Made by a program: the position numbers and the translations under genes. A stretch of 64,000 nt of DNA from Novipirellula galeiformis (lineage in GTDB: Bacteria; Planctomycetota; Planctomycetia; Pirellulales; Pirellulaceae): the NCBI RefSeq assembly GCF_007860095.1, contig NZ_SJPT01000001.1:758212-822211 (forward strand). Direction: 5' to 3'. Positions 1 through 64,000 of this stretch are shown in pieces (the first letter of the stretch is position 1; the number at the start of each line of letters is the position of its first letter). Below the pieces are notes generated by a model. That model was not told where the DNA came from. It was given only the letters and a program-made list of their open reading frames with translations, and did no database searches.

Positions 1-939
1 AATCGTTCGTCCGTCAACCAACAATTTGGTCCCGTCGGCGAAGGTGTATTCCATTCCGTACGAATCAAAGTTTTGGTCGATCATGTCGCCACGGTAATGA
101 CGGCCGCCGACCGCATGGACGCGGACCGGCCATTCGTTTTTCATCCAACAGGCTTCGTCGATGTTGTGAATCAAGAAGTCGCTGACCGCACCACCGCTAA
201 GCCATAGGAAGCCATGGAAATTCTTGATTTGGTACTGCAGCTCACTTAGATCGGTGGTGTTGGGCGGCACGGCCGCCGATGCGGTGGGCCCCGCCATCCG
301 GTAAGCACGCAGCAGGGAAACGTCGCCAATTTCACCGTTCTGAATGCGATCGAACAACTCTTGGCGAACTTTGCAGTGACGGCACATCAATCCGACGCCG
401 ACCTTCAAGTTCTTGTCTAACGCTTTCTTGTTGATCTCTAGCATGCGTGCGGAGGTCGGTGCATCGATCGTGACCGGTTTCTCCATGAACACGTGAACCC
501 CCTTCTCGATGGCGTAGCCGTAATGCACCCAGCGGAATGCAGGCGGGGTTGCGAAAATGGCGATGTCACCGGGACGCAGACAATCGATCGCCTTCTTGTA
601 ACCATCAAAACCAATGAATTGGCGTTCTTCGGGAACATCGACTTTGCTACCGACGTCCTTGTGCTTGGACAGCGCGGTGTGAGTGCTCTTGAGATTGGTT
701 TCAAAGACGTCCGCCAATGCGACTAATTGGATCGGGCCATTGTCGACCGACAACGCGTTGAGCGCCGCCCCGGTACCACGGCCTCCACAGCCAACCAAGG
801 CAACGCGGATCGTATTGTCCTCGGCCGCGTGCACGTGCTGAGCCGACGCGGCAACCAGGGTCGTGGCTGCAGCGACTTGGCTACTGCTTTTCAGAAATTC
901 GCGACGTGACGAACCGCGGGACTCGTTTTCCAATTTCAT
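1..939 (-). CDS. Gfo/Idh/MocA family oxidoreductase, Tat-exported (3' end outside window)
   Basis: Read by translating the minus strand from the ATG at 937-939; the frame stays open to base 1, so the C-terminus is missing. The first residues carry a twin-arginine signal (SRREFLKSSS followed by an Ala-rich stretch), so the protein is probably exported folded. A Rossmann motif (VALVGCGGRGTG) follows at about residues 47-58 and the family motif EKPV comes after the nucleotide-binding half. The family performs NAD(P)-dependent redox chemistry on sugars and related compounds; Tat-exported members are abundant in planctomycetes. The substrate cannot be inferred. The gene is followed on the same strand by nothing visible and preceded by the FGE-like gene, 48 bp away. 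Confidence 0.9.
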   Translation of the reverse strand, partial: MKLENESRGSSRREFLKSSSQVAAATTLVAASAQHVHAAEDNTIRVALVGCGGRGTGAALNALSVDNGPIQLVALADVFETNLKSTHTALSKHKDVGSKVDVPEERQFIGFDGYKKAIDCLRPGDIAIFATPPAFRWVHYGYAIEKGVHVFMEKPVTIDAPTSARMLEINKKALDKNLKVGVGLMCRHCKVRQELFDRIQNGEIGDVSLLRAYRMAGPTASAAVPPNTTDLSELQYQIKNFHGFLWLSGGAVSDFLIHNIDEACWMKNEWPVRVHAVGGRHYRGDMIDQNFDSYGMEYTFADGTKLLVDGRTI

Positions 940-987
940 ATCAGCGTTCCGGGGGGAGGAGAGAGGTAAACGGAGACTTAGTGTTGA

Positions 988-2052
988 CTATTCTACGGGA
1001 TCTTTTTGCTCGGGCGCTGTGTTGTCCCACTTGTTGGTCTTTTCTTCGGCCGAAGGCTCGACCAGCGGACGGACCACGCGAAAACCGACGCCCTGGGCGT
1101 CGGTCAGATACCAGATGCTTTGAGGAAGTTGAGGGTCTTGCTCTTTCCACTCTTCGCTGGATCCTTCGCGAACGCCGCAGCGAAGCATGTCGGGGTCATC
1201 GTCCCAACCGCCACCGCGTACGACGCGTGGATACAGTGTGCTGGGGATCGCCAACGGATTTTTGATTTTGGGGTTCTGCGAATAGAAGTCGGCAACGTAT
1301 TGATCGAGCACCCATTCGGCAACGTTGCCGTGCATGTCGTACAGTCCCCATGGATTGGGTTTCTTTTGACCGACTTCGTGATACGCGTCATCGCTGTTGT
1401 CAAAATACCACGCGTAGTCATCAAGTTGTTCGGGATCATCGCCGAACGAGTAGGCGGTTTGAGTTCCCGCACGAGCGGCGTACTCCCATTCCGCCTCGGT
1501 GGGCAAGCGATAGTAACGGCCTGTTTTTGCCGATAACCATTTGCAAAACGTGCGTGCCGCGTGTTGCGTCATGCTGATCGCGGGATAGCGTTCCTTGCCC
1601 ATCCCAAAACTCATGTCGGTGTAAGGTTCGGTCGGTTTGGAAACGCCATCGACAAGTGCGTCGCGTGGGGAGGCGGGGATCGACAACATCTGACGACGTC
1701 GTTGATCCATCTGCTCGCTCCAGACATCGTATTGGTCCCACGTGATTTCGTACTTGCCCATCCAAAAGGGATCGACTGTGACTTCATGCTGCGGCCCTTC
1801 GTCCTCGTTGCGATCCGCTTCGCTCTCGGGCGTCCCCATCGTAAACGTGCCCCCTTTGATCGGAACCATTTCGATCGCTAATTCAGTATGCTCGATCGGT
1901 TCGGCGTACCGTTTCATCTCCGCGGGGGCCTTCGCGACAGCGTCCGGAACCTCCAACACAGCGTCGTTTGCAGTGCTGGGGTGATGGGAAAACGCGATCG
2001 CCAAAGCGACGACCGCCGCGAGCAGGGATTGGGTTTGGGGGGGCGAAAGCAT
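988..2052 (-). CDS. Formylglycine-generating-enzyme-like (SUMF1/FGE-sulfatase domain) secreted protein
   Basis: The fold is shown by GGTFTMGTPESEADRNEDEG, the WMGKYEITWDQYD stretch, YRLPTEAEWEYAARAG, DMHGNVAEWV and a C-terminal GFRVVRP. I start at 2052 because a Sec signal (LLAAVVALAIAF) follows directly; the longer frame up to 2292 adds only low-complexity basic sequence. True FGE enzymes oxidise the sulfatase cysteine using two cysteines near an RGGS-x-LC...YC motif. Here the matching stretch is VVRGGGWDDDPDMLRCGVRE, with one cysteine only, so canonical FGE activity is doubtful. A sulfatase gene lies upstream on the same strand, separated by about 590 bp. More likely it belongs to the broad FGE-like family of unknown function. 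Confidence 0.85.
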   Translation of the reverse strand: MLSPPQTQSLLAAVVALAIAFSHHPSTANDAVLEVPDAVAKAPAEMKRYAEPIEHTELAIEMVPIKGGTFTMGTPESEADRNEDEGPQHEVTVDPFWMGKYEITWDQYDVWSEQMDQRRRQMLSIPASPRDALVDGVSKPTEPYTDMSFGMGKERYPAISMTQHAARTFCKWLSAKTGRYYRLPTEAEWEYAARAGTQTAYSFGDDPEQLDDYAWYFDNSDDAYHEVGQKKPNPWGLYDMHGNVAEWVLDQYVADFYSQNPKIKNPLAIPSTLYPRVVRGGGWDDDPDMLRCGVREGSSEEWKEQDPQLPQSIWYLTDAQGVGFRVVRPLVEPSAEEKTNKWDNTAPEQKDPVE

Positions 2053-2323
2053 CGTTCGGGCGTAGTTAAGGTAGGAGGTGAAGGGCACTGGACGTTCGCC
2101 ATTATAGCCACCACTTCGAGCGGTGTGTGTCGAATGCGATCGACTTTGGTAGCGCTCGCGGCGTGGGGGGGCTGGGCTGCAGCTGCAGTCGCGATCTTTC
2201 GCGTGGCGAGGTCCCACTTTCGCGCGGTGAGGTCGCAGACGCGAGTCACCTTTCCCAGCGGCGCGACGCGTGCGACTTTTAAGCCCTTCCAAGGGAGAGG
2301 GTTAGAGCATTTAGCATTTTGCT

Positions 2324-2375
2324 GTAGCTCTACCGTCGCCTGACGGTGGGCCCCCGTTCTGGCGAACGCAGCTAC
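2324..2375. repeat. REP-like imperfect palindrome
   Basis: The outer arms are GTAGCT (2324-2329) and AGCTAC (2370-2375). Inside, CGTCGCCTGACGG pairs imperfectly with the complement of CCGTTCTGGCGAACG around a GGGCCC-like centre. The form resembles dispersed extragenic palindromes in planctomycete genomes; only this one copy was noticed in the window, so its repetitive nature is inferred. Confidence 0.55.
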
Positions 2376-2588
2376 GGCCTAAATCCCAGAGCATTTGTCA
2401 AATGGCTCTCGTGTGCTTCACCTTCTGCGAAACGAGTGATGCGCAGGTCCGAACGAGCCGAGCAAGTTCACCGGTGGGGCCGCGGGGCCGCAGGGGACTA
2501 GCGATGACCACGTGCCAGTTCAGCCTCACCGGCCCCTCGTGCGAAGATCTCGTGGAAGGCTGGGTTTTCGACTCTCTCCGCTGACGTA

Positions 2589-2616
2589 GGGAGGGGGACG
2601 CAGGGAGGGGGACGCA
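2589..2616. repeat. Tandem duplication, 14 bp x 2
   Basis: Two perfect copies of GGGAGGGGGACGCA lie 28 bp beyond the stop codon of the minus-strand sulfatase. See the finding on stop-codon-proximal tandem repeats. Confidence 0.9.
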
Positions 2617-2644
2617 AGTTGTTGCGACTGCTTCCGAAGCTAGG

Positions 2645-4111
2645 TTAGGGAAGATCGTTGTCACGGACTTCGGCGAGTCGGGCGGCGAGCTTTTGTTTGA
2701 ATCCTTCGACTACGGCAGCATAGGCTTCGTCCGCTGCCAGATTATTGTATTGCTTGGGGTCGCGGCGGACGTCGAACAATTCGATTCCCCCCGAGGCATC
2801 TTCGTTGTATTGCAGGTAGGCCCAATCCTGCTCTCGCAATAGAAATCCCTTTCGGCTCGGTGCCACACTGAACGCTGCTTCACGCACGGTGACACTCGGA
2901 TCGTCTAACATTGCCGAGATGTCTTGGCCTTGCAGACGCTCGGGGATTGGCATGCCGCACAGCGCAGCCGTCGTGGGATACAAGTCAATCAATTCGACGA
3001 GACTGTGGCAAACCGCAGGTTGCTTACCCGGAACGCTGATGATCAGCGGCACCGATGCCGACTCGTCGCGGAGGCTGACTTTGGCCCAGAAATCGTGTTC
3101 GCCTAGATGGTAGCCATGATCGCTGGTGAAGATCACGATCGTGTTGTCTCTCAACCCCGCGGCATCGAGCGCCGCGATCACCTTGCCGACTTGGGCATCC
3201 ATGAATGCCACCGAAGCATAGTAACCGCCCATGGCTTTTTTTTGTCGGCGAACATCCATTTGCATGTTCTGACTCGTTTTGTAGTTGATCCCTGGTTTGG
3301 GAATATCGTCCCAGTCGCCAGCGATTTTTTCGGGCAACACCATGCTGTCGAAGGGCTTGAAAGGTTCGTAGTAGGCGCGTGGGGCAACAAACGGCACATG
3401 GGGGCGAACGAAGCCAACGCCCAACCAAAATGGGGTGTCGCGGTGTTGTTGGATCAATTCAACGGCTTTGGCGGACGTTTTGCCATCGCTGTGCACCATG
3501 TCGTCTCCATCGGCTTCGACGACGACGAAGGTGTTTCCGCCGACCACCGGTTTTTTACCGTCAGGATTGCGTTCGAGTGTTTCTCCATCACCGGGCGCTT
3601 TCCATTCCGGTCCAGGGCTATTGAAGCGTTCGCTCCACGAACGAGCGTCATCGGCTTCATTGCCTCCGCTTTCGATACCGCCGGGCACCCCCATGTGAAA
3701 AATCTTGCTGACGCGGGCCGAGTAATAACCGCGGTCCTTGAAGTGTTCCGACCATGTCGCCCGGTCACCAATCTGAGGTCGCGGGCTCTTGTAGCCCAAT
3801 ACCCCTGTTGCATGAGGGTAGTAGCCCGACATAAACGAAGCTCGCGAAGGACCACAGTAAGTGGCTTGGCAATAGGCTTGCGTGAATCGAGTCCCACGCT
3901 CGGCCAACGCGTCAATGTTGGGTGTTTCGCAGACCGTGTTCCCATAACACGACAATGCGGTTGACGTTAAGTCATCCGCAATGATGAACAACACGTTGTA
4001 CTTGGGCTGTGCGTTGGGCGTCGCTTCATCGGCAGCCTGGGTCAGCGATTGAAATCCGAAGCAGATGATTCCGAGTGAAACTGCGAGTAGGCGAATCGGA
4101 GAGGTGGGCAT
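2645..4111 (-). CDS. Sulfatase, iduronate-2-sulfatase-like, secreted
   Basis: Counting from the ATG at 4111, which gives a clean Sec signal (RLLAVSLGIICFGFQSLTQA), the metal-binding aspartates are D46-D47 (IIADDL) and the modification motif is C86-G-P-S-R90, whose cysteine becomes formylglycine. VRPHVPF and a SDHGYHLGEHDFW motif follow, both typical of the iduronate-2-sulfatase-like branch. It hydrolyses sulfate esters, probably on marine polysaccharides, in the periplasm or outside the cell. An upstream ATG at 4156 is possible but adds polar residues before the signal. The length of 488 residues is normal. The FGE-like gene downstream is a suggestive neighbour, although its own active site looks degenerate. 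The exact substrate is unknown. Confidence 0.93.
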   Translation of the reverse strand: MPTSPIRLLAVSLGIICFGFQSLTQAADEATPNAQPKYNVLFIIADDLTSTALSCYGNTVCETPNIDALAERGTRFTQAYCQATYCGPSRASFMSGYYPHATGVLGYKSPRPQIGDRATWSEHFKDRGYYSARVSKIFHMGVPGGIESGGNEADDARSWSERFNSPGPEWKAPGDGETLERNPDGKKPVVGGNTFVVVEADGDDMVHSDGKTSAKAVELIQQHRDTPFWLGVGFVRPHVPFVAPRAYYEPFKPFDSMVLPEKIAGDWDDIPKPGINYKTSQNMQMDVRRQKKAMGGYYASVAFMDAQVGKVIAALDAAGLRDNTIVIFTSDHGYHLGEHDFWAKVSLRDESASVPLIISVPGKQPAVCHSLVELIDLYPTTAALCGMPIPERLQGQDISAMLDDPSVTVREAAFSVAPSRKGFLLREQDWAYLQYNEDASGGIELFDVRRDPKQYNNLAADEAYAAVVEGFKQKLAARLAEVRDNDLP

Positions 4112-4236
4112 GGAGTGTATGGGGGTGAGAGGGAGAGGCTCACTGTGTTTAAACACGGATGGTAGTTCAAACCTAACCGAAAACCCCGATCCGACGGCGC
4201 TAGCCGCGGTTTTTTTTGAGGTTTACAGAGAGGCGT

Positions 4237-5139
4237 TTAGTGAATGTAGCCTTGCGGAGAGAGGCGAACCAGTTTGGTTTCCTGACGCTTCCATAAACCG
4301 GTGCGTCCCAGGATGGTGCCGATTTGAGTCAGTTCGCATTCGTGGTCCATCGCTAACACCTTGTCGGCATCGGATTGGCTCATCGTCAGGATCAACTCAA
4401 AGTCTTCGCCATCGCTCCAAGCATGCTCAAACGGGGTACGGCCGGTTTGTTCGGCCAGGATGATTGCGTCATCGTGAATGGGGATCGCAGTGATATTCAA
4501 TTCCACCCCAACGCCGCTGGAGGCGCACAGTCGATCGAGATCCAACGAGAGTCCATCGCTAATGTCGATCGCGGCATGCACGTCGACCTGTTCACGCAAT
4601 CGGTTGGCAAACTCGACTCTCGGGGTGGGACGCAAGTGTCGGCCCCGAATGCTGCCACCGACAAAACCGGTCACCAGCACGGCGTCGTTCTCCTGAGCGC
4701 CACTTCGGAGCCACGGATTTCCCGCAGGGACATTGCCGAGCAGCGTGATGTTGACGGCGAGCGGGCCGTCGTAGGTCGAGAGGTCGCCGCCGGCGATGGC
4801 GACTTGGAACTCCGCAGCCGCTTGCAGAATTCCTTCGTACACCTCTCCGGCAATGCGCGTCGCGTTTTGTTTGGGAAGGGCTAGGGTGACGAGCGCCGAA
4901 GTCGGCACGGCCCCCATCGCCGCGATGTCGCTGAGGTTGATCGCCATCGCTTTGTAGCCTGCATCGGCGTAGGAATGTTCCGCAGAGACAAAGTCGACGC
5001 CGTCAATAATCTGGTCCGTACACGCGATTAAGTTTGCCGCAGGGGGCTCCATCACGGCGGCGTCATCCCCAATGCCAACGGTGACTTGCGGAAGCGAGCG
5101 GCAACGGCCGCGGAGATAAGCGAGAAAAGACTGTTCCAT
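4237..5139 (-). CDS. thiL: Thiamine-monophosphate kinase
   Basis: The protein phosphorylates thiamine monophosphate with ATP to give thiamine diphosphate in the cytoplasm. The ThiL/AIRS-type signature GIGDDAAVMEP appears near residues 22-32, followed by INLSDIAAMGAVP, the glycine-rich AIAGGDLS and ISDGLSLDLDRLC, all in the expected order. The length of about 300 residues is normal. I start at the ATG at 5139; the TTG two codons upstream is less likely. It stands alone, with a 125-bp gap to the sulfatase start on the same strand. I looked upstream for a TPP riboswitch and saw none. Confidence 0.93.
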   Translation of the reverse strand: MEQSFLAYLRGRCRSLPQVTVGIGDDAAVMEPPAANLIACTDQIIDGVDFVSAEHSYADAGYKAMAINLSDIAAMGAVPTSALVTLALPKQNATRIAGEVYEGILQAAAEFQVAIAGGDLSTYDGPLAVNITLLGNVPAGNPWLRSGAQENDAVLVTGFVGGSIRGRHLRPTPRVEFANRLREQVDVHAAIDISDGLSLDLDRLCASSGVGVELNITAIPIHDDAIILAEQTGRTPFEHAWSDGEDFELILTMSQSDADKVLAMDHECELTQIGTILGRTGLWKRQETKLVRLSPQGYIH

Positions 5140-5568
5140 GTTCAATTAGCGTGTTTTTAGAGGGGAGATTGGCGTTCGGGCACGGTCTGTGGGCTCGCAA
5201 AACCGCCGGTTGCGAGCGTTAAAACGAGGCATTTGTGTTAAACCCCGCTTAAAACCGGGGGCTTACGCCCAGAAGTGTCCCCCGTCGCTCGGCAACACAC
5301 AATCCCATCAAGCCGCCCACTCCCCTTCTCCTCACTCCCAACTCCCAGCTCCCCACTTTCCCCTCCCCCGCCTGTGGAACATTTCTCGATTTTGTGTGAA
5401 ACTGGAAAAACAGGGCAGTTCTGAGCAAAAACGCTGGACCAGCCCTACTAGACACTCCTATTATTCGAATGTCCCCCAACCAACCACTGGGTCCATCAGA
5501 CCGACGGATTTGCGAAACACGCTGTCCTCAAATTGCCAACGAGTTCATGGAGCGGGGAATTACCGGTT
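5140..5568. other. Intergenic region, pyrimidine-rich, no supported gene
   Basis: The + strand around 5315-5375 is strongly pyrimidine-rich with repeated CTCCC and ACTCCC words, which opens long but low-complexity frames on the other strand. The region lies between divergently transcribed thiL and the small membrane-protein gene. I saw no convincing promoter. Confidence 0.5.
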
Positions 5569-5856
5569 ATGCCTGATATTTTTCTCAACACGACCGTACA
5601 AGCTGGGCTTTCCCTTCTGATCCTATGCATCCTGATTGCGGCGGCATTTTATCTTGTGTCAAGCTATCGGGGCTACAACGCCAACGACCGGGATACAGCC
5701 TGCGATACGCTAGCAAATTTGAAAGAAATGCATCTCCGGGGTGACATCAGCGAAGCAGAATACCGAACTATAGAAACGACAACCCGACGTCAACTTGCAG
5801 ACCGAATCCAAAGCGAGCCTTCTCGTCCTCAGGACGAGGGAGCCGCCGAGGCCTGA
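5569..5856 (+). CDS. Small membrane-anchored protein with SHOCT-like tail
   Basis: The ATG at 5569 is preceded by a GGGGA ribosome site; an in-frame ATG at 5533 would add twelve polar residues before the membrane segment. One transmembrane helix covers roughly residues 9-32 (AGLSLLILCILIAAAFYLV). The rest is polar, with a short helical segment LKEMHLRGDISEAEYRTIE that resembles the SHOCT motif often found at the end of small bacterial membrane proteins. No catalytic motif is visible. A perfect inverted repeat follows 34 bp after the stop. Function is unknown. Confidence 0.7.
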   Translation: MPDIFLNTTVQAGLSLLILCILIAAAFYLVSSYRGYNANDRDTACDTLANLKEMHLRGDISEAEYRTIETTTRRQLADRIQSEPSRPQDEGAAEA

Positions 5857-6381
5857 GTGATCTGAACAATCGATCCGAGACTCCTTTCCCGTTATCGAAT
5901 CAAGCCGCCTCTTGAGGTAGCCGATTCGATAACAACGCTCGGTGCAGAGAATTCGGAATCAATGCTCGGCAAGCAACACCGCTCTAAGAATGAAACGTGT
6001 TGCCTTGTGTTGGTTTACGAGGCTGACCTCTCGAGACAATCTTTTCGAACGAATGACCCTTCCCTATCCATGGGGGCGTTCAATCGGAAAACATATATTT
6101 CGTTTAATTAGAATCAAACCACAATCGGCTCGAGTCTTTCGAGGAAACGGATGACCTAGCGGTGTCAGTTTTTATTGACCTGGTTGCACCCTTTGGGGTG
6201 TCAACATGGAGGTCGACAAAGACATCACCAAAAGCATTCGAGCCCGTGGCCCTAACCGTTTGACGCGTTGTTGATCTCACGTCGGTGCGATCTGCGGCGA
6301 GCGCGGAGCGAAGGCTCATGAAACGCGCGTTAGTCGTTTATCACATCGCAACCAGACCAACAACTCAACCAGGAGCCGTGT
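5857..6381. other. Leader region upstream of clpX
   Basis: No supported gene. It holds the inverted repeat at 5891-5933 and an A/T-rich patch at about 6085-6120 that could contain a promoter for clpX, but no pair of boxes stood out. Confidence 0.5.
5891..5933 (+). terminator. Perfect inverted repeat after the small membrane protein (terminator-like, no T-run)
   Basis: GTTATCGAATC (5891-5901) and GATTCGATAAC (5923-5933) are perfect 11-base inverted arms, and the loop holds a second inverted pair CCTC/GAGG. It follows the stop codon at 5856 closely, as a terminator would, but lacks a run of T. A protein-binding palindrome is an alternative. Confidence 0.5.
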
Positions 6382-7662
6382 ATGACCTCGAAAGAAACCC
6401 CAACTTCGCGTCGTGGAACTTCGACCAACAAAAAGAATGCCTTCTGTTCCTTTTGTCGCAAGAGTTACCGGGATGTTGGACCGCTCGTCGAAGGCCCAGG
6501 TGACGTATACATCTGTGGCGAGTGTATCGAGCTGTGCCAGTCGATCCTTGATCAAGAACAGCGTCGACGTGGGCCTAGCAAGTCGCTCTTTAGCGAGATC
6601 CCTGCACCCAAGGACATTGTCGAGCACCTCGATCAATATGTGATCGGGCAAGGTTCGGCGAAGCGTGTTTTGGCAGTCGCCGTCCACAACCACTACAAAC
6701 GCCTGAATAGCGAGTGGGAAGGCAACTCGGACGTTGAGATCGAAAAGAGCAACATTCTGTTGGCCGGACCGACCGGCAGCGGGAAAACATTGCTCGCTCG
6801 TTCGCTCGCTCGCATGTTGAACGTTCCCTTCGCCATCGGCGATGCCACCACGCTAACCGAAGCCGGTTACGTGGGAGAAGATGTTGAGAACCTATTGCTG
6901 AAGTTGCTGCACGCCGCCGATTTCGACGTCGAAGCCGCTCAGCGAGGTATTCTCTACATCGACGAAGTCGACAAGATTGGGAAAACCAGTGCCAATGTCT
7001 CGATCACTCGTGACGTTTCGGGCGAAGGAGTTCAGCAAAGCCTGTTGAAGATGCTCGAAGGTACCGTCGCAAACGTGCCGCCCCAAGGTGGACGTAAGCA
7101 TCCCGAGCAACAGTACATCCAACTCGATACAAGTAACATCTTGTTTATCGTCGGTGGAACGTTTGTCGGAATCGAAGACATTATCCGCAAACGCATGGGA
7201 CATCGTACCCTTGGTTTCGGTGGAGGTGCAGGACATCGCAACGAAATGACCGATTCGGACTTGCTCGCCAACGTGCAAACCGAAGACATCTTGCAATTCG
7301 GTTTGATCCCCGAGTTGATCGGACGATTGCCAGTGGTCAGCTACCTGCAACCGCTCGATGAAGAAGGTTTGGTACGAGTGATGAAGGAGCCCAAGAACGC
7401 CTTGGTCAAACAGTACCAAGCCCTCTTCAAAATGGAGAACTGCGAACTGAAGTTCACCGATGGGGCGCTTCACATGGTCGCCGCACGAGCCCTCGAGAAA
7501 GGGGTCGGAGCTCGCGGGCTACGAGGCATTCTCGAAGAAGTCATGCTCGACATCATGTACGATCTGCCAGGCCAAGAAGCGGGCAGCGTCTACACGATCG
7601 ACGAAACCGTGGTCAGCGGATCACGCAAGTTGTTCCAGATGCCCACGACCAAAAGCGCGTAA
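6382..7662 (+). CDS. clpX: ATP-dependent Clp protease ATP-binding subunit ClpX
   Basis: ClpX unfolds substrates and feeds them to ClpP. The N-terminal zinc-binding domain has C22-x2-C25 and C45-x2-C48. Walker A is GPTGSGKT at residues 129-136, Walker B is ILYIDEVDK, and the pore and sensor regions ([22 protein letters not shown]) are intact. The total of 426 residues is typical. AGGAG six bases before the ATG at 6382 fixes the start. clpP is not beside it here; the gene stands alone and is closed by the terminator at 7717-7756. Confidence 0.97.
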
Positions 7663-7716
7663 GCCGCGGTCACGCGGCCACGAATAAAGCGTCACATCAC
7701 GATTCACAGCGAACTG

Positions 7717-7756
7717 AAAACGCCATTGCAGCCCACGAGGGATGCAATGGCGTTTT
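7717..7756 (+). terminator. Intrinsic terminator after clpX
   Basis: AAAACGCCATTGCA (7717-7730) and TGCAATGGCGTTTT (7743-7756) are perfect 14-base inverted arms around a 12-base loop. The A/T ends let it work in either direction. It lies 55 bp after the clpX stop. Confidence 0.85.
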
Positions 7757-7906
7757 GTCGTGATGTGGATAAGCCGTAGGGGCAAAGATCACGGTAAAAT
7801 GATTTGAACGAAGCTCGGCCAACCTCACGAATGGATAAGTGGCGATGCGTTCGTACCTCGATCTTGATCATCGCCATCTTGCTGAACATCAACGCCGAGT
7901 GATTCC

Positions 7907-9124
7907 GTGATACGTCTAAAAAAGCTTTTCAAACGGACGGCGATCAGCCTCCTGTTGGTCATTTCTGTCATGATCCTGATCGTCGCTTTTGCGACTTGGC
8001 GAGCGGCACGCGAAGTCGAGGCACGGCTGGCGCCCCTACGTGAATCCGGCAAACCGATCTCCATTCAAGATCTAAAACCATCCCCCGTCCCCGCTGCACA
8101 GAACGCGGCGAAAGTGGTGCAGCACTACGATGATCCACTCCGCAAGTTCGATCGATTGTCTGCAGAAGCCATCGCCCAAATTGAAACCGAAACCGAAACC
8201 GAAACTCAACGGAACGCAGCCACGATCCGTGTTGCGAAAAGCGTTGCGCAGGAATTTCCTGAGCTCAATGACGCACTGCGTGCCGCGTCGGAATTACCCG
8301 CCTATCAGCTCGATTCCAACGATTTGGGCGAACCTTCGGCAATGGCGGACCAACTCATCAACCCCAAGGTTTCGCCGCGCACGATCGTTCGCGCGTTATA
8401 CGCACATGGATTGATGTCGTTGGCAGCGGGGGACACCGATGAGGCACTCCGGGATGCGATCGCCATCTTGAATTGGAGCCAGCATGTTGCACGTCAGCCG
8501 CTCTTGGTCAGTCACTTGATCGCGACGGCGTGTTACGCTCAAGGCATTGAACTAGCGGCGAAATGCCTTGATGCCGGGGATGCGTCTCCCGCACTTCGCA
8601 CCGCGTTTTTGGCCATCTGCGCCGATGAATCATCAATGCGTGCAAATTTTGCTGACTCGCTCGATAGCGAACGCGCGTTCGGGATATCATCCTTTGACTC
8701 GCTTCCGTTCAGTCGATTTCAGTGGATGCTCGGAGAACTTGCTTTGTATTTGGACGCCATCCACGATTTTGAGTCGTTTGCGGATGCCCCGACCGGCATC
8801 GCTCCGGAGGGACCGACGACGTCGAGCACCTTTGCGGGCTTGATTTGGCCATCACTACAGCAAGGCTTCTTGGCACTGCGTCGTCAACAAGCGTTGTCGC
8901 GAGCCATCCGGATTTTGGCAGCTTGGCAGGCAGCGGGCAGCGATCGCGGGGCCACGTTCGCCGACCTCGATTTGCCAGACTCCGTCGTGATCGATCCGTA
9001 CACTGGCTTGCCCATGAAGATGCAAGTCGCCGCCGATACGATTACGCTTTACTCCGTCGGCAAGGACATGCTTGATGATGGCGGCAGCATTGCAGAGGGT
9101 CTCGACATCGGGATCGCACTGTAG
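7907..9124 (+). CDS. Membrane-anchored hypothetical protein, 405 aa
   Basis: I do not recognise the family. The GTG at 7907 is the first start after an in-frame stop at 7883. One N-terminal membrane helix (ISLLLVISVMILIVAFATW, about residues 13-31) follows a basic stretch, leaving a large, mostly helical domain outside the cytoplasm. A short Glu-Thr repeat (ETETETET) sits near residue 90. The C-terminus contains DPYTGLPMKM and YSVGKDMLDDGG, similar to tails of secreted planctomycete proteins of unknown function. It stands alone between the clpX terminator and a long gene-free region. Confidence 0.85.
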   Translation: MIRLKKLFKRTAISLLLVISVMILIVAFATWRAAREVEARLAPLRESGKPISIQDLKPSPVPAAQNAAKVVQHYDDPLRKFDRLSAEAIAQIETETETETQRNAATIRVAKSVAQEFPELNDALRAASELPAYQLDSNDLGEPSAMADQLINPKVSPRTIVRALYAHGLMSLAAGDTDEALRDAIAILNWSQHVARQPLLVSHLIATACYAQGIELAAKCLDAGDASPALRTAFLAICADESSMRANFADSLDSERAFGISSFDSLPFSRFQWMLGELALYLDAIHDFESFADAPTGIAPEGPTTSSTFAGLIWPSLQQGFLALRRQQALSRAIRILAAWQAAGSDRGATFADLDLPDSVVIDPYTGLPMKMQVAADTITLYSVGKDMLDDGGSIAEGLDIGIAL

Positions 9125-10230
9125 CTAACCCAGGGCGGAGTCGGGATTTGGGGGGAGTTGATGCCATCCACCCAAATCTTGCTCTTTGCTTAGGTGTGGG
9201 ATCCGTTTGCTTGGTGGTGCGATTAGATTTTTTAACCTCCCATTTTTTAACCTGTCCTCTGTCCTCGCTAGGTTGTATCCAATGGCTCACGATCTCGATT
9301 TGAATGAAGATGCCCGTGGCAGAGATGCAAGTTGTTGGCACGATACAAATAGGGTCGCCGGACGAGAAGGTTAGAAAATGAGAGGGTGGGAAATCTCGGA
9401 AATTGGGAAGACTGAGACCGGGGCTGGCTTTGCATTCGGTTTTCACCGGGGCGCCGAAGAAAACGCAGATGCCGTAGGTGGCACTTGAGTCTTGTTTCGC
9501 CAAAGTGGAAGAGGGAACCTGCAAGTTGATGATTCTAGAAGCCTGTGTTCTCTCTAACAGAGCATCGATCTGATAAGCGTTTCGATACTGCCGCGGGCGA
9601 TCGTTCTAAACGCGGGAAAAGATATCCGGCACGGATCGCGACAACGGCATCACTTAGGCGGGGACCACCGGGGACGGACCACCGGGGACAGAGCAAATTT
9701 TCGCGAGCACCGGAACCGCGAGCACCGGGGACAGAGCGAATTTTTGGGGGTGTCAGAGCATCCCTGCTGGCGGTTTTGATGGATTGGCCCGCTAAACTGC
9801 GAAGATGCTGGCAACGCGACTCAGTATCGACTCAGGCGGCGAAACCGTGCTCGGGGGCCAACCCAGCCCAAGATTGCCGCTCACCCTGCTGCGGCTCGCA
9901 AAGGCTTGACCTGGGCTCGGTTAATTAACGCCGACGGATTCGTAAGCTCCAGCCGATTGAATTCAACGGCCGCCAAAGGTTCGCCGAGTTTCCAAGGGTA
10001 GCCCTGTCGTGGTGGGCATAGATACGCAGGAAAAGTGCTATGTCCCTTTGCATTCCCTTTTCAGTTCACCGCAGACTGCGGATACCGAGGTCGCGAAAAC
10101 CTTGCAACTTTTTGTTGATGTCCATATTTGGGGGCAATAAACTTCAGCATTGAAATCCGGTCTTCTGATAGTCTTAACGCACCTACGAAGCGGTTGTTCA
10201 TTGAGCGTGTTTGGTAAGTGAGAATCAGCC
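9125..10230. other. Gene-free region, 1.1 kb, with repeat remnants
   Basis: I see no credible gene. The open frames present have repeat-driven or arginine/serine-rich composition. Bases 9655-9934 hold repeat copy A, described separately. The rest looks like decayed intergenic sequence upstream of the sulfatase. Confidence 0.6.
9655..9934. repeat. Repeat copy A flanking the sulfatase (CCGGGGACAGAG-type)
   Basis: The core ACCGGGGACAGAGC recurs, followed by a TTTTTGGGGGTGTCAGA segment and, about 110 bp later, CTGCGGCTCGCAAAGGCTTG with a related tail ending near 9934. The same ordered blocks recur at 11740-11880 in the same orientation. In planctomycetes such GGGGACAGAG arrays are often seen near REP-associated (IS200-like) transposase genes; that link is from general knowledge and no transposase is visible here. 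Confidence 0.7.
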
Positions 10231-11730
10231 ATGAAAAGTAAGAACGGCGTCAGGACAAACGCATTCCCTTTTGCCCACCGCAATCTTCGTTTCTTGATCC
10301 AGGGTTTCTTGATTCAATCGTGCGTTTTTCTTTTGCTCTCGTCGTCCGCCATTATCGCAGACGAGTCACGACCTAACGTTCTGCTCGTTTGCGTTGATGA
10401 TTTGAGGCCGGAGCTTCGTTGTTTTGGCGCGGAGTACATTCATTCTCCTAACATTGATCGGCTTGCATCGCAGGGAAGAAGGTTTGCTCGTCATTATGTT
10501 CAATCGCCAACATGCGGCGCGTCTCGATATGCGTTACTGACCGGGACGTACGGCGGTTCAAGCAATAACGCATTGTTCGAACGCGCGAAGAGTTTGCTCG
10601 AGAATCCTGGCCGTATCTCGCCTAGCATGCCAGCGTGGTTTCGACAAAATGGCTACACCACGGTGTCGGTTGGAAAAGTTTCTCACCATCCAGGCGGACG
10701 AGGTGGCGATCGATGGGACAAGTCTTCTGTTCTAGAGTTACCCGATTCATGGGACAGGCATCTATTGACGCCAGGCCCCTGGCAAGATCCACGGGGTTGG
10801 ATGCATGGTTTGGCCAACGGCGAAATTCGCAATGACGAGACGAGAGAAGACGGAACCATCTCGATGCATGTGATGCAGTCGACTGAAGGTCCTGACTCGA
10901 TTTATCCCGACGGAGTTTCAATTGATGAAGCTCTTCGTCAGATGGATTTAGTAACCGCAGAAAAAGAGAAGCCATTCTTTTTAGCCGTTGGGATACTTCG
11001 TCCACATCTTCCTTTCGGTGCACCGGCTAAGTATCTGCAACACTATGCCGATACCGAGATGCCGCCCACCGCCCATCCCCAAAAACCGAAGGGCAAAACA
11101 ACTTGGCATAAGTCGGGTGAGTTTTACAAGTACGATCGTGGCGGTAGAGATCCCAACACGGATGCTGAATACGCGATCGAAGTTCGCAAGCACTATGCCG
11201 CGTGTGTTAGTTACGCTGACGCACAGGTGGGTAAATTGATGGATCGACTTCGGACAACGGGCGCGGACAAGAACACAATCGTTGTTTTGTGGGGTGACCA
11301 TGGTTGGCATCTGGGAGAACACGCCATTTGGGGCAAGCACGCTTTGTTCGAGGAGTCATTGCATTCGCCTTTGATCATTTCCTATCCCGAAATTGCGCAG
11401 GGCGGCGAGCCAACAAATGCGATGGTTGAAACGCTCGATATCTTTCCGACCTTGTGTGAGTTGACGGGGTTGCCAACGCCCGATTTCGTCGACGGCGTTT
11501 CCCTCAAGCCGATCCTGGACGACCCAAAGTCCGCGGGGCATCCGGCATTTTCATATTTTAGGTCGGCAAAAACGATACGCACAGAAACTCACCGCTTGAT
11601 ACGTCACAAGAATGGTCATGTTGAACTTTACGACCACGGTTCAGCGGCCAAAGAGACCGAGAATATTGCCAGCGAAAATTCACTTCTTGTGGAAACGCTT
11701 TCTAACCAGTTGGATGCTCGGCTGGATTAA
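10231..11730 (+). CDS. Sulfatase, iduronate-2-sulfatase-like, secreted
   Basis: A signal peptide or anchor ([18 protein letters not shown], about residues 26-43) precedes the arylsulfatase fold: CVDDLRP with aspartates 56-57, the modification motif C95-G-A-S-R99, GILRPHLPF, and [17 protein letters not shown]. All key motifs are present and 499 residues is a normal length, so it should be active if formylglycine is made. Direct repeats flank the gene on both sides, and by eye it uses more A/T in third codon positions than its neighbours. Both suggest a separately acquired gene; this is an inference. The substrate is unknown. Confidence 0.93.
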
Positions 11731-11739
11731 TGGAGAGTT

Positions 11740-11880
11740 AAAAGCGGGAGCACCGGGGACGGATTACCGGGGACAGAGGGATTACCGGGGACAGAGTACT
11801 TTTTCGGGGGTGTCAGATTAGTCCTACTGCGGCTCGCAAATCCTTGGCCCGGGCTCGGTCATTCAACGCCGTTGGCGTGC
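11740..11880. repeat. Repeat copy B flanking the sulfatase
   Basis: Three ACCGGGGAC units start at 11752, 11766 and 11784, beginning about 20 bp after the sulfatase stop. They are followed by TTTTTCGGGGGTGTCAGA and CTGCGGCTCGCAAATCCTTG, the same order as copy A but without the extra 110 bp. On the minus strand the tail reads NDRARAKDLRAAVGLI, possibly the C-terminal remnant of a lost protein. Confidence 0.7.
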
Positions 11881-12020
11881 GGGAGGCGGAACCAAAACAC
11901 TTTGCCTGGGTTTGATTCTCAATCGTAATCCTAATCCTAATCTTCTCCGCTTGGCTCCCGTCGAATGCGGTTAGGCAGATGGGATTAGGAGTTGGTTGTG
12001 CTTTTGAACGAATGCACTCT

Positions 12021-13475
12021 TTAAGCAAATAGGGCGTCGACGGCGCGGCCTTTGCCGTCTTCGGTGACATAGAACGGGCGAGACTCGATATCAAATCCGG
12101 TGCGCGGGCTGATGCCCATCGCCGTCATGATCGTGGCGTGCAAATCGGAGATCGAAACGGGATCTTCCACCGCGACCAAAGGACGCTCCGGTGCGGTGGC
12201 GCCATACAAGAATCCTGGCTTCATGCCGCCCCCGAACATCAGCACACTCGATCCGCCAGTGAAATGTCGGTGCAATCCGTAATGCTTCATTTCGCCGAGC
12301 ACATCGACCTTGTCACGCGCTTGATCTCTGGCGTCGGATCCGGGTTGCCCTTCCATGAGCGCATCGCGACTGAACTCCGATGCCACGATCACGAGGGTCC
12401 GGTCGAGCAATTGACGCTGCTCTAAATCGAGAATCAATTGAGCGATCGGTTGATCGATCTCGCGATGCATCCGCGCCATCGTCGTGTGCCCGTCATTGTG
12501 CGTGTCGAAGTGCAGAAACGGAACGTACTCGGTGGTGACCTCTACAAATCGCGTCCCCGCTTCGACCAAGCGTCGGGCCAGTAAACATCCTTGGCCAAAG
12601 CGTGTGTCGCCGTACTTTTCGGAAATCTCATCCGGTTCAAGCGTAATATCAAAAGCCTCACGTTCTTTCGAGCTGAGCAGCCGATAGGCGTTGTCCAGGG
12701 AGCGCAGCATCGATTCTTGATGGTAATCGCTGAGGAACTCACGCTGGGGGCTGTGGTCGACCAGTTTACGAAACAACCGATTGCGGTTGGCAAACCGCTG
12801 GGCCTGCATCCCTTGCGGGGGACGCACCGAGACCGCGGCGCGGTCGGGATAGGGCAAGTTCATCGGCCCGTATTCGCTGCCAAAGAAACCGGCCGTGGTG
12901 AAGGCTTTGAGCTCCTCGCTTTCACCCACTCCTTCCAAGCGTTGTCCAATGTTAACAAACGCCGGCATCACCTCGTTTCGCGAGCCCAGTACGCGAGCCA
13001 TCCATGATCCAATGTGGGGAGCCGCGACCGTTTGAGGCGGCACGTAACCGGTGTGCCAGTGGTATTGGTGGCGTGAGTGCAGGATGCTGCCGAGGTCGGG
13101 TTGGACGTGCGAGCGAATCAGTGTGCCTCGATCCATCACGCCCGCAATGTTCTCTAAGCCTTCGCAAATCTTGATCGAGTCGACCGCAGTATCAATGGCC
13201 GGGAACGTGCTGAGCATGTCGGCCACCGGCAATCCCTTTTCAAATGCGTGGTACCGTTTAGGATCGAACGTGTCTGGGGCCGCCATACCACCGGCCAACC
13301 AGACCAAGATACAGGCGTCGGCCGTCGGCTCGGGGTGTGTGATGACCTCCGTTGCCGAAGCGCATTGCCGGGGCGCAGCGCTCGCCATCGCGGCCAGCGA
13401 CGCAGCGGAAAGTTGACGCAAGAAATCACGGCGAACGAGCGATTGGGGGCGGTTCGGATCGTCGGAAAAATGCAT
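12021..13475 (-). CDS. DUF1501 family protein, Tat-exported
   Basis: The ATG at 13475 opens on a twin-arginine signal (VRRDFLRQLSAASLAAMASA). The body carries the DUF1501 marks WLAGGMAAPDTFDPK, LARRLVEAGTRFVEV, WDTH-like FDTHNDGHTTMARMH and VIVASEFSRD. The fold resembles the alkaline phosphatase/sulfatase superfamily, but no defined reaction is known. It follows the DUF1549/DUF1553 gene by 72 bp on the same strand, the standard planctomycete pairing, so the two are probably co-transcribed and act together outside the cytoplasm. Confidence 0.92.
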   Translation of the reverse strand: MHFSDDPNRPQSLVRRDFLRQLSAASLAAMASAAPRQCASATEVITHPEPTADACILVWLAGGMAAPDTFDPKRYHAFEKGLPVADMLSTFPAIDTAVDSIKICEGLENIAGVMDRGTLIRSHVQPDLGSILHSRHQYHWHTGYVPPQTVAAPHIGSWMARVLGSRNEVMPAFVNIGQRLEGVGESEELKAFTTAGFFGSEYGPMNLPYPDRAAVSVRPPQGMQAQRFANRNRLFRKLVDHSPQREFLSDYHQESMLRSLDNAYRLLSSKEREAFDITLEPDEISEKYGDTRFGQGCLLARRLVEAGTRFVEVTTEYVPFLHFDTHNDGHTTMARMHREIDQPIAQLILDLEQRQLLDRTLVIVASEFSRDALMEGQPGSDARDQARDKVDVLGEMKHYGLHRHFTGGSSVLMFGGGMKPGFLYGATAPERPLVAVEDPVSISDLHATIMTAMGISPRTGFDIESRPFYVTEDGKGRAVDALFA

Positions 13476-13547
13476 CAGGTTGACTCCGATAGTGTTGGCA
13501 AATACGTGGAGGGAGAGGCGGTGGACGTCCCGCAAAATCGGTCGTCC

Positions 13548-15995
13548 TTAGCGAATCAACATGAACTCGGGCAGCATGCAAATCGCCCACAACGCATCTT
13601 CGACCGCTGCTTGGCTAGGAGAAGCACCGAGTGCGCTTTGGAACAGGCTGGCTTCCGTGTCGGTGGGGTTACGCGTCAGGGCGTACTGAAACAAATGACG
13701 TACCAAGGCGTCGGTCGAGGACCACTCTTGCGTTAACCAGTGCCGAGCGCCTTGGGAAAACGAGTCTGCGAGCGAGGCGTCATTCGCTAGATCAATCGCC
13801 TCGAGTGTGGTGAGCGTCGTCGGACGCATCGAGACAATTTGGTCGCGAAGGGGACGGCCGAGCGATTGCATCAAAGCGTTATTCTTCATCAACGACGCTC
13901 GCACCATCGGTCGTTTGCGGGGGTGCTGCGTGATGTTTTCCAGCGTTGCCGCAGCGGCACGCTGGATCAATTCGCTCCAGCCGGCGACGGGCGTCACGAT
14001 CGAGACGGCGTTCCATCCGTCGCTGGGCGAAGTGAGCTGCGATTTTTCGGCGGCCGGAATTTCCGGATTCCATTGCCATGAATCATCCGTTGCCAAAGAG
14101 AGTTGGCTGCCATCGGCAAGAGCGAGATTGGCGGCGAAAAATAAGCCCGCGGGGTTGGGGGCGTCCCCCGCGTTTTTGACATGAAATAACAGCTCGTTTT
14201 CGCCCGGTCGCAATAAACCGGCAAGTTCCACCGACACCAGCGTCGTCCAGTCCTTCGACGCACTCGCCTTGGTTCCATTGACGTAGAGCGTGAATTCGTT
14301 GTCGCACGTCACAACGGAGCCGCTGTAGTCCACATCGCTGGTTAATCGAAAGCGTTTACGAATCAGGAGTTCTTGGTTTGCCGCAGCGGTTTGCCCATCG
14401 GGACCACCCCAAATCCAGGCGGCGGTGGGCGTGGTGACATCGCGGATCGGTGAGTCATCAATGCTGCGTTTGACAGGGGCGTCAAACTTTTGTGGCGCGC
14501 TGTGGGTCAATTGCCACACGGCGTCCATGAATTGCTCGGCAGTCATGCGGCGCGCCCGTGGTCCGCGGTAAACATAGTCTTCACTGCGAGACTCGTCACG
14601 CGTGACTTCGGTTTTCGATTGGTAGGCTGCCGAAGTGGCGATCAAACGCAAAGTCGCTTTCACATCGTACTGGTTTTCAGCAAGATGAACGGCGAGGTAA
14701 TCCAGCAGGTCCTCGCTCCATGGTTTGGATTGCATCGCGTCCAACGGCTGAACAATCCCCCGGCCCATCAAACGGTACCACAGCCGATTGACAATCGTGC
14801 GAGTGAACCGGCCGTTCTCGGGATGCGTAAGCAATTGGGCGAGTTGGGCAAGTCTTTCTTGACGCGGGGCTGATGCATCGATTTGTCCGAGTTCTGGGAA
14901 CAACCATGACGCTTGCTGTGTTTCGCCAGTTGGCTTGTCACAGCGATACAACTCAAGTGGCGTTTCGGCGTAGATCGCAGCCAGCCCGTAGGCGTCTTTG
15001 AGTGTCCAACGATCGATGAAGCTGTCGTGGCACGAAGCACACTTCATGTTGATGCCGAGAAACGATTGCGAGATGCTTTGCGCGAATTGAATTTCAAGGG
15101 TCTGTCCCGCGCTGACGGTGCCTCGCCATTTGATGCCGTCGATGTAGCCGCGAGTTTCGTCCGATGTGGGGGCGACCAATTCGCGAGTGAGTTGATCGAA
15201 GGGTTTGTTTTCGACTAACGCGGTGTAAAGCCAGTGACTGATTTGTCGACGACCTTGGGTGATAAACCCGGTGCCGCTGTAATCATTGCGCAGCAGATCG
15301 TTGTAGAACGTCAACCAATGATCGGCGTAATCAATCTCGCGTGAGAGCAGTTCATCGACTAAGCGTGTCCGTTTATCGGGTGAGGGATCCTCAAGAAACG
15401 TGGCAAGCGCAGCGGGCGTGGGGAGCAGACCGATGAGGTCTAAGTGGACGCGGCGAAAGAAGACGGAGTCTTCGATCGGCGCGAGGCGTGGTGTGCCGTG
15501 TGCCGCTTGGTCCGCATCGAGAATGCGATCCAGCGGATGGTCGCGTCCATCGACGCTGGGGGGGAGCTCCGGTTTGCGCGGCCGTAGCGGCGGTTCGTAG
15601 CTTTGGATGGCAAACGTAAAGTCTTCGTCCCAGGGCATCCCCTCATCGATCCAGCGGCGAATCAACGCCGTCTCCGGCGTGGTCAAACGAGGCCGATCCG
15701 GCGGTGGCATTTGGATCGCGGGGTCTTGGGATGTGATCAACCGAACCAGCTCGGAGCTGGACGAGGCATTCGGCTCGAGCATGCCGGAATCGAGAGCGGA
15801 GCTGCGCGTATTGAGCGAAAAATCGCCTTCGGCCTCGCGTCCGCCGTGACAAATGACACAGTTCCGCTGCAAGATCGGCACGATTTCATGAACGAAATCG
15901 ACGGGCTCCTGACCGCGGGTCGTGTCGCCCGAGCTGGCGATGATCAGCGCTAGAAACGCGGCGGCAATGCGAAATCGCGAGCGTGTTTGGCACAT
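13548..15995 (-). CDS. DUF1549/DUF1553 protein with N-terminal cytochrome-like PSCyt1 domain
   Basis: The ATG at 15995 gives a signal peptide (FRIAAAFLALIIAS); the longer frame to 16322 is composed of repeat-encoded sequence and was not used. A single heme-type motif CVICH lies near residue 49 (PSCyt1), then DUF1549 (LDLIGLLPTP, CASCHDSF) and DUF1553 (ARRMTAEQFMDAVWQLT, with the C-terminal ALTRNPTDTE). Between the DUF1553 motifs lies an inserted beta-rich segment (VVTCDNEFTLYVNGTKAS, GENELLFHVKN) that looks like a carbohydrate-binding sandwich. The enzyme function of this planctomycete family is unknown. It precedes DUF1501 in a likely operon. Confidence 0.92.
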   Translation of the reverse strand: MCQTRSRFRIAAAFLALIIASSGDTTRGQEPVDFVHEIVPILQRNCVICHGGREAEGDFSLNTRSSALDSGMLEPNASSSSELVRLITSQDPAIQMPPPDRPRLTTPETALIRRWIDEGMPWDEDFTFAIQSYEPPLRPRKPELPPSVDGRDHPLDRILDADQAAHGTPRLAPIEDSVFFRRVHLDLIGLLPTPAALATFLEDPSPDKRTRLVDELLSREIDYADHWLTFYNDLLRNDYSGTGFITQGRRQISHWLYTALVENKPFDQLTRELVAPTSDETRGYIDGIKWRGTVSAGQTLEIQFAQSISQSFLGINMKCASCHDSFIDRWTLKDAYGLAAIYAETPLELYRCDKPTGETQQASWLFPELGQIDASAPRQERLAQLAQLLTHPENGRFTRTIVNRLWYRLMGRGIVQPLDAMQSKPWSEDLLDYLAVHLAENQYDVKATLRLIATSAAYQSKTEVTRDESRSEDYVYRGPRARRMTAEQFMDAVWQLTHSAPQKFDAPVKRSIDDSPIRDVTTPTAAWIWGGPDGQTAAANQELLIRKRFRLTSDVDYSGSVVTCDNEFTLYVNGTKASASKDWTTLVSVELAGLLRPGENELLFHVKNAGDAPNPAGLFFAANLALADGSQLSLATDDSWQWNPEIPAAEKSQLTSPSDGWNAVSIVTPVAGWSELIQRAAAATLENITQHPRKRPMVRASLMKNNALMQSLGRPLRDQIVSMRPTTLTTLEAIDLANDASLADSFSQGARHWLTQEWSSTDALVRHLFQYALTRNPTDTEASLFQSALGASPSQAAVEDALWAICMLPEFMLIR

Positions 15996-16381
15996 CGTTA
16001 GCAATGAAGTGGGGGAAGGGCGAGCGTAAAATGAACAAGCGACGAAGGGGGACGAAGGGGCCTGTGTCGAAGCGGCTGTGTCGAAGGGGGACGCGTCGAA
16101 GCGGCTGTGGGGGGCGAGCACAGAGGGGCGAGCACGGAGGGGCGAGCACGGGTGGCAAACGACCCTGATGGACAACATCTCATTGTACTGGTGTGGAGCA
16201 CGCCAGGTTGGAATCGATGGGGTTTCTTGCGGATTCGGCAATCGCCGCGGCGTGACGCGGTGGATAAATACAGCCGGGGCGTCGCCTAGGCAGCAAACGG
16301 GAATTGGAGAAAATTGTCGCACGATTTAGCCGATTGGGGGTGCCCCAATGGCAATACCGCGGCAGGGAAAGAAAGATTCGG
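15996..16381. other. Divergent intergenic region between DUF1549 and DAHP synthase genes
   Basis: Both neighbouring genes start from here. It contains the repeat cluster at 16041-16152. No clear promoter boxes were recognised. Confidence 0.5.
16041..16152. repeat. Cluster of short tandem repeats
   Basis: GACGAAGGGG occurs twice in tandem at 16041-16060. GTCGAAGCGGCTGTG-like units follow, and GGGGCGAGCACRGR occurs three times at 16111-16152 with a 14-bp period. Unlike most tandem repeats in this window, these lie at gene starts rather than ends. Confidence 0.8.
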
Positions 16382-17719
16382 ATGAGCGACTGGGAGCCCA
16401 CTTCTTGGAAATCCAAACCGACGTTACAGCAGCCGACGTACGGAGATTCTGCGGCGTTTGACGAGGTCGTTCAGCGTTTAGGGGAGCGTCCACCCCTGGT
16501 CACCGGGTGGGAGGTCGAGCGATTGAAGACTCAGCTCGCGCTGGCGGCCAATGGGGATGCGTTTTTGTTGCAGGGCGGAGACTGTAGCGAGAGTTTCGAT
16601 GCATGTCGTGCCGACCCCATTGAAAAGAAGTTGAAGGTCCTGCTTCAGATGAGTTTGGTGTTGGTGTATGGGTTGAAAAAGCCGATCATTCGGGTGGGGC
16701 GGATCGCGGGCCAATATGCCAAACCTCGCTCTAATGATCTCGAAATACGTGATGGGGTCTCGTTGCCGTCGTACCGAGGTGATTGTGTCAATCGCAGTCC
16801 CTTCACTAGCGAAGATCGCCAACCGCGCCCTGAGAATTTGCTCACTGCGTATGATCGATCGGCTCAAACGTTGAACTATCTCCGCGCGTTGACCGAAGGT
16901 GGCTTCGCTGACTTGAAGCATCCCGAAAACTGGGAGCTCGATTTTGTTACGTTGTCCTCTCGTTCGGACGAGTATCATCAAATGGTGCGAGGGATTGGGG
17001 ACTCGTTGAATTTCTTGGATGTGCTCGGCGGCGTGACACGGGCCGAGTTGTCTCGGGTCGATTTTTACACATCGCACGAAGCGTTGTTGCTCGCCTACGA
17101 AGCATCATTGACGCGGCGTGCGATTGGCCGCAGCGGTTGGTACAACCTCGGCACCCACTTTCCCTGGATCGGCGATCGCACTCGGGCTATCGACGGAGCG
17201 CACATCGAATATTGTCGGGGCATTAAGAATCCGATTGGTGTCAAAGTTGGACCGAGCATGACGCCCGACGGTTTGCGGGAGTTGCTCGAGGTGCTCAATC
17301 CTGATCGCGAAGCGGGGCGGATGACCTTGATCTGTCGCTTCGGAGCGAGCCAAATCCAGTCCTCGCTGCCACCGTTGATCGCGGCGGTGCAATCGTCAAA
17401 GCAGCCGGTGTTGTGGTCCGTTGATCCGATGCATGGCAACACGATCACCACGGCCGAGGGAATCAAGACACGCCACTTTGATCAAATTTTGGACGAGGTG
17501 CGCGACTCATTCGCCATTCATGCTCAACACGGCACGGTCGTCGGCGGGATTCATTTAGAGTTGACCGGCAACAACGTCACCGAGTGCATCGGCGGGGCTG
17601 GAGGGCTAAGTTCCACCGATCTAGCGACCGCGTACGAGAGCAACGTGGATCCTCGGCTGAACTACGAGCAAGCGATGGAGATCGCGTTTCAGATCGCGGG
17701 TCAGGCGAGAGGATCGTGA
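16382..17719 (+). CDS. Class II 3-deoxy-7-phosphoheptulonate (DAHP) synthase
   Basis: It condenses phosphoenolpyruvate with erythrose 4-phosphate, the first step of the shikimate pathway. Class II (plant/AroH type) motifs are clear: LLQGGDCSESF, KPIIRVGRIAGQYAKPRS, HFPWIGDRTR, VKVGPSM, WSVDPMHGNT and GGIHLELTGNNVTECIGG. The ATG at 16382 follows an AGGGAAAG site and gives MSDWEPTSWKSKP, the usual class II N-terminus; the frame upstream to 16304 is rejected. The length is 445 residues. aroC lies 10 kb away rather than in an operon. Confidence 0.95.
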   Translation: MSDWEPTSWKSKPTLQQPTYGDSAAFDEVVQRLGERPPLVTGWEVERLKTQLALAANGDAFLLQGGDCSESFDACRADPIEKKLKVLLQMSLVLVYGLKKPIIRVGRIAGQYAKPRSNDLEIRDGVSLPSYRGDCVNRSPFTSEDRQPRPENLLTAYDRSAQTLNYLRALTEGGFADLKHPENWELDFVTLSSRSDEYHQMVRGIGDSLNFLDVLGGVTRAELSRVDFYTSHEALLLAYEASLTRRAIGRSGWYNLGTHFPWIGDRTRAIDGAHIEYCRGIKNPIGVKVGPSMTPDGLRELLEVLNPDREAGRMTLICRFGASQIQSSLPPLIAAVQSSKQPVLWSVDPMHGNTITTAEGIKTRHFDQILDEVRDSFAIHAQHGTVVGGIHLELTGNNVTECIGGAGGLSSTDLATAYESNVDPRLNYEQAMEIAFQIAGQARGS

Positions 17720-17783
17720 GCGGTTTTGCAAAGCCGTCGGTGTCGTCGCAAAGCTCGACGCCTGTGGTGACGGGGCCAGTGAA

Positions 17784-18668
17784 TCATTCGTCGACTTCGG
17801 GAAGCTTAAGCTTGGCCTTGTTCTTCTCGTAGAACTTGGTGATATCCATGCCGCCTCGCTGTTCCTCTTCAAGCAACTTGATGCGTGACTCGAGGCGTTC
17901 GATGCGGCGAGCCAATTGTGGAATGATCTCGTGATCACGGCTCGCCTTCTTCAGGCGAGGGACGGCGGGGTAGCCGAGATGCCGCTGCATCGCGGCGAAC
18001 AGATAGAGGGGCTCTTTGCGGCGATTGCCGAAGGCGATTCGCCCCTCTTTCTGGCCAAACAGAAATGGGCCTTTGTCATCGAGCGATTGCCCCGCCTCGA
18101 GCAAACGGTTGCGATAGTCATCGCTGGCCAGGAACATCAGGTCGCCGAAGTCAATCAGTCCCACTTGAGCGCGGACCAGCAAGATCCACTTTGCCCACGT
18201 AGAGTCATACATCGGATCGGAGCTTACCGCAGTCAAGCCTTTGTCGTAGTTGAGTCGGTTGCGACAAAGGGCTTCGAATTGGAACAGGAATAGTCCTGCC
18301 GGCGTTGCTTCGGTCGCGCGATACTTGGCATCGGCTTCGAGGATATGCAGCGCGATTCCGATCGTGAACCGGCCGGTTTCGCTCTCCGCTTCTTCGATCA
18401 AGTACGTTTGAAACGTGTTGAAGTAATGGCTTAGCTTGCGCATCGCGGGAGCCATTGTGCCGGAGTGCTTCAGTTCGGTGAGCAAGTACTCGACGGCCAT
18501 CGGCAATTTCGTCGTCGCGAGTAGCTCGAAGCGTGTCTGTTCCAACAGCTCTTGCATTGGCATGTTTTCGCCAATGCGTTCTTTTAGCAATTGAAACAGA
18601 TAGCCTTGTTCGATGTATTCCGTGCGATCCAACAAGGCGGGCGATGGGGGCTCGGGCGCAGCGGTCAT
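17784..18668 (-). CDS. Conserved-looking hypothetical protein with C-terminal coiled coil
   Basis: Family not recognised. The protein has 294 residues, is soluble and mainly helical, with no signal or membrane segment. A likely coiled coil covers about residues 254-275 (LARRIERLESRIKLLEEEQ), followed by a basic KFYEKNKAKLKLPEVDE tail. Codon use and composition look like a normal gene. It converges with the DAHP synthase gene (64 bp between stops) and precedes fabF by 41 bp in the opposite order, so it may be co-transcribed downstream of or with the fab genes; its start lies 41 bp after the fabF stop. Confidence 0.85.
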   Translation of the reverse strand: MTAAPEPPSPALLDRTEYIEQGYLFQLLKERIGENMPMQELLEQTRFELLATTKLPMAVEYLLTELKHSGTMAPAMRKLSHYFNTFQTYLIEEAESETGRFTIGIALHILEADAKYRATEATPAGLFLFQFEALCRNRLNYDKGLTAVSSDPMYDSTWAKWILLVRAQVGLIDFGDLMFLASDDYRNRLLEAGQSLDDKGPFLFGQKEGRIAFGNRRKEPLYLFAAMQRHLGYPAVPRLKKASRDHEIIPQLARRIERLESRIKLLEEEQRGGMDITKFYEKNKAKLKLPEVDE

Positions 18669-18709
18669 AGCGATGTCCTAAAGCGCCGTTTCCATGGCAA
18701 TGGCGAGGT

Positions 18710-19957
18710 CTACAGTTTGCGGAAGACGACACACGCATTATGGCCGCCGAAGCCGAAGCTATTGCTCATTGCAACGTGGACGTCACGTTGCTTCGCAACG
18801 TTCGGGGTGTAGTCCAAATCGCAAGCGGGGTCGGGCGTGTCATAATTGATTGTCGGCGCGATCAGCGAATTTTCAATGGTTTTGCACAGGATAACCGCTT
18901 CGATTCCGCCACTGGCTCCGAGCGAATGCCCCAGCGAGCTCTTGGTGCTACTGATCGAGGTTTGGTAAGCGTGCTCGCCAAAGACCGTCTTGATCGCTTG
19001 CGTTTCCGCCTTATCCCCAAGTGGCGTGCTGGTGCCGTGGGCATTGATGTAGTCAATCGAGGCTGGCTCGATTCCGGCATCGTCGATCGCCGCTTGCATG
19101 GCAGCGGCGGCGCCCAGCCCGGCGGGATCGGGCGCGGTGATGTGTCCTGCATCGCTGGTCGTGCCGTAGCCAATGATCTCGGCGTAGATTCGAGCGCCGC
19201 GTGCACGGGCGTGTTCAAGTTCTTCGAAGACCAAGACTCCGGCGCCCTCGCCGAGCACGAAGCCATCGCGATTGGCATCAAACGGGCGACTCGCCGCCGC
19301 CGGATTGTCGTTGCGAGTCGAGAGCGCCTTCATGTTTTGGAATGCGGCCAGTCCCATTCGCGTGATTGCAGCTTCGGTACCGCCTGTGATCACCAAGTCG
19401 GTTTCGCCGAGTTGGATGCTGCGCATCGCTTCGCCCATGGCGTTGGTCGCACTGGCGCAAGCGGTTGCGACCGCAAAGTTGGGGCCTTTCAGCCCGTGAG
19501 TGATCGAGATGTTGCCACCGGCGGCGTTCAACATCATCTTGGGAACCGTGAAGGGGCTGACGCGATCAGGTCCCTTGGTGATCATTTTCTCGATCTGGAC
19601 CTCAATTTCGCCGAGGCCGCCGATGCCTGAACCGAGGATCACGCCACATTTGTGTCGATCCAAGGCAGTAAAGTCAATCGCTGCGTCGGTGATCGCTTGC
19701 GCAGCGGCGTGGACCGCGAACTGAGTGAACCGATCGAGTCGTTTCGCTTCGCGATGATCGACCACGCCCGTGACATCAAAATCAGGAATGTCACCACCAA
19801 AGTGAACTTTGTATTGGCTAGTGTCGAGCGTGGTGAGGTCGTGGATCCCCGATTCGCCCGCAGTTAACCGTTCCCAAAATTGCGGGACGTCCACTGCGAG
19901 TGGCGAGACCACACCAAGTCCAGTAATTACGATGCGACGTTCCGACCGGGCTTGCAT
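18710..19957 (-). CDS. fabF: 3-oxoacyl-[acyl-carrier-protein] synthase II
   Basis: KAS II extends fatty acyl-ACP with malonyl-ACP. Counting from the ATG at 19957, the Cys-His-His triad is complete: C167 (ATACASATN), H307 (INAHGTSTPLGD) and H344 (SSLGHSLGASG). The glycine-rich FGFGGHNACVVF end is intact and 415 residues is the family length. It follows acpP by 184 bp with a hairpin between them, in the common acpP-fabF order. Confidence 0.97.
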   Translation of the reverse strand: MQARSERRIVITGLGVVSPLAVDVPQFWERLTAGESGIHDLTTLDTSQYKVHFGGDIPDFDVTGVVDHREAKRLDRFTQFAVHAAAQAITDAAIDFTALDRHKCGVILGSGIGGLGEIEVQIEKMITKGPDRVSPFTVPKMMLNAAGGNISITHGLKGPNFAVATACASATNAMGEAMRSIQLGETDLVITGGTEAAITRMGLAAFQNMKALSTRNDNPAAASRPFDANRDGFVLGEGAGVLVFEELEHARARGARIYAEIIGYGTTSDAGHITAPDPAGLGAAAAMQAAIDDAGIEPASIDYINAHGTSTPLGDKAETQAIKTVFGEHAYQTSISSTKSSLGHSLGASGGIEAVILCKTIENSLIAPTINYDTPDPACDLDYTPNVAKQRDVHVAMSNSFGFGGHNACVVFRKL

Positions 19958-20009
19958 CAAGAAGGCCTGTGGAGGTTAAGGAGGAATAAGATGAGAAGAT
20001 AAAATAAAT

Positions 20010-20067
20010 GCCGCCTCGACATGTGAGGTGAACCAAAATGGGGTTACACCGACATCTCACGGGCGGC
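20010..20067 (-). terminator. Possible partial terminator between acpP and fabF
   Basis: On the minus strand GCCGCC (20067-20062) pairs with GGCGGC (20015-20010), with an inner GTGAG/CTCAC pair, followed by the T-rich ATTTATTTTATC. It could attenuate transcription from the strongly expressed acpP into fabF. The stem is interrupted, so confidence is limited. Confidence 0.4.
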
Positions 20068-20141
20068 AAGAGCGTCAACAATCGAATTGTTGGTTAACAT
20101 TGCTGGAACGGAACGAAGCCGGCCATCAAACACAGACAGCC

Positions 20142-20387
20142 TTAGGCGTCATCACCTTTGGCGTTCTCGATAAAGTCGACTGCCTCACCCACCTTTTGGA
20201 TTTTCTCAGCGGCTTCGTCGGGAATACTAATGTCGAACTCTTCTTCGAGTTCCATCACAAGTTCCACGGTGTCCAGTGAATCAGCACCGAGATCGTTCAC
20301 GAAGGAAGTTTCTCGAGTAATCTTGTCTTTGTCGACGCCAAGTTGTTCAGCAACGATATCGACAACGCGTTCTTCGACGCTAGCCAT
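20142..20387 (-). CDS. acpP: Acyl carrier protein
   Basis: This 81-residue acidic protein carries growing acyl chains on a phosphopantetheine arm. The attachment serine is S37 in [13 protein letters not shown]. The sequence is a textbook ACP from the start [19 protein letters not shown] good promoter lies about 185 bp upstream (20572-20601), giving an unusually long leader. Gene order is fabG-acpP-fabF. Confidence 0.98.
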
Positions 20388-20571
20388 GGGCTATCTCCGG
20401 GGGAAATGTCAGCAAGTTTGTTAGGGTAAATGGGATGAGGGGGGACCCGAGATAACTCGAGTCTACCCATCCGGTCTTTACGAAGGCTCAATTTTCATTG
20501 CCGGCTCCGTTTTATGGGCCTAGCCTTGTTCCAAGGTTTAGAGCCCGGCGGCGACCAATGCATTCGCCGAA

Positions 20572-20601
20572 AAGATAGGTCAAAAAGCTAAATCACGTCA
20601 A
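20572..20601 (-). promoter_or_regulatory. Sigma-70-type promoter candidate for acpP
   Basis: On the minus strand TTGACG (20601-20596) and TATCTT (20577-20572) are separated by 18 bases, facing acpP. Transcription would start near 20565, leaving a leader of about 180 nt. A second TTGAC word in the spacer does not fit any better. Confidence 0.6.
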
Positions 20602-20729
20602 TACACCGATAGGCTCTACAAGGTGGAAGTATTGTGATTTTCGCAAAGGCAATCAATCAGGCTAAGGATTGATCGCCGGTTTGGCCCTTCTTATGCAACG
20701 AGGGGGGGACGCGGCGGCGGTTTTGCCGC

Positions 20730-21488
20730 TTAGCCAATCATGCCGCCGTCGACGACGATGGTTTGACCCGAAATGTAGCCTGCGTCCTTGGCTGCGAGGA
20801 ATAATACCGCAGCCGCAACTTCTTCGGGTTGGCCGACTCGTTTCGCAGGAATTCGCTTCTGAACCTCCGCGAGCACAACGTCACCCAGTTCCGCTGTCAT
20901 CTCGCTGGCGATGAATCCAGGAGCGATGGCGTTGACGGTGACACCGCGGCTCACTAGCTCTTTGCTGAGAGTGCGAGTCAGTGCAATCATCCCCGCTTTG
21001 CTAGCCGAGTAGTTGGCTTGACCTGGGTTTCCGATCATTCCCGAGATACTGGCCATGTTGATAATTCGGCCATACTTCTTTTTCCGCATCAAACCAGCCG
21101 CGGCGCGACAGCATACGAAGCAGCTTGTCAGGTTCGTGGCAATCACGTCGTCCCATTCTTCGTCGGACATGCCCCGCATCAATTTGTCGCGGGTAATTCC
21201 GGCGTTATTGACCAGAATGTCGAGTCGACCGTGCTTTTTAGCGGTGTCTTCGATCGCTGCGGCGGCCGCTGCGCGATCGGTAACGTCGACCGACATTGCC
21301 TCGGCCGAGCCACCGGCAGCTTCGATCTCGCTGACCGTCGATGCCAGTTTGTCGGCGTTTCTCGCCAAACAGACAACGTGGGCCCCGTTCTGGGCCAACG
21401 CGACGGCAACGGCTTTACCAAGTCCTTGGGATGCTCCGGTGACGATCGCCACTTGGCCTTTCAGGTCCACTGCGATAGATAATTGCAT
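20730..21488 (-). CDS. fabG: 3-oxoacyl-[acyl-carrier-protein] reductase
   Basis: The SDR enzyme reduces 3-oxoacyl-ACP with NADPH. Cofactor motif TGASQGLGKAVA, the NNAG motif (ILVNNAGITRDKLMRGM) and the catalytic Ser-Tyr-Lys set (MASISGMIGNPGQANYSASKAG) are all present; 252 residues is normal. The C-terminal GQTIVVDGGMIG is typical of FabG. It lies 299 bp after fabD and 342 bp before acpP, unusually loose for a fab cluster. Confidence 0.95.
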   Translation of the reverse strand: MQLSIAVDLKGQVAIVTGASQGLGKAVAVALAQNGAHVVCLARNADKLASTVSEIEAAGGSAEAMSVDVTDRAAAAAAIEDTAKKHGRLDILVNNAGITRDKLMRGMSDEEWDDVIATNLTSCFVCCRAAAGLMRKKKYGRIINMASISGMIGNPGQANYSASKAGMIALTRTLSKELVSRGVTVNAIAPGFIASEMTAELGDVVLAEVQKRIPAKRVGQPEEVAAAVLFLAAKDAGYISGQTIVVDGGMIG

Positions 21489-21787
21489 GATGCGTTTGTC
21501 TTTCTAGATCAAAGAGTAAGTGAGCGTGGAGCGGGTGATCGTGGGCCTAGCCGAATCTGCCCGCAGTCTTGATTTTGTGGTGATTCCCAAGCCTTTGCCG
21601 GGAAGCAAGCCATCGTAACGGCATTCGCCTTGGCCGGTTGGCTCGAAATTTCGGAGGGTGCGGTTGTGTGCTTGCGGTCGATACGAGCTGAAAGGATGAG
21701 CAACCGATCCGCAAACTTGGGGCAAAAACGCCGCTAGCACCGTTGACGCAAGGTTTCAGCACCGGTGCTCAGGGCGTCTGGGAGTGC

Positions 21788-22714
21788 TCAACCGTCCCCA
21801 AAACCTTCGGTGGCGAGTTTGCGATGGATTCGCTTCAAGGTGCCCTGCAGGACTCGACCGGTGCCGGCTTCCAGGAATCCCTCGATGCCGTCGTCCATCA
21901 TCTTGCGGACCGACGCTTCCCACAGGACTGGGTTGACGACTTGTCGGCTCAGTAGATTTTTGATCTCGGCTGCGGATTGATGTGGGGCCGCATCCACGTT
22001 GCTGTAGACTGGGATTCGCGTGTCTTGGATCTCAATCGCCTCGAGCGCTTCACCAAGTTTCGCTACCGCCGACTGCATTAGCGGCGTGTGGAAGGCTCCG
22101 GCAACGCTCAGTCGGATCGTCTTCATCGCGCCCGCGTTTTTGGCGACTGGCTCGACGCGTTTCAATGCCGAAACGTGTCCGGAAATCGCAATGTTCCCGG
22201 GGCACAGCAGGTTGGCCGGTTGCAGTACCTCGTCACCTTGGCGGCACTCATCGCAAACCGCTTGCGCGGTTTCCAGGTCCAAGCCAAGGATGCTTGCCAT
22301 CCCGCTTTCAGCGGCATCGGAGGCAGCTTGCATCGCTTCGCCACGACGTTGGACGAGTCGAACCGCGTCTTCGAATTGGATGCCACCGGCGAAACAGACC
22401 GCGGTGTATTCACCGAGGCTTAGCCCCGCGGTTGCTTTGATCGAATCGGAAAGCTCGGGGCGTTCGCTAAGCAACACTTCGGCCGCCGCCATGCCCACGA
22501 CGAAAAGTGCCGGTTGGCAAAATTCGGTCGCGTTTAGCTTGTCTTCGGGGCCTTCAAAGGAAAGTGCCGCCAGATCGTAGCCAAGGATTTCCGAGGCCGC
22601 GTCATAGCGAGCACGAGCCTGTGGGTAATTTTCGCACAGCCATCGGCCCATGCCGATATTCTGAGCACCTTGGCCCGGGAATAGAATAGCAACAGAGTCA
22701 ACGTTGAGCGCCAC
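21788..22714 (-). CDS. fabD: Malonyl-CoA:ACP transacylase
   Basis: FabD loads malonyl groups onto ACP. Motifs: FPGQGAQ near the start, the nucleophile GLSLGEYTAV, and a histidine in VAGAFHTPLM. I chose the GTG at 22714 because GGAGAAGGGG lies just upstream and the product is then 308 residues, like E. coli FabD; the frame also offers a GTG at 22759. It follows rpmF by 86 bp. Confidence 0.95.
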   Translation of the reverse strand: MALNVDSVAILFPGQGAQNIGMGRWLCENYPQARARYDAASEILGYDLAALSFEGPEDKLNATEFCQPALFVVGMAAAEVLLSERPELSDSIKATAGLSLGEYTAVCFAGGIQFEDAVRLVQRRGEAMQAASDAAESGMASILGLDLETAQAVCDECRQGDEVLQPANLLCPGNIAISGHVSALKRVEPVAKNAGAMKTIRLSVAGAFHTPLMQSAVAKLGEALEAIEIQDTRIPVYSNVDAAPHQSAAEIKNLLSRQVVNPVLWEASVRKMMDDGIEGFLEAGTGRVLQGTLKRIHRKLATEGFGDG

Positions 22715-22800
22715 AGTAGCCCCTTCTCCGAGATGCAGCGACCTTGGTAACAAGGTCACGCGTCAAGTGATACTTACTCGTCGAACGAATTTATCGAGTT

Positions 22801-22983
22801 TTATTCGCTAGTCGATTCGACGACCGTGCGGCCTTGGTAATACCCACACTTTGGACAGATCACGTGCGTTGGCACGGCAGAACTGCATTGTGGGCAATAG
22901 GCAACTTGGCGCTTCTTGACGCGGTCGTGGGATCGGCGTTTGCCGGTACGGCTATTGGAATGTTTTCTTTTTGGGACAGCCAT
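22801..22983 (-). CDS. rpmF: 50S ribosomal protein L32
   Basis: At 60 residues with MAVPKRKHSNSRTGKRRSHD at the start, this is L32. The zinc-ribbon cysteines are present as C30-x2-C33 and C43-x2-C46. rpmF leading a fab operon is common, usually followed by plsX and fabH; here fabD follows directly and both of those genes are absent. A promoter candidate lies 48 bp upstream. Confidence 0.98.
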   Translation of the reverse strand: MAVPKRKHSNSRTGKRRSHDRVKKRQVAYCPQCSSAVPTHVICPKCGYYQGRTVVESTSE

Positions 22984-23030
22984 CGCTGGGGGTCCATAAG
23001 TAGCAGGTTTTAGATGGAATCGAGCGGCGT

Positions 23031-23060
23031 ATCGTAGGAACTTTCATGTAGGATCGTCAA
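23031..23060 (-). promoter_or_regulatory. Sigma-70-type promoter candidate for rpmF-fabD
   Basis: On the minus strand TTGACG (23060-23055) and TACGAT (23036-23031) are separated by 18 bases and point at rpmF, whose start is about 40 bp downstream of the expected transcription start. The -35 word is the same as for acpP. Confidence 0.55.
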
Positions 23061-23289
23061 CGCGGCACGGGGCCTTTCTTCTGAATTTGGCCTAAATGGT
23101 GCAAGATAATCCCGAATCGGGGGTTGAGAGCCTCGTTTTTGGACCGTTTGTAGCGGTTGATCGCGTTGCGGGAGCTGGACAGGCAGACAATTTGGCCGAG
23201 GAGATCCGCAAACCAGACCCTCGAAATGCATCGTTAATGCCGAGTTGCTTCCCGCTGCGGAGGGGGCGTTCGCTTGCTGGGGCCGCCCT

Positions 23290-24279
23290 CTAAGCCGGTT
23301 TGAATGCGACCATCATCCCCAAGTTCACTCGGGTTGCCGCGATAAACGTGAACTGGATTTTCCCGACTCCCGCATCGGTCAGTAGAGATTCGGCTTCCTT
23401 GAGCGTCTTCATTGCTCCGCCGGGCGTCTCGATTTCCAGCTTCAATGCCTCGGTGCTTTCCGACAAATTGGGCTTCGTCGGCCCGCGAAACAAATCAATC
23501 ACGACCAGTCGTCCGCCCGGTCGCAAGCAGGAAACCGCTTGGTTTAGCAATTGTGTTTGTTCGGGGGGAGTTAGAGCAAATAACCGCTGGGCCACCAAGA
23601 CAATGTCGAAATCGTTCGCCAGCGGTGGCTTCGCAGTCAGTTCGGTGGAGGCTGGATCGGCTTCGATTGCGGTAAATCGCTCGCTCAAACCGATCGATTC
23701 TGCCATGCTTTTGGACGCGGTGAGGGGACCGGGGAAGTCCACCGCGGTGATCGTGGCCTGGGCATCTCGATGTGCCATCGCGCAGCTCCAGACGGCGGAA
23801 CCACAACCGAGGTCAAGAATTTTCGGGCCCGCAACTTCCCCCTCGCCACCAACGTTCAGCATTTCGGCAGCTTGCATCGCCGCTGGGGTGTGTACCCACT
23901 GAGTCGCAGCGGTTTGGTCAAAGTACTCGGTGCCGCCCACGCTGGTTCGCGTTTGTTTTCCCAGCATGCGCGTGCTCAGCTTTGCCCAGCGATGGTCGCC
24001 TAGGTCTTTGTCGTATTGGCATAACAACTGGGCCGCTTGGGACAATGCGTAGTCATCATCGTACTTCTCAACGATCCCAATCGCATTCAAGGCGTCCAAC
24101 AGCAATTGCGTTGGTTTGGGGACCAGCGAAAGCGTGTTGCAAAGTTGTTCCGCGGTGTGTTGCCCGCCGCGAAGTTGGTCCAATAATCCGGTTTCGCGTG
24201 CGGCGCGAAGCAAATGCGAGACCGCGTTGATCTGCATGAGCTCGTGATATTGGTCTAGAGTCTTGTCTCTCGAAGTCAT
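23290..24279 (-). CDS. SAM-dependent methyltransferase, O-methyltransferase-like with N-terminal winged helix
   Basis: The N-terminal helical part (LLRAARETGLLDQLRGGQHTAEQL) looks like the dimerisation/winged-helix domain of small-molecule O-methyltransferases. The Rossmann SAM site follows as ILDLGCGSAVWSCAMA near residue 165, with ITAVDFPG (motif II) and LRPGGRLVVIDLF (motif III). I use the ATG at 24279 (MTSRDKTLDQY); the frame to 24351 is an unlikely extension. It is monocistronic and ends next to the region upstream of rpmF. Substrate unknown. Confidence 0.88.
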   Translation of the reverse strand: MTSRDKTLDQYHELMQINAVSHLLRAARETGLLDQLRGGQHTAEQLCNTLSLVPKPTQLLLDALNAIGIVEKYDDDYALSQAAQLLCQYDKDLGDHRWAKLSTRMLGKQTRTSVGGTEYFDQTAATQWVHTPAAMQAAEMLNVGGEGEVAGPKILDLGCGSAVWSCAMAHRDAQATITAVDFPGPLTASKSMAESIGLSERFTAIEADPASTELTAKPPLANDFDIVLVAQRLFALTPPEQTQLLNQAVSCLRPGGRLVVIDLFRGPTKPNLSESTEALKLEIETPGGAMKTLKEAESLLTDAGVGKIQFTFIAATRVNLGMMVAFKPA

Positions 24280-24473
24280 CGTTTGCGTGTCGCAGATGGG
24301 GGAGCGGATGGGAGCAGCGAAACGGTGATTCTGAAGCGAAACGCGTTCCATTCCAAGCCGAGGCAGACGAAGTTTACGGCGCGCGGGTGACTCACGCCGC
24401 TACCCGGCGACGCGAACTTGGGCTATCACCATTGCGATCAGCATCAGCTCAATCCTGATTGCGATCAGCCCAA

Positions 24474-24508
24474 TCCAGTCCAGCCCCGTCCAGTCCAGCC
24501 CCGTCCAG
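24474..24508. repeat. Tandem repeat, 15 bp x 2.3, at the stop codon
   Basis: TCCAGTCCAGCCCCG occurs twice and a third copy starts, ending one base before the stop codon (24510-24512) of the minus-strand cytochrome-domain gene. ATTGCGATCAGC also occurs twice just beyond, at about 24431 and 24458. Confidence 0.85.
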
Positions 24509-24509
24509 G

Positions 24510-26471
24510 CTAGCCCTGCCCTTTGGTCCAATTAAGCCATTGGGTGATGTACGCGGCCGGCACGGCTCGGAACGCCGTTTGGAAAGCTTGCTCAAACGGT
24601 TGGCCTTCGTTCAGGTTCCGAATCAATGCGTCAAAGCTTTTGCGGCGAGTGCGATCCATCATCGAGGTGGCGATCGCCATACCAATGCGATCGGTTTGTT
24701 CGGGTTTGAGTTTTTCATCGAGAAACTGTTTTGCATCCTTCACCGCCACCACCGCGGCGAAGATCTCAGCGTCTTCGCGGCGCTTGGCATCGCGATCGAT
24801 TTTCGTCCCCGATTTCGCGAAAACGCTCACCCCTACCCCTTCGGCAAACCAGCGTGGGACGTCGATCCCGCGAGTCGCCACCGCAAGGCTGACGATGGGC
24901 GAGATGAGTCGGGTTTGGATCTCTTCGTCGCTGTCGCGGTCGGTCGCGACGATCGCGATGTAGGCATTGATGCCATCGAACTTCCAGTGACCGTTCCAGT
25001 GGGAAGGCACGTCGCGAGCCTCGATCATCTTGGCAAATTCGCTGTAGTCATAGCGCCGAGGCATCACAAAAATTGTTGCTTTGCCATGAAAATACTCTTC
25101 CCCGTCGGGCGCGGTCACCACCGTCTTGGCCCATTTGATTTGTTCTTCGGCTTTCGATGCGACCAATTCCATCGTCGCTTTGGAAGCCGTTCCGGTCACA
25201 AAGAAGTGGTCGGTCGCGACCGAGTGCATTTCACCCCCACTGGCGTTGACGAGTTTTAAGTTGTCTTGGGCATCTTCCTCTCGTTTCGCACTAATTTCGC
25301 TGGGGGAGGCTTGGGACATCCAGGCCAATTTGCTCATCACGTCGAGCCGTTGATCCTTGCTGGCACCATCGAGCGTAGCGCCTTCGTTGATCCAAGTCGA
25401 AATCAATTGAATCGCGTCTTCGGAAAACGCAGGGCGTCCTCCGGCTGGCATGCGATCGCCGACGGTCCCACGCAATTTTTTGATCAACAAACTGTCCGCC
25501 GCGTTGCCTGGAGTGATCATTGCACCGCTGTCGCCGCCTCGCATCATGCGAGCGAATGTCTCGATTCGTAGCCCTCCACGCGTCTGCATCGCATCGATGT
25601 GGCAACCTGTGCAGCCTTCGACCAGCAGCGGAGCGATGTCGCCCGCAAAGCTGACCGTTTCTTTCCCCGTCGCCTGTTTGATTTCCGGCATCGCCGTTTT
25701 CATCGGCGCATCGACCGGGGCCACGCCAGCACCTGCGGTGAGCGGGGCGGTGGGATCGTTCCCGTCGAACTTCGCGCCGGCATTGATCCATGTCTTGAGT
25801 GTGAGTAGCTCTTGCGGCGGGACGCTTCCGTTGGGCGGCATCGCTCCCGATTCGATCACCTCGACTAAAACGCTATTGAGGACATCCCCAGCAAAGACAA
25901 CGGCACCCGCTTTAGAGCCTTTCATCAATGCTTGGTAGTTCCCCATGTTGAATCCTCCCTTGGATCCGGTGACGTGGCAATTGCCACAGCGGCCGACCAG
26001 GATCGGGGAGACGTGCTTCGTGAAGCTGATCCCTGCGGTGAAGTCCGCCGCGGCGGGGGGCTGACCGGGCTGCGGACTTTTCATCGGCTCGGTCGCGTTT
26101 TTCTCGGCAGCCATCTCGGTATCGGACGCTTCTCCGCTGGGGCGAGCCGGACGACGAAACGGAGGTACCGGGGCGCCTTCGAGTTCAAGCATCGCATGCG
26201 CGGTGGAAATTCGCTTCATGGACGGTTCGAGGGCGTCGAACAATTCCGTGGAGCCGACCTTCATGCCAATTTCGATTTGCGTCATCGCGCGTTCGATCGC
26301 CTCAGCCGAAGCGGCGAAATTGCCCGCTTTGTATTCCGCCCCCGCCGTGCGGAGGGTCTGGTTGACCGTATTGACCAGCTGTTTTTCGCGGGCATTTAGC
26401 TCCGCAGCACGCGATGTCGCTCCCAGAATCAGGGCCGAAAATAGTAAGACAGATAAGACCAGATAACGCAT
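24510..26471 (-). CDS. Secreted planctomycete protein with two c-type heme motifs and a degenerate peptidase-MA-like domain
   Basis: The ATG at 26471 opens a signal peptide (YLVLSVLLFSALILGATSRA). The frame extends to 26876 only through a polypurine repeat encoding LSPCLLVSL-type sequence, which I reject. Heme-attachment motifs are C162-GN-C165-H and C287-TG-C290-H, each followed by MPP-type and TWIN(E/A)GA sequence as in PSCyt1-like domains. The last 200 residues resemble the peptidase MA family (VPRWFAEGVG), but the expected HExxH is replaced by IVSLAVATRG, so proteolysis is unlikely. Role unknown; probably periplasmic. Confidence 0.85.
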   Translation of the reverse strand: MRYLVLSVLLFSALILGATSRAAELNAREKQLVNTVNQTLRTAGAEYKAGNFAASAEAIERAMTQIEIGMKVGSTELFDALEPSMKRISTAHAMLELEGAPVPPFRRPARPSGEASDTEMAAEKNATEPMKSPQPGQPPAAADFTAGISFTKHVSPILVGRCGNCHVTGSKGGFNMGNYQALMKGSKAGAVVFAGDVLNSVLVEVIESGAMPPNGSVPPQELLTLKTWINAGAKFDGNDPTAPLTAGAGVAPVDAPMKTAMPEIKQATGKETVSFAGDIAPLLVEGCTGCHIDAMQTRGGLRIETFARMMRGGDSGAMITPGNAADSLLIKKLRGTVGDRMPAGGRPAFSEDAIQLISTWINEGATLDGASKDQRLDVMSKLAWMSQASPSEISAKREEDAQDNLKLVNASGGEMHSVATDHFFVTGTASKATMELVASKAEEQIKWAKTVVTAPDGEEYFHGKATIFVMPRRYDYSEFAKMIEARDVPSHWNGHWKFDGINAYIAIVATDRDSDEEIQTRLISPIVSLAVATRGIDVPRWFAEGVGVSVFAKSGTKIDRDAKRREDAEIFAAVVAVKDAKQFLDEKLKPEQTDRIGMAIATSMMDRTRRKSFDALIRNLNEGQPFEQAFQTAFRAVPAAYITQWLNWTKGQG

Positions 26472-26909
26472 CTGTAAAGAACCAAGGCGAGGATACGGGA
26501 TAGCAATACGGCCAAGCAGTGAACGCAACTGCTCATTATAAAGTACCCGCCAAGCGATTTCGTCTGTGAAATGATGCCCCAAGGTGAATTCACGCTCCGT
26601 GATTCTCCCTTTAATCGGAGCGACCGTTAGGGGGACAAGGGGACAAGGGGACAAGGGGACAAGGAGAGTGGGAGACAAGGAGACAAGGAGACAAGGAGAC
26701 AAGGAGACAAGGAGAGTGGGAGAGTGGGAGAGTGTCTTGGTGTGCCCTCCTTTTGGGAGGGGTGGGCGTATTGGCGGCCGGGGAGGGGGCGATCGAGTAA
26801 TCCCGGTTCGAACGACTGCGCACGGTAGGCCCCCAAAAAATCTCGCTGAAGGCTCGGTTTTTGACCCTCCTAGCACCGGCCGGGCGGAGCAAGTGGTTGT
26901 CGCAGCGGT
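26472..26909. other. Intergenic region between aroC and the cytochrome-domain gene
   Basis: No gene supported. It is dominated by the purine-rich tandem array at 26631-26734. Open frames through the array are artefacts of its period. Confidence 0.6.
26631..26734. repeat. Polypurine tandem array (GGGGACAAGG / GGAGACAA units)
   Basis: About ten short units such as GGGGACAA and GGAGACAA follow one another on the + strand, ending in GGGAGAGT repeats. The strand is nearly all purine, so it could form triplex or slipped structures. It lies between two minus-strand genes, 176 bp downstream of the aroC stop and 160 bp upstream of the next start. Confidence 0.9.
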
Positions 26910-28160
26910 CTAGAACAGCCGCGACAGGTCGCTCGGCAATTTGCTGGCTTGGTGAGACATCGCGGCGTTTAGAAGCTCGATCGCCACTCGCGACTCGAGC
27001 GTCACTCCGGCGCGGACGCCGACACAGGGGTCGTGACGCCCTTTGACGAGCTCGAATTCGATCTCTTCGAGGTTCTTGCGAACCGATTCTTGCGGCTGAT
27101 TGATCGTCGAGGTCGGTTTGAATCCGACCTGCATCACCAACGGCATTCCGGTCGTGATGCCGCCAATCATGCCGCCATGGCTGTTGCGGACGTAGCCGCT
27201 GCGGCGAATCGGGTCGTTGTTGTCGCTGCCGAGTCGTTGGACCACCTCGCGTCCCGCACCGACTTCGCACGATTGGACCGCATTGAGTCCGCCCAGCGCT
27301 CCCATCAATCGCACTTTCAAGCTTTGGTACAGCGGATCCCCTAGTAGCGGCGGTACGTTGACCGCGACGACTTCGACCATTGCGCCGAGTGAATCGCCCT
27401 TCATCCGCGTCTGTTTGATCAGCTCGCCTGCTTCCTCAGCGAACTCCGAATCGATCGAATGAATGGTGGCAGCCGTCAAGGAATCTTCGAGTTTTGCGAT
27501 CACGTCGGCCGCAATCGGTTGCCGTTGTCCGTCCTGCATCAACTCGGCGACTCGATCCGCCAAACTTTGTTTTGCCTTCAGCGATCCAACTTGCGAGATC
27601 GACGACAGGATCACGGTGCCAAACTTTTCCGCCAGCAGGATCCGCGCAATTGAGCCGCCGACGACATCCGAGATCGTCGCTCGGTAGCTCGACCGCCCGC
27701 CGCCACGGACATCGACAAACCCAGCGGATTTATGGAATTTGACTAAGTCGGTGTGTCCTGGGCGGACTTCGCCGGTAGGCCCGGAAAATTGGGTGTAGTC
27801 GCCTGACTTTTTCGAGGTCGAAAGCACCATTGCGGCGATCGGTTCGCCCGTGGTGTAGCCCTGCTCGTATGCTTCGCTCTCGAAGGTATCGCCATCGAGT
27901 TGGACGCAGACCTTGCCGCCGCCGAGCAGTTGATCGGTGTCGTTTTGGAACAGTCCCGATAGAAAGACAACCTTGTCTTTCTCGTTACGGGGTGTCCCGT
28001 GCTTGTTGCCGCCCGGGCGACGGCGGTCGAGGTACTTTTGCACATCGACACGGCGAATCATTTGACCTGCTGGGCAGCCGAAGACGATGGTCGTTACGGC
28101 TGGACCATGCGATTCGCCCGCACCGGCAACGCTGAAGAGTGGACCGCCAAGAATTTCCAT
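26910..28160 (-). CDS. aroC: Chorismate synthase
   Basis: AroC converts EPSP to chorismate with reduced FMN. Signatures: GESHGPAV near residue 16, RRRPGGNKHGTPRNEKD, RPGHTDL and the FVDVRGGGRSSYRAT segment, with GEISTGMP-type IIGGITTGMPLV in the C-terminal half. The length of 416 residues is somewhat longer than the E. coli enzyme but usual for this phylum. The ATG at 28160 is preferred over the GTG one codon upstream. Chorismate feeds folate and menaquinone synthesis; mqnA is elsewhere in this window. Confidence 0.96.
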   Translation of the reverse strand: MEILGGPLFSVAGAGESHGPAVTTIVFGCPAGQMIRRVDVQKYLDRRRPGGNKHGTPRNEKDKVVFLSGLFQNDTDQLLGGGKVCVQLDGDTFESEAYEQGYTTGEPIAAMVLSTSKKSGDYTQFSGPTGEVRPGHTDLVKFHKSAGFVDVRGGGRSSYRATISDVVGGSIARILLAEKFGTVILSSISQVGSLKAKQSLADRVAELMQDGQRQPIAADVIAKLEDSLTAATIHSIDSEFAEEAGELIKQTRMKGDSLGAMVEVVAVNVPPLLGDPLYQSLKVRLMGALGGLNAVQSCEVGAGREVVQRLGSDNNDPIRRSGYVRNSHGGMIGGITTGMPLVMQVGFKPTSTINQPQESVRKNLEEIEFELVKGRHDPCVGVRAGVTLESRVAIELLNAAMSHQASKLPSDLSRLF

Positions 28161-28314
28161 CACACAATCTCAATAGACACAAGCAACAAGAGGACAACGG
28201 ACTGTTATCGTCGCGACTTCGTCGCGATCTGTCGACCCAGTCCGATGTTGGCTCGTGCCAAAATTAGGCACGCCGGAACAATCGCTGGCCGATTGTCGCT
28301 GATCGCTCCGCGAT

Positions 28315-28416
28315 CAGAACGATGCAGAACGATGGATCGAGGAGTGATCCACGACATTGTTGGTTCCGACGTTCCTCATCGCTGCACCACAAAAAACATC
28401 GCTGCACCGCAAAAAA
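28315..28416. repeat. Tandem duplications near a stop codon (10 bp x 2 and 20 bp x 2)
   Basis: CAGAACGATG is duplicated at 28315-28334. CATCGCTGCACCACAAAAAA and a one-base variant occupy 28377-28416, ending 10 bp from the stop codon of the minus-strand sulfatase. Confidence 0.9.
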
Positions 28417-28426
28417 CGCAAGGCGT

Positions 28427-30307
28427 CTAGGGCGTCGCCTTGCTCATGTTGTCGATCAAGCGTCCGACGTACTTGCCGACGCGTGGAGGTGGCTGTTTCA
28501 AAGATCGGGGCAACGCCGCAATCTGTTTCTTCCGTTTCGCGTCGAGCGGAGCCCCCAAGTCCAGCACATTCAACGCCTCGACGGCAGCAAAGTGCCCTAC
28601 CCTTTCCACGTTGGCTAGTTCCAGTAGCCGCTCGGTCGCCGCTTGCTGTTCCGCCATACCTCCGATGATTTGAATCGCTTCACACGCAGCGATCGCGACG
28701 CTTGGTGATTTGTCGTTCATCGCGTGCTTGACCGCTTGGATTGCGGCGGGAGTGTTCGAGCCGCGAAGTCCAATGCCGCGGACCGCCCAAAATCGAATCA
28801 CCGCATCCTTGTCAGCGGAAAGCTCGATCGCTTTTTCGGTTGTCATGTCACTGTTGACATCCGTCGCATCCAGAGCGGTTTGAGCAAGGCGTGTCATCAG
28901 TTCGGGATGGTTTACCGCAAATTCGCGAGGCGACTCATCCTCCGCGACCACGCGGTGCATCTCGGCTTCCGGAAACATGCCCATGTCGCCGGTTTCGATC
29001 ATCCAGCGGTGAACGGCATCTCGCATCATGCTAACCCGATCGGCGTGGGCGGCATCGCCAGCAATATTTTTGACCTCATCTGGATCACTTTCCAAATCAA
29101 ACAATTCTTCGACCGGTTTGGGCTGCCAAAACTTTGCTTGGTCCTCGTTCAATTTGCCCTCATCAAACATTTGTTTCCAAACGCGAGTCGTGGGGGTTTG
29201 GAACATGTAATCGACATGTTTTAAATAAGGACGCTCGGGATAGAAGTGTCGCATGTAGACATAACGGCCATCGGTACAGCTACGAACCATATCGATACGC
29301 TCGTCCATTCGTCCCCGCCAGCCGAACAAATACGGCTTAGCGGGGCCCGCGAACGCTCCGGCAAACGGGACTCCTTGCATGTTCGCAGGCGGTTTTACCC
29401 CTGCTAAGCTGATCACCGTTGGGGCCAGATCGACGAACGAAACCAACTGAGTTGACTCGCCACCGGGCATGTAGTCCTGGGGGGCAAGCGAACGAAATTG
29501 CTCGGGCACATGGACCAACAATGGCACACGTAATCCCGAATCGAACGGCCAACGCTTGCTGCGAGGCATCCCGCTGCCGTGGTCGCCGTAATAAAAAATG
29601 ATCGTCGAGTCAGCGAGACCATCGGCTTCGAGGTCTTTCAAGACGCCGCCGACCATCTTGTCCATCTCCGTCAGCTTGTCGTAGTACTGAGCCCAGTCAT
29701 GACGTACCTCGGGTGTATCGGGGTGGTACTTGGGCAGCGGTGCTTGGGCGGGATCGTGCACCAACGTATGCGGACGTTTGCGAATTTGACTTTCGTGGCT
29801 GATCGTAAAATTGATCACCGACATAAATGGCGTCGCCTCGGTCGGACGACGTCGCCAGGGCGATTTGCCGCCGCCCTTTTGCCAGCCCGCATCGTCGTTG
29901 GCAAAGTTGTAGTCGGTTTTAGAGTGGTTGGTGCAGTAATAGCCCGCCTCGCGAAGGACTTGCGGATACAGTTTCATGTCGGCGGGCAATCGAACCCCAC
30001 TTCGCATGTGGTGTCCCCCCAAGCTGGTCGCATGCATTCCGGAGATGAGGGTCGTACGGGCTGGAGCACAAACCGGCGCATTGGACCAACAGTGGCGGAA
30101 CCTCAATGACTTTTTTGCCAACGCGTCAATATTCGGCGTGTCGGCATAGCGATCGCCATAGCATCCGAGTTGAGGCCCGTTGTCTTCGCTGGTGATCCAA
30201 AGCAGGTTTGGCCGCAGCGGCTCCGCGGCGACCGAACGCTGGATTCCCAGCCCCCCAAGCAAACAGAGTCCCGCGATCAGGATTCGATTGACAGTGCTGA
30301 CGTTCAT
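28427..30307 (-). CDS. Sulfatase with C-terminal HEAT-like helical domain, secreted
   Basis: A signal peptide (ILIAGLCLLGGLGIQRSVAA) precedes the sulfatase fold. The modification motif is C80-A-P-A-R84, with the metal-binding TSEDNGP segment before it and FYYGDHGSGMPRSKR later. About 130 residues from position 490 form alternating helices (VIRFWAVRGIGLRG, AIAACEAIQIIGG) like HEAT repeats, which may bind substrate or a partner. At 626 residues the protein is long because of that tail. It belongs to the heparan N-sulfatase-like branch by its DNGPQLGCYG opening; substrate uncertain. Confidence 0.92.
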   Translation of the reverse strand: MNVSTVNRILIAGLCLLGGLGIQRSVAAEPLRPNLLWITSEDNGPQLGCYGDRYADTPNIDALAKKSLRFRHCWSNAPVCAPARTTLISGMHATSLGGHHMRSGVRLPADMKLYPQVLREAGYYCTNHSKTDYNFANDDAGWQKGGGKSPWRRRPTEATPFMSVINFTISHESQIRKRPHTLVHDPAQAPLPKYHPDTPEVRHDWAQYYDKLTEMDKMVGGVLKDLEADGLADSTIIFYYGDHGSGMPRSKRWPFDSGLRVPLLVHVPEQFRSLAPQDYMPGGESTQLVSFVDLAPTVISLAGVKPPANMQGVPFAGAFAGPAKPYLFGWRGRMDERIDMVRSCTDGRYVYMRHFYPERPYLKHVDYMFQTPTTRVWKQMFDEGKLNEDQAKFWQPKPVEELFDLESDPDEVKNIAGDAAHADRVSMMRDAVHRWMIETGDMGMFPEAEMHRVVAEDESPREFAVNHPELMTRLAQTALDATDVNSDMTTEKAIELSADKDAVIRFWAVRGIGLRGSNTPAAIQAVKHAMNDKSPSVAIAACEAIQIIGGMAEQQAATERLLELANVERVGHFAAVEALNVLDLGAPLDAKRKKQIAALPRSLKQPPPRVGKYVGRLIDNMSKATP

Positions 30308-30726
30308 AGAAATGTCGCCTGAGGTGGAGGATCGCTATCGCGGTGGATCACATGATCGCAGCCGAGCATGGAGGGGGGAGAATGCGATGGCTTGGTTTGT
30401 TGGTGTTCTTTGCGGTTTGCCCGGATTTGGAAAAGTTCTCGGGTCGTGCGCGTCGAAACTATTGTAGCTTCGTCCTGTTCGTTGTGTTGGCCATGCAAAC
30501 CGTAGCGTGTGCTTTGTGGTGGATCTGGCTTCGTTGTCGCGAGGTTTTCATCACGTCGTGGGATCGCCGGCGCCGTGATCATCGGATCGTTCGTGATAAA
30601 CCGAATCGTGGCGGATTACTTCAGTGCTTTCAGCGTCGGTTTGTGCCAGCACGCAGGCGGATAATGGCGAAACCATCTTATGTACTAAACAATAATCTGC
30701 GTTAGGCAGCTGTGGGGGAACCGAAG
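30308..30726. other. Intergenic region upstream of the third sulfatase
   Basis: A 120-codon frame on the + strand and a 92-codon frame on the other overlap here; neither has a convincing start, composition or motif. I see no supported feature. Confidence 0.5.
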
Positions 30727-30936
30727 ATGCTCTATTTGCCAACCTACACCGTGCAATCGGTGCACGGGCTTCAGCAAACGTTTCAAGTCAGTGCAAACGG
30801 AATGGTCGATACCGGGGGGCTGTTCGTGATGAATTCCACCACGACGACCCCCGAAGTCGAAGGTGAGCCGCCATGCGACCCAACCGGGGCGACCCAAGCT
30901 CAGCCATCCGACGCTCGACCTCCCCAAGCTCGCTAG
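30727..30936 (+). CDS. Possible small hypothetical protein, 69 aa
   Basis: The ATG at 30727 has a GGGGGA site seven bases upstream. The product begins MLYLPTYTVQSVHGLQQTFQ, contains a threonine run, and has a Pro/Gln-rich tail. No family is recognised. It converges with folP and overlaps its stop by four bases. It may be spurious; the balanced N-terminal half and ribosome site are the only support. Confidence 0.35.
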   Translation: MLYLPTYTVQSVHGLQQTFQVSANGMVDTGGLFVMNSTTTTPEVEGEPPCDPTGATQAQPSDARPPQAR

Positions 30937-31850
30937 TTGAGGCCACCGGAGGCTTCAAAAAGCTTCAGTGCGTCGACGGTCGGTTTGACGTCGTGAACAC
31001 GGATCACTTGCGCACCCGCGGCGGCCACGGCTAAAGAAACCCCTAGGGTTGCGGCGGTACGGTCGGCTAATGGATCGCCAATCAGTTTGGCGATGAAGCC
31101 TTTTCGCGAGTGTCCGATCAACAACGGCGATCCAAGCTCGACGAACCGCCGCGTCGCTCGCAGCAAGGTCAAGTTGTGCTCGTGCGTCTTGCCGAAGCCG
31201 ATTCCGGGATCCAAGCAAATGCGGTCGCGACGGATTCCGATGCGCTCACATGCTTGCAATCGCTCGACCAGATATCGTTCGATCTCCGCCACCACATCTT
31301 CGTAGCAGGGATCGTCTTGCATCGTTTGCGGGGTGCCCTTCATATGCATGACGCACACGCCGACGCTTCGTTGGCGCGCAAGTTCGCCCATCAACGGATC
31401 GCCTTCGAGTCCGGTTACATCGTTGATGATCTCGGCTCCCGCATCGAGAGCTCGTTCGGCGACTTCGGCCTTGGACGTGTCGATGCTGATTGGGATCGTC
31501 AATCGTCCGGCCAACTGCTCGATCACGGGCAATACGCGCGAGGTTTCCTGTTCGGCCTCGACGACATCGCTATAGGGCCGTGTGCTCTCGCCGCCGATGT
31601 CGATGATGTCGGCGCCGTCGGCCTCCATTTGTAGTGCGACGCGGACCGCGTCTTCGACTTGCCGGTGGGCTCCCCCATCGGAGAAACTGTCGGGCGTGAC
31701 GTTCAAAATCCCCATCACCAATGGGCGTCGAGCGAACTCCAAACGGCGGCGGCCGATATCCCAGCAATCACAGCGTCGTGGCACGCGGCAATCGCGCGCA
31801 GCAGAATGAGCATCAGCGGGGGACTCGAGGGGGCGATCACTAGCAGACAT
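30933..31850 (-). CDS. folP: Dihydropteroate synthase
   Basis: FolP joins p-aminobenzoate to the pterin pyrophosphate in folate synthesis. Motifs: VMGILNVTPDSFSDGG, DIIDIGGESTRPYS, ISIDTSKAEVAERALDAGAEIINDVTG, VVMHMKG-type CVMHMKGTPQTMQ, and LIGHSRKGFI. A non-conserved N-terminal stretch of about 40 residues precedes them. ATG at 31850 is preferred to the TTG just upstream. It follows the lptE-like gene by 81 bp on the same strand. A second DHPS-fold protein, DUF6513, occurs at 43439. Confidence 0.96.
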   Translation of the reverse strand: MSASDRPLESPADAHSAARDCRVPRRCDCWDIGRRRLEFARRPLVMGILNVTPDSFSDGGAHRQVEDAVRVALQMEADGADIIDIGGESTRPYSDVVEAEQETSRVLPVIEQLAGRLTIPISIDTSKAEVAERALDAGAEIINDVTGLEGDPLMGELARQRSVGVCVMHMKGTPQTMQDDPCYEDVVAEIERYLVERLQACERIGIRRDRICLDPGIGFGKTHEHNLTLLRATRRFVELGSPLLIGHSRKGFIAKLIGDPLADRTAATLGVSLAVAAAGAQVIRVHDVKPTVDALKLFEASGGLN

Positions 31851-31931
31851 CAAACGAAACAGCCATCACGTCAAAAAGAGTGCAATCAAGAACGCTTGTT
31901 TAGCGCTGGTTGCATTCTACTACGGATCGGC

Positions 31932-32489
31932 TTACCAGCGAAGTTCCATCTGCGAAACCACTCGCTGAGCGAGCTTGTCGATCGCGTCTTGCATTGCCGT
32001 ATCGATCGATTGCCCCGCTTCGGGGACGAACCGCGAATCTTGGCTGAACGAAATCGTGATGCCACTATTGGGAACGACGGTGTTCTGCATCAACTTTTCA
32101 CCGCGGCGGCTAACCCAGTCTGCTTGGGCCGAGATCGTGGCATCGAGCGCCCTCGGGTCGTCGGAGGTTGTTTCGGACAACACGACCTTGTTCTCGCCGG
32201 TCAGTCGGACGAGCAACGTGCTGTCGGCATTCGGGTCAGAAACCACCTTGAACGGGGTGCGGCTTTCGATCTCCTTGACGAGCGCGAGTGACAACCGCGG
32301 TCCCAAGTCATGGCGAAACGTGGTGTTGCGAACCATCGGCACATGCACGGTGCGGATGTCCGATCGATACAGCGACGAGGGGCCGTACTGGTACAACGAG
32401 CATCCACCGCACCAGCAAAGCGAGATCGCAATGATGGGGAATAGGCAGGCACGAAGCGTACGGTTGATTTGATTCACGAGTCGATTCAC
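31932..32489 (-). CDS. LptE-like LPS-assembly lipoprotein
   Basis: The N-terminus is a lipoprotein signal ending at a cysteine (ISLCWCGGCSLYQYG), followed by the LptE-type core YRSDIRTVHVPMVRNTTFRHDLGPRLSLALVKEI shortened here to VHVPMVRNTTFRHDLG, and a C-terminal stretch DTAMQDAIDKLAQRVVSQME. LptE plugs the LptD barrel and assists LPS delivery to the outer membrane. The GTG at 32489 is used; a GTG four codons later is possible. It is 12 bp downstream of the BamD-like gene, so the two outer-membrane lipoproteins are probably co-expressed. Confidence 0.82.
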   Translation of the reverse strand: MNRLVNQINRTLRACLFPIIAISLCWCGGCSLYQYGPSSLYRSDIRTVHVPMVRNTTFRHDLGPRLSLALVKEIESRTPFKVVSDPNADSTLLVRLTGENKVVLSETTSDDPRALDATISAQADWVSRRGEKLMQNTVVPNSGITISFSQDSRFVPEAGQSIDTAMQDAIDKLAQRVVSQMELRW

Positions 32490-32501
32490 CCTTGCGGTCG
32501 C

Positions 32502-33860
32502 CTACCTTAGCATCGTGGCGCCTTCGGACTCCGGACGCTTGCTGCCATCTTCGAAGGTGGTTTCCAGCGGAGTGGAGCTTTTGGAGTCCGGAAAAACGGT
32601 GGTCAGCCACGACAGACGTGGTGTGGGAACGTCAGGTAGTTTTTCAATCTCAGCTAAACGCGTCCGCGCCGTTTCAGCATGCGGCGTATCTTGGTGCATC
32701 GTCAGCAATTGTTGGTAGTAGTACCTTGCCGCACCATACTCTTTTTTGTTCTCACGAAAACGAGCCCGGCTGGCTAGGCGTTCTGCGTGATGGAACGAGA
32801 TCTCCGCGGCAGCACGAGCGACGATGTCGTTGTACTTTTCGTCCTGCAGTTTGTCGGGAAAACGAGTGCGCGTTTGCTGTACAATTTTTTCCGCTTCCTC
32901 GAGCACCAAGCCGCTGTAATCGGGGCCCGCGTACATTTCGAGCTTGCAGCGAATCCCCAGCAGGTGAGCCATGAATAAATGGTCGCTGTCGGTGTACGTT
33001 TCACGCAAGTCGGTTAAGAACTCGTCGGCCTTCTCAAACTTGCCTTGGCGAATGTGCTCCGCTGCGGCAGCCATGGTGGCGTCATCTGCAAGTTTGCCGG
33101 TCGGGTCATCGTAACGAATTTGATCGAGCACCCGGATGGCATGACCGTCGGCGTCCAGCACGGGACGTTTGTGGTCGGTCAGGTTCAAGAACTTCCAATC
33201 GTTCTCCGTCGCTTTTTCGGTTTCGATCCAATAACGCGAAATGTTAAACAGCCGAGCGGTGATTCGATCGTTGTGGCGATTGCGTGGGTAGGTCTTCTGC
33301 AGCTCGGTGTAGGCTTCGCTCGCTTCGCTCAAGCGATCCGCAAAGAACAAGCTCTCCGCTTGCATGAACATCGCGTCTTGTTGCAGCGCAGTGCCTGGGG
33401 ACGCTTCGTTGGCACGACGAAACAATTTGGCCGCCTTGTGGAACGTCGTTTTGGCTTCCTTGCCCGACATCGTTCCCGCTTGGCGGAAAGCGGTGTCGCC
33501 TTGTTTGTAGAGGTCCTTTGCTTTGTCGACGTTTTCCTGCTCACGCAGGGTGACGAAGTTCATCACTCGCGTCGTGTTTTTTCGTGCTGTGTCGCCAAAC
33601 GAAGATTCCGCGGAGGTTTGACGAACGCCATCTTCGTCGGGAATGTCGTATACGGACGGTTTCGCTGGAAACAAACTCGGCGGGGGCGTCCATGATTGAC
33701 AACCCGTCGCGGCGATCAGCGTCCAAGCGGTGATCGTCATCGTGCTGCAGCGACGGATGATCCGCTCCGTCGATTGGATTCGTGTAAACGATCGTCGGCG
33801 AAGACTCGGGTGAATCAATAGGGAGAGCAATGATTGCATTGATTGGTCGTATCGCTTCAT
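32502..33860 (-). CDS. BamD-like outer-membrane assembly lipoprotein with TPR repeats
   Basis: The signal (TMTITAWTLIAATGCQSW) ends in a lipobox cysteine near residue 54. TPR-like helices run through DLYKQGDTAFRQA, KAAKLFRRANEASPG, MQAESLFFADRLSEASEAYTELQKTYP and the distal SRARFRENKKEYGAARYYYQQLLTMHQDTPHA, the classic BamD/YfiO fingerprint split around a planctomycete insert. In other bacteria BamD recognises outer-membrane proteins for BamA. Its start overlaps the recO stop by four bases (ATGA), so the two are translationally coupled. Confidence 0.82.
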   Translation of the reverse strand: MKRYDQSMQSLLSLLIHPSLRRRSFTRIQSTERIIRRCSTMTITAWTLIAATGCQSWTPPPSLFPAKPSVYDIPDEDGVRQTSAESSFGDTARKNTTRVMNFVTLREQENVDKAKDLYKQGDTAFRQAGTMSGKEAKTTFHKAAKLFRRANEASPGTALQQDAMFMQAESLFFADRLSEASEAYTELQKTYPRNRHNDRITARLFNISRYWIETEKATENDWKFLNLTDHKRPVLDADGHAIRVLDQIRYDDPTGKLADDATMAAAAEHIRQGKFEKADEFLTDLRETYTDSDHLFMAHLLGIRCKLEMYAGPDYSGLVLEEAEKIVQQTRTRFPDKLQDEKYNDIVARAAAEISFHHAERLASRARFRENKKEYGAARYYYQQLLTMHQDTPHAETARTRLAEIEKLPDVPTPRLSWLTTVFPDSKSSTPLETTFEDGSKRPESEGATMLR

Positions 33861-34654
33861 GCGGTCGGTTCCGTAGGGATCGAGGCAGACGGCTGGGGCT
33901 CGGTTTGCACCGACTGCGGCAGCAAGTATTGCGTTCGGGGCACTCTGCCCACGATCGTCTGAATGTATCGGCTCATCACCCCCCTCAGCTCCCCATAAAC
34001 GTGGGGGGAAACCAAAGTTGGTAGCGATGTTTTGGCATCGACCAAGTCGCGTAACTGTTGGATCACCCGCTGGCGGACGGAGATCACGCTATGCTGGCGC
34101 GATGCACACGGCGAGCAAACGATGCCTCCGGTCGCCAACGCAAACGGGATCCGTGGCCCCGATGGCACCACTTCTTTTCCACAATCGGTGCAACGATCCA
34201 GTCCCGGCGCATGTCCTAACCGACGCAGCATCTGGGCTTCGTAATAGAGGATGGTCGAGGCAACATCGCCGACGCCATCAATCTGGTTCAAGACTGAAAT
34301 CGTCAAATCGTAAACATCAACATGAGGGTCATGGTCATCGGTCATCAGTCGCAGAATTTCGGCGACATAGTATCCAGCGTAAACGCGAGCGAGCGAGCGC
34401 TCGGCGCCGCGAAATCGGCGATGGAGTTTTGCTTCGGTTAGCAAATCGAGCACATCGCCACTCTTGCGATGAACGACTACACGACAAACGGCCAACAGGT
34501 CAAGCGAACCTTCGAAAGGTCCCTTGGGCCGGCGAGCCCCCTTAGCGATCGCGGTCAGCCGTCCAAAGTCACGGGTGAATAGCGTCACCACCAGACTCGT
34601 CTCGCTAAATTCCGTAGTGCGAAGAACAATCGCGTGACTTTGCTCGGCCGACAA
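33857..34654 (-). CDS. recO: DNA repair protein RecO
   Basis: RecO helps load RecA at gaps. The N-terminal OB fold is shown by AIVLRTTEFSETSLVVTLFTRDFG and AKGARRPK; the helical and zinc-finger part has CTDCGKEV and GGIVCSPC, giving two CxxC pairs. 265 residues is normal. The start is a TTG at 34654 with no strong ribosome site. It heads a tight group recO-bamD-lptE-folP. Confidence 0.92.
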   Translation of the reverse strand: MSAEQSHAIVLRTTEFSETSLVVTLFTRDFGRLTAIAKGARRPKGPFEGSLDLLAVCRVVVHRKSGDVLDLLTEAKLHRRFRGAERSLARVYAGYYVAEILRLMTDDHDPHVDVYDLTISVLNQIDGVGDVASTILYYEAQMLRRLGHAPGLDRCTDCGKEVVPSGPRIPFALATGGIVCSPCASRQHSVISVRQRVIQQLRDLVDAKTSLPTLVSPHVYGELRGVMSRYIQTIVGRVPRTQYLLPQSVQTEPQPSASIPTEPTA

Positions 34655-34804
34655 TGGATTCGCCTACGGTTCGTGTTTCGGAGAAGAAAAGAATAAAAAA
34701 ATTTGTTAACCCCGCTTTGAGGTCGTGAACTTGGGGATCGTCATTGACCACAAATGCTAGCGAGCAAGTTGGGCTCGCTCGATCTGCTAGCATTCAGCTG
34801 GCCG

Positions 34805-34864
34805 CCCCGCCTCATTCAGCCCCGCCTCATTCAGCCCCGCCTCATCCAGCCCAGCCTCATTCAG
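34805..34864. repeat. Tandem repeat, 15 bp x 4
   Basis: Four copies of CCCCGCCTCATTCAG with single-base changes lie 24 bp beyond the stop codon of the minus-strand TPR gene. Confidence 0.9.
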
Positions 34865-34887
34865 CCGGGGCCATCCAGCCGCCACCG

Positions 34888-35226
34888 TTACAGCTCGCCT
34901 CGGTCTCCGAGGGAGGAGAGCAGTTCACTCATTTCTGCGGCAGCATGCGAGTCCCCTTGGCTGCGAGCTTCGTTAATTCCGTCGCGCAGATACGCTCGGG
35001 CCTCGTCCAAACGCGTCGGATCGTCGTTAGCCAAGTCGGCTAACACTTGTCCGGCCATGAAGAAGGCCGGCACATAGGGGGGGGAGTCCTTAGTGAGCTC
35101 ATCGAGCCGACGAAGGCTCTGCTCAAAGTCGCCTTCGCTTCTCAGCTCCATCGCGAGACTGTAGCGCAGAAAGGTGTCGTGGGGTTCGTCGGCCAGCATG
35201 GCTTCGATTTTTTCACGTCGACTCAT
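34888..35226 (-). CDS. Small TPR-containing protein
   Basis: The ATG at 35226 gives a 112-residue helical protein with two TPR-like units (DTFLRYSLAMELRSEGDFEQSL and YVPAFFMAGQVLADLANDD). Similar short proteins are frequent in planctomycetes and may act as adaptors. No signal peptide is seen. It stands alone, with the tandem repeat just downstream. Confidence 0.82.
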   Translation of the reverse strand: MSRREKIEAMLADEPHDTFLRYSLAMELRSEGDFEQSLRRLDELTKDSPPYVPAFFMAGQVLADLANDDPTRLDEARAYLRDGINEARSQGDSHAAAEMSELLSSLGDRGEL

Positions 35227-35483
35227 CAAGGTTGGCTCTTTGCAAGTGGGAGAGCACCGTCTCGAGAGAGAGAAACAGTGCAAAAGGAACGAAAACGGCT
35301 CGTTCCGAATTGTAGCGATTTAGGCTCGATGCGCTAGGTGGAGCGGGATGGAGAGTCGCTTGGATCGACATCGCAGCAAAAGGCAAAATCGGCACAACCG
35401 GCAAATTTTAGTCAACTCCGACTCAGTGAAAGGACGATGACCCAAAGGATCCAATTTCCTTTCTAAATTCGTGAGATGTAGGC

Positions 35484-38400
35484 ATGCGCGGTAACCGCAA
35501 AATGCTAGTGGCTTCGACGCTATTCGCCATCCCGTTCGCTTTCTTGACGTCATCCGTTTCGGTGGGCGAATCGCCAACAGCTCCGCAATTGGCGTCTCCA
35601 TCAACGGTTCCAAGTGGCCCCATCGCTCAAGTGGTGGACAAGCAAACTTCGGCCGTGCCAAACGATTTGTTGAACTCCTTGGCGGCGAACAACACTCACC
35701 ATCACCATCAGTCGCGTGGGATTCTCGACGGCTTGTTCGGCCGTTCTAAAGCTTCGCGATCCTCTGCGGCTAGCACTTCCGCCGCCTCGGCGGATCGTCA
35801 GCCAGCCGATTGGAGCGGGATTCCCTATCATGGTGGCACTCAAACACCCGAGGCGGATGAGCGCACCCCGATTCGGGATCCAGGCACTCGTCCCAGCCCC
35901 AAGGTCGTTCGTGGGCGTGCTCCCGCTCCGTTGAAGGCGAGCCCCGCTCCGCAAGCAAGTCACTCGCCGACGCTTTCCAAAATTCCTACGCCACCGTCTG
36001 ACGCGGTGATGATGAAGGAACGCAGTAGCGCCCCGTCGAGCATGAGTGCTGGTACGGTGACTCGCGAAACCGTAAGTCAAACGTCACCGGAGACCAGTGC
36101 GCTCTCGAGCGAGTCGAGCAGCCGTCGGCGTGGTCGCCGCGCACTCGATGCCCTCGATCCAGGTGCCATTGAGGCTCCCACGACCTCATCAAACAGCATG
36201 GCTGCGACCCCCAAGGCGGCGAAGCCAACGCCCGAGTTGGTTCCCAAAGTCGATCGTCGAGAAATCGTTAGCGAATCGAGTAAGGTTGCCAGCGACGCAA
36301 AGTCGGCTGCGAGTGCCTCACAATCCGACTCGGAAGGGTTGGGGGCGAGTCGCGGCAATGGTGCGGGAGCAACCGCCGAAGCCAAATCCATACCGACACC
36401 GTCAGCCGATCTCGCTAAATCGGTTGCCAGTCAACCGCAAACCGCGGCCACACAACCGACGCTCGCTCAACCGAAGGTGTCGGGACCTACCGCTGCCCCT
36501 CTCGCGGACGCCGCGTCGTCGGTAGCACCGCAGCCGCAAACGGCGGTTGAAACTCCCAACGTGGCAGCGTTACCGAAGGCAACGTCGTCCCCTTCGGCAT
36601 CGTTGTCGGCTCCTGCTGCGTCATTAGGATTGCCGGATGCGACAACCTCGCTTCAAGCTCCGAATTCCAGTTATCAAACTCCCGACATGCAAAGTGATTC
36701 GCCCGCTTCGATGGGGCTTGTTCCGCCAAACCATCTCGCTCCATCGGCGTCGGCGCAAGCGATCTCGCATCGTGCCGGACCTCCTGCGGGCGCATTTGGA
36801 ACCGAACAATTTGTACCCTCGAGCAGCTTGGGGGCCGCAGATGCCTTGAACAAAGCAACGAGTCAAATTTCCGCTCCCGTTGGATCGGGGATTGCGGGCC
36901 AAGACAATCGTCGTAGCGACTCGGCTTCGTCGGACCATGGCGACAACTTTGGCATGCGAACCGAAAAAATGGTGACGTTTGGTCAACCGGTGGAAACACC
37001 TGGCGCAGAGCAAACGCCCGCCAGTGCGGCGGCTCCACAAACGCCGCTGTATGACACCCATGCCTATCAAAACAATGCCAAGGAGTCGATCGCCAAAGAA
37101 GGCCATCGCAACGATGCCTCGGGCGACAATTTCAGTCAACCACGCTACGATTCGCCGCGTGCCGATTCACAGCAGGCAAACGCGATGCGTACGAGCACCG
37201 CGGGATCGGGCTCCTTCGATTCACGACGCGATCCGGGGCCTGGGCAAAACTCGACCGCCTCGGAACTGCCGGGAATCCGCGTCGTTACCTTCGGTCCTGC
37301 CTCGATCACCATCCGCCAGACTCAGCAATACGAGATTCGTGTTGAGAACCGGGGTGCCGTTCATGCCGAGGGAGTGATGGTTCGTGCCTTGATTCCGGAT
37401 TGGGCCGAAGTCCAGGGGCACAACGCTTCGCAAGGTAACATTGATAATCAAACGCAAGGGGATGCCGAGCGTTTGGTGTGGACGATCGAATCGTTACCAG
37501 CCGGTTCGGTGGAGCGAATGTTCGTACGCTTGCGAGCCGCGCGAAGTGGAACTCATGACTTGGAAGTCGATTGGACGTTGGCACCCCAGCATGCGACGGC
37601 GACGGTCAAAGTGCATGAGCCTCGTTTGGATCTTACGATCGATGGGCCCGATGAAGTCATCTATGGCCAATCGCAAACCTACACCGTTCGCGTCTTGAAC
37701 CCAGGCGATGGAACGGCACCGAATGTCGTGTTTACTTTGTCACCCAATTCCGCGACGCCTCAAACGCAACGCATCGGTGACATCCCTGCGGGCAAAGAAG
37801 CTCAATTCGAAGTCGAGCTCACCGCGCAAGACCTTGTCGATTTGAAAATTCACGGAATGGCTTCCGGGGATCTTGAGCTGCGTGCCGAAGCCGAAAAGAC
37901 CATTCGCGTCGCCGCGGCGACACTCGAAGCGGTGTTGACCGGTCCTGAAGTCAAGTATCAAAACACCGAGTCGCTTTACAGTTTGCAGGTCCAGAACACC
38001 GGTTCGGCGATCAGCGAGCGAATCGTTGCGACCTTGCAATTGCCTGGCGGGGTGAAGTACTTGGGCGGACTCGATGAAGCAAAGTTTGAGCAAGGGACGC
38101 TGAAGTGGCAAATCAACGCGTTGGCACCCGGTGCGACTCGCAATTACCAATTCCGTTGTAACATGACCGCGACCGGTGACCAGCGATTCAGTTTCCAGTG
38201 CAAAGGTTCGGCCGCAGGCCAAGCGGGGGTTGCCTTGGCAACGCGAGTGGAATCCATCGCCGACCTCGTGTTGACCATCAATGATCCACCAGCACCCGCT
38301 CCGATCGGTTCGGACGTGACTTATGAAATCATTGTGCGAAACCGTGGAAGCAAAGAAGCAACCGACGTTCACGCCCTGGCCCAATTCAGTCACGGCATCG

Positions 38401-38654
38401 AACCGAGCAAGATCGAAGGCCAAAGTGGTGAGATGTTGACGGGGCAAGTCGTATTCGATCCGATTCCTCGCATCGCCGCAGGCCAAGAAGTTCGCTTGCG
38501 AGTCGTTGCCAAGGCCGATCGTGCGGGACATCATCGCTTCCGCACCGAAATCCGCTCGGGTGATACCGTGTTGGTGGCGGAAGAGGCAACTCACTACATG
38601 AGTCCTCAAAGCGATCGAGTGAGTCGTCGCAGCAGCGACGTGCAAACCCGCTAA
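35484..38654 (+). CDS. Large secreted protein with Ser/Ala/Pro-rich half and DUF11-like beta repeats
   Basis: A signal peptide (MLVASTLFAIPFAFLTSSVSVG) starts the protein. Residues 40-590 are low complexity, rich in Ser, Ala, Pro, Thr and Gln, with one HHHH run near residue 72. From about residue 595 come roughly four DUF11/CARDB-like beta-sandwich repeats, each with a QYEIRVENRG-type line (also QTYTVRVLNPGDG, LYSLQVQNTGS, TYEIIVRNRGS) and an L(P/A)AG turn. Such repeats occur in cell-surface and outer-layer proteins. It ends in RSSDVQTR without an anchor motif. It is monocistronic and closed by the hairpin at 38705-38738. A cell-envelope role is likely but inferred. Confidence 0.9.
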   Translation: MRGNRKMLVASTLFAIPFAFLTSSVSVGESPTAPQLASPSTVPSGPIAQVVDKQTSAVPNDLLNSLAANNTHHHHQSRGILDGLFGRSKASRSSAASTSAASADRQPADWSGIPYHGGTQTPEADERTPIRDPGTRPSPKVVRGRAPAPLKASPAPQASHSPTLSKIPTPPSDAVMMKERSSAPSSMSAGTVTRETVSQTSPETSALSSESSSRRRGRRALDALDPGAIEAPTTSSNSMAATPKAAKPTPELVPKVDRREIVSESSKVASDAKSAASASQSDSEGLGASRGNGAGATAEAKSIPTPSADLAKSVASQPQTAATQPTLAQPKVSGPTAAPLADAASSVAPQPQTAVETPNVAALPKATSSPSASLSAPAASLGLPDATTSLQAPNSSYQTPDMQSDSPASMGLVPPNHLAPSASAQAISHRAGPPAGAFGTEQFVPSSSLGAADALNKATSQISAPVGSGIAGQDNRRSDSASSDHGDNFGMRTEKMVTFGQPVETPGAEQTPASAAAPQTPLYDTHAYQNNAKESIAKEGHRNDASGDNFSQPRYDSPRADSQQANAMRTSTAGSGSFDSRRDPGPGQNSTASELPGIRVVTFGPASITIRQTQQYEIRVENRGAVHAEGVMVRALIPDWAEVQGHNASQGNIDNQTQGDAERLVWTIESLPAGSVERMFVRLRAARSGTHDLEVDWTLAPQHATATVKVHEPRLDLTIDGPDEVIYGQSQTYTVRVLNPGDGTAPNVVFTLSPNSATPQTQRIGDIPAGKEAQFEVELTAQDLVDLKIHGMASGDLELRAEAEKTIRVAAATLEAVLTGPEVKYQNTESLYSLQVQNTGSAISERIVATLQLPGGVKYLGGLDEAKFEQGTLKWQINALAPGATRNYQFRCNMTATGDQRFSFQCKGSAAGQAGVALATRVESIADLVLTINDPPAPAPIGSDVTYEIIVRNRGSKEATDVHALAQFSHGIEPSKIEGQSGEMLTGQVVFDPIPRIAAGQEVRLRVVAKADRAGHHRFRTEIRSGDTVLVAEEATHYMSPQSDRVSRRSSDVQTR

Positions 38655-38704
38655 TCGCAGCGGCGAAAGCGGGCGTCCCCGCCACGGCTCTGAATTGATA
38701 ATGC

Positions 38705-38738
38705 AACATCGCCGGTCTCATTTGAGATCGGCGATGTT
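38705..38738. terminator. Strong hairpin between convergent genes (bidirectional terminator)
   Basis: AACATCGCCGGTCTC and GAGATCGGCGATGTT are near-perfect 15-base inverted arms around a four-base ATTT loop, with one mismatch pair. It lies between the stops of the surface-protein gene (38654) and the RNase D gene (38793). The flanking T-run is weak. Confidence 0.7.
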
Positions 38739-38792
38739 CGTTTGGAGCCAACGCGTTCATTGGTCGATCGCAACGCGATCGACGCTGAATCA

Positions 38793-40001
38793 CTAGGGGG
38801 TGACTTCGATGAACTCGAGCGGTTGCGTTTCGCTGACATCGGCGACGCGAATCGCAAGTTCACCGGCAAGCAGTCTGCGGAACGACTTGCCCACAATGTC
38901 GCCTCGCCATCCCTTCAACAGTGACGGTTCGGGATCATTGTTGCGGTGTTCCAATTCGTAACCGAGCAACTCACGCACATCGTCTGCGTTACCGACGATC
39001 GGCGGAGCGAGTTTGTGTTGCCGACTGATGCACGCGATCGACGTCGATAGAAATTGGCTCAACATCGGCGAAACCGAACGACGGGTGCCACGAGGACGAC
39101 GCGGTAGGTCTTCATCCGGTGTATCCAACGCCACGCGAATCGCTTCGGCAATCGCTTCGTATTGACCCGTGTACCCGCGACGTTCGAGACCGCGGATGCT
39201 GCGGATCTTGTCGATGTTGGTCGATGCTTTTTTGGCCAATTCGACGAGCAAGTCGTCTCGCATGACACGACGCGGAATTCGATCGGTCTCGCGAGCACGG
39301 TCTTCTCGCCATAGCCACAATTGACGAACGGTTTCCAATTGACGTGGGTTCAGCCCCGACGAACCACTGACGCGGTGCCAGTTTTCGCGAGTCTCCGCGT
39401 CGATGACTTTCTGCTGCAGATTGTCGGTTTCTTCGGCGACCCAAGTTTCGCGGTTTAGATCACAGACCATCGTGTTGAGTTGTTGGTACATGTTCTCTAA
39501 ATCGACCACGTCGTGCAGCGCGTACGTGATCTGATCTTTGCTCAAGGGGCGATGACGCCAATTCGTTCGCGTTTCCCCTTTGGGCAACGATTTGCCCACC
39601 AACCGCTGAACCAACGTCGCCAGCGATGCGGGGTATTCCATGCCCACAAATCCCGCCGCCAATTGGGTGTCAAATAGACCCGCGATCGGTTTTCCGGAAA
39701 AACGATAGCAAAATCGAATCTCTTCACGTGCCGCATGGGCGATCACGATTCGCCCTGGTTGAGAGAGGACCTCCCAAAAGGGATCCGTCGTTTCGACCCG
39801 ATAGGGATCGATGATCGCCAAGCGGTCCCCAAAAGCGACTTGAATCAAGCACAGTTCGGGGCGATAGCTATCCTCGGATACAAATTCCGTATCAAACCCA
39901 ACGAAACGGCATTGGGCGATCTCGGCACAGAGATCTTCGAGCTCCGCGTGATTGTTGATGGATTCGTACTTCAAAACGTGACTTTGAATCTTGGGGAACA
40001 C
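38793..40001 (-). CDS. rnd: Ribonuclease D with HRDC domain
   Basis: A 3'-5' exoribonuclease for tRNA and other RNA maturation. The DEDDy exonuclease motif I is VGFDTEFV, motif III is YALHDVVDL. In motif II the usual Asp after the conserved His is Glu (AHAAREEIRF), which could lower or change activity. The HRDC domain spans about residues 225-300 (RQLWLWREDRARETD, LLVELAKK). GTG start at 40001. It is divergent from mfnB (start 40118). Confidence 0.92.
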   Translation of the reverse strand: MFPKIQSHVLKYESINNHAELEDLCAEIAQCRFVGFDTEFVSEDSYRPELCLIQVAFGDRLAIIDPYRVETTDPFWEVLSQPGRIVIAHAAREEIRFCYRFSGKPIAGLFDTQLAAGFVGMEYPASLATLVQRLVGKSLPKGETRTNWRHRPLSKDQITYALHDVVDLENMYQQLNTMVCDLNRETWVAEETDNLQQKVIDAETRENWHRVSGSSGLNPRQLETVRQLWLWREDRARETDRIPRRVMRDDLLVELAKKASTNIDKIRSIRGLERRGYTGQYEAIAEAIRVALDTPDEDLPRRPRGTRRSVSPMLSQFLSTSIACISRQHKLAPPIVGNADDVRELLGYELEHRNNDPEPSLLKGWRGDIVGKSFRRLLAGELAIRVADVSETQPLEFIEVTP

Positions 40002-40117
40002 GGCGAATTGACACTGAGGTGAGCGTCGACTTTACCCCCTTTGATTGCTATCGCCTATCCGGTTTATGTTGCATTGGGTCGAGTTTTTTTCCCCCTCAAA
40101 AGCGAAAGCGTTGTTCT

Positions 40118-40852
40118 GTGACGGATCTGCTAGTCAGTGTGAGGGACGATTCTGAATTTGATATCGCCGTCGCTGCTGGGGTGGCGATCATCGATTTCAA
40201 GGAGCCGAGTCGCGGGGCGCTGGCGGCGGTTGAACCGGCGATTTGGCAGTCCGCAGCAAAGAGACTCCCCCATCTGCACGCCAATGATGCCCCTCACCGG
40301 ACCAGGCCGCTGCTCTCGGCCGCGCTGGGAGAGCCGGAGGATTGGCAAGCCGTGATTAGGCGGCTGCCCGATGCGTTTCAGTTTGCCAAGATCGGCCCCA
40401 GCGGGATCGATACCGCCCGAGAGATGAAGCGACTTTGGGGCGAAGCCGCCCTGCATTTGGGGGCGACGACCGAATTGGTGGCCGTCGCGTATGCCGATTT
40501 CGAGGCGGCCCATTGCTTGAGTCCGGCTGAAATCTTTCAGCTGGCCGGCCAGTCGGGGTTCCGTCGCTGCTTGGTGGATACCTTTACAAAGGACGGGCGG
40601 TCCACCACCGATCATCTTTCTTACGCGGGTTTGCGTGAACTCGGCGAGATTGCGAGCCAGGCGTCGATGCGGTGGGCGATGGCCGGATCGCTCCGCTTGG
40701 AGATCGTCGATGATCTCGAAACCCAAGGCATCCTTCCCGATTGCTATGCGGTCCGGGGTGATGTGTGCCAGCACGATCGGGCGGGCAACCTGTCTCCATT
40801 GCGGCTGCAACAATGGGTGGACCGTGTGTCGTTGCCGTCGAGGAAACGGTAG
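40118..40852 (+). CDS. (5-formylfuran-3-yl)methyl phosphate synthase-like protein (MfnB, DUF556)
   Basis: In methanogens MfnB joins two glyceraldehyde 3-phosphate molecules to build the furan of methanofuran. The catalytic lysines appear conserved: K28 in IIDFKEPSRGALAA, matching the archaeal IIDVK(N)P motif, and K91 in FAKIGPSG, matching Y(I)KVG. The GTG at 40118 puts LLVSVRD at the start as in the family. Planctomycetes carry tetrahydromethanopterin C1 enzymes and a methanofuran-like cofactor, so the role fits. DUF6513 at 43439 belongs to the same pathway by genome association. Confidence 0.85.
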   Translation: MTDLLVSVRDDSEFDIAVAAGVAIIDFKEPSRGALAAVEPAIWQSAAKRLPHLHANDAPHRTRPLLSAALGEPEDWQAVIRRLPDAFQFAKIGPSGIDTAREMKRLWGEAALHLGATTELVAVAYADFEAAHCLSPAEIFQLAGQSGFRRCLVDTFTKDGRSTTDHLSYAGLRELGEIASQASMRWAMAGSLRLEIVDDLETQGILPDCYAVRGDVCQHDRAGNLSPLRLQQWVDRVSLPSRKR

Positions 40853-40875
40853 ACCGGGCCATGTGAATGCTTTGT

Positions 40876-40917
40876 GGCCCCCAAACCGTGGCCCCTAAAC
40901 CGTGGCCCCTAAACCGT
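40876..40917. repeat. Tandem repeat, 14 bp x 3
   Basis: GGCCCCTAAACCGT occurs three times (first copy with one change), starting 24 bp after the mfnB stop. Confidence 0.9.
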
Positions 40918-40956
40918 GGTCCGTCAACCGATCCTGATCGCCGCGAGCGCCGCGAT

Positions 40957-41051
40957 CCGTTGTTACCGAAGCCGTTGTTACCGATGCCGTTGTTACCGAT
41001 GCCGTTGTTACCGATGCCGTTGTTACCGATGCCGTTGTTACCGATGCCGTA
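40957..41051. repeat. Tandem repeat, 15 bp x 6.3
   Basis: CCGTTGTTACCGATG repeats six times, the first copy with A for T at one site, then breaks off in a seventh. All six frames are open through it, giving pentapeptide repeats such as GNNGI or LLPMP. It lies 31 bp beyond the stop of the minus-strand gene at 41083. With no spacer between copies it is not a CRISPR array. Confidence 0.95.
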
Positions 41052-41082
41052 GCGACATTCCGCCGGCACGTTGCGTCTTCGT

Positions 41083-41313
41083 TCACTCGGCCCAATCGAG
41101 CCCGGTCAACGAGATCAACCGGTCTTCGAAATGGCCGATCAAGCCGCCCACAAGGGTCCATTCATCGCGCGATCGCAATTCAATTTCACCGAACTTGTTG
41201 ATTCGCAAGATGGAGTCACCGTTGACTCCCGATTCATGCATTTGCTTAAGATCGATTTCGCCTTCGTTGACAACGTCTAATAATGTTTTCCCGGTCAGTT
41301 CGATAAATTGCAT
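41083..41313 (-). CDS. Small hypothetical protein, 76 aa
   Basis: The ATG at 41313 gives MQFIELTGKTLLDVVNEGEI, a compact soluble protein with balanced composition and a C-terminal GLIGHFEDRLISLTGLDWAE. The frame is open to 41379, but the residues before 41313 are basic and less protein-like. The family is not recognised; it looks like a conserved planctomycete small protein. It has the 15-bp array downstream. Confidence 0.75.
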   Translation of the reverse strand: MQFIELTGKTLLDVVNEGEIDLKQMHESGVNGDSILRINKFGEIELRSRDEWTLVGGLIGHFEDRLISLTGLDWAE

Positions 41314-41463
41314 CCCAGATCCTCGGACGAAGATGGCTTCCCAAAACAGCTTTCGGATCGCTCTTAATTTGATCCCCACATTGTAGTTCAGTGTGACTCA
41401 AGTGGATGCGGGAAGCGTGAGATTCGCAAAACGATTTTTTCTGTATTGACTTTCCGCCCCGAC

Positions 41464-43176
41464 TTACTGCTGAAGTCGATCGAGCGTTTTTTGCAATTGC
41501 CCGATCGTGTAATCGATCGAAGCAATGCGTCCCTCTTGATCGAGCACGACGAGGAACGGCATCGACACCATGCCCAGTTTCGCAGCGACCTCGTTAGCGA
41601 CTTCGGCGGTGTTGGAGGATTCTGCACGTAAGTTCGGAAACGTGAATTGATTGTGGCGAACAAATTCGTCGACCGGAGCTCCGGTGGGATCCAGATTCAC
41701 ACCCACGATGGCAAGTTTGTCGGGGTCTTGGTCGACCAATTGTTGTAAGTGCGGAATCAATTGCAGCGATTCCGGAAAGCCCGTCGCCCACAACGGCATC
41801 AAGACGATTTTGCCACGATAATCCGCTAGCGATAATGCCGAGCCATCCACTGCTTTTAGATCGGGTGCAAACGGTTGACCAATCGCATCTAAACGCGACT
41901 TTCGAGCGTCCAAGGCGATCAAAGCTTCTTGACCCGTTGCTGAATTTGCATCCGGAAAACGATCGGAAAGTTCGCGATACGTTGCTTCGGCAAGCTCCTG
42001 ATGGCCGAGGCCTTCGAATTGAAGCGCCGCACCGGCAAGGTACTGAACCGTTTGCAGATCGGGCGACTCGTTAATCAAAGCTTCCGCGGCAGCTTTCCAA
42101 TCGGTCGGGTCAACGGATCCGCCTTCGATCGCAAGTCGTAGTAAACGATCGATCTCATCAAATTGCACGCTGCCCGCCAATTGAGCAGCCATCTTTGCGA
42201 TCTGGGGATCCGTCGAATCAGCATACAAATCAATGATCGTGCCGCGAATCGCCTTCGCTTCAGCATCATGACCGAATTGGGTCAACGTTTGCCGTGCTTG
42301 GCCCATGACCATCATCGCAGGAATCTCCGACGAGGCAGGTGAATTGGCTAAATCATGGACCAGTTGAACCATCCGCTTGGGCGCATCTTCGGCTCCGTTT
42401 TGCAACGATTCAATCGCAAACCCGATCAACACCAAACGGCTGTCTGTTACCAAGCGTGGGTCGTCGGATTCGAGGTTCGCTTCGGCTAATTTTTCCAGCT
42501 CAAGAGCAGCCTTTAAGTCTCCGAGTGCGGCAAGATGCGACAACGATTGTAGTTCGCCGCGGGCGCCATCGCGGCGCGCCTCGGCGTCGGCCGCGGGCAT
42601 GTTTCGCAATCGTCGGGAGGCTTCCAGTTTTAGCTTCGAGATCCGCTGCATCTCAGCGAACGCTTCCTTCGGATCTTGGATTCCCGCAGTGCCGTTCGCA
42701 ATCGCCTGCATCGTCCGATCGGCATCTGCCAAAAAATCACGGAGTTCCTGCGGGCTTAAGTCGGCACGCAATTGGCGACGCTTCGAATCCGGCGCGTCGA
42801 TGACCGATTCCGGTTCGGCTAAGGGCAACATCGCAGGCGCTTGGGCCGGAACGTTGTGAGCCGGAACGTCGGCTTGAGGTGACGACATCGCCTGGCCACC
42901 GACCGCGGCGTCTGGACCCTGGGCAGGTTGGCCCGAGGTTGGCGGCAGCGGAGTCAGTGACGAAGGGGCTTGCGGATCAGTCTCGGTGGGAACTGCTAAA
43001 GGTAGCTTCGCATCCGCGCCGGCATCCGATGGATTCGTCGTATCACTCTTGCCACATCCTGATAGCAGTGCGACCAGGCAGCTGAGCGATAACCAAACGG
43101 TCCATTGAAATGACAGGCGGATTGTTCGCGTCGGGAAGCCGGACAAAAACGAGAGAGGCCAAAGTAAGCTAGGCAT
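41464..43176 (-). CDS. Lipoprotein with C-terminal thioredoxin/TlpA-like fold lacking active-site cysteines
   Basis: The ATG at 43176 leads to a lipobox LVALLSGC with the lipidated cysteine at residue 41. A Pro/Ala-rich linker and a long helical region (about residues 130-420, TPR-like) follow. The C-terminal 130 residues have a redoxin fold: APDLKAVDGSALSLADYRGKIVLMPLWATGFPES, then SMPFLVVLDQEGRIASIDYTIG with the cis-proline. The position of WCxxC reads WATGFPES, so it cannot perform thiol-disulfide exchange. It may be a binding or chaperone-like descendant. It stands alone between the small hypothetical and DUF6513. Confidence 0.85.
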   Translation of the reverse strand: MPSLLWPLSFLSGFPTRTIRLSFQWTVWLSLSCLVALLSGCGKSDTTNPSDAGADAKLPLAVPTETDPQAPSSLTPLPPTSGQPAQGPDAAVGGQAMSSPQADVPAHNVPAQAPAMLPLAEPESVIDAPDSKRRQLRADLSPQELRDFLADADRTMQAIANGTAGIQDPKEAFAEMQRISKLKLEASRRLRNMPAADAEARRDGARGELQSLSHLAALGDLKAALELEKLAEANLESDDPRLVTDSRLVLIGFAIESLQNGAEDAPKRMVQLVHDLANSPASSEIPAMMVMGQARQTLTQFGHDAEAKAIRGTIIDLYADSTDPQIAKMAAQLAGSVQFDEIDRLLRLAIEGGSVDPTDWKAAAEALINESPDLQTVQYLAGAALQFEGLGHQELAEATYRELSDRFPDANSATGQEALIALDARKSRLDAIGQPFAPDLKAVDGSALSLADYRGKIVLMPLWATGFPESLQLIPHLQQLVDQDPDKLAIVGVNLDPTGAPVDEFVRHNQFTFPNLRAESSNTAEVANEVAAKLGMVSMPFLVVLDQEGRIASIDYTIGQLQKTLDRLQQ

Positions 43177-43438
43177 AACCAATAACCAGAGACAGAGCGG
43201 AAACTCCGAAAGTACCGCGATTGCAGAGATAAAGACAAACGGACCTGATTCTAGCAATCCCCTTGGATGCTGTCGGTAGCGTTTAGGTGTACTGTTGTTG
43301 GGAATGGCGCGGAAATCAACTCATTCTTTCGCGTTATTGGATACGCAGTGCCGCGACGACACAGTTGGTGGGGGGCGTGGTAGCTTGGTGGGTGGGGGGC
43401 GTTGGTTCTTATCCGCACAATCGCTTCACTCGGGCCCT

Positions 43439-44866
43439 TCACTTGGGGCGCGACTTGCGATGTCGACTGCCACGCCCGATGCGGTGCAGATTCTCTTCCT
43501 CGGTCAGCATGCCCCAGCGAAGCGCCTGGTCTTGCTCGTACTGTTTTCCTAACTGCAACGCGATCGATGCTTTTGCCAGCTCAAAGCCGAGATAAAAAGC
43601 ATGACTGGGATCAACGTTGTCAGATTCAGGACGTTCGAGTAGTTGGTCGAATAATTTAAACGGATCGCGGTGTTTGAGGTGCAGTCCGGCGGAGAGCAAG
43701 TGCATGATTTCGTCTTGCGCATAGAGGCGATAGTGATTGTCCTTCAGGGTGTTGGCAAGCGACGCAAACATGCCTTGCGGATACGCTTTGAGTTTCGGGT
43801 CGCGCAATTGCACCAACTCATTGGAAAGATGTTTCGGCGGCACTCGGTTTTTAACGCTGTAGTGAACCAATTTTCTTGCCGCATCGCACTCGCGAACCGA
43901 CGATCGCGCCCAATTGATGACTTCGGTTGTCAACACGCTGCGAATCCCGAGTTCTTGACAAATGCCCAGCAGTAAAAAGTTGATGCCCGCGGAATCGACC
44001 TCCGTTAGTTCCGTCAAATTGCCGATCCCCATCATCATCTCAAGTTCGGGGTAATCGCGGCGGGTATCCGCATAGCGAATCAGACTTGGCATGAACCCTC
44101 CACCGATCGGTTCCAAAATCGGGTCCAATCGCATCGGAACTTGATGTCGCGCCAAATAATCGATCGTTTTTTCAAAACTTTTTTTGTCGTCGACTTGATC
44201 GGGAATCACGACCACTTCGGCGCCCCAATCTTTCGCGCTCTCGCGATTCGATGAGTTCACCGACAACACCAACGTGGCGCCGTGGCGAGTCGCTTCGCCC
44301 GCTTCCCACGCATCAAACGTATCGATCGAAACCTCCAATCCTTCGTCAACGATCGCGGTGACGTAGTCACCTATCGTGTTGCAACGCGAAGCGGGGTCGC
44401 AACCAATGTCAATCGTGTCGGCGCCTGATTGACGCAATCGTTTGGCAATTGCAATCACCGACTCAATCGAGAGTCGCGGTGCATGATTGATCTCCGCAAT
44501 GATCTTGATGTCGTAATCACTCGGTGGAGTTTTGACATGCCCTTGGCCAAACACGTCGGCAAGATCGCGACAGTCTTTGGGGCCGCAAATTACTTGCGTT
44601 TTGACGCTTTTTTGCAGTTCGTCGCAACCGGATTCAAGGTAGCCCGGAACGATCAAGTGCGTTGCTTCATCGGGGATCTCCAAGTGCCGAAGCAACCACT
44701 TGGATGTCATCAACGCGGCCACCGTAATCGGCATCACTCCGATCGAATAACGGAACTGGTATTGTTGCGCAAGCGATGCAGTGATCTCACGAACGGCATG
44801 CTCGGCAAGACGTCCAGTGACGAAGTGGTAGTGATGTTCGGTGGAAGCTTGGATCGTCGTAAGCAT
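43439..44866 (-). CDS. DUF6513 protein, dihydropteroate synthase-like
   Basis: The ATG at 44866 starts MLTTIQASTEHHYHFVTGRL. After an N-terminal domain of about 120 residues (FRYSIGVMPITVAALMTSKWL, HLIVPGYLE), a TIM-barrel resembling the pterin-binding family runs through IIAEINHAPRLS, ADTIDIGCDP, VSIDTFDAWEAGEA and MMGIGNLTELTEVDSAGIN. DUF6513 proteins are found with tetrahydromethanopterin genes in methylotrophs and planctomycetes and are thought to act in that cofactor's synthesis. The exact step is not established. Its start faces the candidate RNA gene across 170 bp. Confidence 0.85.
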   Translation of the reverse strand: MLTTIQASTEHHYHFVTGRLAEHAVREITASLAQQYQFRYSIGVMPITVAALMTSKWLLRHLEIPDEATHLIVPGYLESGCDELQKSVKTQVICGPKDCRDLADVFGQGHVKTPPSDYDIKIIAEINHAPRLSIESVIAIAKRLRQSGADTIDIGCDPASRCNTIGDYVTAIVDEGLEVSIDTFDAWEAGEATRHGATLVLSVNSSNRESAKDWGAEVVVIPDQVDDKKSFEKTIDYLARHQVPMRLDPILEPIGGGFMPSLIRYADTRRDYPELEMMMGIGNLTELTEVDSAGINFLLLGICQELGIRSVLTTEVINWARSSVRECDAARKLVHYSVKNRVPPKHLSNELVQLRDPKLKAYPQGMFASLANTLKDNHYRLYAQDEIMHLLSAGLHLKHRDPFKLFDQLLERPESDNVDPSHAFYLGFELAKASIALQLGKQYEQDQALRWGMLTEEENLHRIGRGSRHRKSRPK

Positions 44867-45032
44867 GAGTTTGATGGGTGAGAAAAGTCGCGTGGCCAAC
44901 GATTCAGTGTAACGCAACTCGACGCAAGCTCGACAGCGAGTGAACGTGATCGTGATGATTCATCGTGGTGCGCCTACGCTACATCGACGTGACAAGCGGT
45001 TCCGAATTTCGGCCCCAATAACGCAACTCATC

Positions 45033-45060
45033 TTGACGTGGTCGATTCTCTCTTTACAAA
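45033..45060 (+). promoter_or_regulatory. Sigma-70-type promoter candidate for a small RNA
   Basis: TTGACG (45033-45038) and TACAAA (45055-45060) are 16 bases apart. Transcription would start near 45067, exactly before a large hairpin ending in seven T. Confidence 0.6.
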
Positions 45061-45066
45061 TAAAAG

Positions 45067-45171
45067 GGACGAGAGATCCGTCGATCGATTGTTGAAGTAA
45101 TTTGAACACGACCTGTTGTGTTTTAACAACTTACTTCAGCGATTGTCGTGGCCGGGATCTCTCGTTTTTTT
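45067..45171 (+). ncRNA. Candidate structured small RNA, about 105 nt
   Basis: Arms ACGAGAGATCC (45069-45079) and GGATCTCTCGT (45155-45165) pair perfectly over 11 bases and are followed by TTTTTTT (45165-45171). Inside, GAAGTAA (45094-45100) pairs with TTACTTC (45131-45137), and the pairing extends outwards with G-U pairs for about eight more positions before an internal loop. The tip holds a further GTTGT/ACAAC stem. With a promoter immediately upstream this forms a complete promoter-RNA-terminator unit. No known RNA family is recognised; alternatives are an attenuator leader for the gene at 45394 or a long terminator without a separate RNA. Confidence 0.5.
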
Positions 45172-45393
45172 ATGCGCTGATGTTCTTTGAGAGCTGGACG
45201 CGGTTTGCGGTGATCGAGCACACCCTGATTGCCTCGATCAGCTTGATCACTCGACCACCTCGATTGCGTGGAGAGATCGATGCGTGGCCGTGATCCTCTA
45301 CACGAGGAAGCACCGCCACGCGAGGAAGTCAACGAAGGCTCGCGGTTTGAGGTCGAAATGAGGGTGGCGAATCTTGATGGAGAGTGATTGCGG

Positions 45394-46104
45394 ATGACGA
45401 TTGCCGATAAGGTCAACGTGTTGTGGGACGGCGAATCGATGTTGGCCGTGGAAAAATCGGCAGGCTTGTCAACGCAAGCACCCCCAGGCGCCGAGAGTCT
45501 AGAATCGCGTTTGCGTACGCAGCTTTCCGATCGCAGCGATTATCTGGCCGTCGTGCATCGACTCGATCGTCCCGTCAGCGGTGTGGTGCTGGTCGCACTG
45601 CGTAAACGTGTCGCTCATTTGTTGTCGCAACAATTCGCAACGCGAAAGGTTGAGAAACAGTATTTGGCCGTCGTTTCGGGGGAAATCGAGCCCGGCGAAC
45701 AACGTTGGACCGACTATCTAAGAAAGGTTCCCGATCACGCTCATGCCGAGCGTGTTGCGGAAGACCATCCCGATGCAAAGTATGCGGAGACTCGCGTTCA
45801 GCTCGTGCGTTATAACGCGGCACAGGATCGCTCGCTCGTTCGTCTGTTTCCTAGCACCGGACGGATGCATCAATTGCGAGTCCAATCCGCGCTGCGAGGG
45901 CACCCAATCTTGGGCGATTCGCGGTATGGTCGCGTGCATGGGCAAGGCGGCGAAAGCGACGTCATTCCCTCCTCGCAAGGGCTCTCGGCTCCCCAGCAAA
46001 CGCGAATCATGCTGCACGCCGAATCGATCACATTTCATCACCCCAAAAGCGGAGTTCGCGTGACGGTTCAATGCCCTGCGGACGAATTGCAGCAAATCGT
46101 GTAG
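45394..46104 (+). CDS. RluA-family RNA pseudouridine synthase
   Basis: The enzyme isomerises uridine in rRNA or tRNA. The catalytic motif HRLDRPVSGVVLVA is present (aspartate in HRLD), with SQQFATRKVEKQYLAVV and the C-terminal GRMHQLRVQSALRGHPILGDSRYG. No S4 domain precedes the catalytic domain, so it resembles the RluC/TruC-like short forms. GGAG lies ten bases before the ATG at 45394. Target position unknown. Confidence 0.92.
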   Translation: MTIADKVNVLWDGESMLAVEKSAGLSTQAPPGAESLESRLRTQLSDRSDYLAVVHRLDRPVSGVVLVALRKRVAHLLSQQFATRKVEKQYLAVVSGEIEPGEQRWTDYLRKVPDHAHAERVAEDHPDAKYAETRVQLVRYNAAQDRSLVRLFPSTGRMHQLRVQSALRGHPILGDSRYGRVHGQGGESDVIPSSQGLSAPQQTRIMLHAESITFHHPKSGVRVTVQCPADELQQIV

Positions 46105-46260
46105 GTTGACGCTGGTGCTCGCGTTAAACCGACCCTGGGACTGCGGTTTGGACGGTAGCAGGGCTGGTTTTGGGGATCGGGTTTTCGGATCTCCGAAATT
46201 GGCCAGGGTGGTTTGTTGCCGCTCCGCGAACCTGGATCGGCTGGCTGGAAGATTCATCCA

Positions 46261-46296
46261 ATGAGTTTTAACGCCAAAATGAGTTTTGACGCCAAG
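46261..46296. repeat. Tandem duplication, 18 bp x 2
   Basis: ATGAGTTTTAACGCCAAA and ATGAGTTTTGACGCCAAG stand in tandem in the 265-bp gap between the pseudouridine synthase gene and mqnA. This copy is not beside a stop codon. Confidence 0.9.
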
Positions 46297-46369
46297 CCAA
46301 ACCCAACCTAGTGCCCGCCGTCCCCACGACGCGATGACGACGATCGAACGACCCAAAGCAAATCCTCTC

Positions 46370-47182
46370 ATGACATCATCCTCTGCTAACGCTCCCCTTC
46401 GTATCGGTGCGGTTTCGTATCTCAACACCAAACCGTTGGTGTGGGGATTGCGTGAACGGCTTGGAGACCGTGGTGAATTGTCCTTCAATTTGCCCAGCCG
46501 ATTGGCGGACGATTTGCACACAGGCAAACTTGATGTCGCCCTGATTCCCTCGGTTGAGTACTTGCGAGACCCCTCCTACAGTATCGTTTCGGATGCCGTG
46601 ATTGGTTGCCGAGGCCCGGTGTGGAGTGTGCGGTTGCTTAGCCGCGTCCCGGCCGCTCAGATCAAGCGGCTCGCGCTCGATGAAGGCAGTCGCACAAGCG
46701 CCGCACTGCTACAAATTCTGCTGTGGGAAATTCACGGCATTCGGCCTCAGATTGTGCCCTTCCGGATGGAACAGGCTCCTGAGACGATTGAGGCCGATGC
46801 GATGCTGATCATCGGAGATCGCGCGATGCATCCGGCGCCTCGCTGTTACCAAGAAATATGGGATTTAGGTGATCGTTGGTGCCGATGGACTGAATTGCCC
46901 TTTGTGTTTGCGATGTGGGTCGCACGCGCAGGAGTCGAGGTGGGCGATTTGGCTGCGGCTCTCCAAGCGTCACGTGACGAGGGGATGGCGTCGCTCGAAG
47001 AGATCGCCAGCGTTGAAGCGGCCGCCCATGGACTCACCAACGAAGACCTTTACCGTTATTTTGCTGAGAACTTGCACTACACGCTTGGCCCCGCCGAACG
47101 CACCGCGCTGGACGAATTTCGTCGTCGTGCGGTCTCGCTTGGCCTCGTTCCCGAATTAAACGCCCTAAATCAAGCTCCCTGA
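46370..47182 (+). CDS. mqnA: Chorismate dehydratase (futalosine pathway)
   Basis: MqnA removes water from chorismate to give 3-enolpyruvylbenzoate, opening the futalosine route to menaquinone. The N-terminus IGAVSYLNTKPLVWGL and the LDVALIPSVEYL and ALDEGSRTSAALLQILL segments are diagnostic of this substrate-binding-protein-like fold. I place the start at 46370, nearest the conserved domain; 46334 is also possible and neither has a strong ribosome site. mqnC follows after 23 bp, so they form an operon. Confidence 0.94.
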   Translation: MTSSSANAPLRIGAVSYLNTKPLVWGLRERLGDRGELSFNLPSRLADDLHTGKLDVALIPSVEYLRDPSYSIVSDAVIGCRGPVWSVRLLSRVPAAQIKRLALDEGSRTSAALLQILLWEIHGIRPQIVPFRMEQAPETIEADAMLIIGDRAMHPAPRCYQEIWDLGDRWCRWTELPFVFAMWVARAGVEVGDLAAALQASRDEGMASLEEIASVEAAAHGLTNEDLYRYFAENLHYTLGPAERTALDEFRRRAVSLGLVPELNALNQAP

Positions 47183-47205
47183 ATTCTCCGACAATTAAAA
47201 AAATC

Positions 47206-48360
47206 ATGATCGCTCCTGCCGCTGATAACTCGATCCGTGCCATTTTGGACAAAGCAATCGCAGGCCAACGGCTGACCCCCGCCGAAGGACTTCAATTGCT
47301 CGAGAGCCACGATTTGGCTGCGCTCGGCGCCGCCGCCGAAGCGGTCTCGCGGCGGATGCATCCCGAGCCCTATCGAACGTACAACATCGACCGAAATATC
47401 AACTACACCAACGTCTGTACGGCAGTCTGTAATTTCTGTGCGTTCTATCGTGGGCCGAAAAGTGATGAAGGCTACGTGCTGCCCCGCGCCGAACTATTGG
47501 CAAAGATTGAAGAGACCGTCGCACTGGGCGGTAACCAAATCTTGCTGCAAGGCGGATTGCATCCGAAATACAAGCTCGACTGGTATGAGGAGATGCTCGG
47601 CGACATCAAGCAAGCGTTTCCCGAGGTGAACATTCATGGATTCAGCCCTCCCGAGCTGCACCATTTCACCAAGGTCAACAACCTTTCGATCGAAGAAGTG
47701 CTGCAGCGACTTAAAGCGGCCGGCTTGGGCAGCATCCCTGGCGGCGGTGCCGAAATCTTGGTCGACCGCGTTCGCAACGAGATCACTCGTGGCAAAGTCA
47801 TGACTGACGACTGGTTAAACGTGATGCGAGTCTGGCACAAACTAGGCGGCGTCAGCAGCAGTACGATGATGTTCGGACATGTCGAAACGCTGGAGGAGCG
47901 AGTGGAACATCTCCGCCGTGTTCGCGAGTTGCAGGATGAAACCAATGGCTTCACCGCCTTCATTTGCTGGACGTTCCAGCCCGACAATACCGAATTGTCG
48001 CACATCCCACCGAAGGGTTCATTCGAGTACCTGAAAACATTGGCGGTGTCGCGGTTGTTCCTTGATAATGTGCCCAACATTCAAAGCAGCTGGGTCACGC
48101 AAGGATTAAAAGTCGGTCAATTGTCGCTGCTGTTTGGTGCCAACGACATGGGCAGTTTGATGCTCGAAGAAAACGTGGTCGCCGAAGCTGGCACGGTTCA
48201 CTTTTTGACGCTCGATCAAATCCGCGAGGCGATCGAAGAGCTCGGGTTCGAAGCCCGGCAACGCAGCGTCGATTACAAGCTTGTCGCGCCCGAACTCGAG
48301 CAAAAAGCGATCGAGGCCAATCGCAAACGTGCGGCCACGGAATTGGTGCAACTTAGCTAA
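47206..48360 (+). CDS. mqnC: Cyclic dehypoxanthinyl futalosine synthase
   Basis: This radical SAM enzyme cyclises dehypoxanthine futalosine. The cluster ligands are C71-x3-C75-x2-C78 in NYTNVCTAVCNFCAFYRG. ILLQGGLHP, IHGFSPPE and the IPGGGAEILV motifs place it with MqnC rather than MqnE. 384 residues is normal. Its stop overlaps the stop of polX on the other strand by four bases. Confidence 0.93.
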   Translation: MIAPAADNSIRAILDKAIAGQRLTPAEGLQLLESHDLAALGAAAEAVSRRMHPEPYRTYNIDRNINYTNVCTAVCNFCAFYRGPKSDEGYVLPRAELLAKIEETVALGGNQILLQGGLHPKYKLDWYEEMLGDIKQAFPEVNIHGFSPPELHHFTKVNNLSIEEVLQRLKAAGLGSIPGGGAEILVDRVRNEITRGKVMTDDWLNVMRVWHKLGGVSSSTMMFGHVETLEERVEHLRRVRELQDETNGFTAFICWTFQPDNTELSHIPPKGSFEYLKTLAVSRLFLDNVPNIQSSWVTQGLKVGQLSLLFGANDMGSLMLEENVVAEAGTVHFLTLDQIREAIEELGFEARQRSVDYKLVAPELEQKAIEANRKRAATELVQLS

Positions 48361-50078
48361 CGCATCAACGTTTTCATCTCGTCCCAAGGCCGCGTGTTGG
48401 CCACATCGGCCTTCGTTAAACCGCCACGACGCGCTTGCTTGATTCCGTATCGCATCACGTCGAGGCCATCGGTCGAATGGGCATCGGTGCTGATCACGAT
48501 CGGAATGCCATGACGTTTGGCGGTCGCCAAATGCACGTCATTGAGATCCAAACGAGCGGGGTTCGCGTTCAGCTCCATCAGCGTCCCGTTGGCTTTGGCT
48601 GCGGTCATCACCGCGTCGATATCCACATCGTAGGGCGGACGACGATTGATCAGCCGTCCGGTGGGATGAGCGATACAGTCGACGTGCGGGTTTTCAATCG
48701 CACCGAGAATGCGTTCGGTGATTTGGTCGCGTGGTTGTTTTTGGCCGTAATGGACACTCGCCAGCACCCAGTCGGCTTCGGCTAAACAATCGTCCGGCAA
48801 ATCCATCCCGCCTTTTTCGAGAATGTCGCACTCGATGCCTTTCAAGATGACCAATCGGCCTTCGTATTCATCGCGGATCGCATCGATCGCGTTCCATTGT
48901 TCGCGAAGTCGTTTCGGATCGAGTCCAAAGGCCATCGACACACGCTGGCTGTGGTCGGTGATCGCAATGTACTTCAGCCCCCTCGCGATCGCCGCGTCGG
49001 CCATCTCGTGCAGCGTTGCGGTTCCATCGGTCGCGTTGGTGTGCATGTGCAAATCGCCGACGATGTCGGATGTTTCAATCAGCTCAGGCAGCTCGCCTTG
49101 TTCGGCCCACGTGAACTCATTGCGATCTTCACGAAGCTCGGGCGTAATCCAAGGCATTCCGATCGACTTGTAGACGTTCTCTTCGGTTTCGCCAGCCACT
49201 CGCGTGTCGTCTGCGGATTTGAACACACCGTACTCGTTTACCTTCAATCCATGTTCCTTGGCGATCCGACGCACATGGACGTTGTGCGCCTGAGAACCGG
49301 TGAAGTACTGCAGTGCGGCACCGAACTCGTTCGCCTCGACCAAACGCATGTCGACTTGAAAGGCTTTGGCGACGCGAATCGAAATTTTTGTATCGCCGCG
49401 AGCGATCGTTTGGCTGCGTTGCGGGAAGGCTTCGAAGTGATCCATCGCTGCATTGCGGTCTTGGGCGACGACCAACAGGTCGAGGTCGCCAATGGTTTCG
49501 CGGCCGCGGCGGTAGCTGCCCGCCCAGCTCCATTTTTCGATTCCTGCACACGACTGCATGTGGTTGCCGATGATTGTGGCCAATTCATCGCCGGTAGACC
49601 AATAAATCCGCTCGGCGGCTTGCTGGGCGATCGCCATGCCGTCCAGGATCGTTTCTTCCGATTTGGGGCCGAATCCTTTGACTTTGCGGACTCGTTCTTC
49701 CTGGCACGCGCGTTTGAGGTCGTCGAGCGATTCAATCTCCAGAGCTGCTCGCAGTTTGATCGCCTTTTTGGCTCCCAAACCTGGGATGCGGGCCATTTGG
49801 ATCACAATGGGGGGGACCGCTTGGCGCAATTCTTCCAATTGCGGCAAGCCCCCGGTTTGGATCAACGTGGCTGTTTTTTCGGCGATAGTCTTGCCGATAC
49901 CCGAAAGATCGGCAAGCTTTCGAGTGGGATCCTCGACGATTGCGGCGACCGGTTCATCGAGGTCACGGATCGCCGCGGCTCCGCTGCGATAGGCGCGAAT
50001 CCGAAAAGGATTTTCACCACGAAACTCAAGAAGTTCGGCTAATTCGTCGAAGACATCTGCAATCGCCGCGTTTTCCAC
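48357..50078 (-). CDS. polX: DNA polymerase/3'-5' exonuclease PolX
   Basis: A family X polymerase with a PHP exonuclease, used in base-excision repair. N-terminal helix-hairpin-helix regions include LADLSGIGKTIAEK and RIPGLGAKKAIKLRA. The nucleotidyltransferase motif is GSYRRGRETIGDLDLLVV. The PHP domain begins DLHMHTNATDG and carries AITDHSQRV and the later histidine-rich VHYGQKQPRD and AHPTGR motifs. 573 residues is typical. The GTG at 50078 has GGAG eight bases upstream. tRNA-Ser lies just upstream in the opposite direction. Confidence 0.95.
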   Translation of the reverse strand: MENAAIADVFDELAELLEFRGENPFRIRAYRSGAAAIRDLDEPVAAIVEDPTRKLADLSGIGKTIAEKTATLIQTGGLPQLEELRQAVPPIVIQMARIPGLGAKKAIKLRAALEIESLDDLKRACQEERVRKVKGFGPKSEETILDGMAIAQQAAERIYWSTGDELATIIGNHMQSCAGIEKWSWAGSYRRGRETIGDLDLLVVAQDRNAAMDHFEAFPQRSQTIARGDTKISIRVAKAFQVDMRLVEANEFGAALQYFTGSQAHNVHVRRIAKEHGLKVNEYGVFKSADDTRVAGETEENVYKSIGMPWITPELREDRNEFTWAEQGELPELIETSDIVGDLHMHTNATDGTATLHEMADAAIARGLKYIAITDHSQRVSMAFGLDPKRLREQWNAIDAIRDEYEGRLVILKGIECDILEKGGMDLPDDCLAEADWVLASVHYGQKQPRDQITERILGAIENPHVDCIAHPTGRLINRRPPYDVDIDAVMTAAKANGTLMELNANPARLDLNDVHLATAKRHGIPIVISTDAHSTDGLDVMRYGIKQARRGGLTKADVANTRPWDEMKTLMR

Positions 50079-50143
50079 TGCTCATTCTCCTGGCTGGTTT
50101 GTGATTTAAAGTAGCAATCACTTTGAGATCATTACACCACCCG

Positions 50144-50172
50144 TTGCGAGGAAAGGAAATTCAGCACAGAAT
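50144..50172 (+). promoter_or_regulatory. Weak promoter candidate for tRNA-Ser
   Basis: TTGCGA (50144-50149) and CAGAAT (50167-50172) are 17 bases apart, placing a start about 10 bases before the tRNA. Neither box is close to consensus. Confidence 0.35.
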
Positions 50173-50187
50173 AGCGAAGCCGAATTC

Positions 50188-50270
50188 GGAGGATAAGCGA
50201 ATTGGTGAGCGGCCTCACTGGAACTGAGGTACCCCGTAAGGGGCTGCGGGTTCGAGTCCCGTGTCCTCCG
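50188..50270 (+). tRNA. tRNA-Ser(GGA)
   Basis: Acceptor arms GGAGGAT (50188-50194) and GTCCTCC (50263-50269) pair fully, with discriminator G at 50270 as expected for serine. The anticodon stem CCTCA/TGAGG encloses the loop CTGGAAC with anticodon GGA at 50220-50222. A long variable arm (CCCC-GTAA-GGGG) marks a class II tRNA. The T arm GCGGG-TTCGAGT-CCCGT is canonical. The D arm is weak and position 8 is A rather than U. No CCA is encoded. Confidence 0.88.
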
Positions 50271-50299
50271 CTATTGTTGCTAATCTAATGATTGCTAAT

Positions 50300-50338
50300 A
50301 AAAAGCCCCGTGAACTTAAGTGTTTCACGGGGCTTTTT
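50300..50338 (+). terminator. Intrinsic terminator after tRNA-Ser
   Basis: AAAAAGCCCCGTGAA (50300-50314) and TTCACGGGGCTTTTT (50324-50338) are perfect 15-base inverted arms with a nine-base loop and a run of T. Confidence 0.92.
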
Positions 50339-50602
50339 TTGTGGCTGGGCCGCACAAAACGAGGTTCCGGGAGTGAGGTTCTGGGGAGTGTTGCTAAGGA
50401 CGTGAGTCGACGTCGATAAGCTTGAGTCCCTAGCGTCCCCTTGGCAGCAGCACGTTAGGGGGTTCTAGCTCGGCGGACTGCGTCGGGAAGGGGGATCAGT
50501 GAGTTCGGTTTAGCTAGCGGTCGATGTGTGGCTGGCCACGTTATAATGGCCGAAAGCCGAAAGATTGGGTAGTCGATTCTCGCCCTTATCTGACGGTTAG
50601 AC

Positions 50603-51622
50603 ATGTCAAGAGCCCAGTCGTTTGTGTTGATTCTCGTTTGCCTCGCTGCGACGAGTTCGCATCGCCAAGTCCGTGCGGAATGGTATGCGGATGTCGATTC
50701 CGGAGCCATGTTCATCAACGCTCCCGACTTCCAGTATTTCGCCAAGCGAGGTGAAACAGCTCCCTTCGAGCGGATCGAAGATATCACGACCGATGATGGT
50801 GAAGACTTCGGAGCGTTCGTCGGCGGCAAGGCGGGCTGGATCTTCGACGGCTCGCTATTAGGCACCGGGAATATGCGGCTTGAATTCTCGGGCTCCTATG
50901 CCGGCTTCGACGATAACACCGCAGTCACCTTTTTCGACCCTGGTCCCGGGGTGCGCTACGGCTTTGTAGCACTCGATAATACGACGGGGTTTGGAACGGC
51001 CGATCCGCCATCGCAGGTCCGCATTCTTCATACCGTCACCTCTCGTGAGATCGACTTCGGCGGTTACGACCTCTTGTTGCACCAAGATTTTCGCGTGGAT
51101 GAAAATCGCGTGTGGACTCTCTACGGAGGTCCCTCGGTGCAACATTTGTATCAAGAGTTTATGACACACGCGTCCTTCCCTTTGGACGCGAGTAACACGG
51201 AAGCAACGCTCAATGAAGCGTTGGACACCGACTATATTGGCGGAAAGGTGGGCGTCAGTGGTCGGCGGAATCTCAACTCTCGGTGGAGTCTTTTCCTCGA
51301 TGGCAACACGGGAATCTATCATGCCAAGACTCACTACGATGGAAGATTTATTCATTCCACTTCCTTTCCGCCCCACGATGATCGTATCAGTCTGGAGCGG
51401 CACGACCACGCCGTCTCGACACAAGCCAGACTGGATCTCACGCGTCAGATGAATGATTTTGCCTTTATCAGTTTGACGTCCAACGTCCAACACATCGACT
51501 ACGCGGGGCAGATGAATTATGGAACTCGCAACGATAACGTCCCCAGCGGATCGCGGCTTTCGATCGATCGCGATGAACTCTTCAGTGCAACCGTTGGACT
51601 GCGTCTGACGATCTTCCGTTAA
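50603..51622 (+). CDS. Secreted protein, probable outer-membrane beta-barrel
   Basis: A signal peptide (FVLILVCLAATSSHRQVRA) ends before EWYADVDSGAMF. The rest alternates polar and hydrophobic residues in likely beta strands (NMRLEFSGSYAGF, SLFLDGNTGIYHAK, FAFISLTSNVQHIDYAG) and ends LFSATVGLRLTIFR, as expected for a barrel strand at the C-terminus. No named family is recognised. It resembles planctomycete porin-like or BBP7-like proteins only in general design. An 18-bp tandem duplication covers its stop codon. Confidence 0.8.
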   Translation: MSRAQSFVLILVCLAATSSHRQVRAEWYADVDSGAMFINAPDFQYFAKRGETAPFERIEDITTDDGEDFGAFVGGKAGWIFDGSLLGTGNMRLEFSGSYAGFDDNTAVTFFDPGPGVRYGFVALDNTTGFGTADPPSQVRILHTVTSREIDFGGYDLLLHQDFRVDENRVWTLYGGPSVQHLYQEFMTHASFPLDASNTEATLNEALDTDYIGGKVGVSGRRNLNSRWSLFLDGNTGIYHAKTHYDGRFIHSTSFPPHDDRISLERHDHAVSTQARLDLTRQMNDFAFISLTSNVQHIDYAGQMNYGTRNDNVPSGSRLSIDRDELFSATVGLRLTIFR

Positions 51623-51651
51623 CTCACAATCGTCCGTTAACTCACAATCGT
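51616..51651. repeat. Tandem duplication, 18 bp x 2, spanning the stop codon
   Basis: CCGTTAACTCACAATCGT is perfectly duplicated. The first copy contains the gene's own TAA stop (51620-51622), so the last coding bases and the stop are duplicated downstream. Confidence 0.95.
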
Positions 51652-52222
51652 CCGGTGGCTGCGACGACAATCGTGCGAGATTGGGCTGAGGTTGATTCGC
51701 TTGCCAGTGCGGTGACGTTCTCCGAAACGGTTGCCAATCACGACCCTTGGCTCTTTTCTGTTGCGACGGCTTGTTTCGGGAGCCTCCGAGCAAACGCATC
51801 GTATCCCACTATCCGTGCCGTTGTGCGATTTCTTCCGTCCATGTCTCCTCACCCAAGGGGCGATCGCCATGGACGGACGTTCGCATCGCCTCCATGTTCG
51901 ATATGATTCGACGCTGCGATGCCCCCTGTCGCCGACACCTTCCGAACCGTGACGTTGGCGGAGATCGATGTGACCATCGAGCAGGCCATCGGCGACGCAA
52001 AGATGCTCGGGGCGATTTGTTTTCTCAGCGTGAAAACAGGGGAAACAAATGTGATGCGGGGGGGGGGAGGACTCTTATTACTCCCGTCACCTTTCTTGCT
52101 CGCAGCACCGCAACACGACGTCCCGGATGTGTTGTATCCTTTGCATTATCAAAGTGTTCAATGCCTTGTAGCAACAGGCTGTTAAGCACCGTTCCCCCTT
52201 TTCACCTTGAATGATCCTACCA
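51652..52222. other. Intergenic region without a supported gene
   Basis: Several short frames overlap, none convincing. It holds a G-rich run (nine or more G at about 52058-52067) that belongs to the stem-loop element at 52035-52104. Confidence 0.5.
52035..52104. repeat. Stem-loop repeat element, copy 1
   Basis: GGGGAAACAAATGTGATG is followed by a G-run and, after a short loop, TACTCCCGTCACC. Related copies occur at 52980-53045 and 54957-55000. Confidence 0.6.
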
Positions 52223-52921
52223 ATGAAGAATATCGTTTTACTGTTCGCCGCCACGTTTTGCACATTGGCCTGTAGCAGCGTTTCCCCAGCCGCTGACAAT
52301 CAACTCACTGAACAAGAGCAACAGGCGGGCTGGCAGCTCCTCTTTAACGGCACGGATTACACTGGCTGGAAATGCAACAACGCAAAGGAAGTCGCTTCGG
52401 ATGTTGTTGACAATGCGATGCAACCCTACAAGTCGGGCGGGTATCTGATCGTCCACGAAAAGCAGTTCGGCGACTTTATCTTGAAGTGTGACGTCAAGAT
52501 GCCTGAGACCTGTAACTCGGGGATCTTCTTTCGCGTCGAAGATTTGGCCAATCCAGTGCACACGGGTTTCGAGGCCCAGATCGCGACCGGCAATGGCGTA
52601 GGCGTTCACGACTTCGGCGCAATCTACGATATTGTTCCCACGACCAAGAACGCATCCAAAGGGCCCGGCCAGTGGAACCACGTCGAAATCAAATGTGAGG
52701 GAGCGGAAGTTTCGATCAAAATTAACGGCGAACTGGTCAGCCAGCTGGATGCCGACGAGTTGGATCAGCCGGGCGAACGCGAGATTGCGGGCGATCACAA
52801 ATTTAAATTGAACGGCAAGAGCCGCGCCATCAAAGATTTTGCCCGCGTTGGCTACCTCGGTTTCCAAGACCACGGTCATCCGGTTTGGTACAAGAACGTC
52901 AAGCTGTTGCCATTGAATTAG
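52223..52921 (+). CDS. DUF1080 (3-keto-disaccharide hydrolase-like) lipoprotein
   Basis: The N-terminus MKNIVLLFAATFCTLACSSV has a lipobox (LACS). The DUF1080 concanavalin-like fold is shown by GWQLLFNGTDYTGWKC, FGDFILKCDVKMPETCNSGIFFR-type sequence and GFQDHGHPVWYKNVKL at the end. The family includes enzymes acting on 3-keto-glycosides, but many members are uncharacterised. The ATG at 52223 is preferred to 52211 because it starts the signal. It converges with the Tat-exported gene at 53050. Confidence 0.9.
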   Translation: MKNIVLLFAATFCTLACSSVSPAADNQLTEQEQQAGWQLLFNGTDYTGWKCNNAKEVASDVVDNAMQPYKSGGYLIVHEKQFGDFILKCDVKMPETCNSGIFFRVEDLANPVHTGFEAQIATGNGVGVHDFGAIYDIVPTTKNASKGPGQWNHVEIKCEGAEVSIKINGELVSQLDADELDQPGEREIAGDHKFKLNGKSRAIKDFARVGYLGFQDHGHPVWYKNVKLLPLN

Positions 52922-52979
52922 GGAGCATGACAAGGATTTCTGGTGCTGTATCCAGACGTTCGCTTGCGTTTCCCGCAAA

Positions 52980-53045
52980 CGAAGAAAACAACTGTGACGG
53001 GGGGAGTTTACGGTGTTTTACTACCCCCGTCCCATTCTCGTTCCT
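52980..53045. repeat. Stem-loop repeat element, copy 2
   Basis: GAAAACAACTGTGACGGGGG is followed by GAGTTTACGG and, after a loop, CCCCCGTC, giving an eight-base stem GACGGGGG/CCCCCGTC. It lies between two convergent gene ends (52921 and 53050), where a terminator would be expected. Confidence 0.65.
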
Positions 53046-53049
53046 GTGC

Positions 53050-54624
53050 TTATCTAGCTTCACCGCCAGCGTTTGAAAACTGAAAACTAAAAATGTCCGC
53101 GTCTTGGAGGTCAAATCGCAATCGAACCGGTTTTCCGGACAGCGATGACAAGTCCTGCGTGTCTTTCCAAACGACGGTCCTGGTGATGGAGTCTCCAAAG
53201 ATTTCGGGGCAGTCCTGTAGCGCGAAGCCATCGACTGGCTTTCCCTCTCCATCCTGAATCTCGACTCGAATCGAGCCTGCCGCCGACGTCGCGAAGTTAA
53301 GCTCTAGCCGTGAGCCGTCAAAGACCAGTGGCTTGGTCAGCACCGAACCGCCTTTCCAACCAGCCCGCGCGGACACGAATCCGTCCTGCCGCAAGGTGTA
53401 GCGGCGGACGGTGGTCGAATCGCCTTGCCAGTAGCCTTCGGTCGCATAGAGTGAGATGTCATCGGGGGCGCCATCGAGATCCGATTTCGTTTGCAGCATG
53501 CCCCAAAAGATGAAGTTATCGCCGTAGACCCACGAGTCTTTCGTGGCGGGCCCTGGCCGGATAAAGGCTTCATCCCAGCGGGAAAAGGTCTCGCCGTCTC
53601 GACTGGTCATGAACGCCGCATCGGTCACCGTGGTGCCGTAGCGAGGGTGCTGCTTGGCACGATACTGACGCTCTTCAAGTCCCGGTAACTGTTCCATCGA
53701 TGGCGACCAGCCGCGGTCCATGTAACGCATGGGAAAGCCCATGAGGATGTGCGGCGCGCGGTAGTAGGGCTGGATCTGATTGGTATACAGAGCCTGCTCC
53801 GCCGCGCCCGGGTAATCGAGCCACTGTGGTTCCGGGAAACGATTCGGATCGAGCGATGACGCCGTCATGATGCCCCGCACGCCCTGGTCGAATTGCCGGT
53901 GGTACTCGCGATAAACCTTTCCTACCGAATCCCAGAACATCAAATTCTGCGAATCGAAGGCACCGGTGGTGGTAAAGGGTTGCTTGCTCTTTAAACGAAA
54001 ATGGACACCGTCCGCGGAGACGAGCAAATAGAGACCTCGGGGCTTGCTGCCCACGATCACAATCTTATATCGCTCTTCATCGGGACAATCTGGGTTCGTG
54101 TCTTTGAAAGTGGCTGTGTGAGCGGGACTGCCGCCGATCTCACTGACCATGTCGGCGTCGAGGATCAAGTTGTTCTTCGTCGACCCTTGGAACTCGACGA
54201 TATCGAGTTCGGGACGCGTCCAGTGGATGCCATCGTGACTCTCGGCCAGACACAGCGTCTCCCACGAGTTCTTCTCCTTCTCGTAGGCCTTCGAGGCAGT
54301 GTGATGACCACCGCGATAGTACATCCGGAAGACATCGCCATCACGGAAGACGCTTTGATAGGCACTTCCATTTCCCTCCCACGGAGCATCGGTGCGAAAG
54401 ACAATTTCACGCCGCTGCGGGCGATGCAATTCGAGCCTGGCATCGTCGAGTCGCTCGATCAGATATTGATCGACGAACAGTTCTCGCCGCGAACCGATGT
54501 TGATCGCCTCCGCACCACTGCCCTCTGATCCGTTCCCTCGCACCGTCGGACCCGCGACCGTGTAACCGATCGCTGAAGCGCCTAATAGTGTCGCCGATTT
54601 CATCCAATCGCGTCGAGTTTGCAT
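53050..54624 (-). CDS. Tat-exported protein with glycosyl-hydrolase-like beta-propeller
   Basis: The ATG at 54624 follows a GGGAAA site and opens MQTRRDWMKSATLLGASAIG, a twin-arginine signal; the frame to 54969 is unlikely. Repeated motifs SAYQSVFRDGDVFRMYYRG, CLAESHDGIHWTRPEL, LLVSADGVHF and FMTSRDGETFSRWDEAFI are typical of five-bladed propellers (GH32/43/68/130-like clans). A C-terminal beta domain (LELNFATSAAGSIRVEIQDG) follows. The clan hydrolyses or phosphorylyses glycosides; I cannot place the acid/base residues, so the enzyme class is open. Confidence 0.85.
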   Translation of the reverse strand: MQTRRDWMKSATLLGASAIGYTVAGPTVRGNGSEGSGAEAINIGSRRELFVDQYLIERLDDARLELHRPQRREIVFRTDAPWEGNGSAYQSVFRDGDVFRMYYRGGHHTASKAYEKEKNSWETLCLAESHDGIHWTRPELDIVEFQGSTKNNLILDADMVSEIGGSPAHTATFKDTNPDCPDEERYKIVIVGSKPRGLYLLVSADGVHFRLKSKQPFTTTGAFDSQNLMFWDSVGKVYREYHRQFDQGVRGIMTASSLDPNRFPEPQWLDYPGAAEQALYTNQIQPYYRAPHILMGFPMRYMDRGWSPSMEQLPGLEERQYRAKQHPRYGTTVTDAAFMTSRDGETFSRWDEAFIRPGPATKDSWVYGDNFIFWGMLQTKSDLDGAPDDISLYATEGYWQGDSTTVRRYTLRQDGFVSARAGWKGGSVLTKPLVFDGSRLELNFATSAAGSIRVEIQDGEGKPVDGFALQDCPEIFGDSITRTVVWKDTQDLSSLSGKPVRLRFDLQDADIFSFQFSNAGGEAR

Positions 54625-55115
54625 GGTGTCATTTCCCATCAAAGAAAGATTGCGGAAGTCGATGTAAGCTGTCTTGGTCATACCATTGATTGCTCGATTA
54701 TACCTCCAATGGACGCGGCGGTTGGTCAGATCACGTTCTTTCTTCACGATGTTGTCAAGTCGTTCCGTCAGAGAACAATGATCATCCGCAGAACACGTGA
54801 GGCACTTGGGCTGGATTCTATCACGACTCGCAGAACTAGCAGCGACACAATCAGGGACCGGCACCGGGTCCACGGACTGACGTCCGTGGCTGTTGCATGT
54901 CATCGCTTTGCGATTTGTAATCTGCCAGCCGTAACGCGACGGTAGGGGAAATAAATGTGGGGAAAACAAATGTGATGGGGGCGTTTACGGAGCTCGTCAC
55001 TGAATCTGGCATACGCGGCCACAGCGATCATGTCTGCCAATTCTCCGGGAGCGTCGGCGGCGTTGATGATCTTCGTCCTCGGCAGCAGAGATTTCCTCCG
55101 GTTGCCAGTGCATCA
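54625..55115. other. Intergenic region
   Basis: It holds stem-loop copy 3 at 54957-55000. On the minus strand, bases about 55095-54985 read protein-like in one frame (NAADAPGELADMIAVAAYA), but with no start and no family; it may be a decayed gene end. Confidence 0.45.
54957..55000. repeat. Stem-loop repeat element, copy 3
   Basis: GGGGAAAACAAATGTGATGG is followed by GGGCGTTTACGG and then TCGTCAC, pairing with GTGATGG. It shares the GTTTACGG word with copy 2. Confidence 0.6.
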
Positions 55116-57650
55116 TCAGCCTTCTTGATAAACATCCGCCTGCGGGTTGCCGCCGGATTTGAGATACGCGATGAGATCGAGTATCTCATCGAGCGTCAGC
55201 ACATCCATCAAACCGGATGGCATCAGCGACAGACTTGCTGGCGAAGTTTGCTCGATTTCCGCTCGCTTTATCGCCACCGTCTCAGCTCGCAGCGAATCGG
55301 TTTGGACCGTGATTACGGTAGCGGATACGCCGATCGGTCGCCCAGTGATGACTTGGCCGCTGTCCAGCACGTAGGTACTCAGGCGATACTTCTCGTCAAT
55401 CACTTTGGACGGTTGGACGATTGATTCCAGGAGCGCGTGTTCGTCAAAGCGGCGTCCGACGTGCGTCAGATCCGGTCCCGTGGGACTGCCCTGCTCGCTC
55501 ACACGATGACACTTCATGCACTGCGCTTTAGCCAATGCGGCGCGGCCCTGTTCCCATGACCGACCGTGACGCGTTCGTGGCAGTTCGGTTTCCAGCTCTT
55601 CCCACGTCCACTGTTTGACAAATGAGGCAGAAAGCGATTCGTCTCCGCCAGATTCCTCGGTGGCAAGTGCCAGCATGTCCAATCGAGGTTTCAGATGTTT
55701 CTGTTCCGCATCGGTCAAGGTGGCAATCGCATCTTCATGAATATGTTGCAGTGAAACGCTCAATAACTTCCCGCCCTGATAACGGCGAGCGGCCAACAGT
55801 GAATCAAAAAATGACTCACGCGTTCCTGCCGTCCAGCCTTCGGCAACACGAGCCAGCCGCTGCGAATAAAAGACGACGTCTTCCTGGCTGATCGCCGTGC
55901 GGATCAATTCGACCGTGCGCGGTACCACGTTGGGTGCCTGTAGGTAGATCAGCAAACCGCATAATTCACGATTCACGTAGCTGCTGGTCTGCGGATACAG
56001 CGGACTGAGTCGCGCCAGCACTTGGGCGCGGTCCGATTCAGAAGGATGGCCTTGGCGGATGAAGCTCAATTGCCACACCCGTAGCGCGTCCAGCAATTGT
56101 TCTCGGCCGAGCGTCCGCAGCGGCAGTCGATCCAGCGCCGCCAATAACTCGGGCTGGTCCTCAGCACGCCCCAGTCGAGCCAGCGCCAGCAGCGCGGCAA
56201 TCGACGCGGTCGGCCGCGATTCGCTCAACGCACGTTCACGCCACAGTGCCGGATCCTGGCGTTCAATGGCCAGCCGGGCGGCAAATCGCAGCCAGCGATC
56301 TTCACTGTCTAGATGAGGCCATGCGACGTCAATCGCGTTGGCGTCGCGTTTGCTGTGCCATTGTTCTAACTGGTGCCGTAGTTGACGCGCCGAGGTTGCT
56401 TGCTGTGCCTGATCGGCTTGCTGTGGGGTGAGCGAGATTGCCGCAGCATCAGGACCATCGTAGGTAACTCGGTACAGTCCCGATTGCGAACCGCGACCGC
56501 CGGTGATGAAGTACATCGCTCCATCGGGGCCAAACGTCAGGTCGCAGACGTTCAACGCTCCGCCTTCCAGGAACACTTTGTACTCTGCGTCATAGCTGGC
56601 ACCACGCGGCGTCAATTGGACCTGAAAGATGCGGCCGTGCTGCCAGTCACCCATAAACAAAGACTCGCGGTAGCCGGGCGGAAAGTGAGACCGCGTGCCG
56701 AACTCCAGTCCCGTGGGTGACCCCAATCCGGTATCGAGTGTGGTCGGCAGAGAGTCGGCGAAGTATTCCGGCCACTTACCCGTGCCCCAGCGCCAACCGT
56801 ATTCGCCGCCGGAGACGACGTGATTCAACCGAGTCGGGCGGTACCATGGCAGCCCGACATCCCATTCCATGTCCGCGTCGTAGGTAAACATTTCGCCGTC
56901 ATCGTTGAAGGCCACGTCGAACTGATTACGGAAACCACCGGCGATGATCTCCCAGTTCTTACCCTTGGGATCCGTCTTGGCAACATACCCCACGCGAATA
57001 TCCGGCACGGCGTCCCGCGACTCGGGCAGCAGGTGGTCGTCCTGGGGATCTCGATAGGGTGAATCGACCGCGAAACCCTCCGGAAACGCCACGTCATTAC
57101 CGTTGACGATGTACAGCATGTTGTCGGGGCCCAACACAACTTGATTGGGACCATGTCCATAGCGACTCTGGTAATCGAACGCCTTGAGTTCCTCAACGGA
57201 ATCAAACTGGTCATCCCCGTTGGTGTCGCGTAACCGGTAGAAGCCGCTGGCGTTCGTTGCACAAACATACAAACTGTCGTGCGCCCAGAGGATGCCGCGA
57301 CAATGTTTCAACGTGTCTTCGATCACTTCGAAGCGATCCACACGCTCACGATCGTCGCTCAAAGACAACCTGACCACACCTCGCTTGTCGCGTCCCAGAA
57401 CGACTCGGCCTCGATTGTCGAACGTCATGCTGATCCATGACCCTTCGCCTTTTTTCGCTGATCGCAGCAATTGCGCGCGAAACCCGGGGGGCAAAGCAAT
57501 CGAATCCACCGTGGTCGCCTGGCCACCGCCTGGAAGATCATCATTGCTATAAACGGGCGAGACGACGCAGCACATCATCAACAGCAGAGCCCCTCGCGCA
57601 GCGTCATGGAGTCGGGGGGCGTGTCCAAAAGCCAGACTTCGCGTTTTCAA
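55116..57650 (-). CDS. PVC-type membrane-bound dehydrogenase/c-type cytochrome with HEAT repeats
   Basis: Order of parts: signal peptide (GALLLMMCCVVSPVYS), a six-bladed propeller of the soluble-dehydrogenase type (PPGFRAQLLRSAKKGEG, GPNQVVLGPDNMLYIVNGND, GGFRNQFDVAFNDDGEMFTYDADMEWD shortened to FDVAFNDDGEMFTYDADME, FGPDGAMYFITGGRG), HEAT-like helices (about 430-660), then a single-heme domain (AQCMKCHRVSEQGSPTGPDL). The last domain carries VITGRPIGVSATVITVQ and LDEILDLIAYLKSGG. The start is a TTG at 57650 after CAGGGA; a TTG at 57743 is possible. Substrate unknown; expected in the periplasm. Confidence 0.9.
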   Translation of the reverse strand: MKTRSLAFGHAPRLHDAARGALLLMMCCVVSPVYSNDDLPGGGQATTVDSIALPPGFRAQLLRSAKKGEGSWISMTFDNRGRVVLGRDKRGVVRLSLSDDRERVDRFEVIEDTLKHCRGILWAHDSLYVCATNASGFYRLRDTNGDDQFDSVEELKAFDYQSRYGHGPNQVVLGPDNMLYIVNGNDVAFPEGFAVDSPYRDPQDDHLLPESRDAVPDIRVGYVAKTDPKGKNWEIIAGGFRNQFDVAFNDDGEMFTYDADMEWDVGLPWYRPTRLNHVVSGGEYGWRWGTGKWPEYFADSLPTTLDTGLGSPTGLEFGTRSHFPPGYRESLFMGDWQHGRIFQVQLTPRGASYDAEYKVFLEGGALNVCDLTFGPDGAMYFITGGRGSQSGLYRVTYDGPDAAAISLTPQQADQAQQATSARQLRHQLEQWHSKRDANAIDVAWPHLDSEDRWLRFAARLAIERQDPALWRERALSESRPTASIAALLALARLGRAEDQPELLAALDRLPLRTLGREQLLDALRVWQLSFIRQGHPSESDRAQVLARLSPLYPQTSSYVNRELCGLLIYLQAPNVVPRTVELIRTAISQEDVVFYSQRLARVAEGWTAGTRESFFDSLLAARRYQGGKLLSVSLQHIHEDAIATLTDAEQKHLKPRLDMLALATEESGGDESLSASFVKQWTWEELETELPRTRHGRSWEQGRAALAKAQCMKCHRVSEQGSPTGPDLTHVGRRFDEHALLESIVQPSKVIDEKYRLSTYVLDSGQVITGRPIGVSATVITVQTDSLRAETVAIKRAEIEQTSPASLSLMPSGLMDVLTLDEILDLIAYLKSGGNPQADVYQEG

Positions 57651-58328
57651 AATAGGGTTCCCTGTTGAAACGTGGTTCGCTGTTAGATTCAAAACGTAAA
57701 CACAGAGGCCGAATGAGCAGACTCGGTCGCGGCCGCCATCCAAGCTGGGGAGAAATCAAATGAGTCAGAGAAACCAAGTGCTCAAATTTGTTTATCTCGG
57801 ATCCACTTCTCTGTGCATCGATTTCTTCCGTTAAATCAGATTTCTGGCGGTTACGGACCATTGTAAACGCAGCGCTGCATCGGTGTTCTCTCTCGATGTG
57901 ATTTTCCCGTGGCCGAGTTATCTCACAGCAGGCGGCGGCGTTGTCGAACTCGGGGACAATCGTCTGCGATTAGTCTGTGCCAGACAACGGTTCCAGGAGC
58001 CGTTAACGTGATCTCGGTTGTTAATCGCGGTTGTTGATTCGCTTCGTTTGCTGTCTCGTGGTTGCGTTCGTTTCCAAACTTCTCATGGTGCGTTTGATCT
58101 TTTCGAACGAACTATCAAAATGCCTCGGACCTCAACGCTCGGATCACTCCGCAAGCGTTAACGTGGCATAACGCCGACAAAGGTAGGGCGTGGTATCACG
58201 GTCGCCCACGCCACTGCGCACGCCATCGTACTCATCCGCCAACACACCGTATTGAATGGCCGTTGCCTTGGAGCAGGCCGTCGATCGTGAGCAGGCCGTC
58301 GATCGTGAGCACGGCGGAGCGACGCGGC
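57651..58328. other. Intergenic region without a supported gene
   Basis: Open frames are short and repeat-driven. It carries the 18-bp duplication at 58272-58307. No promoter was recognised. Confidence 0.5.
58272..58307. repeat. Tandem duplication, 18 bp x 2
   Basis: GAGCAGGCCGTCGATCGT occurs twice in tandem, ending 22 bp from the stop codon of the minus-strand DinB gene; GAGCAC begins a broken third copy. Confidence 0.9.
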
Positions 58329-58814
58329 TTAACCGTAGACGCAGGCATCATCCACGCCCAGCATGCGCAGATAGACCGACAAAATGCCTCGATGATGCAC
58401 GGTGTGATTCAACACCCACGTCCGCAAGCATTCTCCTTTGCTGAGCGTCATCAGGGTCTGCTCGCCCGCTTTCATCGTCCACAGCTTGGCCATCGTTTCG
58501 TCGGAAGTACCCGCAAGTGCCGCTCGCGCGGATAGGAGGTTTTCGTCAAAGGCTGCGAGGATTTTGGCTGGATCGTCCAATGAAGGTGTTTGGTAAGCGG
58601 GACCGTCCGTCGGAGCCAAATTGAAAACGTCTTCATCAATAATGAACTTCGTCCAGCCGACAATTTCTGCGAGGTGGTTGGCGTTCCAGCCGAGTGTGTG
58701 AAGAGTCTCGTTGGCCTTCCATTCCAATTGGTCCGCTGGAACTTTTTCGAGGACTTTGCGGGTTTGAGCCATTTCTCGCTCGAGTTCGGGCAGCATTAAT
58801 TCTGCGATCGTCAT
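58329..58814 (-). CDS. DinB family protein
   Basis: A four-helix protein of 161 residues with the DinB metal-binding histidines in NANHLAE (about residue 47) and NHTVHHRGILSVYLRM (about residues 136-141). The family includes thiol S-transferases and metal-dependent enzymes of unknown role. The opening TIAELMLPELEREMAQTRKVLE is the usual first helix. It stands alone, opposite the PQQ-propeller gene. Confidence 0.9.
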   Translation of the reverse strand: MTIAELMLPELEREMAQTRKVLEKVPADQLEWKANETLHTLGWNANHLAEIVGWTKFIIDEDVFNLAPTDGPAYQTPSLDDPAKILAAFDENLLSARAALAGTSDETMAKLWTMKAGEQTLMTLSKGECLRTWVLNHTVHHRGILSVYLRMLGVDDACVYG

Positions 58815-59002
58815 CGGGGACGTTCCTGTGTCGTAGTGTTTAGGGTTAGGCGTATGAGGTTTAACGATCTTAATCGATTCGTTTGTTGGTCGACTCGGGG
58901 TGTCAGGTTTTCACTGCTTGGTGCGGATCGGGTGGCGGATAGGATACATCGATAACCATCTAAAAGTCTTGTTCTTCCCATTCGTTTTTTGAAGGCCCCC
59001 CC

Positions 59003-60355
59003 ATGTTTTTTGGACAGATCGATCGGTTCCGGATTTTCGCGATGGTCGCCGCGACCTGTTGCGCAGGGATCGCGACGACCGATTTGATGGCGGACGATTG
59101 GCCAGGATGGATGGGGCCGTCGCGGGACGGAGTGTACCGCGAAACGGGAATCATCGATGCGGTGCCTGAGGAGGGGTTGAAGGTCAAATGGCGGACCCCA
59201 ATCGCCGGCGGCTATGCCGGCCCTGCGGTCGCCGACGGACGGGTCTTCGTGTTCGATTACCTGAAGACCGAAGGCGAAGCGTTCAACGATGCTGGCCAAC
59301 GAGCCAACTTGAAGGGCCAAGAGCGGTTGACGGCGCTGGATGCCGAAACCGGCAAAACTCTGTGGCAATACGCCTACGATCGTCCTTATAGCATCTCGTA
59401 CCCCGCTGGCCCGCGATGCACGCCGACCGTGGACGGCGATCTCGTCTACATTCTGGGCAGCGAAGGTGACTTGCAAGCCTTGCGAGTCTCAGACGGTGAA
59501 GTCGTTTGGAAACGCAATCTGCCACAAGACCTTGGCGCCGAGGTTCCGATTTGGGGATTCGCGTCTCATCCGTTGATCGATGGCGATACGCTGTACACGA
59601 TGGTTGGTGGCGAAGGACAAAGTATCGTGGCATTTGACAAGTGGACCGGCGAAGTGAAGTGGAAGGCGATTGACGGTAACGCCGGTTACTGCACCCCATC
59701 GATCATCGATCACGGCGGTGCACGCCAATTGATCGTCTATCACCCCACGGCGGTGACCAGCTTGAATCCGACCACGGGCAGCGAGTACTGGAGTATCCCG
59801 ATCGCTCCGTCATTTGACATGTCGATCGCTCGTCCGATGGTGGACGGTGATTTGATGTACGCCAGCGGAATTCGCAGCGAGTCGTTGATGATCCAATTGG
59901 ATCGTGACAGCCCGAAAGCCAAAGAAGTGTGGCGAGGCGAACCCAAAGAGGCGGTTCACAGTGCCAATGCGACACCGATCTTCACAGGCGGCGTTGTCTA
60001 TGGAACCGATTGCGTCCAAGGCAACTTGATTGCTGTGGATGCGAAAGACGGATCGCGGTTGTGGTCGACTTTCGAAGCAACAAAGCCCGATGAGAAACGA
60101 TTCATCAAACACGGCACTGCGTTCTTGACTCGCTTGGCCGACACCGACCGCTATCTCATCTTCAGCGAAACGGGCGACTTGCAAATGGCCAAGTTGACCG
60201 CCGCCGGATTCGAAGATTTGGGGCGTTTTCATGTTTTGGAACCGACCGCCGAAGCGTTCGGTCGTTCGGTGGTGTGGAGCCATCCGGCGTATGCAGGTCA
60301 AACGGCGTTCGCTCGCAACGATCATGAAATCGTCGCCGTCGACTTGGCCAAATAA
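59003..60355 (+). CDS. Secreted PQQ-binding-like beta-propeller protein
   Basis: A signal peptide (FRIFAMVAATCCAGIATTDLMA) precedes DDWPGWMGPSRDGVYRETG, the typical opening of planctomycete outer-membrane propellers. Blades carry the tryptophan-docking pattern AGPAVADGRVFVFDYL, LTALDAETGKTLWQY, LQALRVSDGEVVWKRNL, AFDKWTGEVKWKAIDG and IAVDAKDGSRLWSTF. No dehydrogenase active-site residues are evident, so binding of a ligand or partner is more likely than redox catalysis. It stands alone. Confidence 0.9.
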   Translation: MFFGQIDRFRIFAMVAATCCAGIATTDLMADDWPGWMGPSRDGVYRETGIIDAVPEEGLKVKWRTPIAGGYAGPAVADGRVFVFDYLKTEGEAFNDAGQRANLKGQERLTALDAETGKTLWQYAYDRPYSISYPAGPRCTPTVDGDLVYILGSEGDLQALRVSDGEVVWKRNLPQDLGAEVPIWGFASHPLIDGDTLYTMVGGEGQSIVAFDKWTGEVKWKAIDGNAGYCTPSIIDHGGARQLIVYHPTAVTSLNPTTGSEYWSIPIAPSFDMSIARPMVDGDLMYASGIRSESLMIQLDRDSPKAKEVWRGEPKEAVHSANATPIFTGGVVYGTDCVQGNLIAVDAKDGSRLWSTFEATKPDEKRFIKHGTAFLTRLADTDRYLIFSETGDLQMAKLTAAGFEDLGRFHVLEPTAEAFGRSVVWSHPAYAGQTAFARNDHEIVAVDLAK

Positions 60356-60509
60356 GTGGCCGCGTGAAAAAGATGCTGCGAGATGGACGTGGCGAGAGCG
60401 GGGCGTTGTCGGAGATATGCAGCGTTGAACCGCGTTTAACTTGTCCGGCTCTGTTGTCGCGACGTCGCTCTCGCGCCGGGGACTGCCCTACGTCGCTGTG
60501 CAGGTTCCT

Positions 60510-60869
60510 TTACGGCTCGCTCGGTTGCCGAGTTGCGGAACGCCAAGCGGTGGGAGGATGCGATGCGTGGTTAGGAATTAACGCGATCATCAGCAAAAAC
60601 AAGCCAACCACAATGTGATTTTGATGGACCGCGGGTGGGGGTGTGTCGAAAAAACGGCCCCACAGAATCAAGCCCACCGCAACCACCAAAATCAGCAAAT
60701 GGGCATAACGCGTCGGTCGCCAATACGAGAGGCCCGCCAGAGTGCAGATCAGCAGCGCGATGCTAAGATCCCCCCATAAAATCATCGCATCGGCCTGGGA
60801 TCGAAAAATAAACGGACTGGCCGCTAACCACACCGCTGTCATAATTTCGATCATTCGTCCCCACATCAC
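60510..60869 (-). CDS. SPW-repeat-like small membrane protein
   Basis: A 119-residue protein with about four membrane helices (MTAVWLAASPFIF, LSIALLICTLAGLSY, LLILVVAVGLILWG, HIVVGLFLLMIALIP). The first helix holds WLAASPF, matching the SPW motif apart from the last residue. The start GTG at 60869 overlaps the stop of the VKOR-like gene (four bases), so translation is coupled. Role unknown. Confidence 0.75.
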   Translation of the reverse strand: MMWGRMIEIMTAVWLAASPFIFRSQADAMILWGDLSIALLICTLAGLSYWRPTRYAHLLILVVAVGLILWGRFFDTPPPAVHQNHIVVGLFLLMIALIPNHASHPPTAWRSATRQPSEP

Positions 60870-61513
60870 GCCACCTCTCGGGAGAGTAGTTTTTCGCCAG
60901 CTTGGTCTAGTTCATCGCTGCGGTATCCCCATACCGCATTCCAGAGCAAACGTTTGTCGTGATGGTCCTTCCATACGATGTACAGGTAGGTCAGCGAGAC
61001 GCGGACTTCATCCCACGCCCAATACACGAGAGTCAGCGAAATGGCCGCTGTCACCAAGCATAGGAAACACCACTCTCCGATGACAAAGGCTTGGAACAGG
61101 ACCAACACCGCGCTGACGACCCCTAATGGAATGACATCGATGCCAAATAAAATCACCAACCACGGGCGGTATTGCCAGCGCCGCGTCGATCCGGCAAAAC
61201 CAAAAATGGCGTCGCCCAGGTAAGCCAACACTCCGAGCGCCGCATCGTGAATCCCCAAGATGCCGTACATCGTCTTGGCGGTGTCCGACTTGAGCACGCG
61301 GTTGCTGCTGTCACCGAAAACAGGATCCCAGCTATTTTCAATCAGCCCCCATTGGTACAGCGATAAATGAGCGGACAGAATTGCCGCAACAAAGGCGAGT
61401 AAGCAAATCGGGATTCGCTGACTCCACGCCGACGGATTGTGTTTGTAGGGAGGAACCGGACGGTCAAGCGGTCCGATGGGTTGGCGGTGCGTGGAGGGCG
61501 ACGATTGACGCAT
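60866..61513 (-). CDS. VKOR-like membrane protein with one cysteine pair only
   Basis: Four to five membrane helices show the vitamin K epoxide reductase fold: a loop WDPVFGDSSNRVLKSD, GILGIHDAALGVLAYL, then FVIGEWCFLCLVTAAIS with the active CxxC at C149-C152. The loop cysteines that shuttle electrons in standard VKOR are missing (D/S instead), as in a known subfamily whose function is unclear. It lies between the SPW-like gene and the epimerase gene on one strand. Confidence 0.8.
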   Translation of the reverse strand: MRQSSPSTHRQPIGPLDRPVPPYKHNPSAWSQRIPICLLAFVAAILSAHLSLYQWGLIENSWDPVFGDSSNRVLKSDTAKTMYGILGIHDAALGVLAYLGDAIFGFAGSTRRWQYRPWLVILFGIDVIPLGVVSAVLVLFQAFVIGEWCFLCLVTAAISLTLVYWAWDEVRVSLTYLYIVWKDHHDKRLLWNAVWGYRSDELDQAGEKLLSREVA

Positions 61514-61596
61514 CTTCGTTCCTGATGTCTAGCGGCGCTGGGGTATCGCGGCGGTCGCAAATGGGCTTGGCGAGAGGCGGGACGGCACGCCCCGAT

Positions 61597-62655
61597 TCAT
61601 CGCTGTAGTCCGTTCTTGCGATACCATCGATCGGGATCCGATTTCAATTCATCGAGAATCTTGGGTAACGTGCTCGATAGCGTGTGTTGTGGTAGCCAAC
61701 CGAGCAGCTCCTTTGCACGGGAAATGTTCACGGCATAGTGATCGTCTGCCATCGCCACCATGAACGGTTTGATAAAGGCATCACCACCTTGCAACGTGTC
61801 GCTCACTGCCGCCCCCACTTTCGCGACCGGCTTGGGAATTCGCATCGTCATCCACTCTTTGCCGTGGAGTTCTTGGCCAATTAGGTTTTGGAGCGTTTGA
61901 TAGGAAAGGGTTTCCTCTTCCGCGATCAAAATCGCGGTTTTTGGCGGAATCGCTTCACGCCGCTCGACCGTGCGAACGATCGCATCGACGGTATCCTCCA
62001 AGTGCACCGCTGCTTGGCCAGCATCGCTATCGCCAGGAAAGAAGTGCCCCTGGAAATCTTGTTCGTAAATGCGTTTGATTTGTTGCACGAGTGTCGGTTG
62101 CCGTCCGTAGTCGGTGTAGATGCCTGCGACACGCAAAAAGACCGATGGCACATCGGGATGCCCTTCTCGAATCAATCGCTCCGTCTCAATCTTACTCGCC
62201 GGGTAAGGCCACTTCGCTTGGAGTGGATCGTCCTCGCGGATCGTCTCGCCTACCACGCAAGGAGCATGCACTAGCATGGTGCTGGTAAAGATAAACTGCT
62301 CATACTCGAAATCATCTAGCGCGTTCAGTAAGCGGTCGGTTCCTTTGACCGTGACAGTGTCGTAGAGGTCGCTGTCTTCGCCGGAGAAATCGTAATAGGC
62401 CGCCATGTGAACCACGCTGGCAAGTTTCCCCGATGACAAACGGCGGACTTTCTCAACCGCACCCTGGACCGTCGAATAATCGGTTACATCACATTCAACG
62501 TCGTGCACGTGCGGATGGGCTTTGGGTGGTTCGGGTAACCCGACGCGATCGAATCCAAACACTTCATAACCCGCTTCGGCCAAACGATGGCAAACGGGTT
62601 GTCCGAGCAAGCCGGAACTGCCGGTGACGATCACACCAGGACGTTCGATGGACAT
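61597..62655 (-). CDS. NAD-dependent epimerase/dehydratase family protein
   Basis: The ATG at 62655 begins MSIERPGVIVTGSSGLLGQP with the GxSGxLG cofactor motif. VVHMAAYYDF, FTSTMLVHAPC and the catalytic YPASKIETERL (Tyr-x3-Lys) follow, with VFLRVAGIYTDYGRQP later. The extended SDR fold is complete at 352 residues. Substrate unknown; possibly a nucleotide sugar or steroid-like compound. The VKOR-like gene starts 84 bp downstream of its stop. Confidence 0.92.
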   Translation of the reverse strand: MSIERPGVIVTGSSGLLGQPVCHRLAEAGYEVFGFDRVGLPEPPKAHPHVHDVECDVTDYSTVQGAVEKVRRLSSGKLASVVHMAAYYDFSGEDSDLYDTVTVKGTDRLLNALDDFEYEQFIFTSTMLVHAPCVVGETIREDDPLQAKWPYPASKIETERLIREGHPDVPSVFLRVAGIYTDYGRQPTLVQQIKRIYEQDFQGHFFPGDSDAGQAAVHLEDTVDAIVRTVERREAIPPKTAILIAEEETLSYQTLQNLIGQELHGKEWMTMRIPKPVAKVGAAVSDTLQGGDAFIKPFMVAMADDHYAVNISRAKELLGWLPQHTLSSTLPKILDELKSDPDRWYRKNGLQR

Positions 62656-62779
62656 CGTTGTGATGGGGTTGAGAGTCTCGAGATGAATTAGGACGTTGGT
62701 GTCCGCAACGACATCCACAGCGACGCAACTGGCATGCCAAGCCCCTTCACGCCAAGTGAATAACGCGGCGTTACACGGT

Positions 62780-63019
62780 TTAAAACACGGCCAAACCCGC
62801 CAGACACACCCGGCGGTGGGCTCCTAGGACATTGGACGCCGCCATGCGGCAGGCCCCCAACCGCACTGCCGAATAAGTGGTGCTCAGGCCTGGTAAACGG
62901 GTCGCTAACGCAACCAAGCTCGCCCCCAAAATACTCTGGCCCATATCGGATTGATCCGCGATCACTTCGCCAGAGACGGCGACGAGGTAACCGCCGACAA
63001 GCACGGTCTCAGTAGGCCT
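62780..63019 (-). pseudogene. Remnant of a CaCA-type cation exchanger (C-terminal fragment)
   Basis: The minus-strand reading GGYLVAVSGEVIADQSDMGQ, then SILGASLVALATRLPGLSTT and SAVRLGACRMAASNVLGAH parallels the second alpha-repeat of sodium/calcium exchangers (GxxLVALxTSLPE..., AVRLGxxxMAxSNxxGSN). The motif TSLPE, holding the ion-binding Glu, reads TRLPG. Nothing upstream extends the exchanger and no valid start exists, so it is a decaying fragment of about 80 codons. Confidence 0.7.
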
Positions 63020-63170
63020 GCTGATGGGAGAGCAACCAAGGCGATCAATGTCACACCAGCCATCTTGAGAGAGGAAGGAAGTAAAAATAAGGTCAACGGT
63101 CAACGACGGAGCACAACCGCATCGGTCGTGTTTCGATCGCGTTCCTCCAGGCGGCACTGCATGCAAAATG

Positions 63171-63200
63171 CTGCCCTGCCCTGCCCTACCCTGCCCTATC
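63171..63200. repeat. Tandem repeat, 5 bp x 6
   Basis: CTGCC repeats six times with CTACC and CTATC variants, ending 15 bp from the stop codon of the DedA gene on the minus strand. Confidence 0.85.
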
Positions 63201-63215
63201 TCAATTTAACTCCAC

Positions 63216-63824
63216 TCAACTGTTAGCTCGGTTGACGGTTTGTTTGACGACTCGCCAAATCCAGCCGACAAACAAGCCCAACACAATCGCTGTGCTGACC
63301 CAGCTCAACGGACCGACCAGATCCTGGTATTGGTCGCCAAACCACCAGCCAATTCCCGCCAATAATGCAGTCCAAATCACCGTGCCAATCGCAGTCAACA
63401 GCGAAAAACGACCGAGCGGCATCTCGGTGAATCCAGCGGGCACGCTAATCAAAGTGCGCAGTCCTGGAATCATTCGGCACAACAACACTGCGGCACTGCC
63501 CCAATCATCAAACCACGCTTCAACGCGGTCCAAGTCTTGACGCCCGAGTGTCAGCCAAACGCCGTGACGGTCAATCCAGTGGGCGAGTCGTTCTTTACCT
63601 ATCCAACGGGCAAGCAGGTACCACGCCATGGCACCGGCAAACGACCCCGCACTACCAGCGACGACGACAGCGATGAAGGAAGCATCGCCTTGGCTGACCG
63701 AATAGCCTGCCCAGGGCATGACGACTTCCGAGGGGAGCGGTGGAAAAAGGTTTTCCGCCAGCATCAAAAAGCCGACACCCACGGCGCCGAACTGTTCTAG
63801 AAATTGAGTGATCCATTGATTCAT
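63216..63824 (-). CDS. DedA family membrane protein
   Basis: The ATG at 63824 starts MNQWITQFLEQFGAVGVGFL. The DedA/VTT signature is clear: ENLFPPLPSEVVMPWAGY, GSFAGAMAWYLLARWIGKERL, RMIPGLRTLISVPAGFTEMP and WTALLAGIGWWFG. DedA proteins flip phospholipids or undecaprenyl phosphate and support membrane homeostasis. 202 residues is normal. The frame upstream to 63992 is unlikely coding. Confidence 0.93.
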   Translation of the reverse strand: MNQWITQFLEQFGAVGVGFLMLAENLFPPLPSEVVMPWAGYSVSQGDASFIAVVVAGSAGSFAGAMAWYLLARWIGKERLAHWIDRHGVWLTLGRQDLDRVEAWFDDWGSAAVLLCRMIPGLRTLISVPAGFTEMPLGRFSLLTAIGTVIWTALLAGIGWWFGDQYQDLVGPLSWVSTAIVLGLFVGWIWRVVKQTVNRANS

Positions 63825-63875
63825 GCCCCCTAACCGTGGCAATTTGCGTGCCGAAGGCAAATCGCTTGCGGGTGT

Positions 63876-63890
63876 CAACGCATTGCGTTG
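63876..63890. repeat. Short perfect palindrome upstream of dedA
   Basis: CAACGCA-T-TGCGTTG is a 7+1+7 inverted repeat 52 bp upstream of the dedA start, suitable as an operator, next to a TTGACA word on the minus strand. No -10 box fits. Confidence 0.35.
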
Positions 63891-64000
63891 GCCTAGCAGA
63901 ACCGTGTTGCTGACAGCGACCCTAATCCCAGCCGACCTCGACGAAGACTCATGCTCGCTTTCTTCTTTGCTTGGCTTCCTCGGTGGGATCATAGGAGATT

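Follow-up and report, generated by a model that had tools for sequence, protein, structure and literature searches.

The element at positions 45033-45171 of the window (the whole stretch of 64,000 nucleotides from Novipirellula galeiformis that was analysed) very probably constitutes a genuine small RNA (sRNA) gene that had not been catalogued before, and would represent a new family of a known kind. Comparison of the sequence with its relatives reveals a conserved promoter position, a terminator, covariation of the stem, an invariant hexamer, a single copy per genome and independence from either neighbouring gene; that the RNA is made, and that it acts in trans via the hexamer UGGCCG, we infer. 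As the element is present once per genome and retains six unchanging bases, it probably has a regulatory job.

The unit consists of a promoter, a rod-like hairpin (45069-45165) and a run of seven T, all on the forward strand, and an earlier note's description of TTGACG-16-TACAAA, a hairpin and seven T proved exact to the base when checked against the sequence. The -35 element TTGACG (45033-45038) is separated by a 16-nt spacer (45039-45054) from the -10 element TACAAA (45055-45060). The hairpin opens with the 5' arm of a basal stem, P1 (ACGAGAGATCC, 45069-45079, delimited by a covariance model), at or just before which the transcript probably starts; this is followed by GT (45080-45081), a variable upper hairpin, P2 (45082-45148), the hexamer TGGCCG (45149-45154) and the 3' arm of P1 (GGATCTCTCGT, 45155-45165, delimited by covariation), which is also the stem of the terminator. 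The T7 tract of the intrinsic terminator (45165-45171) is followed by ATGCGC. In the minimum-energy fold the hexamer is unpaired and forms the 3' side of an internal loop in which 2 nt (GU) face 6 nt. Positions 45067-45171 fold with an energy of -47.5 kcal/mol, compared with a mean of -24.3 for shuffled sequences (z = -7.34; 0 of 200 shuffles as stable), and positions 45069-45171 give z = -7.36. A simple promoter and terminator scanner listed neither this promoter, because its -10 element has no final T, nor this hairpin, because its loop is too long for the program. Thus, the evidence from the single sequence is no more than suggestive, and the case relies on comparison.

The RNA lies between two genes, neither of which belongs to it: a DUF6513/pterin-binding (dihydropteroate-synthase-like) gene upstream (43442-44869, reverse strand; Pfam PF20123, PF14251 and PF00809) and an RluA-family pseudouridine synthase gene downstream (45394-46104, forward strand; PF00849). 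The two genes are divergent, as the earlier note had described them, but the gap between them measures 524 bp if translation starts at the ATGs at 44869 and 45394, rather than the 527 bp that it gave. No protein appears to be encoded in the gap, again as had been proposed: no ORF product survives in relatives, among which the length of the unit (64-125 nt) and its middle sequence vary freely. Further downstream of rluA, at 46286-48360 on the forward strand, are two genes which on reading their sequences resemble those of the menaquinone futalosine pathway (MqnA-like and MqnC-like).

A BLAST search of 60 relatives found the element in two congeners (at 94%) and, as short matches, in three further genera, each beside a DUF6513 gene. 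A stringent search pattern covering the 3' part was present in 14 of 199 genomes of the family (reversed control, 0). Covariance model R1, which comprises P1 and its flanks, matched 50 of 396 genomes of the order, all within one family, plus one false match (L085) in another family of the order, which is an ordinary perfect terminator without the neighbour genes. The broader model R2 matched 87 of 241 family genomes, representing 14 of 68 genera, with one copy per genome; in a sparse sampling of the phylum (392 genomes) it yielded only two matches, both in Pirellulaceae. Second matches in two genomes (G217 and G868) proved to be plain terminators located 3' of an alcohol-dehydrogenase-like gene. 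The window genome likewise holds a single copy, and single-copy status rules out a multicopy repeat or MITE. Across all 84,980 GTDB species genomes, a 23-base degenerate pattern, for which we estimate about one chance match, gave 62 matches, 61 of which were confirmed as the element (60 full matches and one cut by the end of the locus). The confirmed loci belong to Rhodopirellula (including R. baltica), Rubripirellula, Stieleria, Roseimaritima, Roseiconus, Pirellula and relatives; the 62nd, in an alphaproteobacterial bin (L107), had no covariance match and was ruled out. A pattern search of viral contigs returned no copy.

The extracted elements share a common architecture: TTGAC, about 16-17 nt, TAnAA(C/A), about 8 nt, P1, P2, UGGCCG, the other arm of P1 and a U tract. 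TTGAC is found 35-40 nt 5' of the basal stem in all 77 testable copies, whereas only 2 copies have TTGAC in an upstream control stretch; this conserved position supports the promoter claim, on which the scanner was silent. In the aligned promoters the -10 element is TAnAAC/A across genera, not TATAAT, perhaps a clade-specific promoter preference. Over 78 distinct copies the unit ranges from 64 to 125 nt (about 103 nt in the window), and every copy has a U tract. The family combines its own promoter and intrinsic terminator, held at conserved spacing, with a structure maintained by compensatory change, as a stand-alone sRNA gene should.

Such change is seen in P1. Among 49 distinct copies aligned to the covariance model, 539 of 539 P1 cells are paired, 8 of the 11 base pairs show double changes, and covariation reaches 0.475 (shuffled controls, 0.241; slid controls, 0.147 or less). 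Although the model itself guided this alignment, P1 occupies the two ends, where there is little doubt about the alignment. An independent MAFFT alignment of 14 copies has double changes at 5 of the 11 pairs with 100% pairing, and the covariation is likewise seen in a looser set of copies, a few of them reverse-strand or false matches. About half of the P1 positions vary in sequence over the 78 copies. The compensatory changes which the earlier note had proposed to seek in relatives are thus present, and its candidate small RNA of no known family has gained support.

By contrast with the stems, UGGCCG is identical in all 78 distinct copies and the preceding G is kept in 77, an invariance that is in part imposed, as 62 loci came from a pattern demanding GTGGCCG; covariance-model matches fetched without that demand, divergent ones included, also have UGGCCG throughout, and in one of these (L079) the preceding G is A. 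In some relatives two bases of the hexamer are able to pair with the facing GU, and, with G-U pairs permitted at its ends, the hexamer is complementary to itself. Its complement is not enriched in the leaders of the divergent DUF6513 mRNAs (GGCCAC, 2 matches against 3.7 expected), and antisense control of that gene via GGCCAC was rejected on this ground. A T-box-like bulge (GUGG) was rejected on inspection because there is no specifier region.

We consider it fairly probable that the element is a stand-alone sRNA which acts in trans through UGGCCG without Hfq, for which no gene was found in the window genome. A housekeeping-type promoter would direct transcription from the foot of P1, and an intrinsic terminator built from P1 would stop it, giving an RNA of about 103 nt (relatives, 64-125 nt). 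UGGCCG, displayed on a rigid rod, would then be where a protein or a complementary RNA makes contact, independently of Hfq. Of the two, we slightly favour a protein over pairing with an mRNA, since helices on both sides hold the site in place and no conserved complement is seen in the divergent mRNA. In several lineages an apical GGA loop, a possible site for CsrA, would have been added to this core.

The upper hairpin P2, delimited by folding and by double changes, differs in sequence and length between genera with its folding kept; since no sequence is common to the genera, the core alone places constraints on the mechanism. In the Stieleria/Rhodopirellula group, double changes affect 13 of the 27 predicted pairs, and all 13 are in P2. 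The commonest apical-loop triplet is GGA, present in 14 of 38 sequence clusters, with differing closing stems, where the composition of the loops would predict 3.3; because the clusters do not represent independent lineages, we take this excess as no more than suggestive. By copies, 23 of 78 have an apical GGA. In two loci (L116 and L130) the loop carries ACAUGGAUGU, which is close to the CsrA SELEX consensus RUACARGGAUGU (PMC7652899). The apical GGA loop could therefore bind CsrA in several lineages; as the window copy has no GGA, such binding would be at most a lineage-specific addition. One sub-lineage (L065, L072, L079, L087, L089, L093, L102, L124, L134, L139 and L141) has an apical loop with a conserved CGUCCU(U/G) that is absent elsewhere and that could pair with Shine-Dalgarno-like sequences.

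The genomic neighbourhood bears on whether the RNA is a gene in its own right or a cis-acting leader or attenuator, in which signal-dependent read-through of the terminator would allow the rluA-type gene to be made. Nearly all copies lie between the divergent DUF6513/pterin-binding gene and an rluA-type gene, which is the most frequent downstream gene and lies on the same strand as the RNA. All examined relatives in which these two genes are adjacent keep the RNA, so the loss of the paired arms that the earlier note had named as refuting its candidate was not seen; among the relatives examined, DUF6513 genes without the RNA are also without an adjacent rluA. A leader would also suit the approximately 20 of 78 copies in which rluA may start within about 40 nt of the U tract, leaving little room for a second promoter; transcripts may read into rluA there, and read-through is possible as an added role at those copies. 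However, rluA is absent at about 20 copies, and in 13 of the 18 resolvable loci among these the next ORF is convergent, which speaks against a simple leader of rluA; the other codirectional genes are unrelated. The convergent ORFs include recognisable proteins (Amidohydro_2, Poly_export, Usp and FtsX). The RNA is also kept without an adjacent DUF6513 gene at three loci (L046/L201, L071/L202 and L079), and one of these three genomes has a DUF6513 gene elsewhere. Thus, the RNA is not simply the leader of either neighbour, and persistence without either of them would be the pattern of a stand-alone gene. Moreover, we see no alternative fold that could act as an antiterminator, and the place of the conserved hexamer is inside the terminator stem, not in an aptamer. 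We therefore regard an rluA leader or attenuator as unlikely.

Of the other explanations, one is that the RNA is a CsrA sponge or co-factor, its apical GGA loop sequestering CsrA or a paralogue. The GGA enrichment and the near-consensus loops described above speak for this, as do the seven CsrA homologues of the window genome (L190-L196), a seemingly large set for one genome. CsrB/RsmZ-type antagonists of CsrA carry several GGA motifs in hairpin loops, with 22 GGA sequences in CsrB (PMC7652899); the element resembles them in having a CsrA-type site in some lineages but differs in having at most one site per RNA, and none in the window copy or in 24 of the 38 clusters. What is universal is UGGCCG, not GGA, and we judge a sponge to be improbable. 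Nor do we expect, with more than slight probability, a 6S-type RNA acting as an open-promoter mimic to which RNA polymerase binds, a resemblance which the earlier note had drawn loosely and which did not survive comparison. Like 6S RNA (SsrS, RF00013), the element is one long rod with an internal loop, encoded by a single-copy stand-alone gene, and the place is vacant in so far as Pirellula staleyi and Rhodopirellula baltica are reported to lack 6S (Wehner 2014, as cited in PMC5673643); a truncated 78-nt B. subtilis 6S-1 is, furthermore, still functional in vitro (PMC8876501). However, 6S RNA as described in PMC8876501 has about 200 nt and two helical arms separated by a large central bubble, whereas the element has 64-125 nt, a short one-sided hexamer loop (2 nt facing 6 nt) in place of an open-promoter bubble, and no -10-like sequence in that loop. 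A covariance search of the whole window genome with RF00013 gave no match, whereas control genomes were positive; model, length and missing bubble together speak against membership of the 6S family, which was rejected. Equally remote is the idea of a strong terminator or repeat without RNA function: the end of the element does resemble other terminators of the genome (T7 followed by ATGCGC), but the unit points away from the upstream gene, possesses a conserved promoter of its own and is single copy, and the invariant hexamer is not needed for termination.

The stand-alone sRNA that we favour has no catalogued counterpart among the sources searched. Against Rfam 15 the element matched no family above the gathering threshold, with only a chance mir-46 match up to E = 10, and in the literature on sRNAs of Planctomycetes and Pirellulaceae we found no description of it. 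The Rhodopirellula-1 motif (Weinberg et al. 2010, PMC2864571) is likewise a candidate structured RNA from Planctomycetes; identity with the element is unlikely, because the published listing gives the motif as cis-regulatory and as present also in Proteobacteria, where the element has no confirmed match. Trans-acting base-pairing sRNAs with an intrinsic terminator are also comparable, sharing with it an own promoter, a length of about 65-125 nt, a terminator hairpin and a conserved unpaired patch; the element differs in that its patch is embedded in the terminator rod rather than in a free 5' region, and in the lack of a detectable Hfq in the window genome. It is thus very probably ordinary as a kind and new as a family, with unusually clear comparative support.

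A bolder reading, which we hold to be doubtful, is that the Rhodopirellula-Pirellula clade has here a core regulatory RNA, in which the invariant, self-complementary UGGCCG in the terminator rod would be a new protein-docking or RNA-dimerising site and the lineage-variable apical loop would connect it to one of several CsrA paralogues, in a setting where 6S is reported absent (in the two species cited above, the best-studied Pirellulaceae) and Hfq was not found (in the window genome). For the whole PVC group, an Rfam-based count gives only 8 distinct sRNA families (PMC9029176). Against this background, a single-copy sRNA with an invariant hexamer in 14 genera offers a concrete entry to RNA-based regulation in Planctomycetes, and the element is amenable to deletion or pull-down in a culturable relative.

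Two further observations concern RNA signals in the window genome. The sequence TTTTTTATGCGC (45165-45177), at the 3' end of the element, occurs 12 times in the genome against 3 for its reversed control, and all 12 occurrences are directly 3' of a hairpin (L178-L189); T7 followed by ATGCGC is accordingly found at the element and at 11 other terminator-like sites. At intrinsic terminators of this genome the T tract is thus frequently followed by ATGCGC, as it is in 34 of the 78 sRNA copies of other genomes. Elsewhere in the window, positions 54870-54915 on the forward strand match the Acido-Lenti-1 RNA (RF01687; 47.3 bits, E = 1.5e-07), which is the sole Rfam match in the window.
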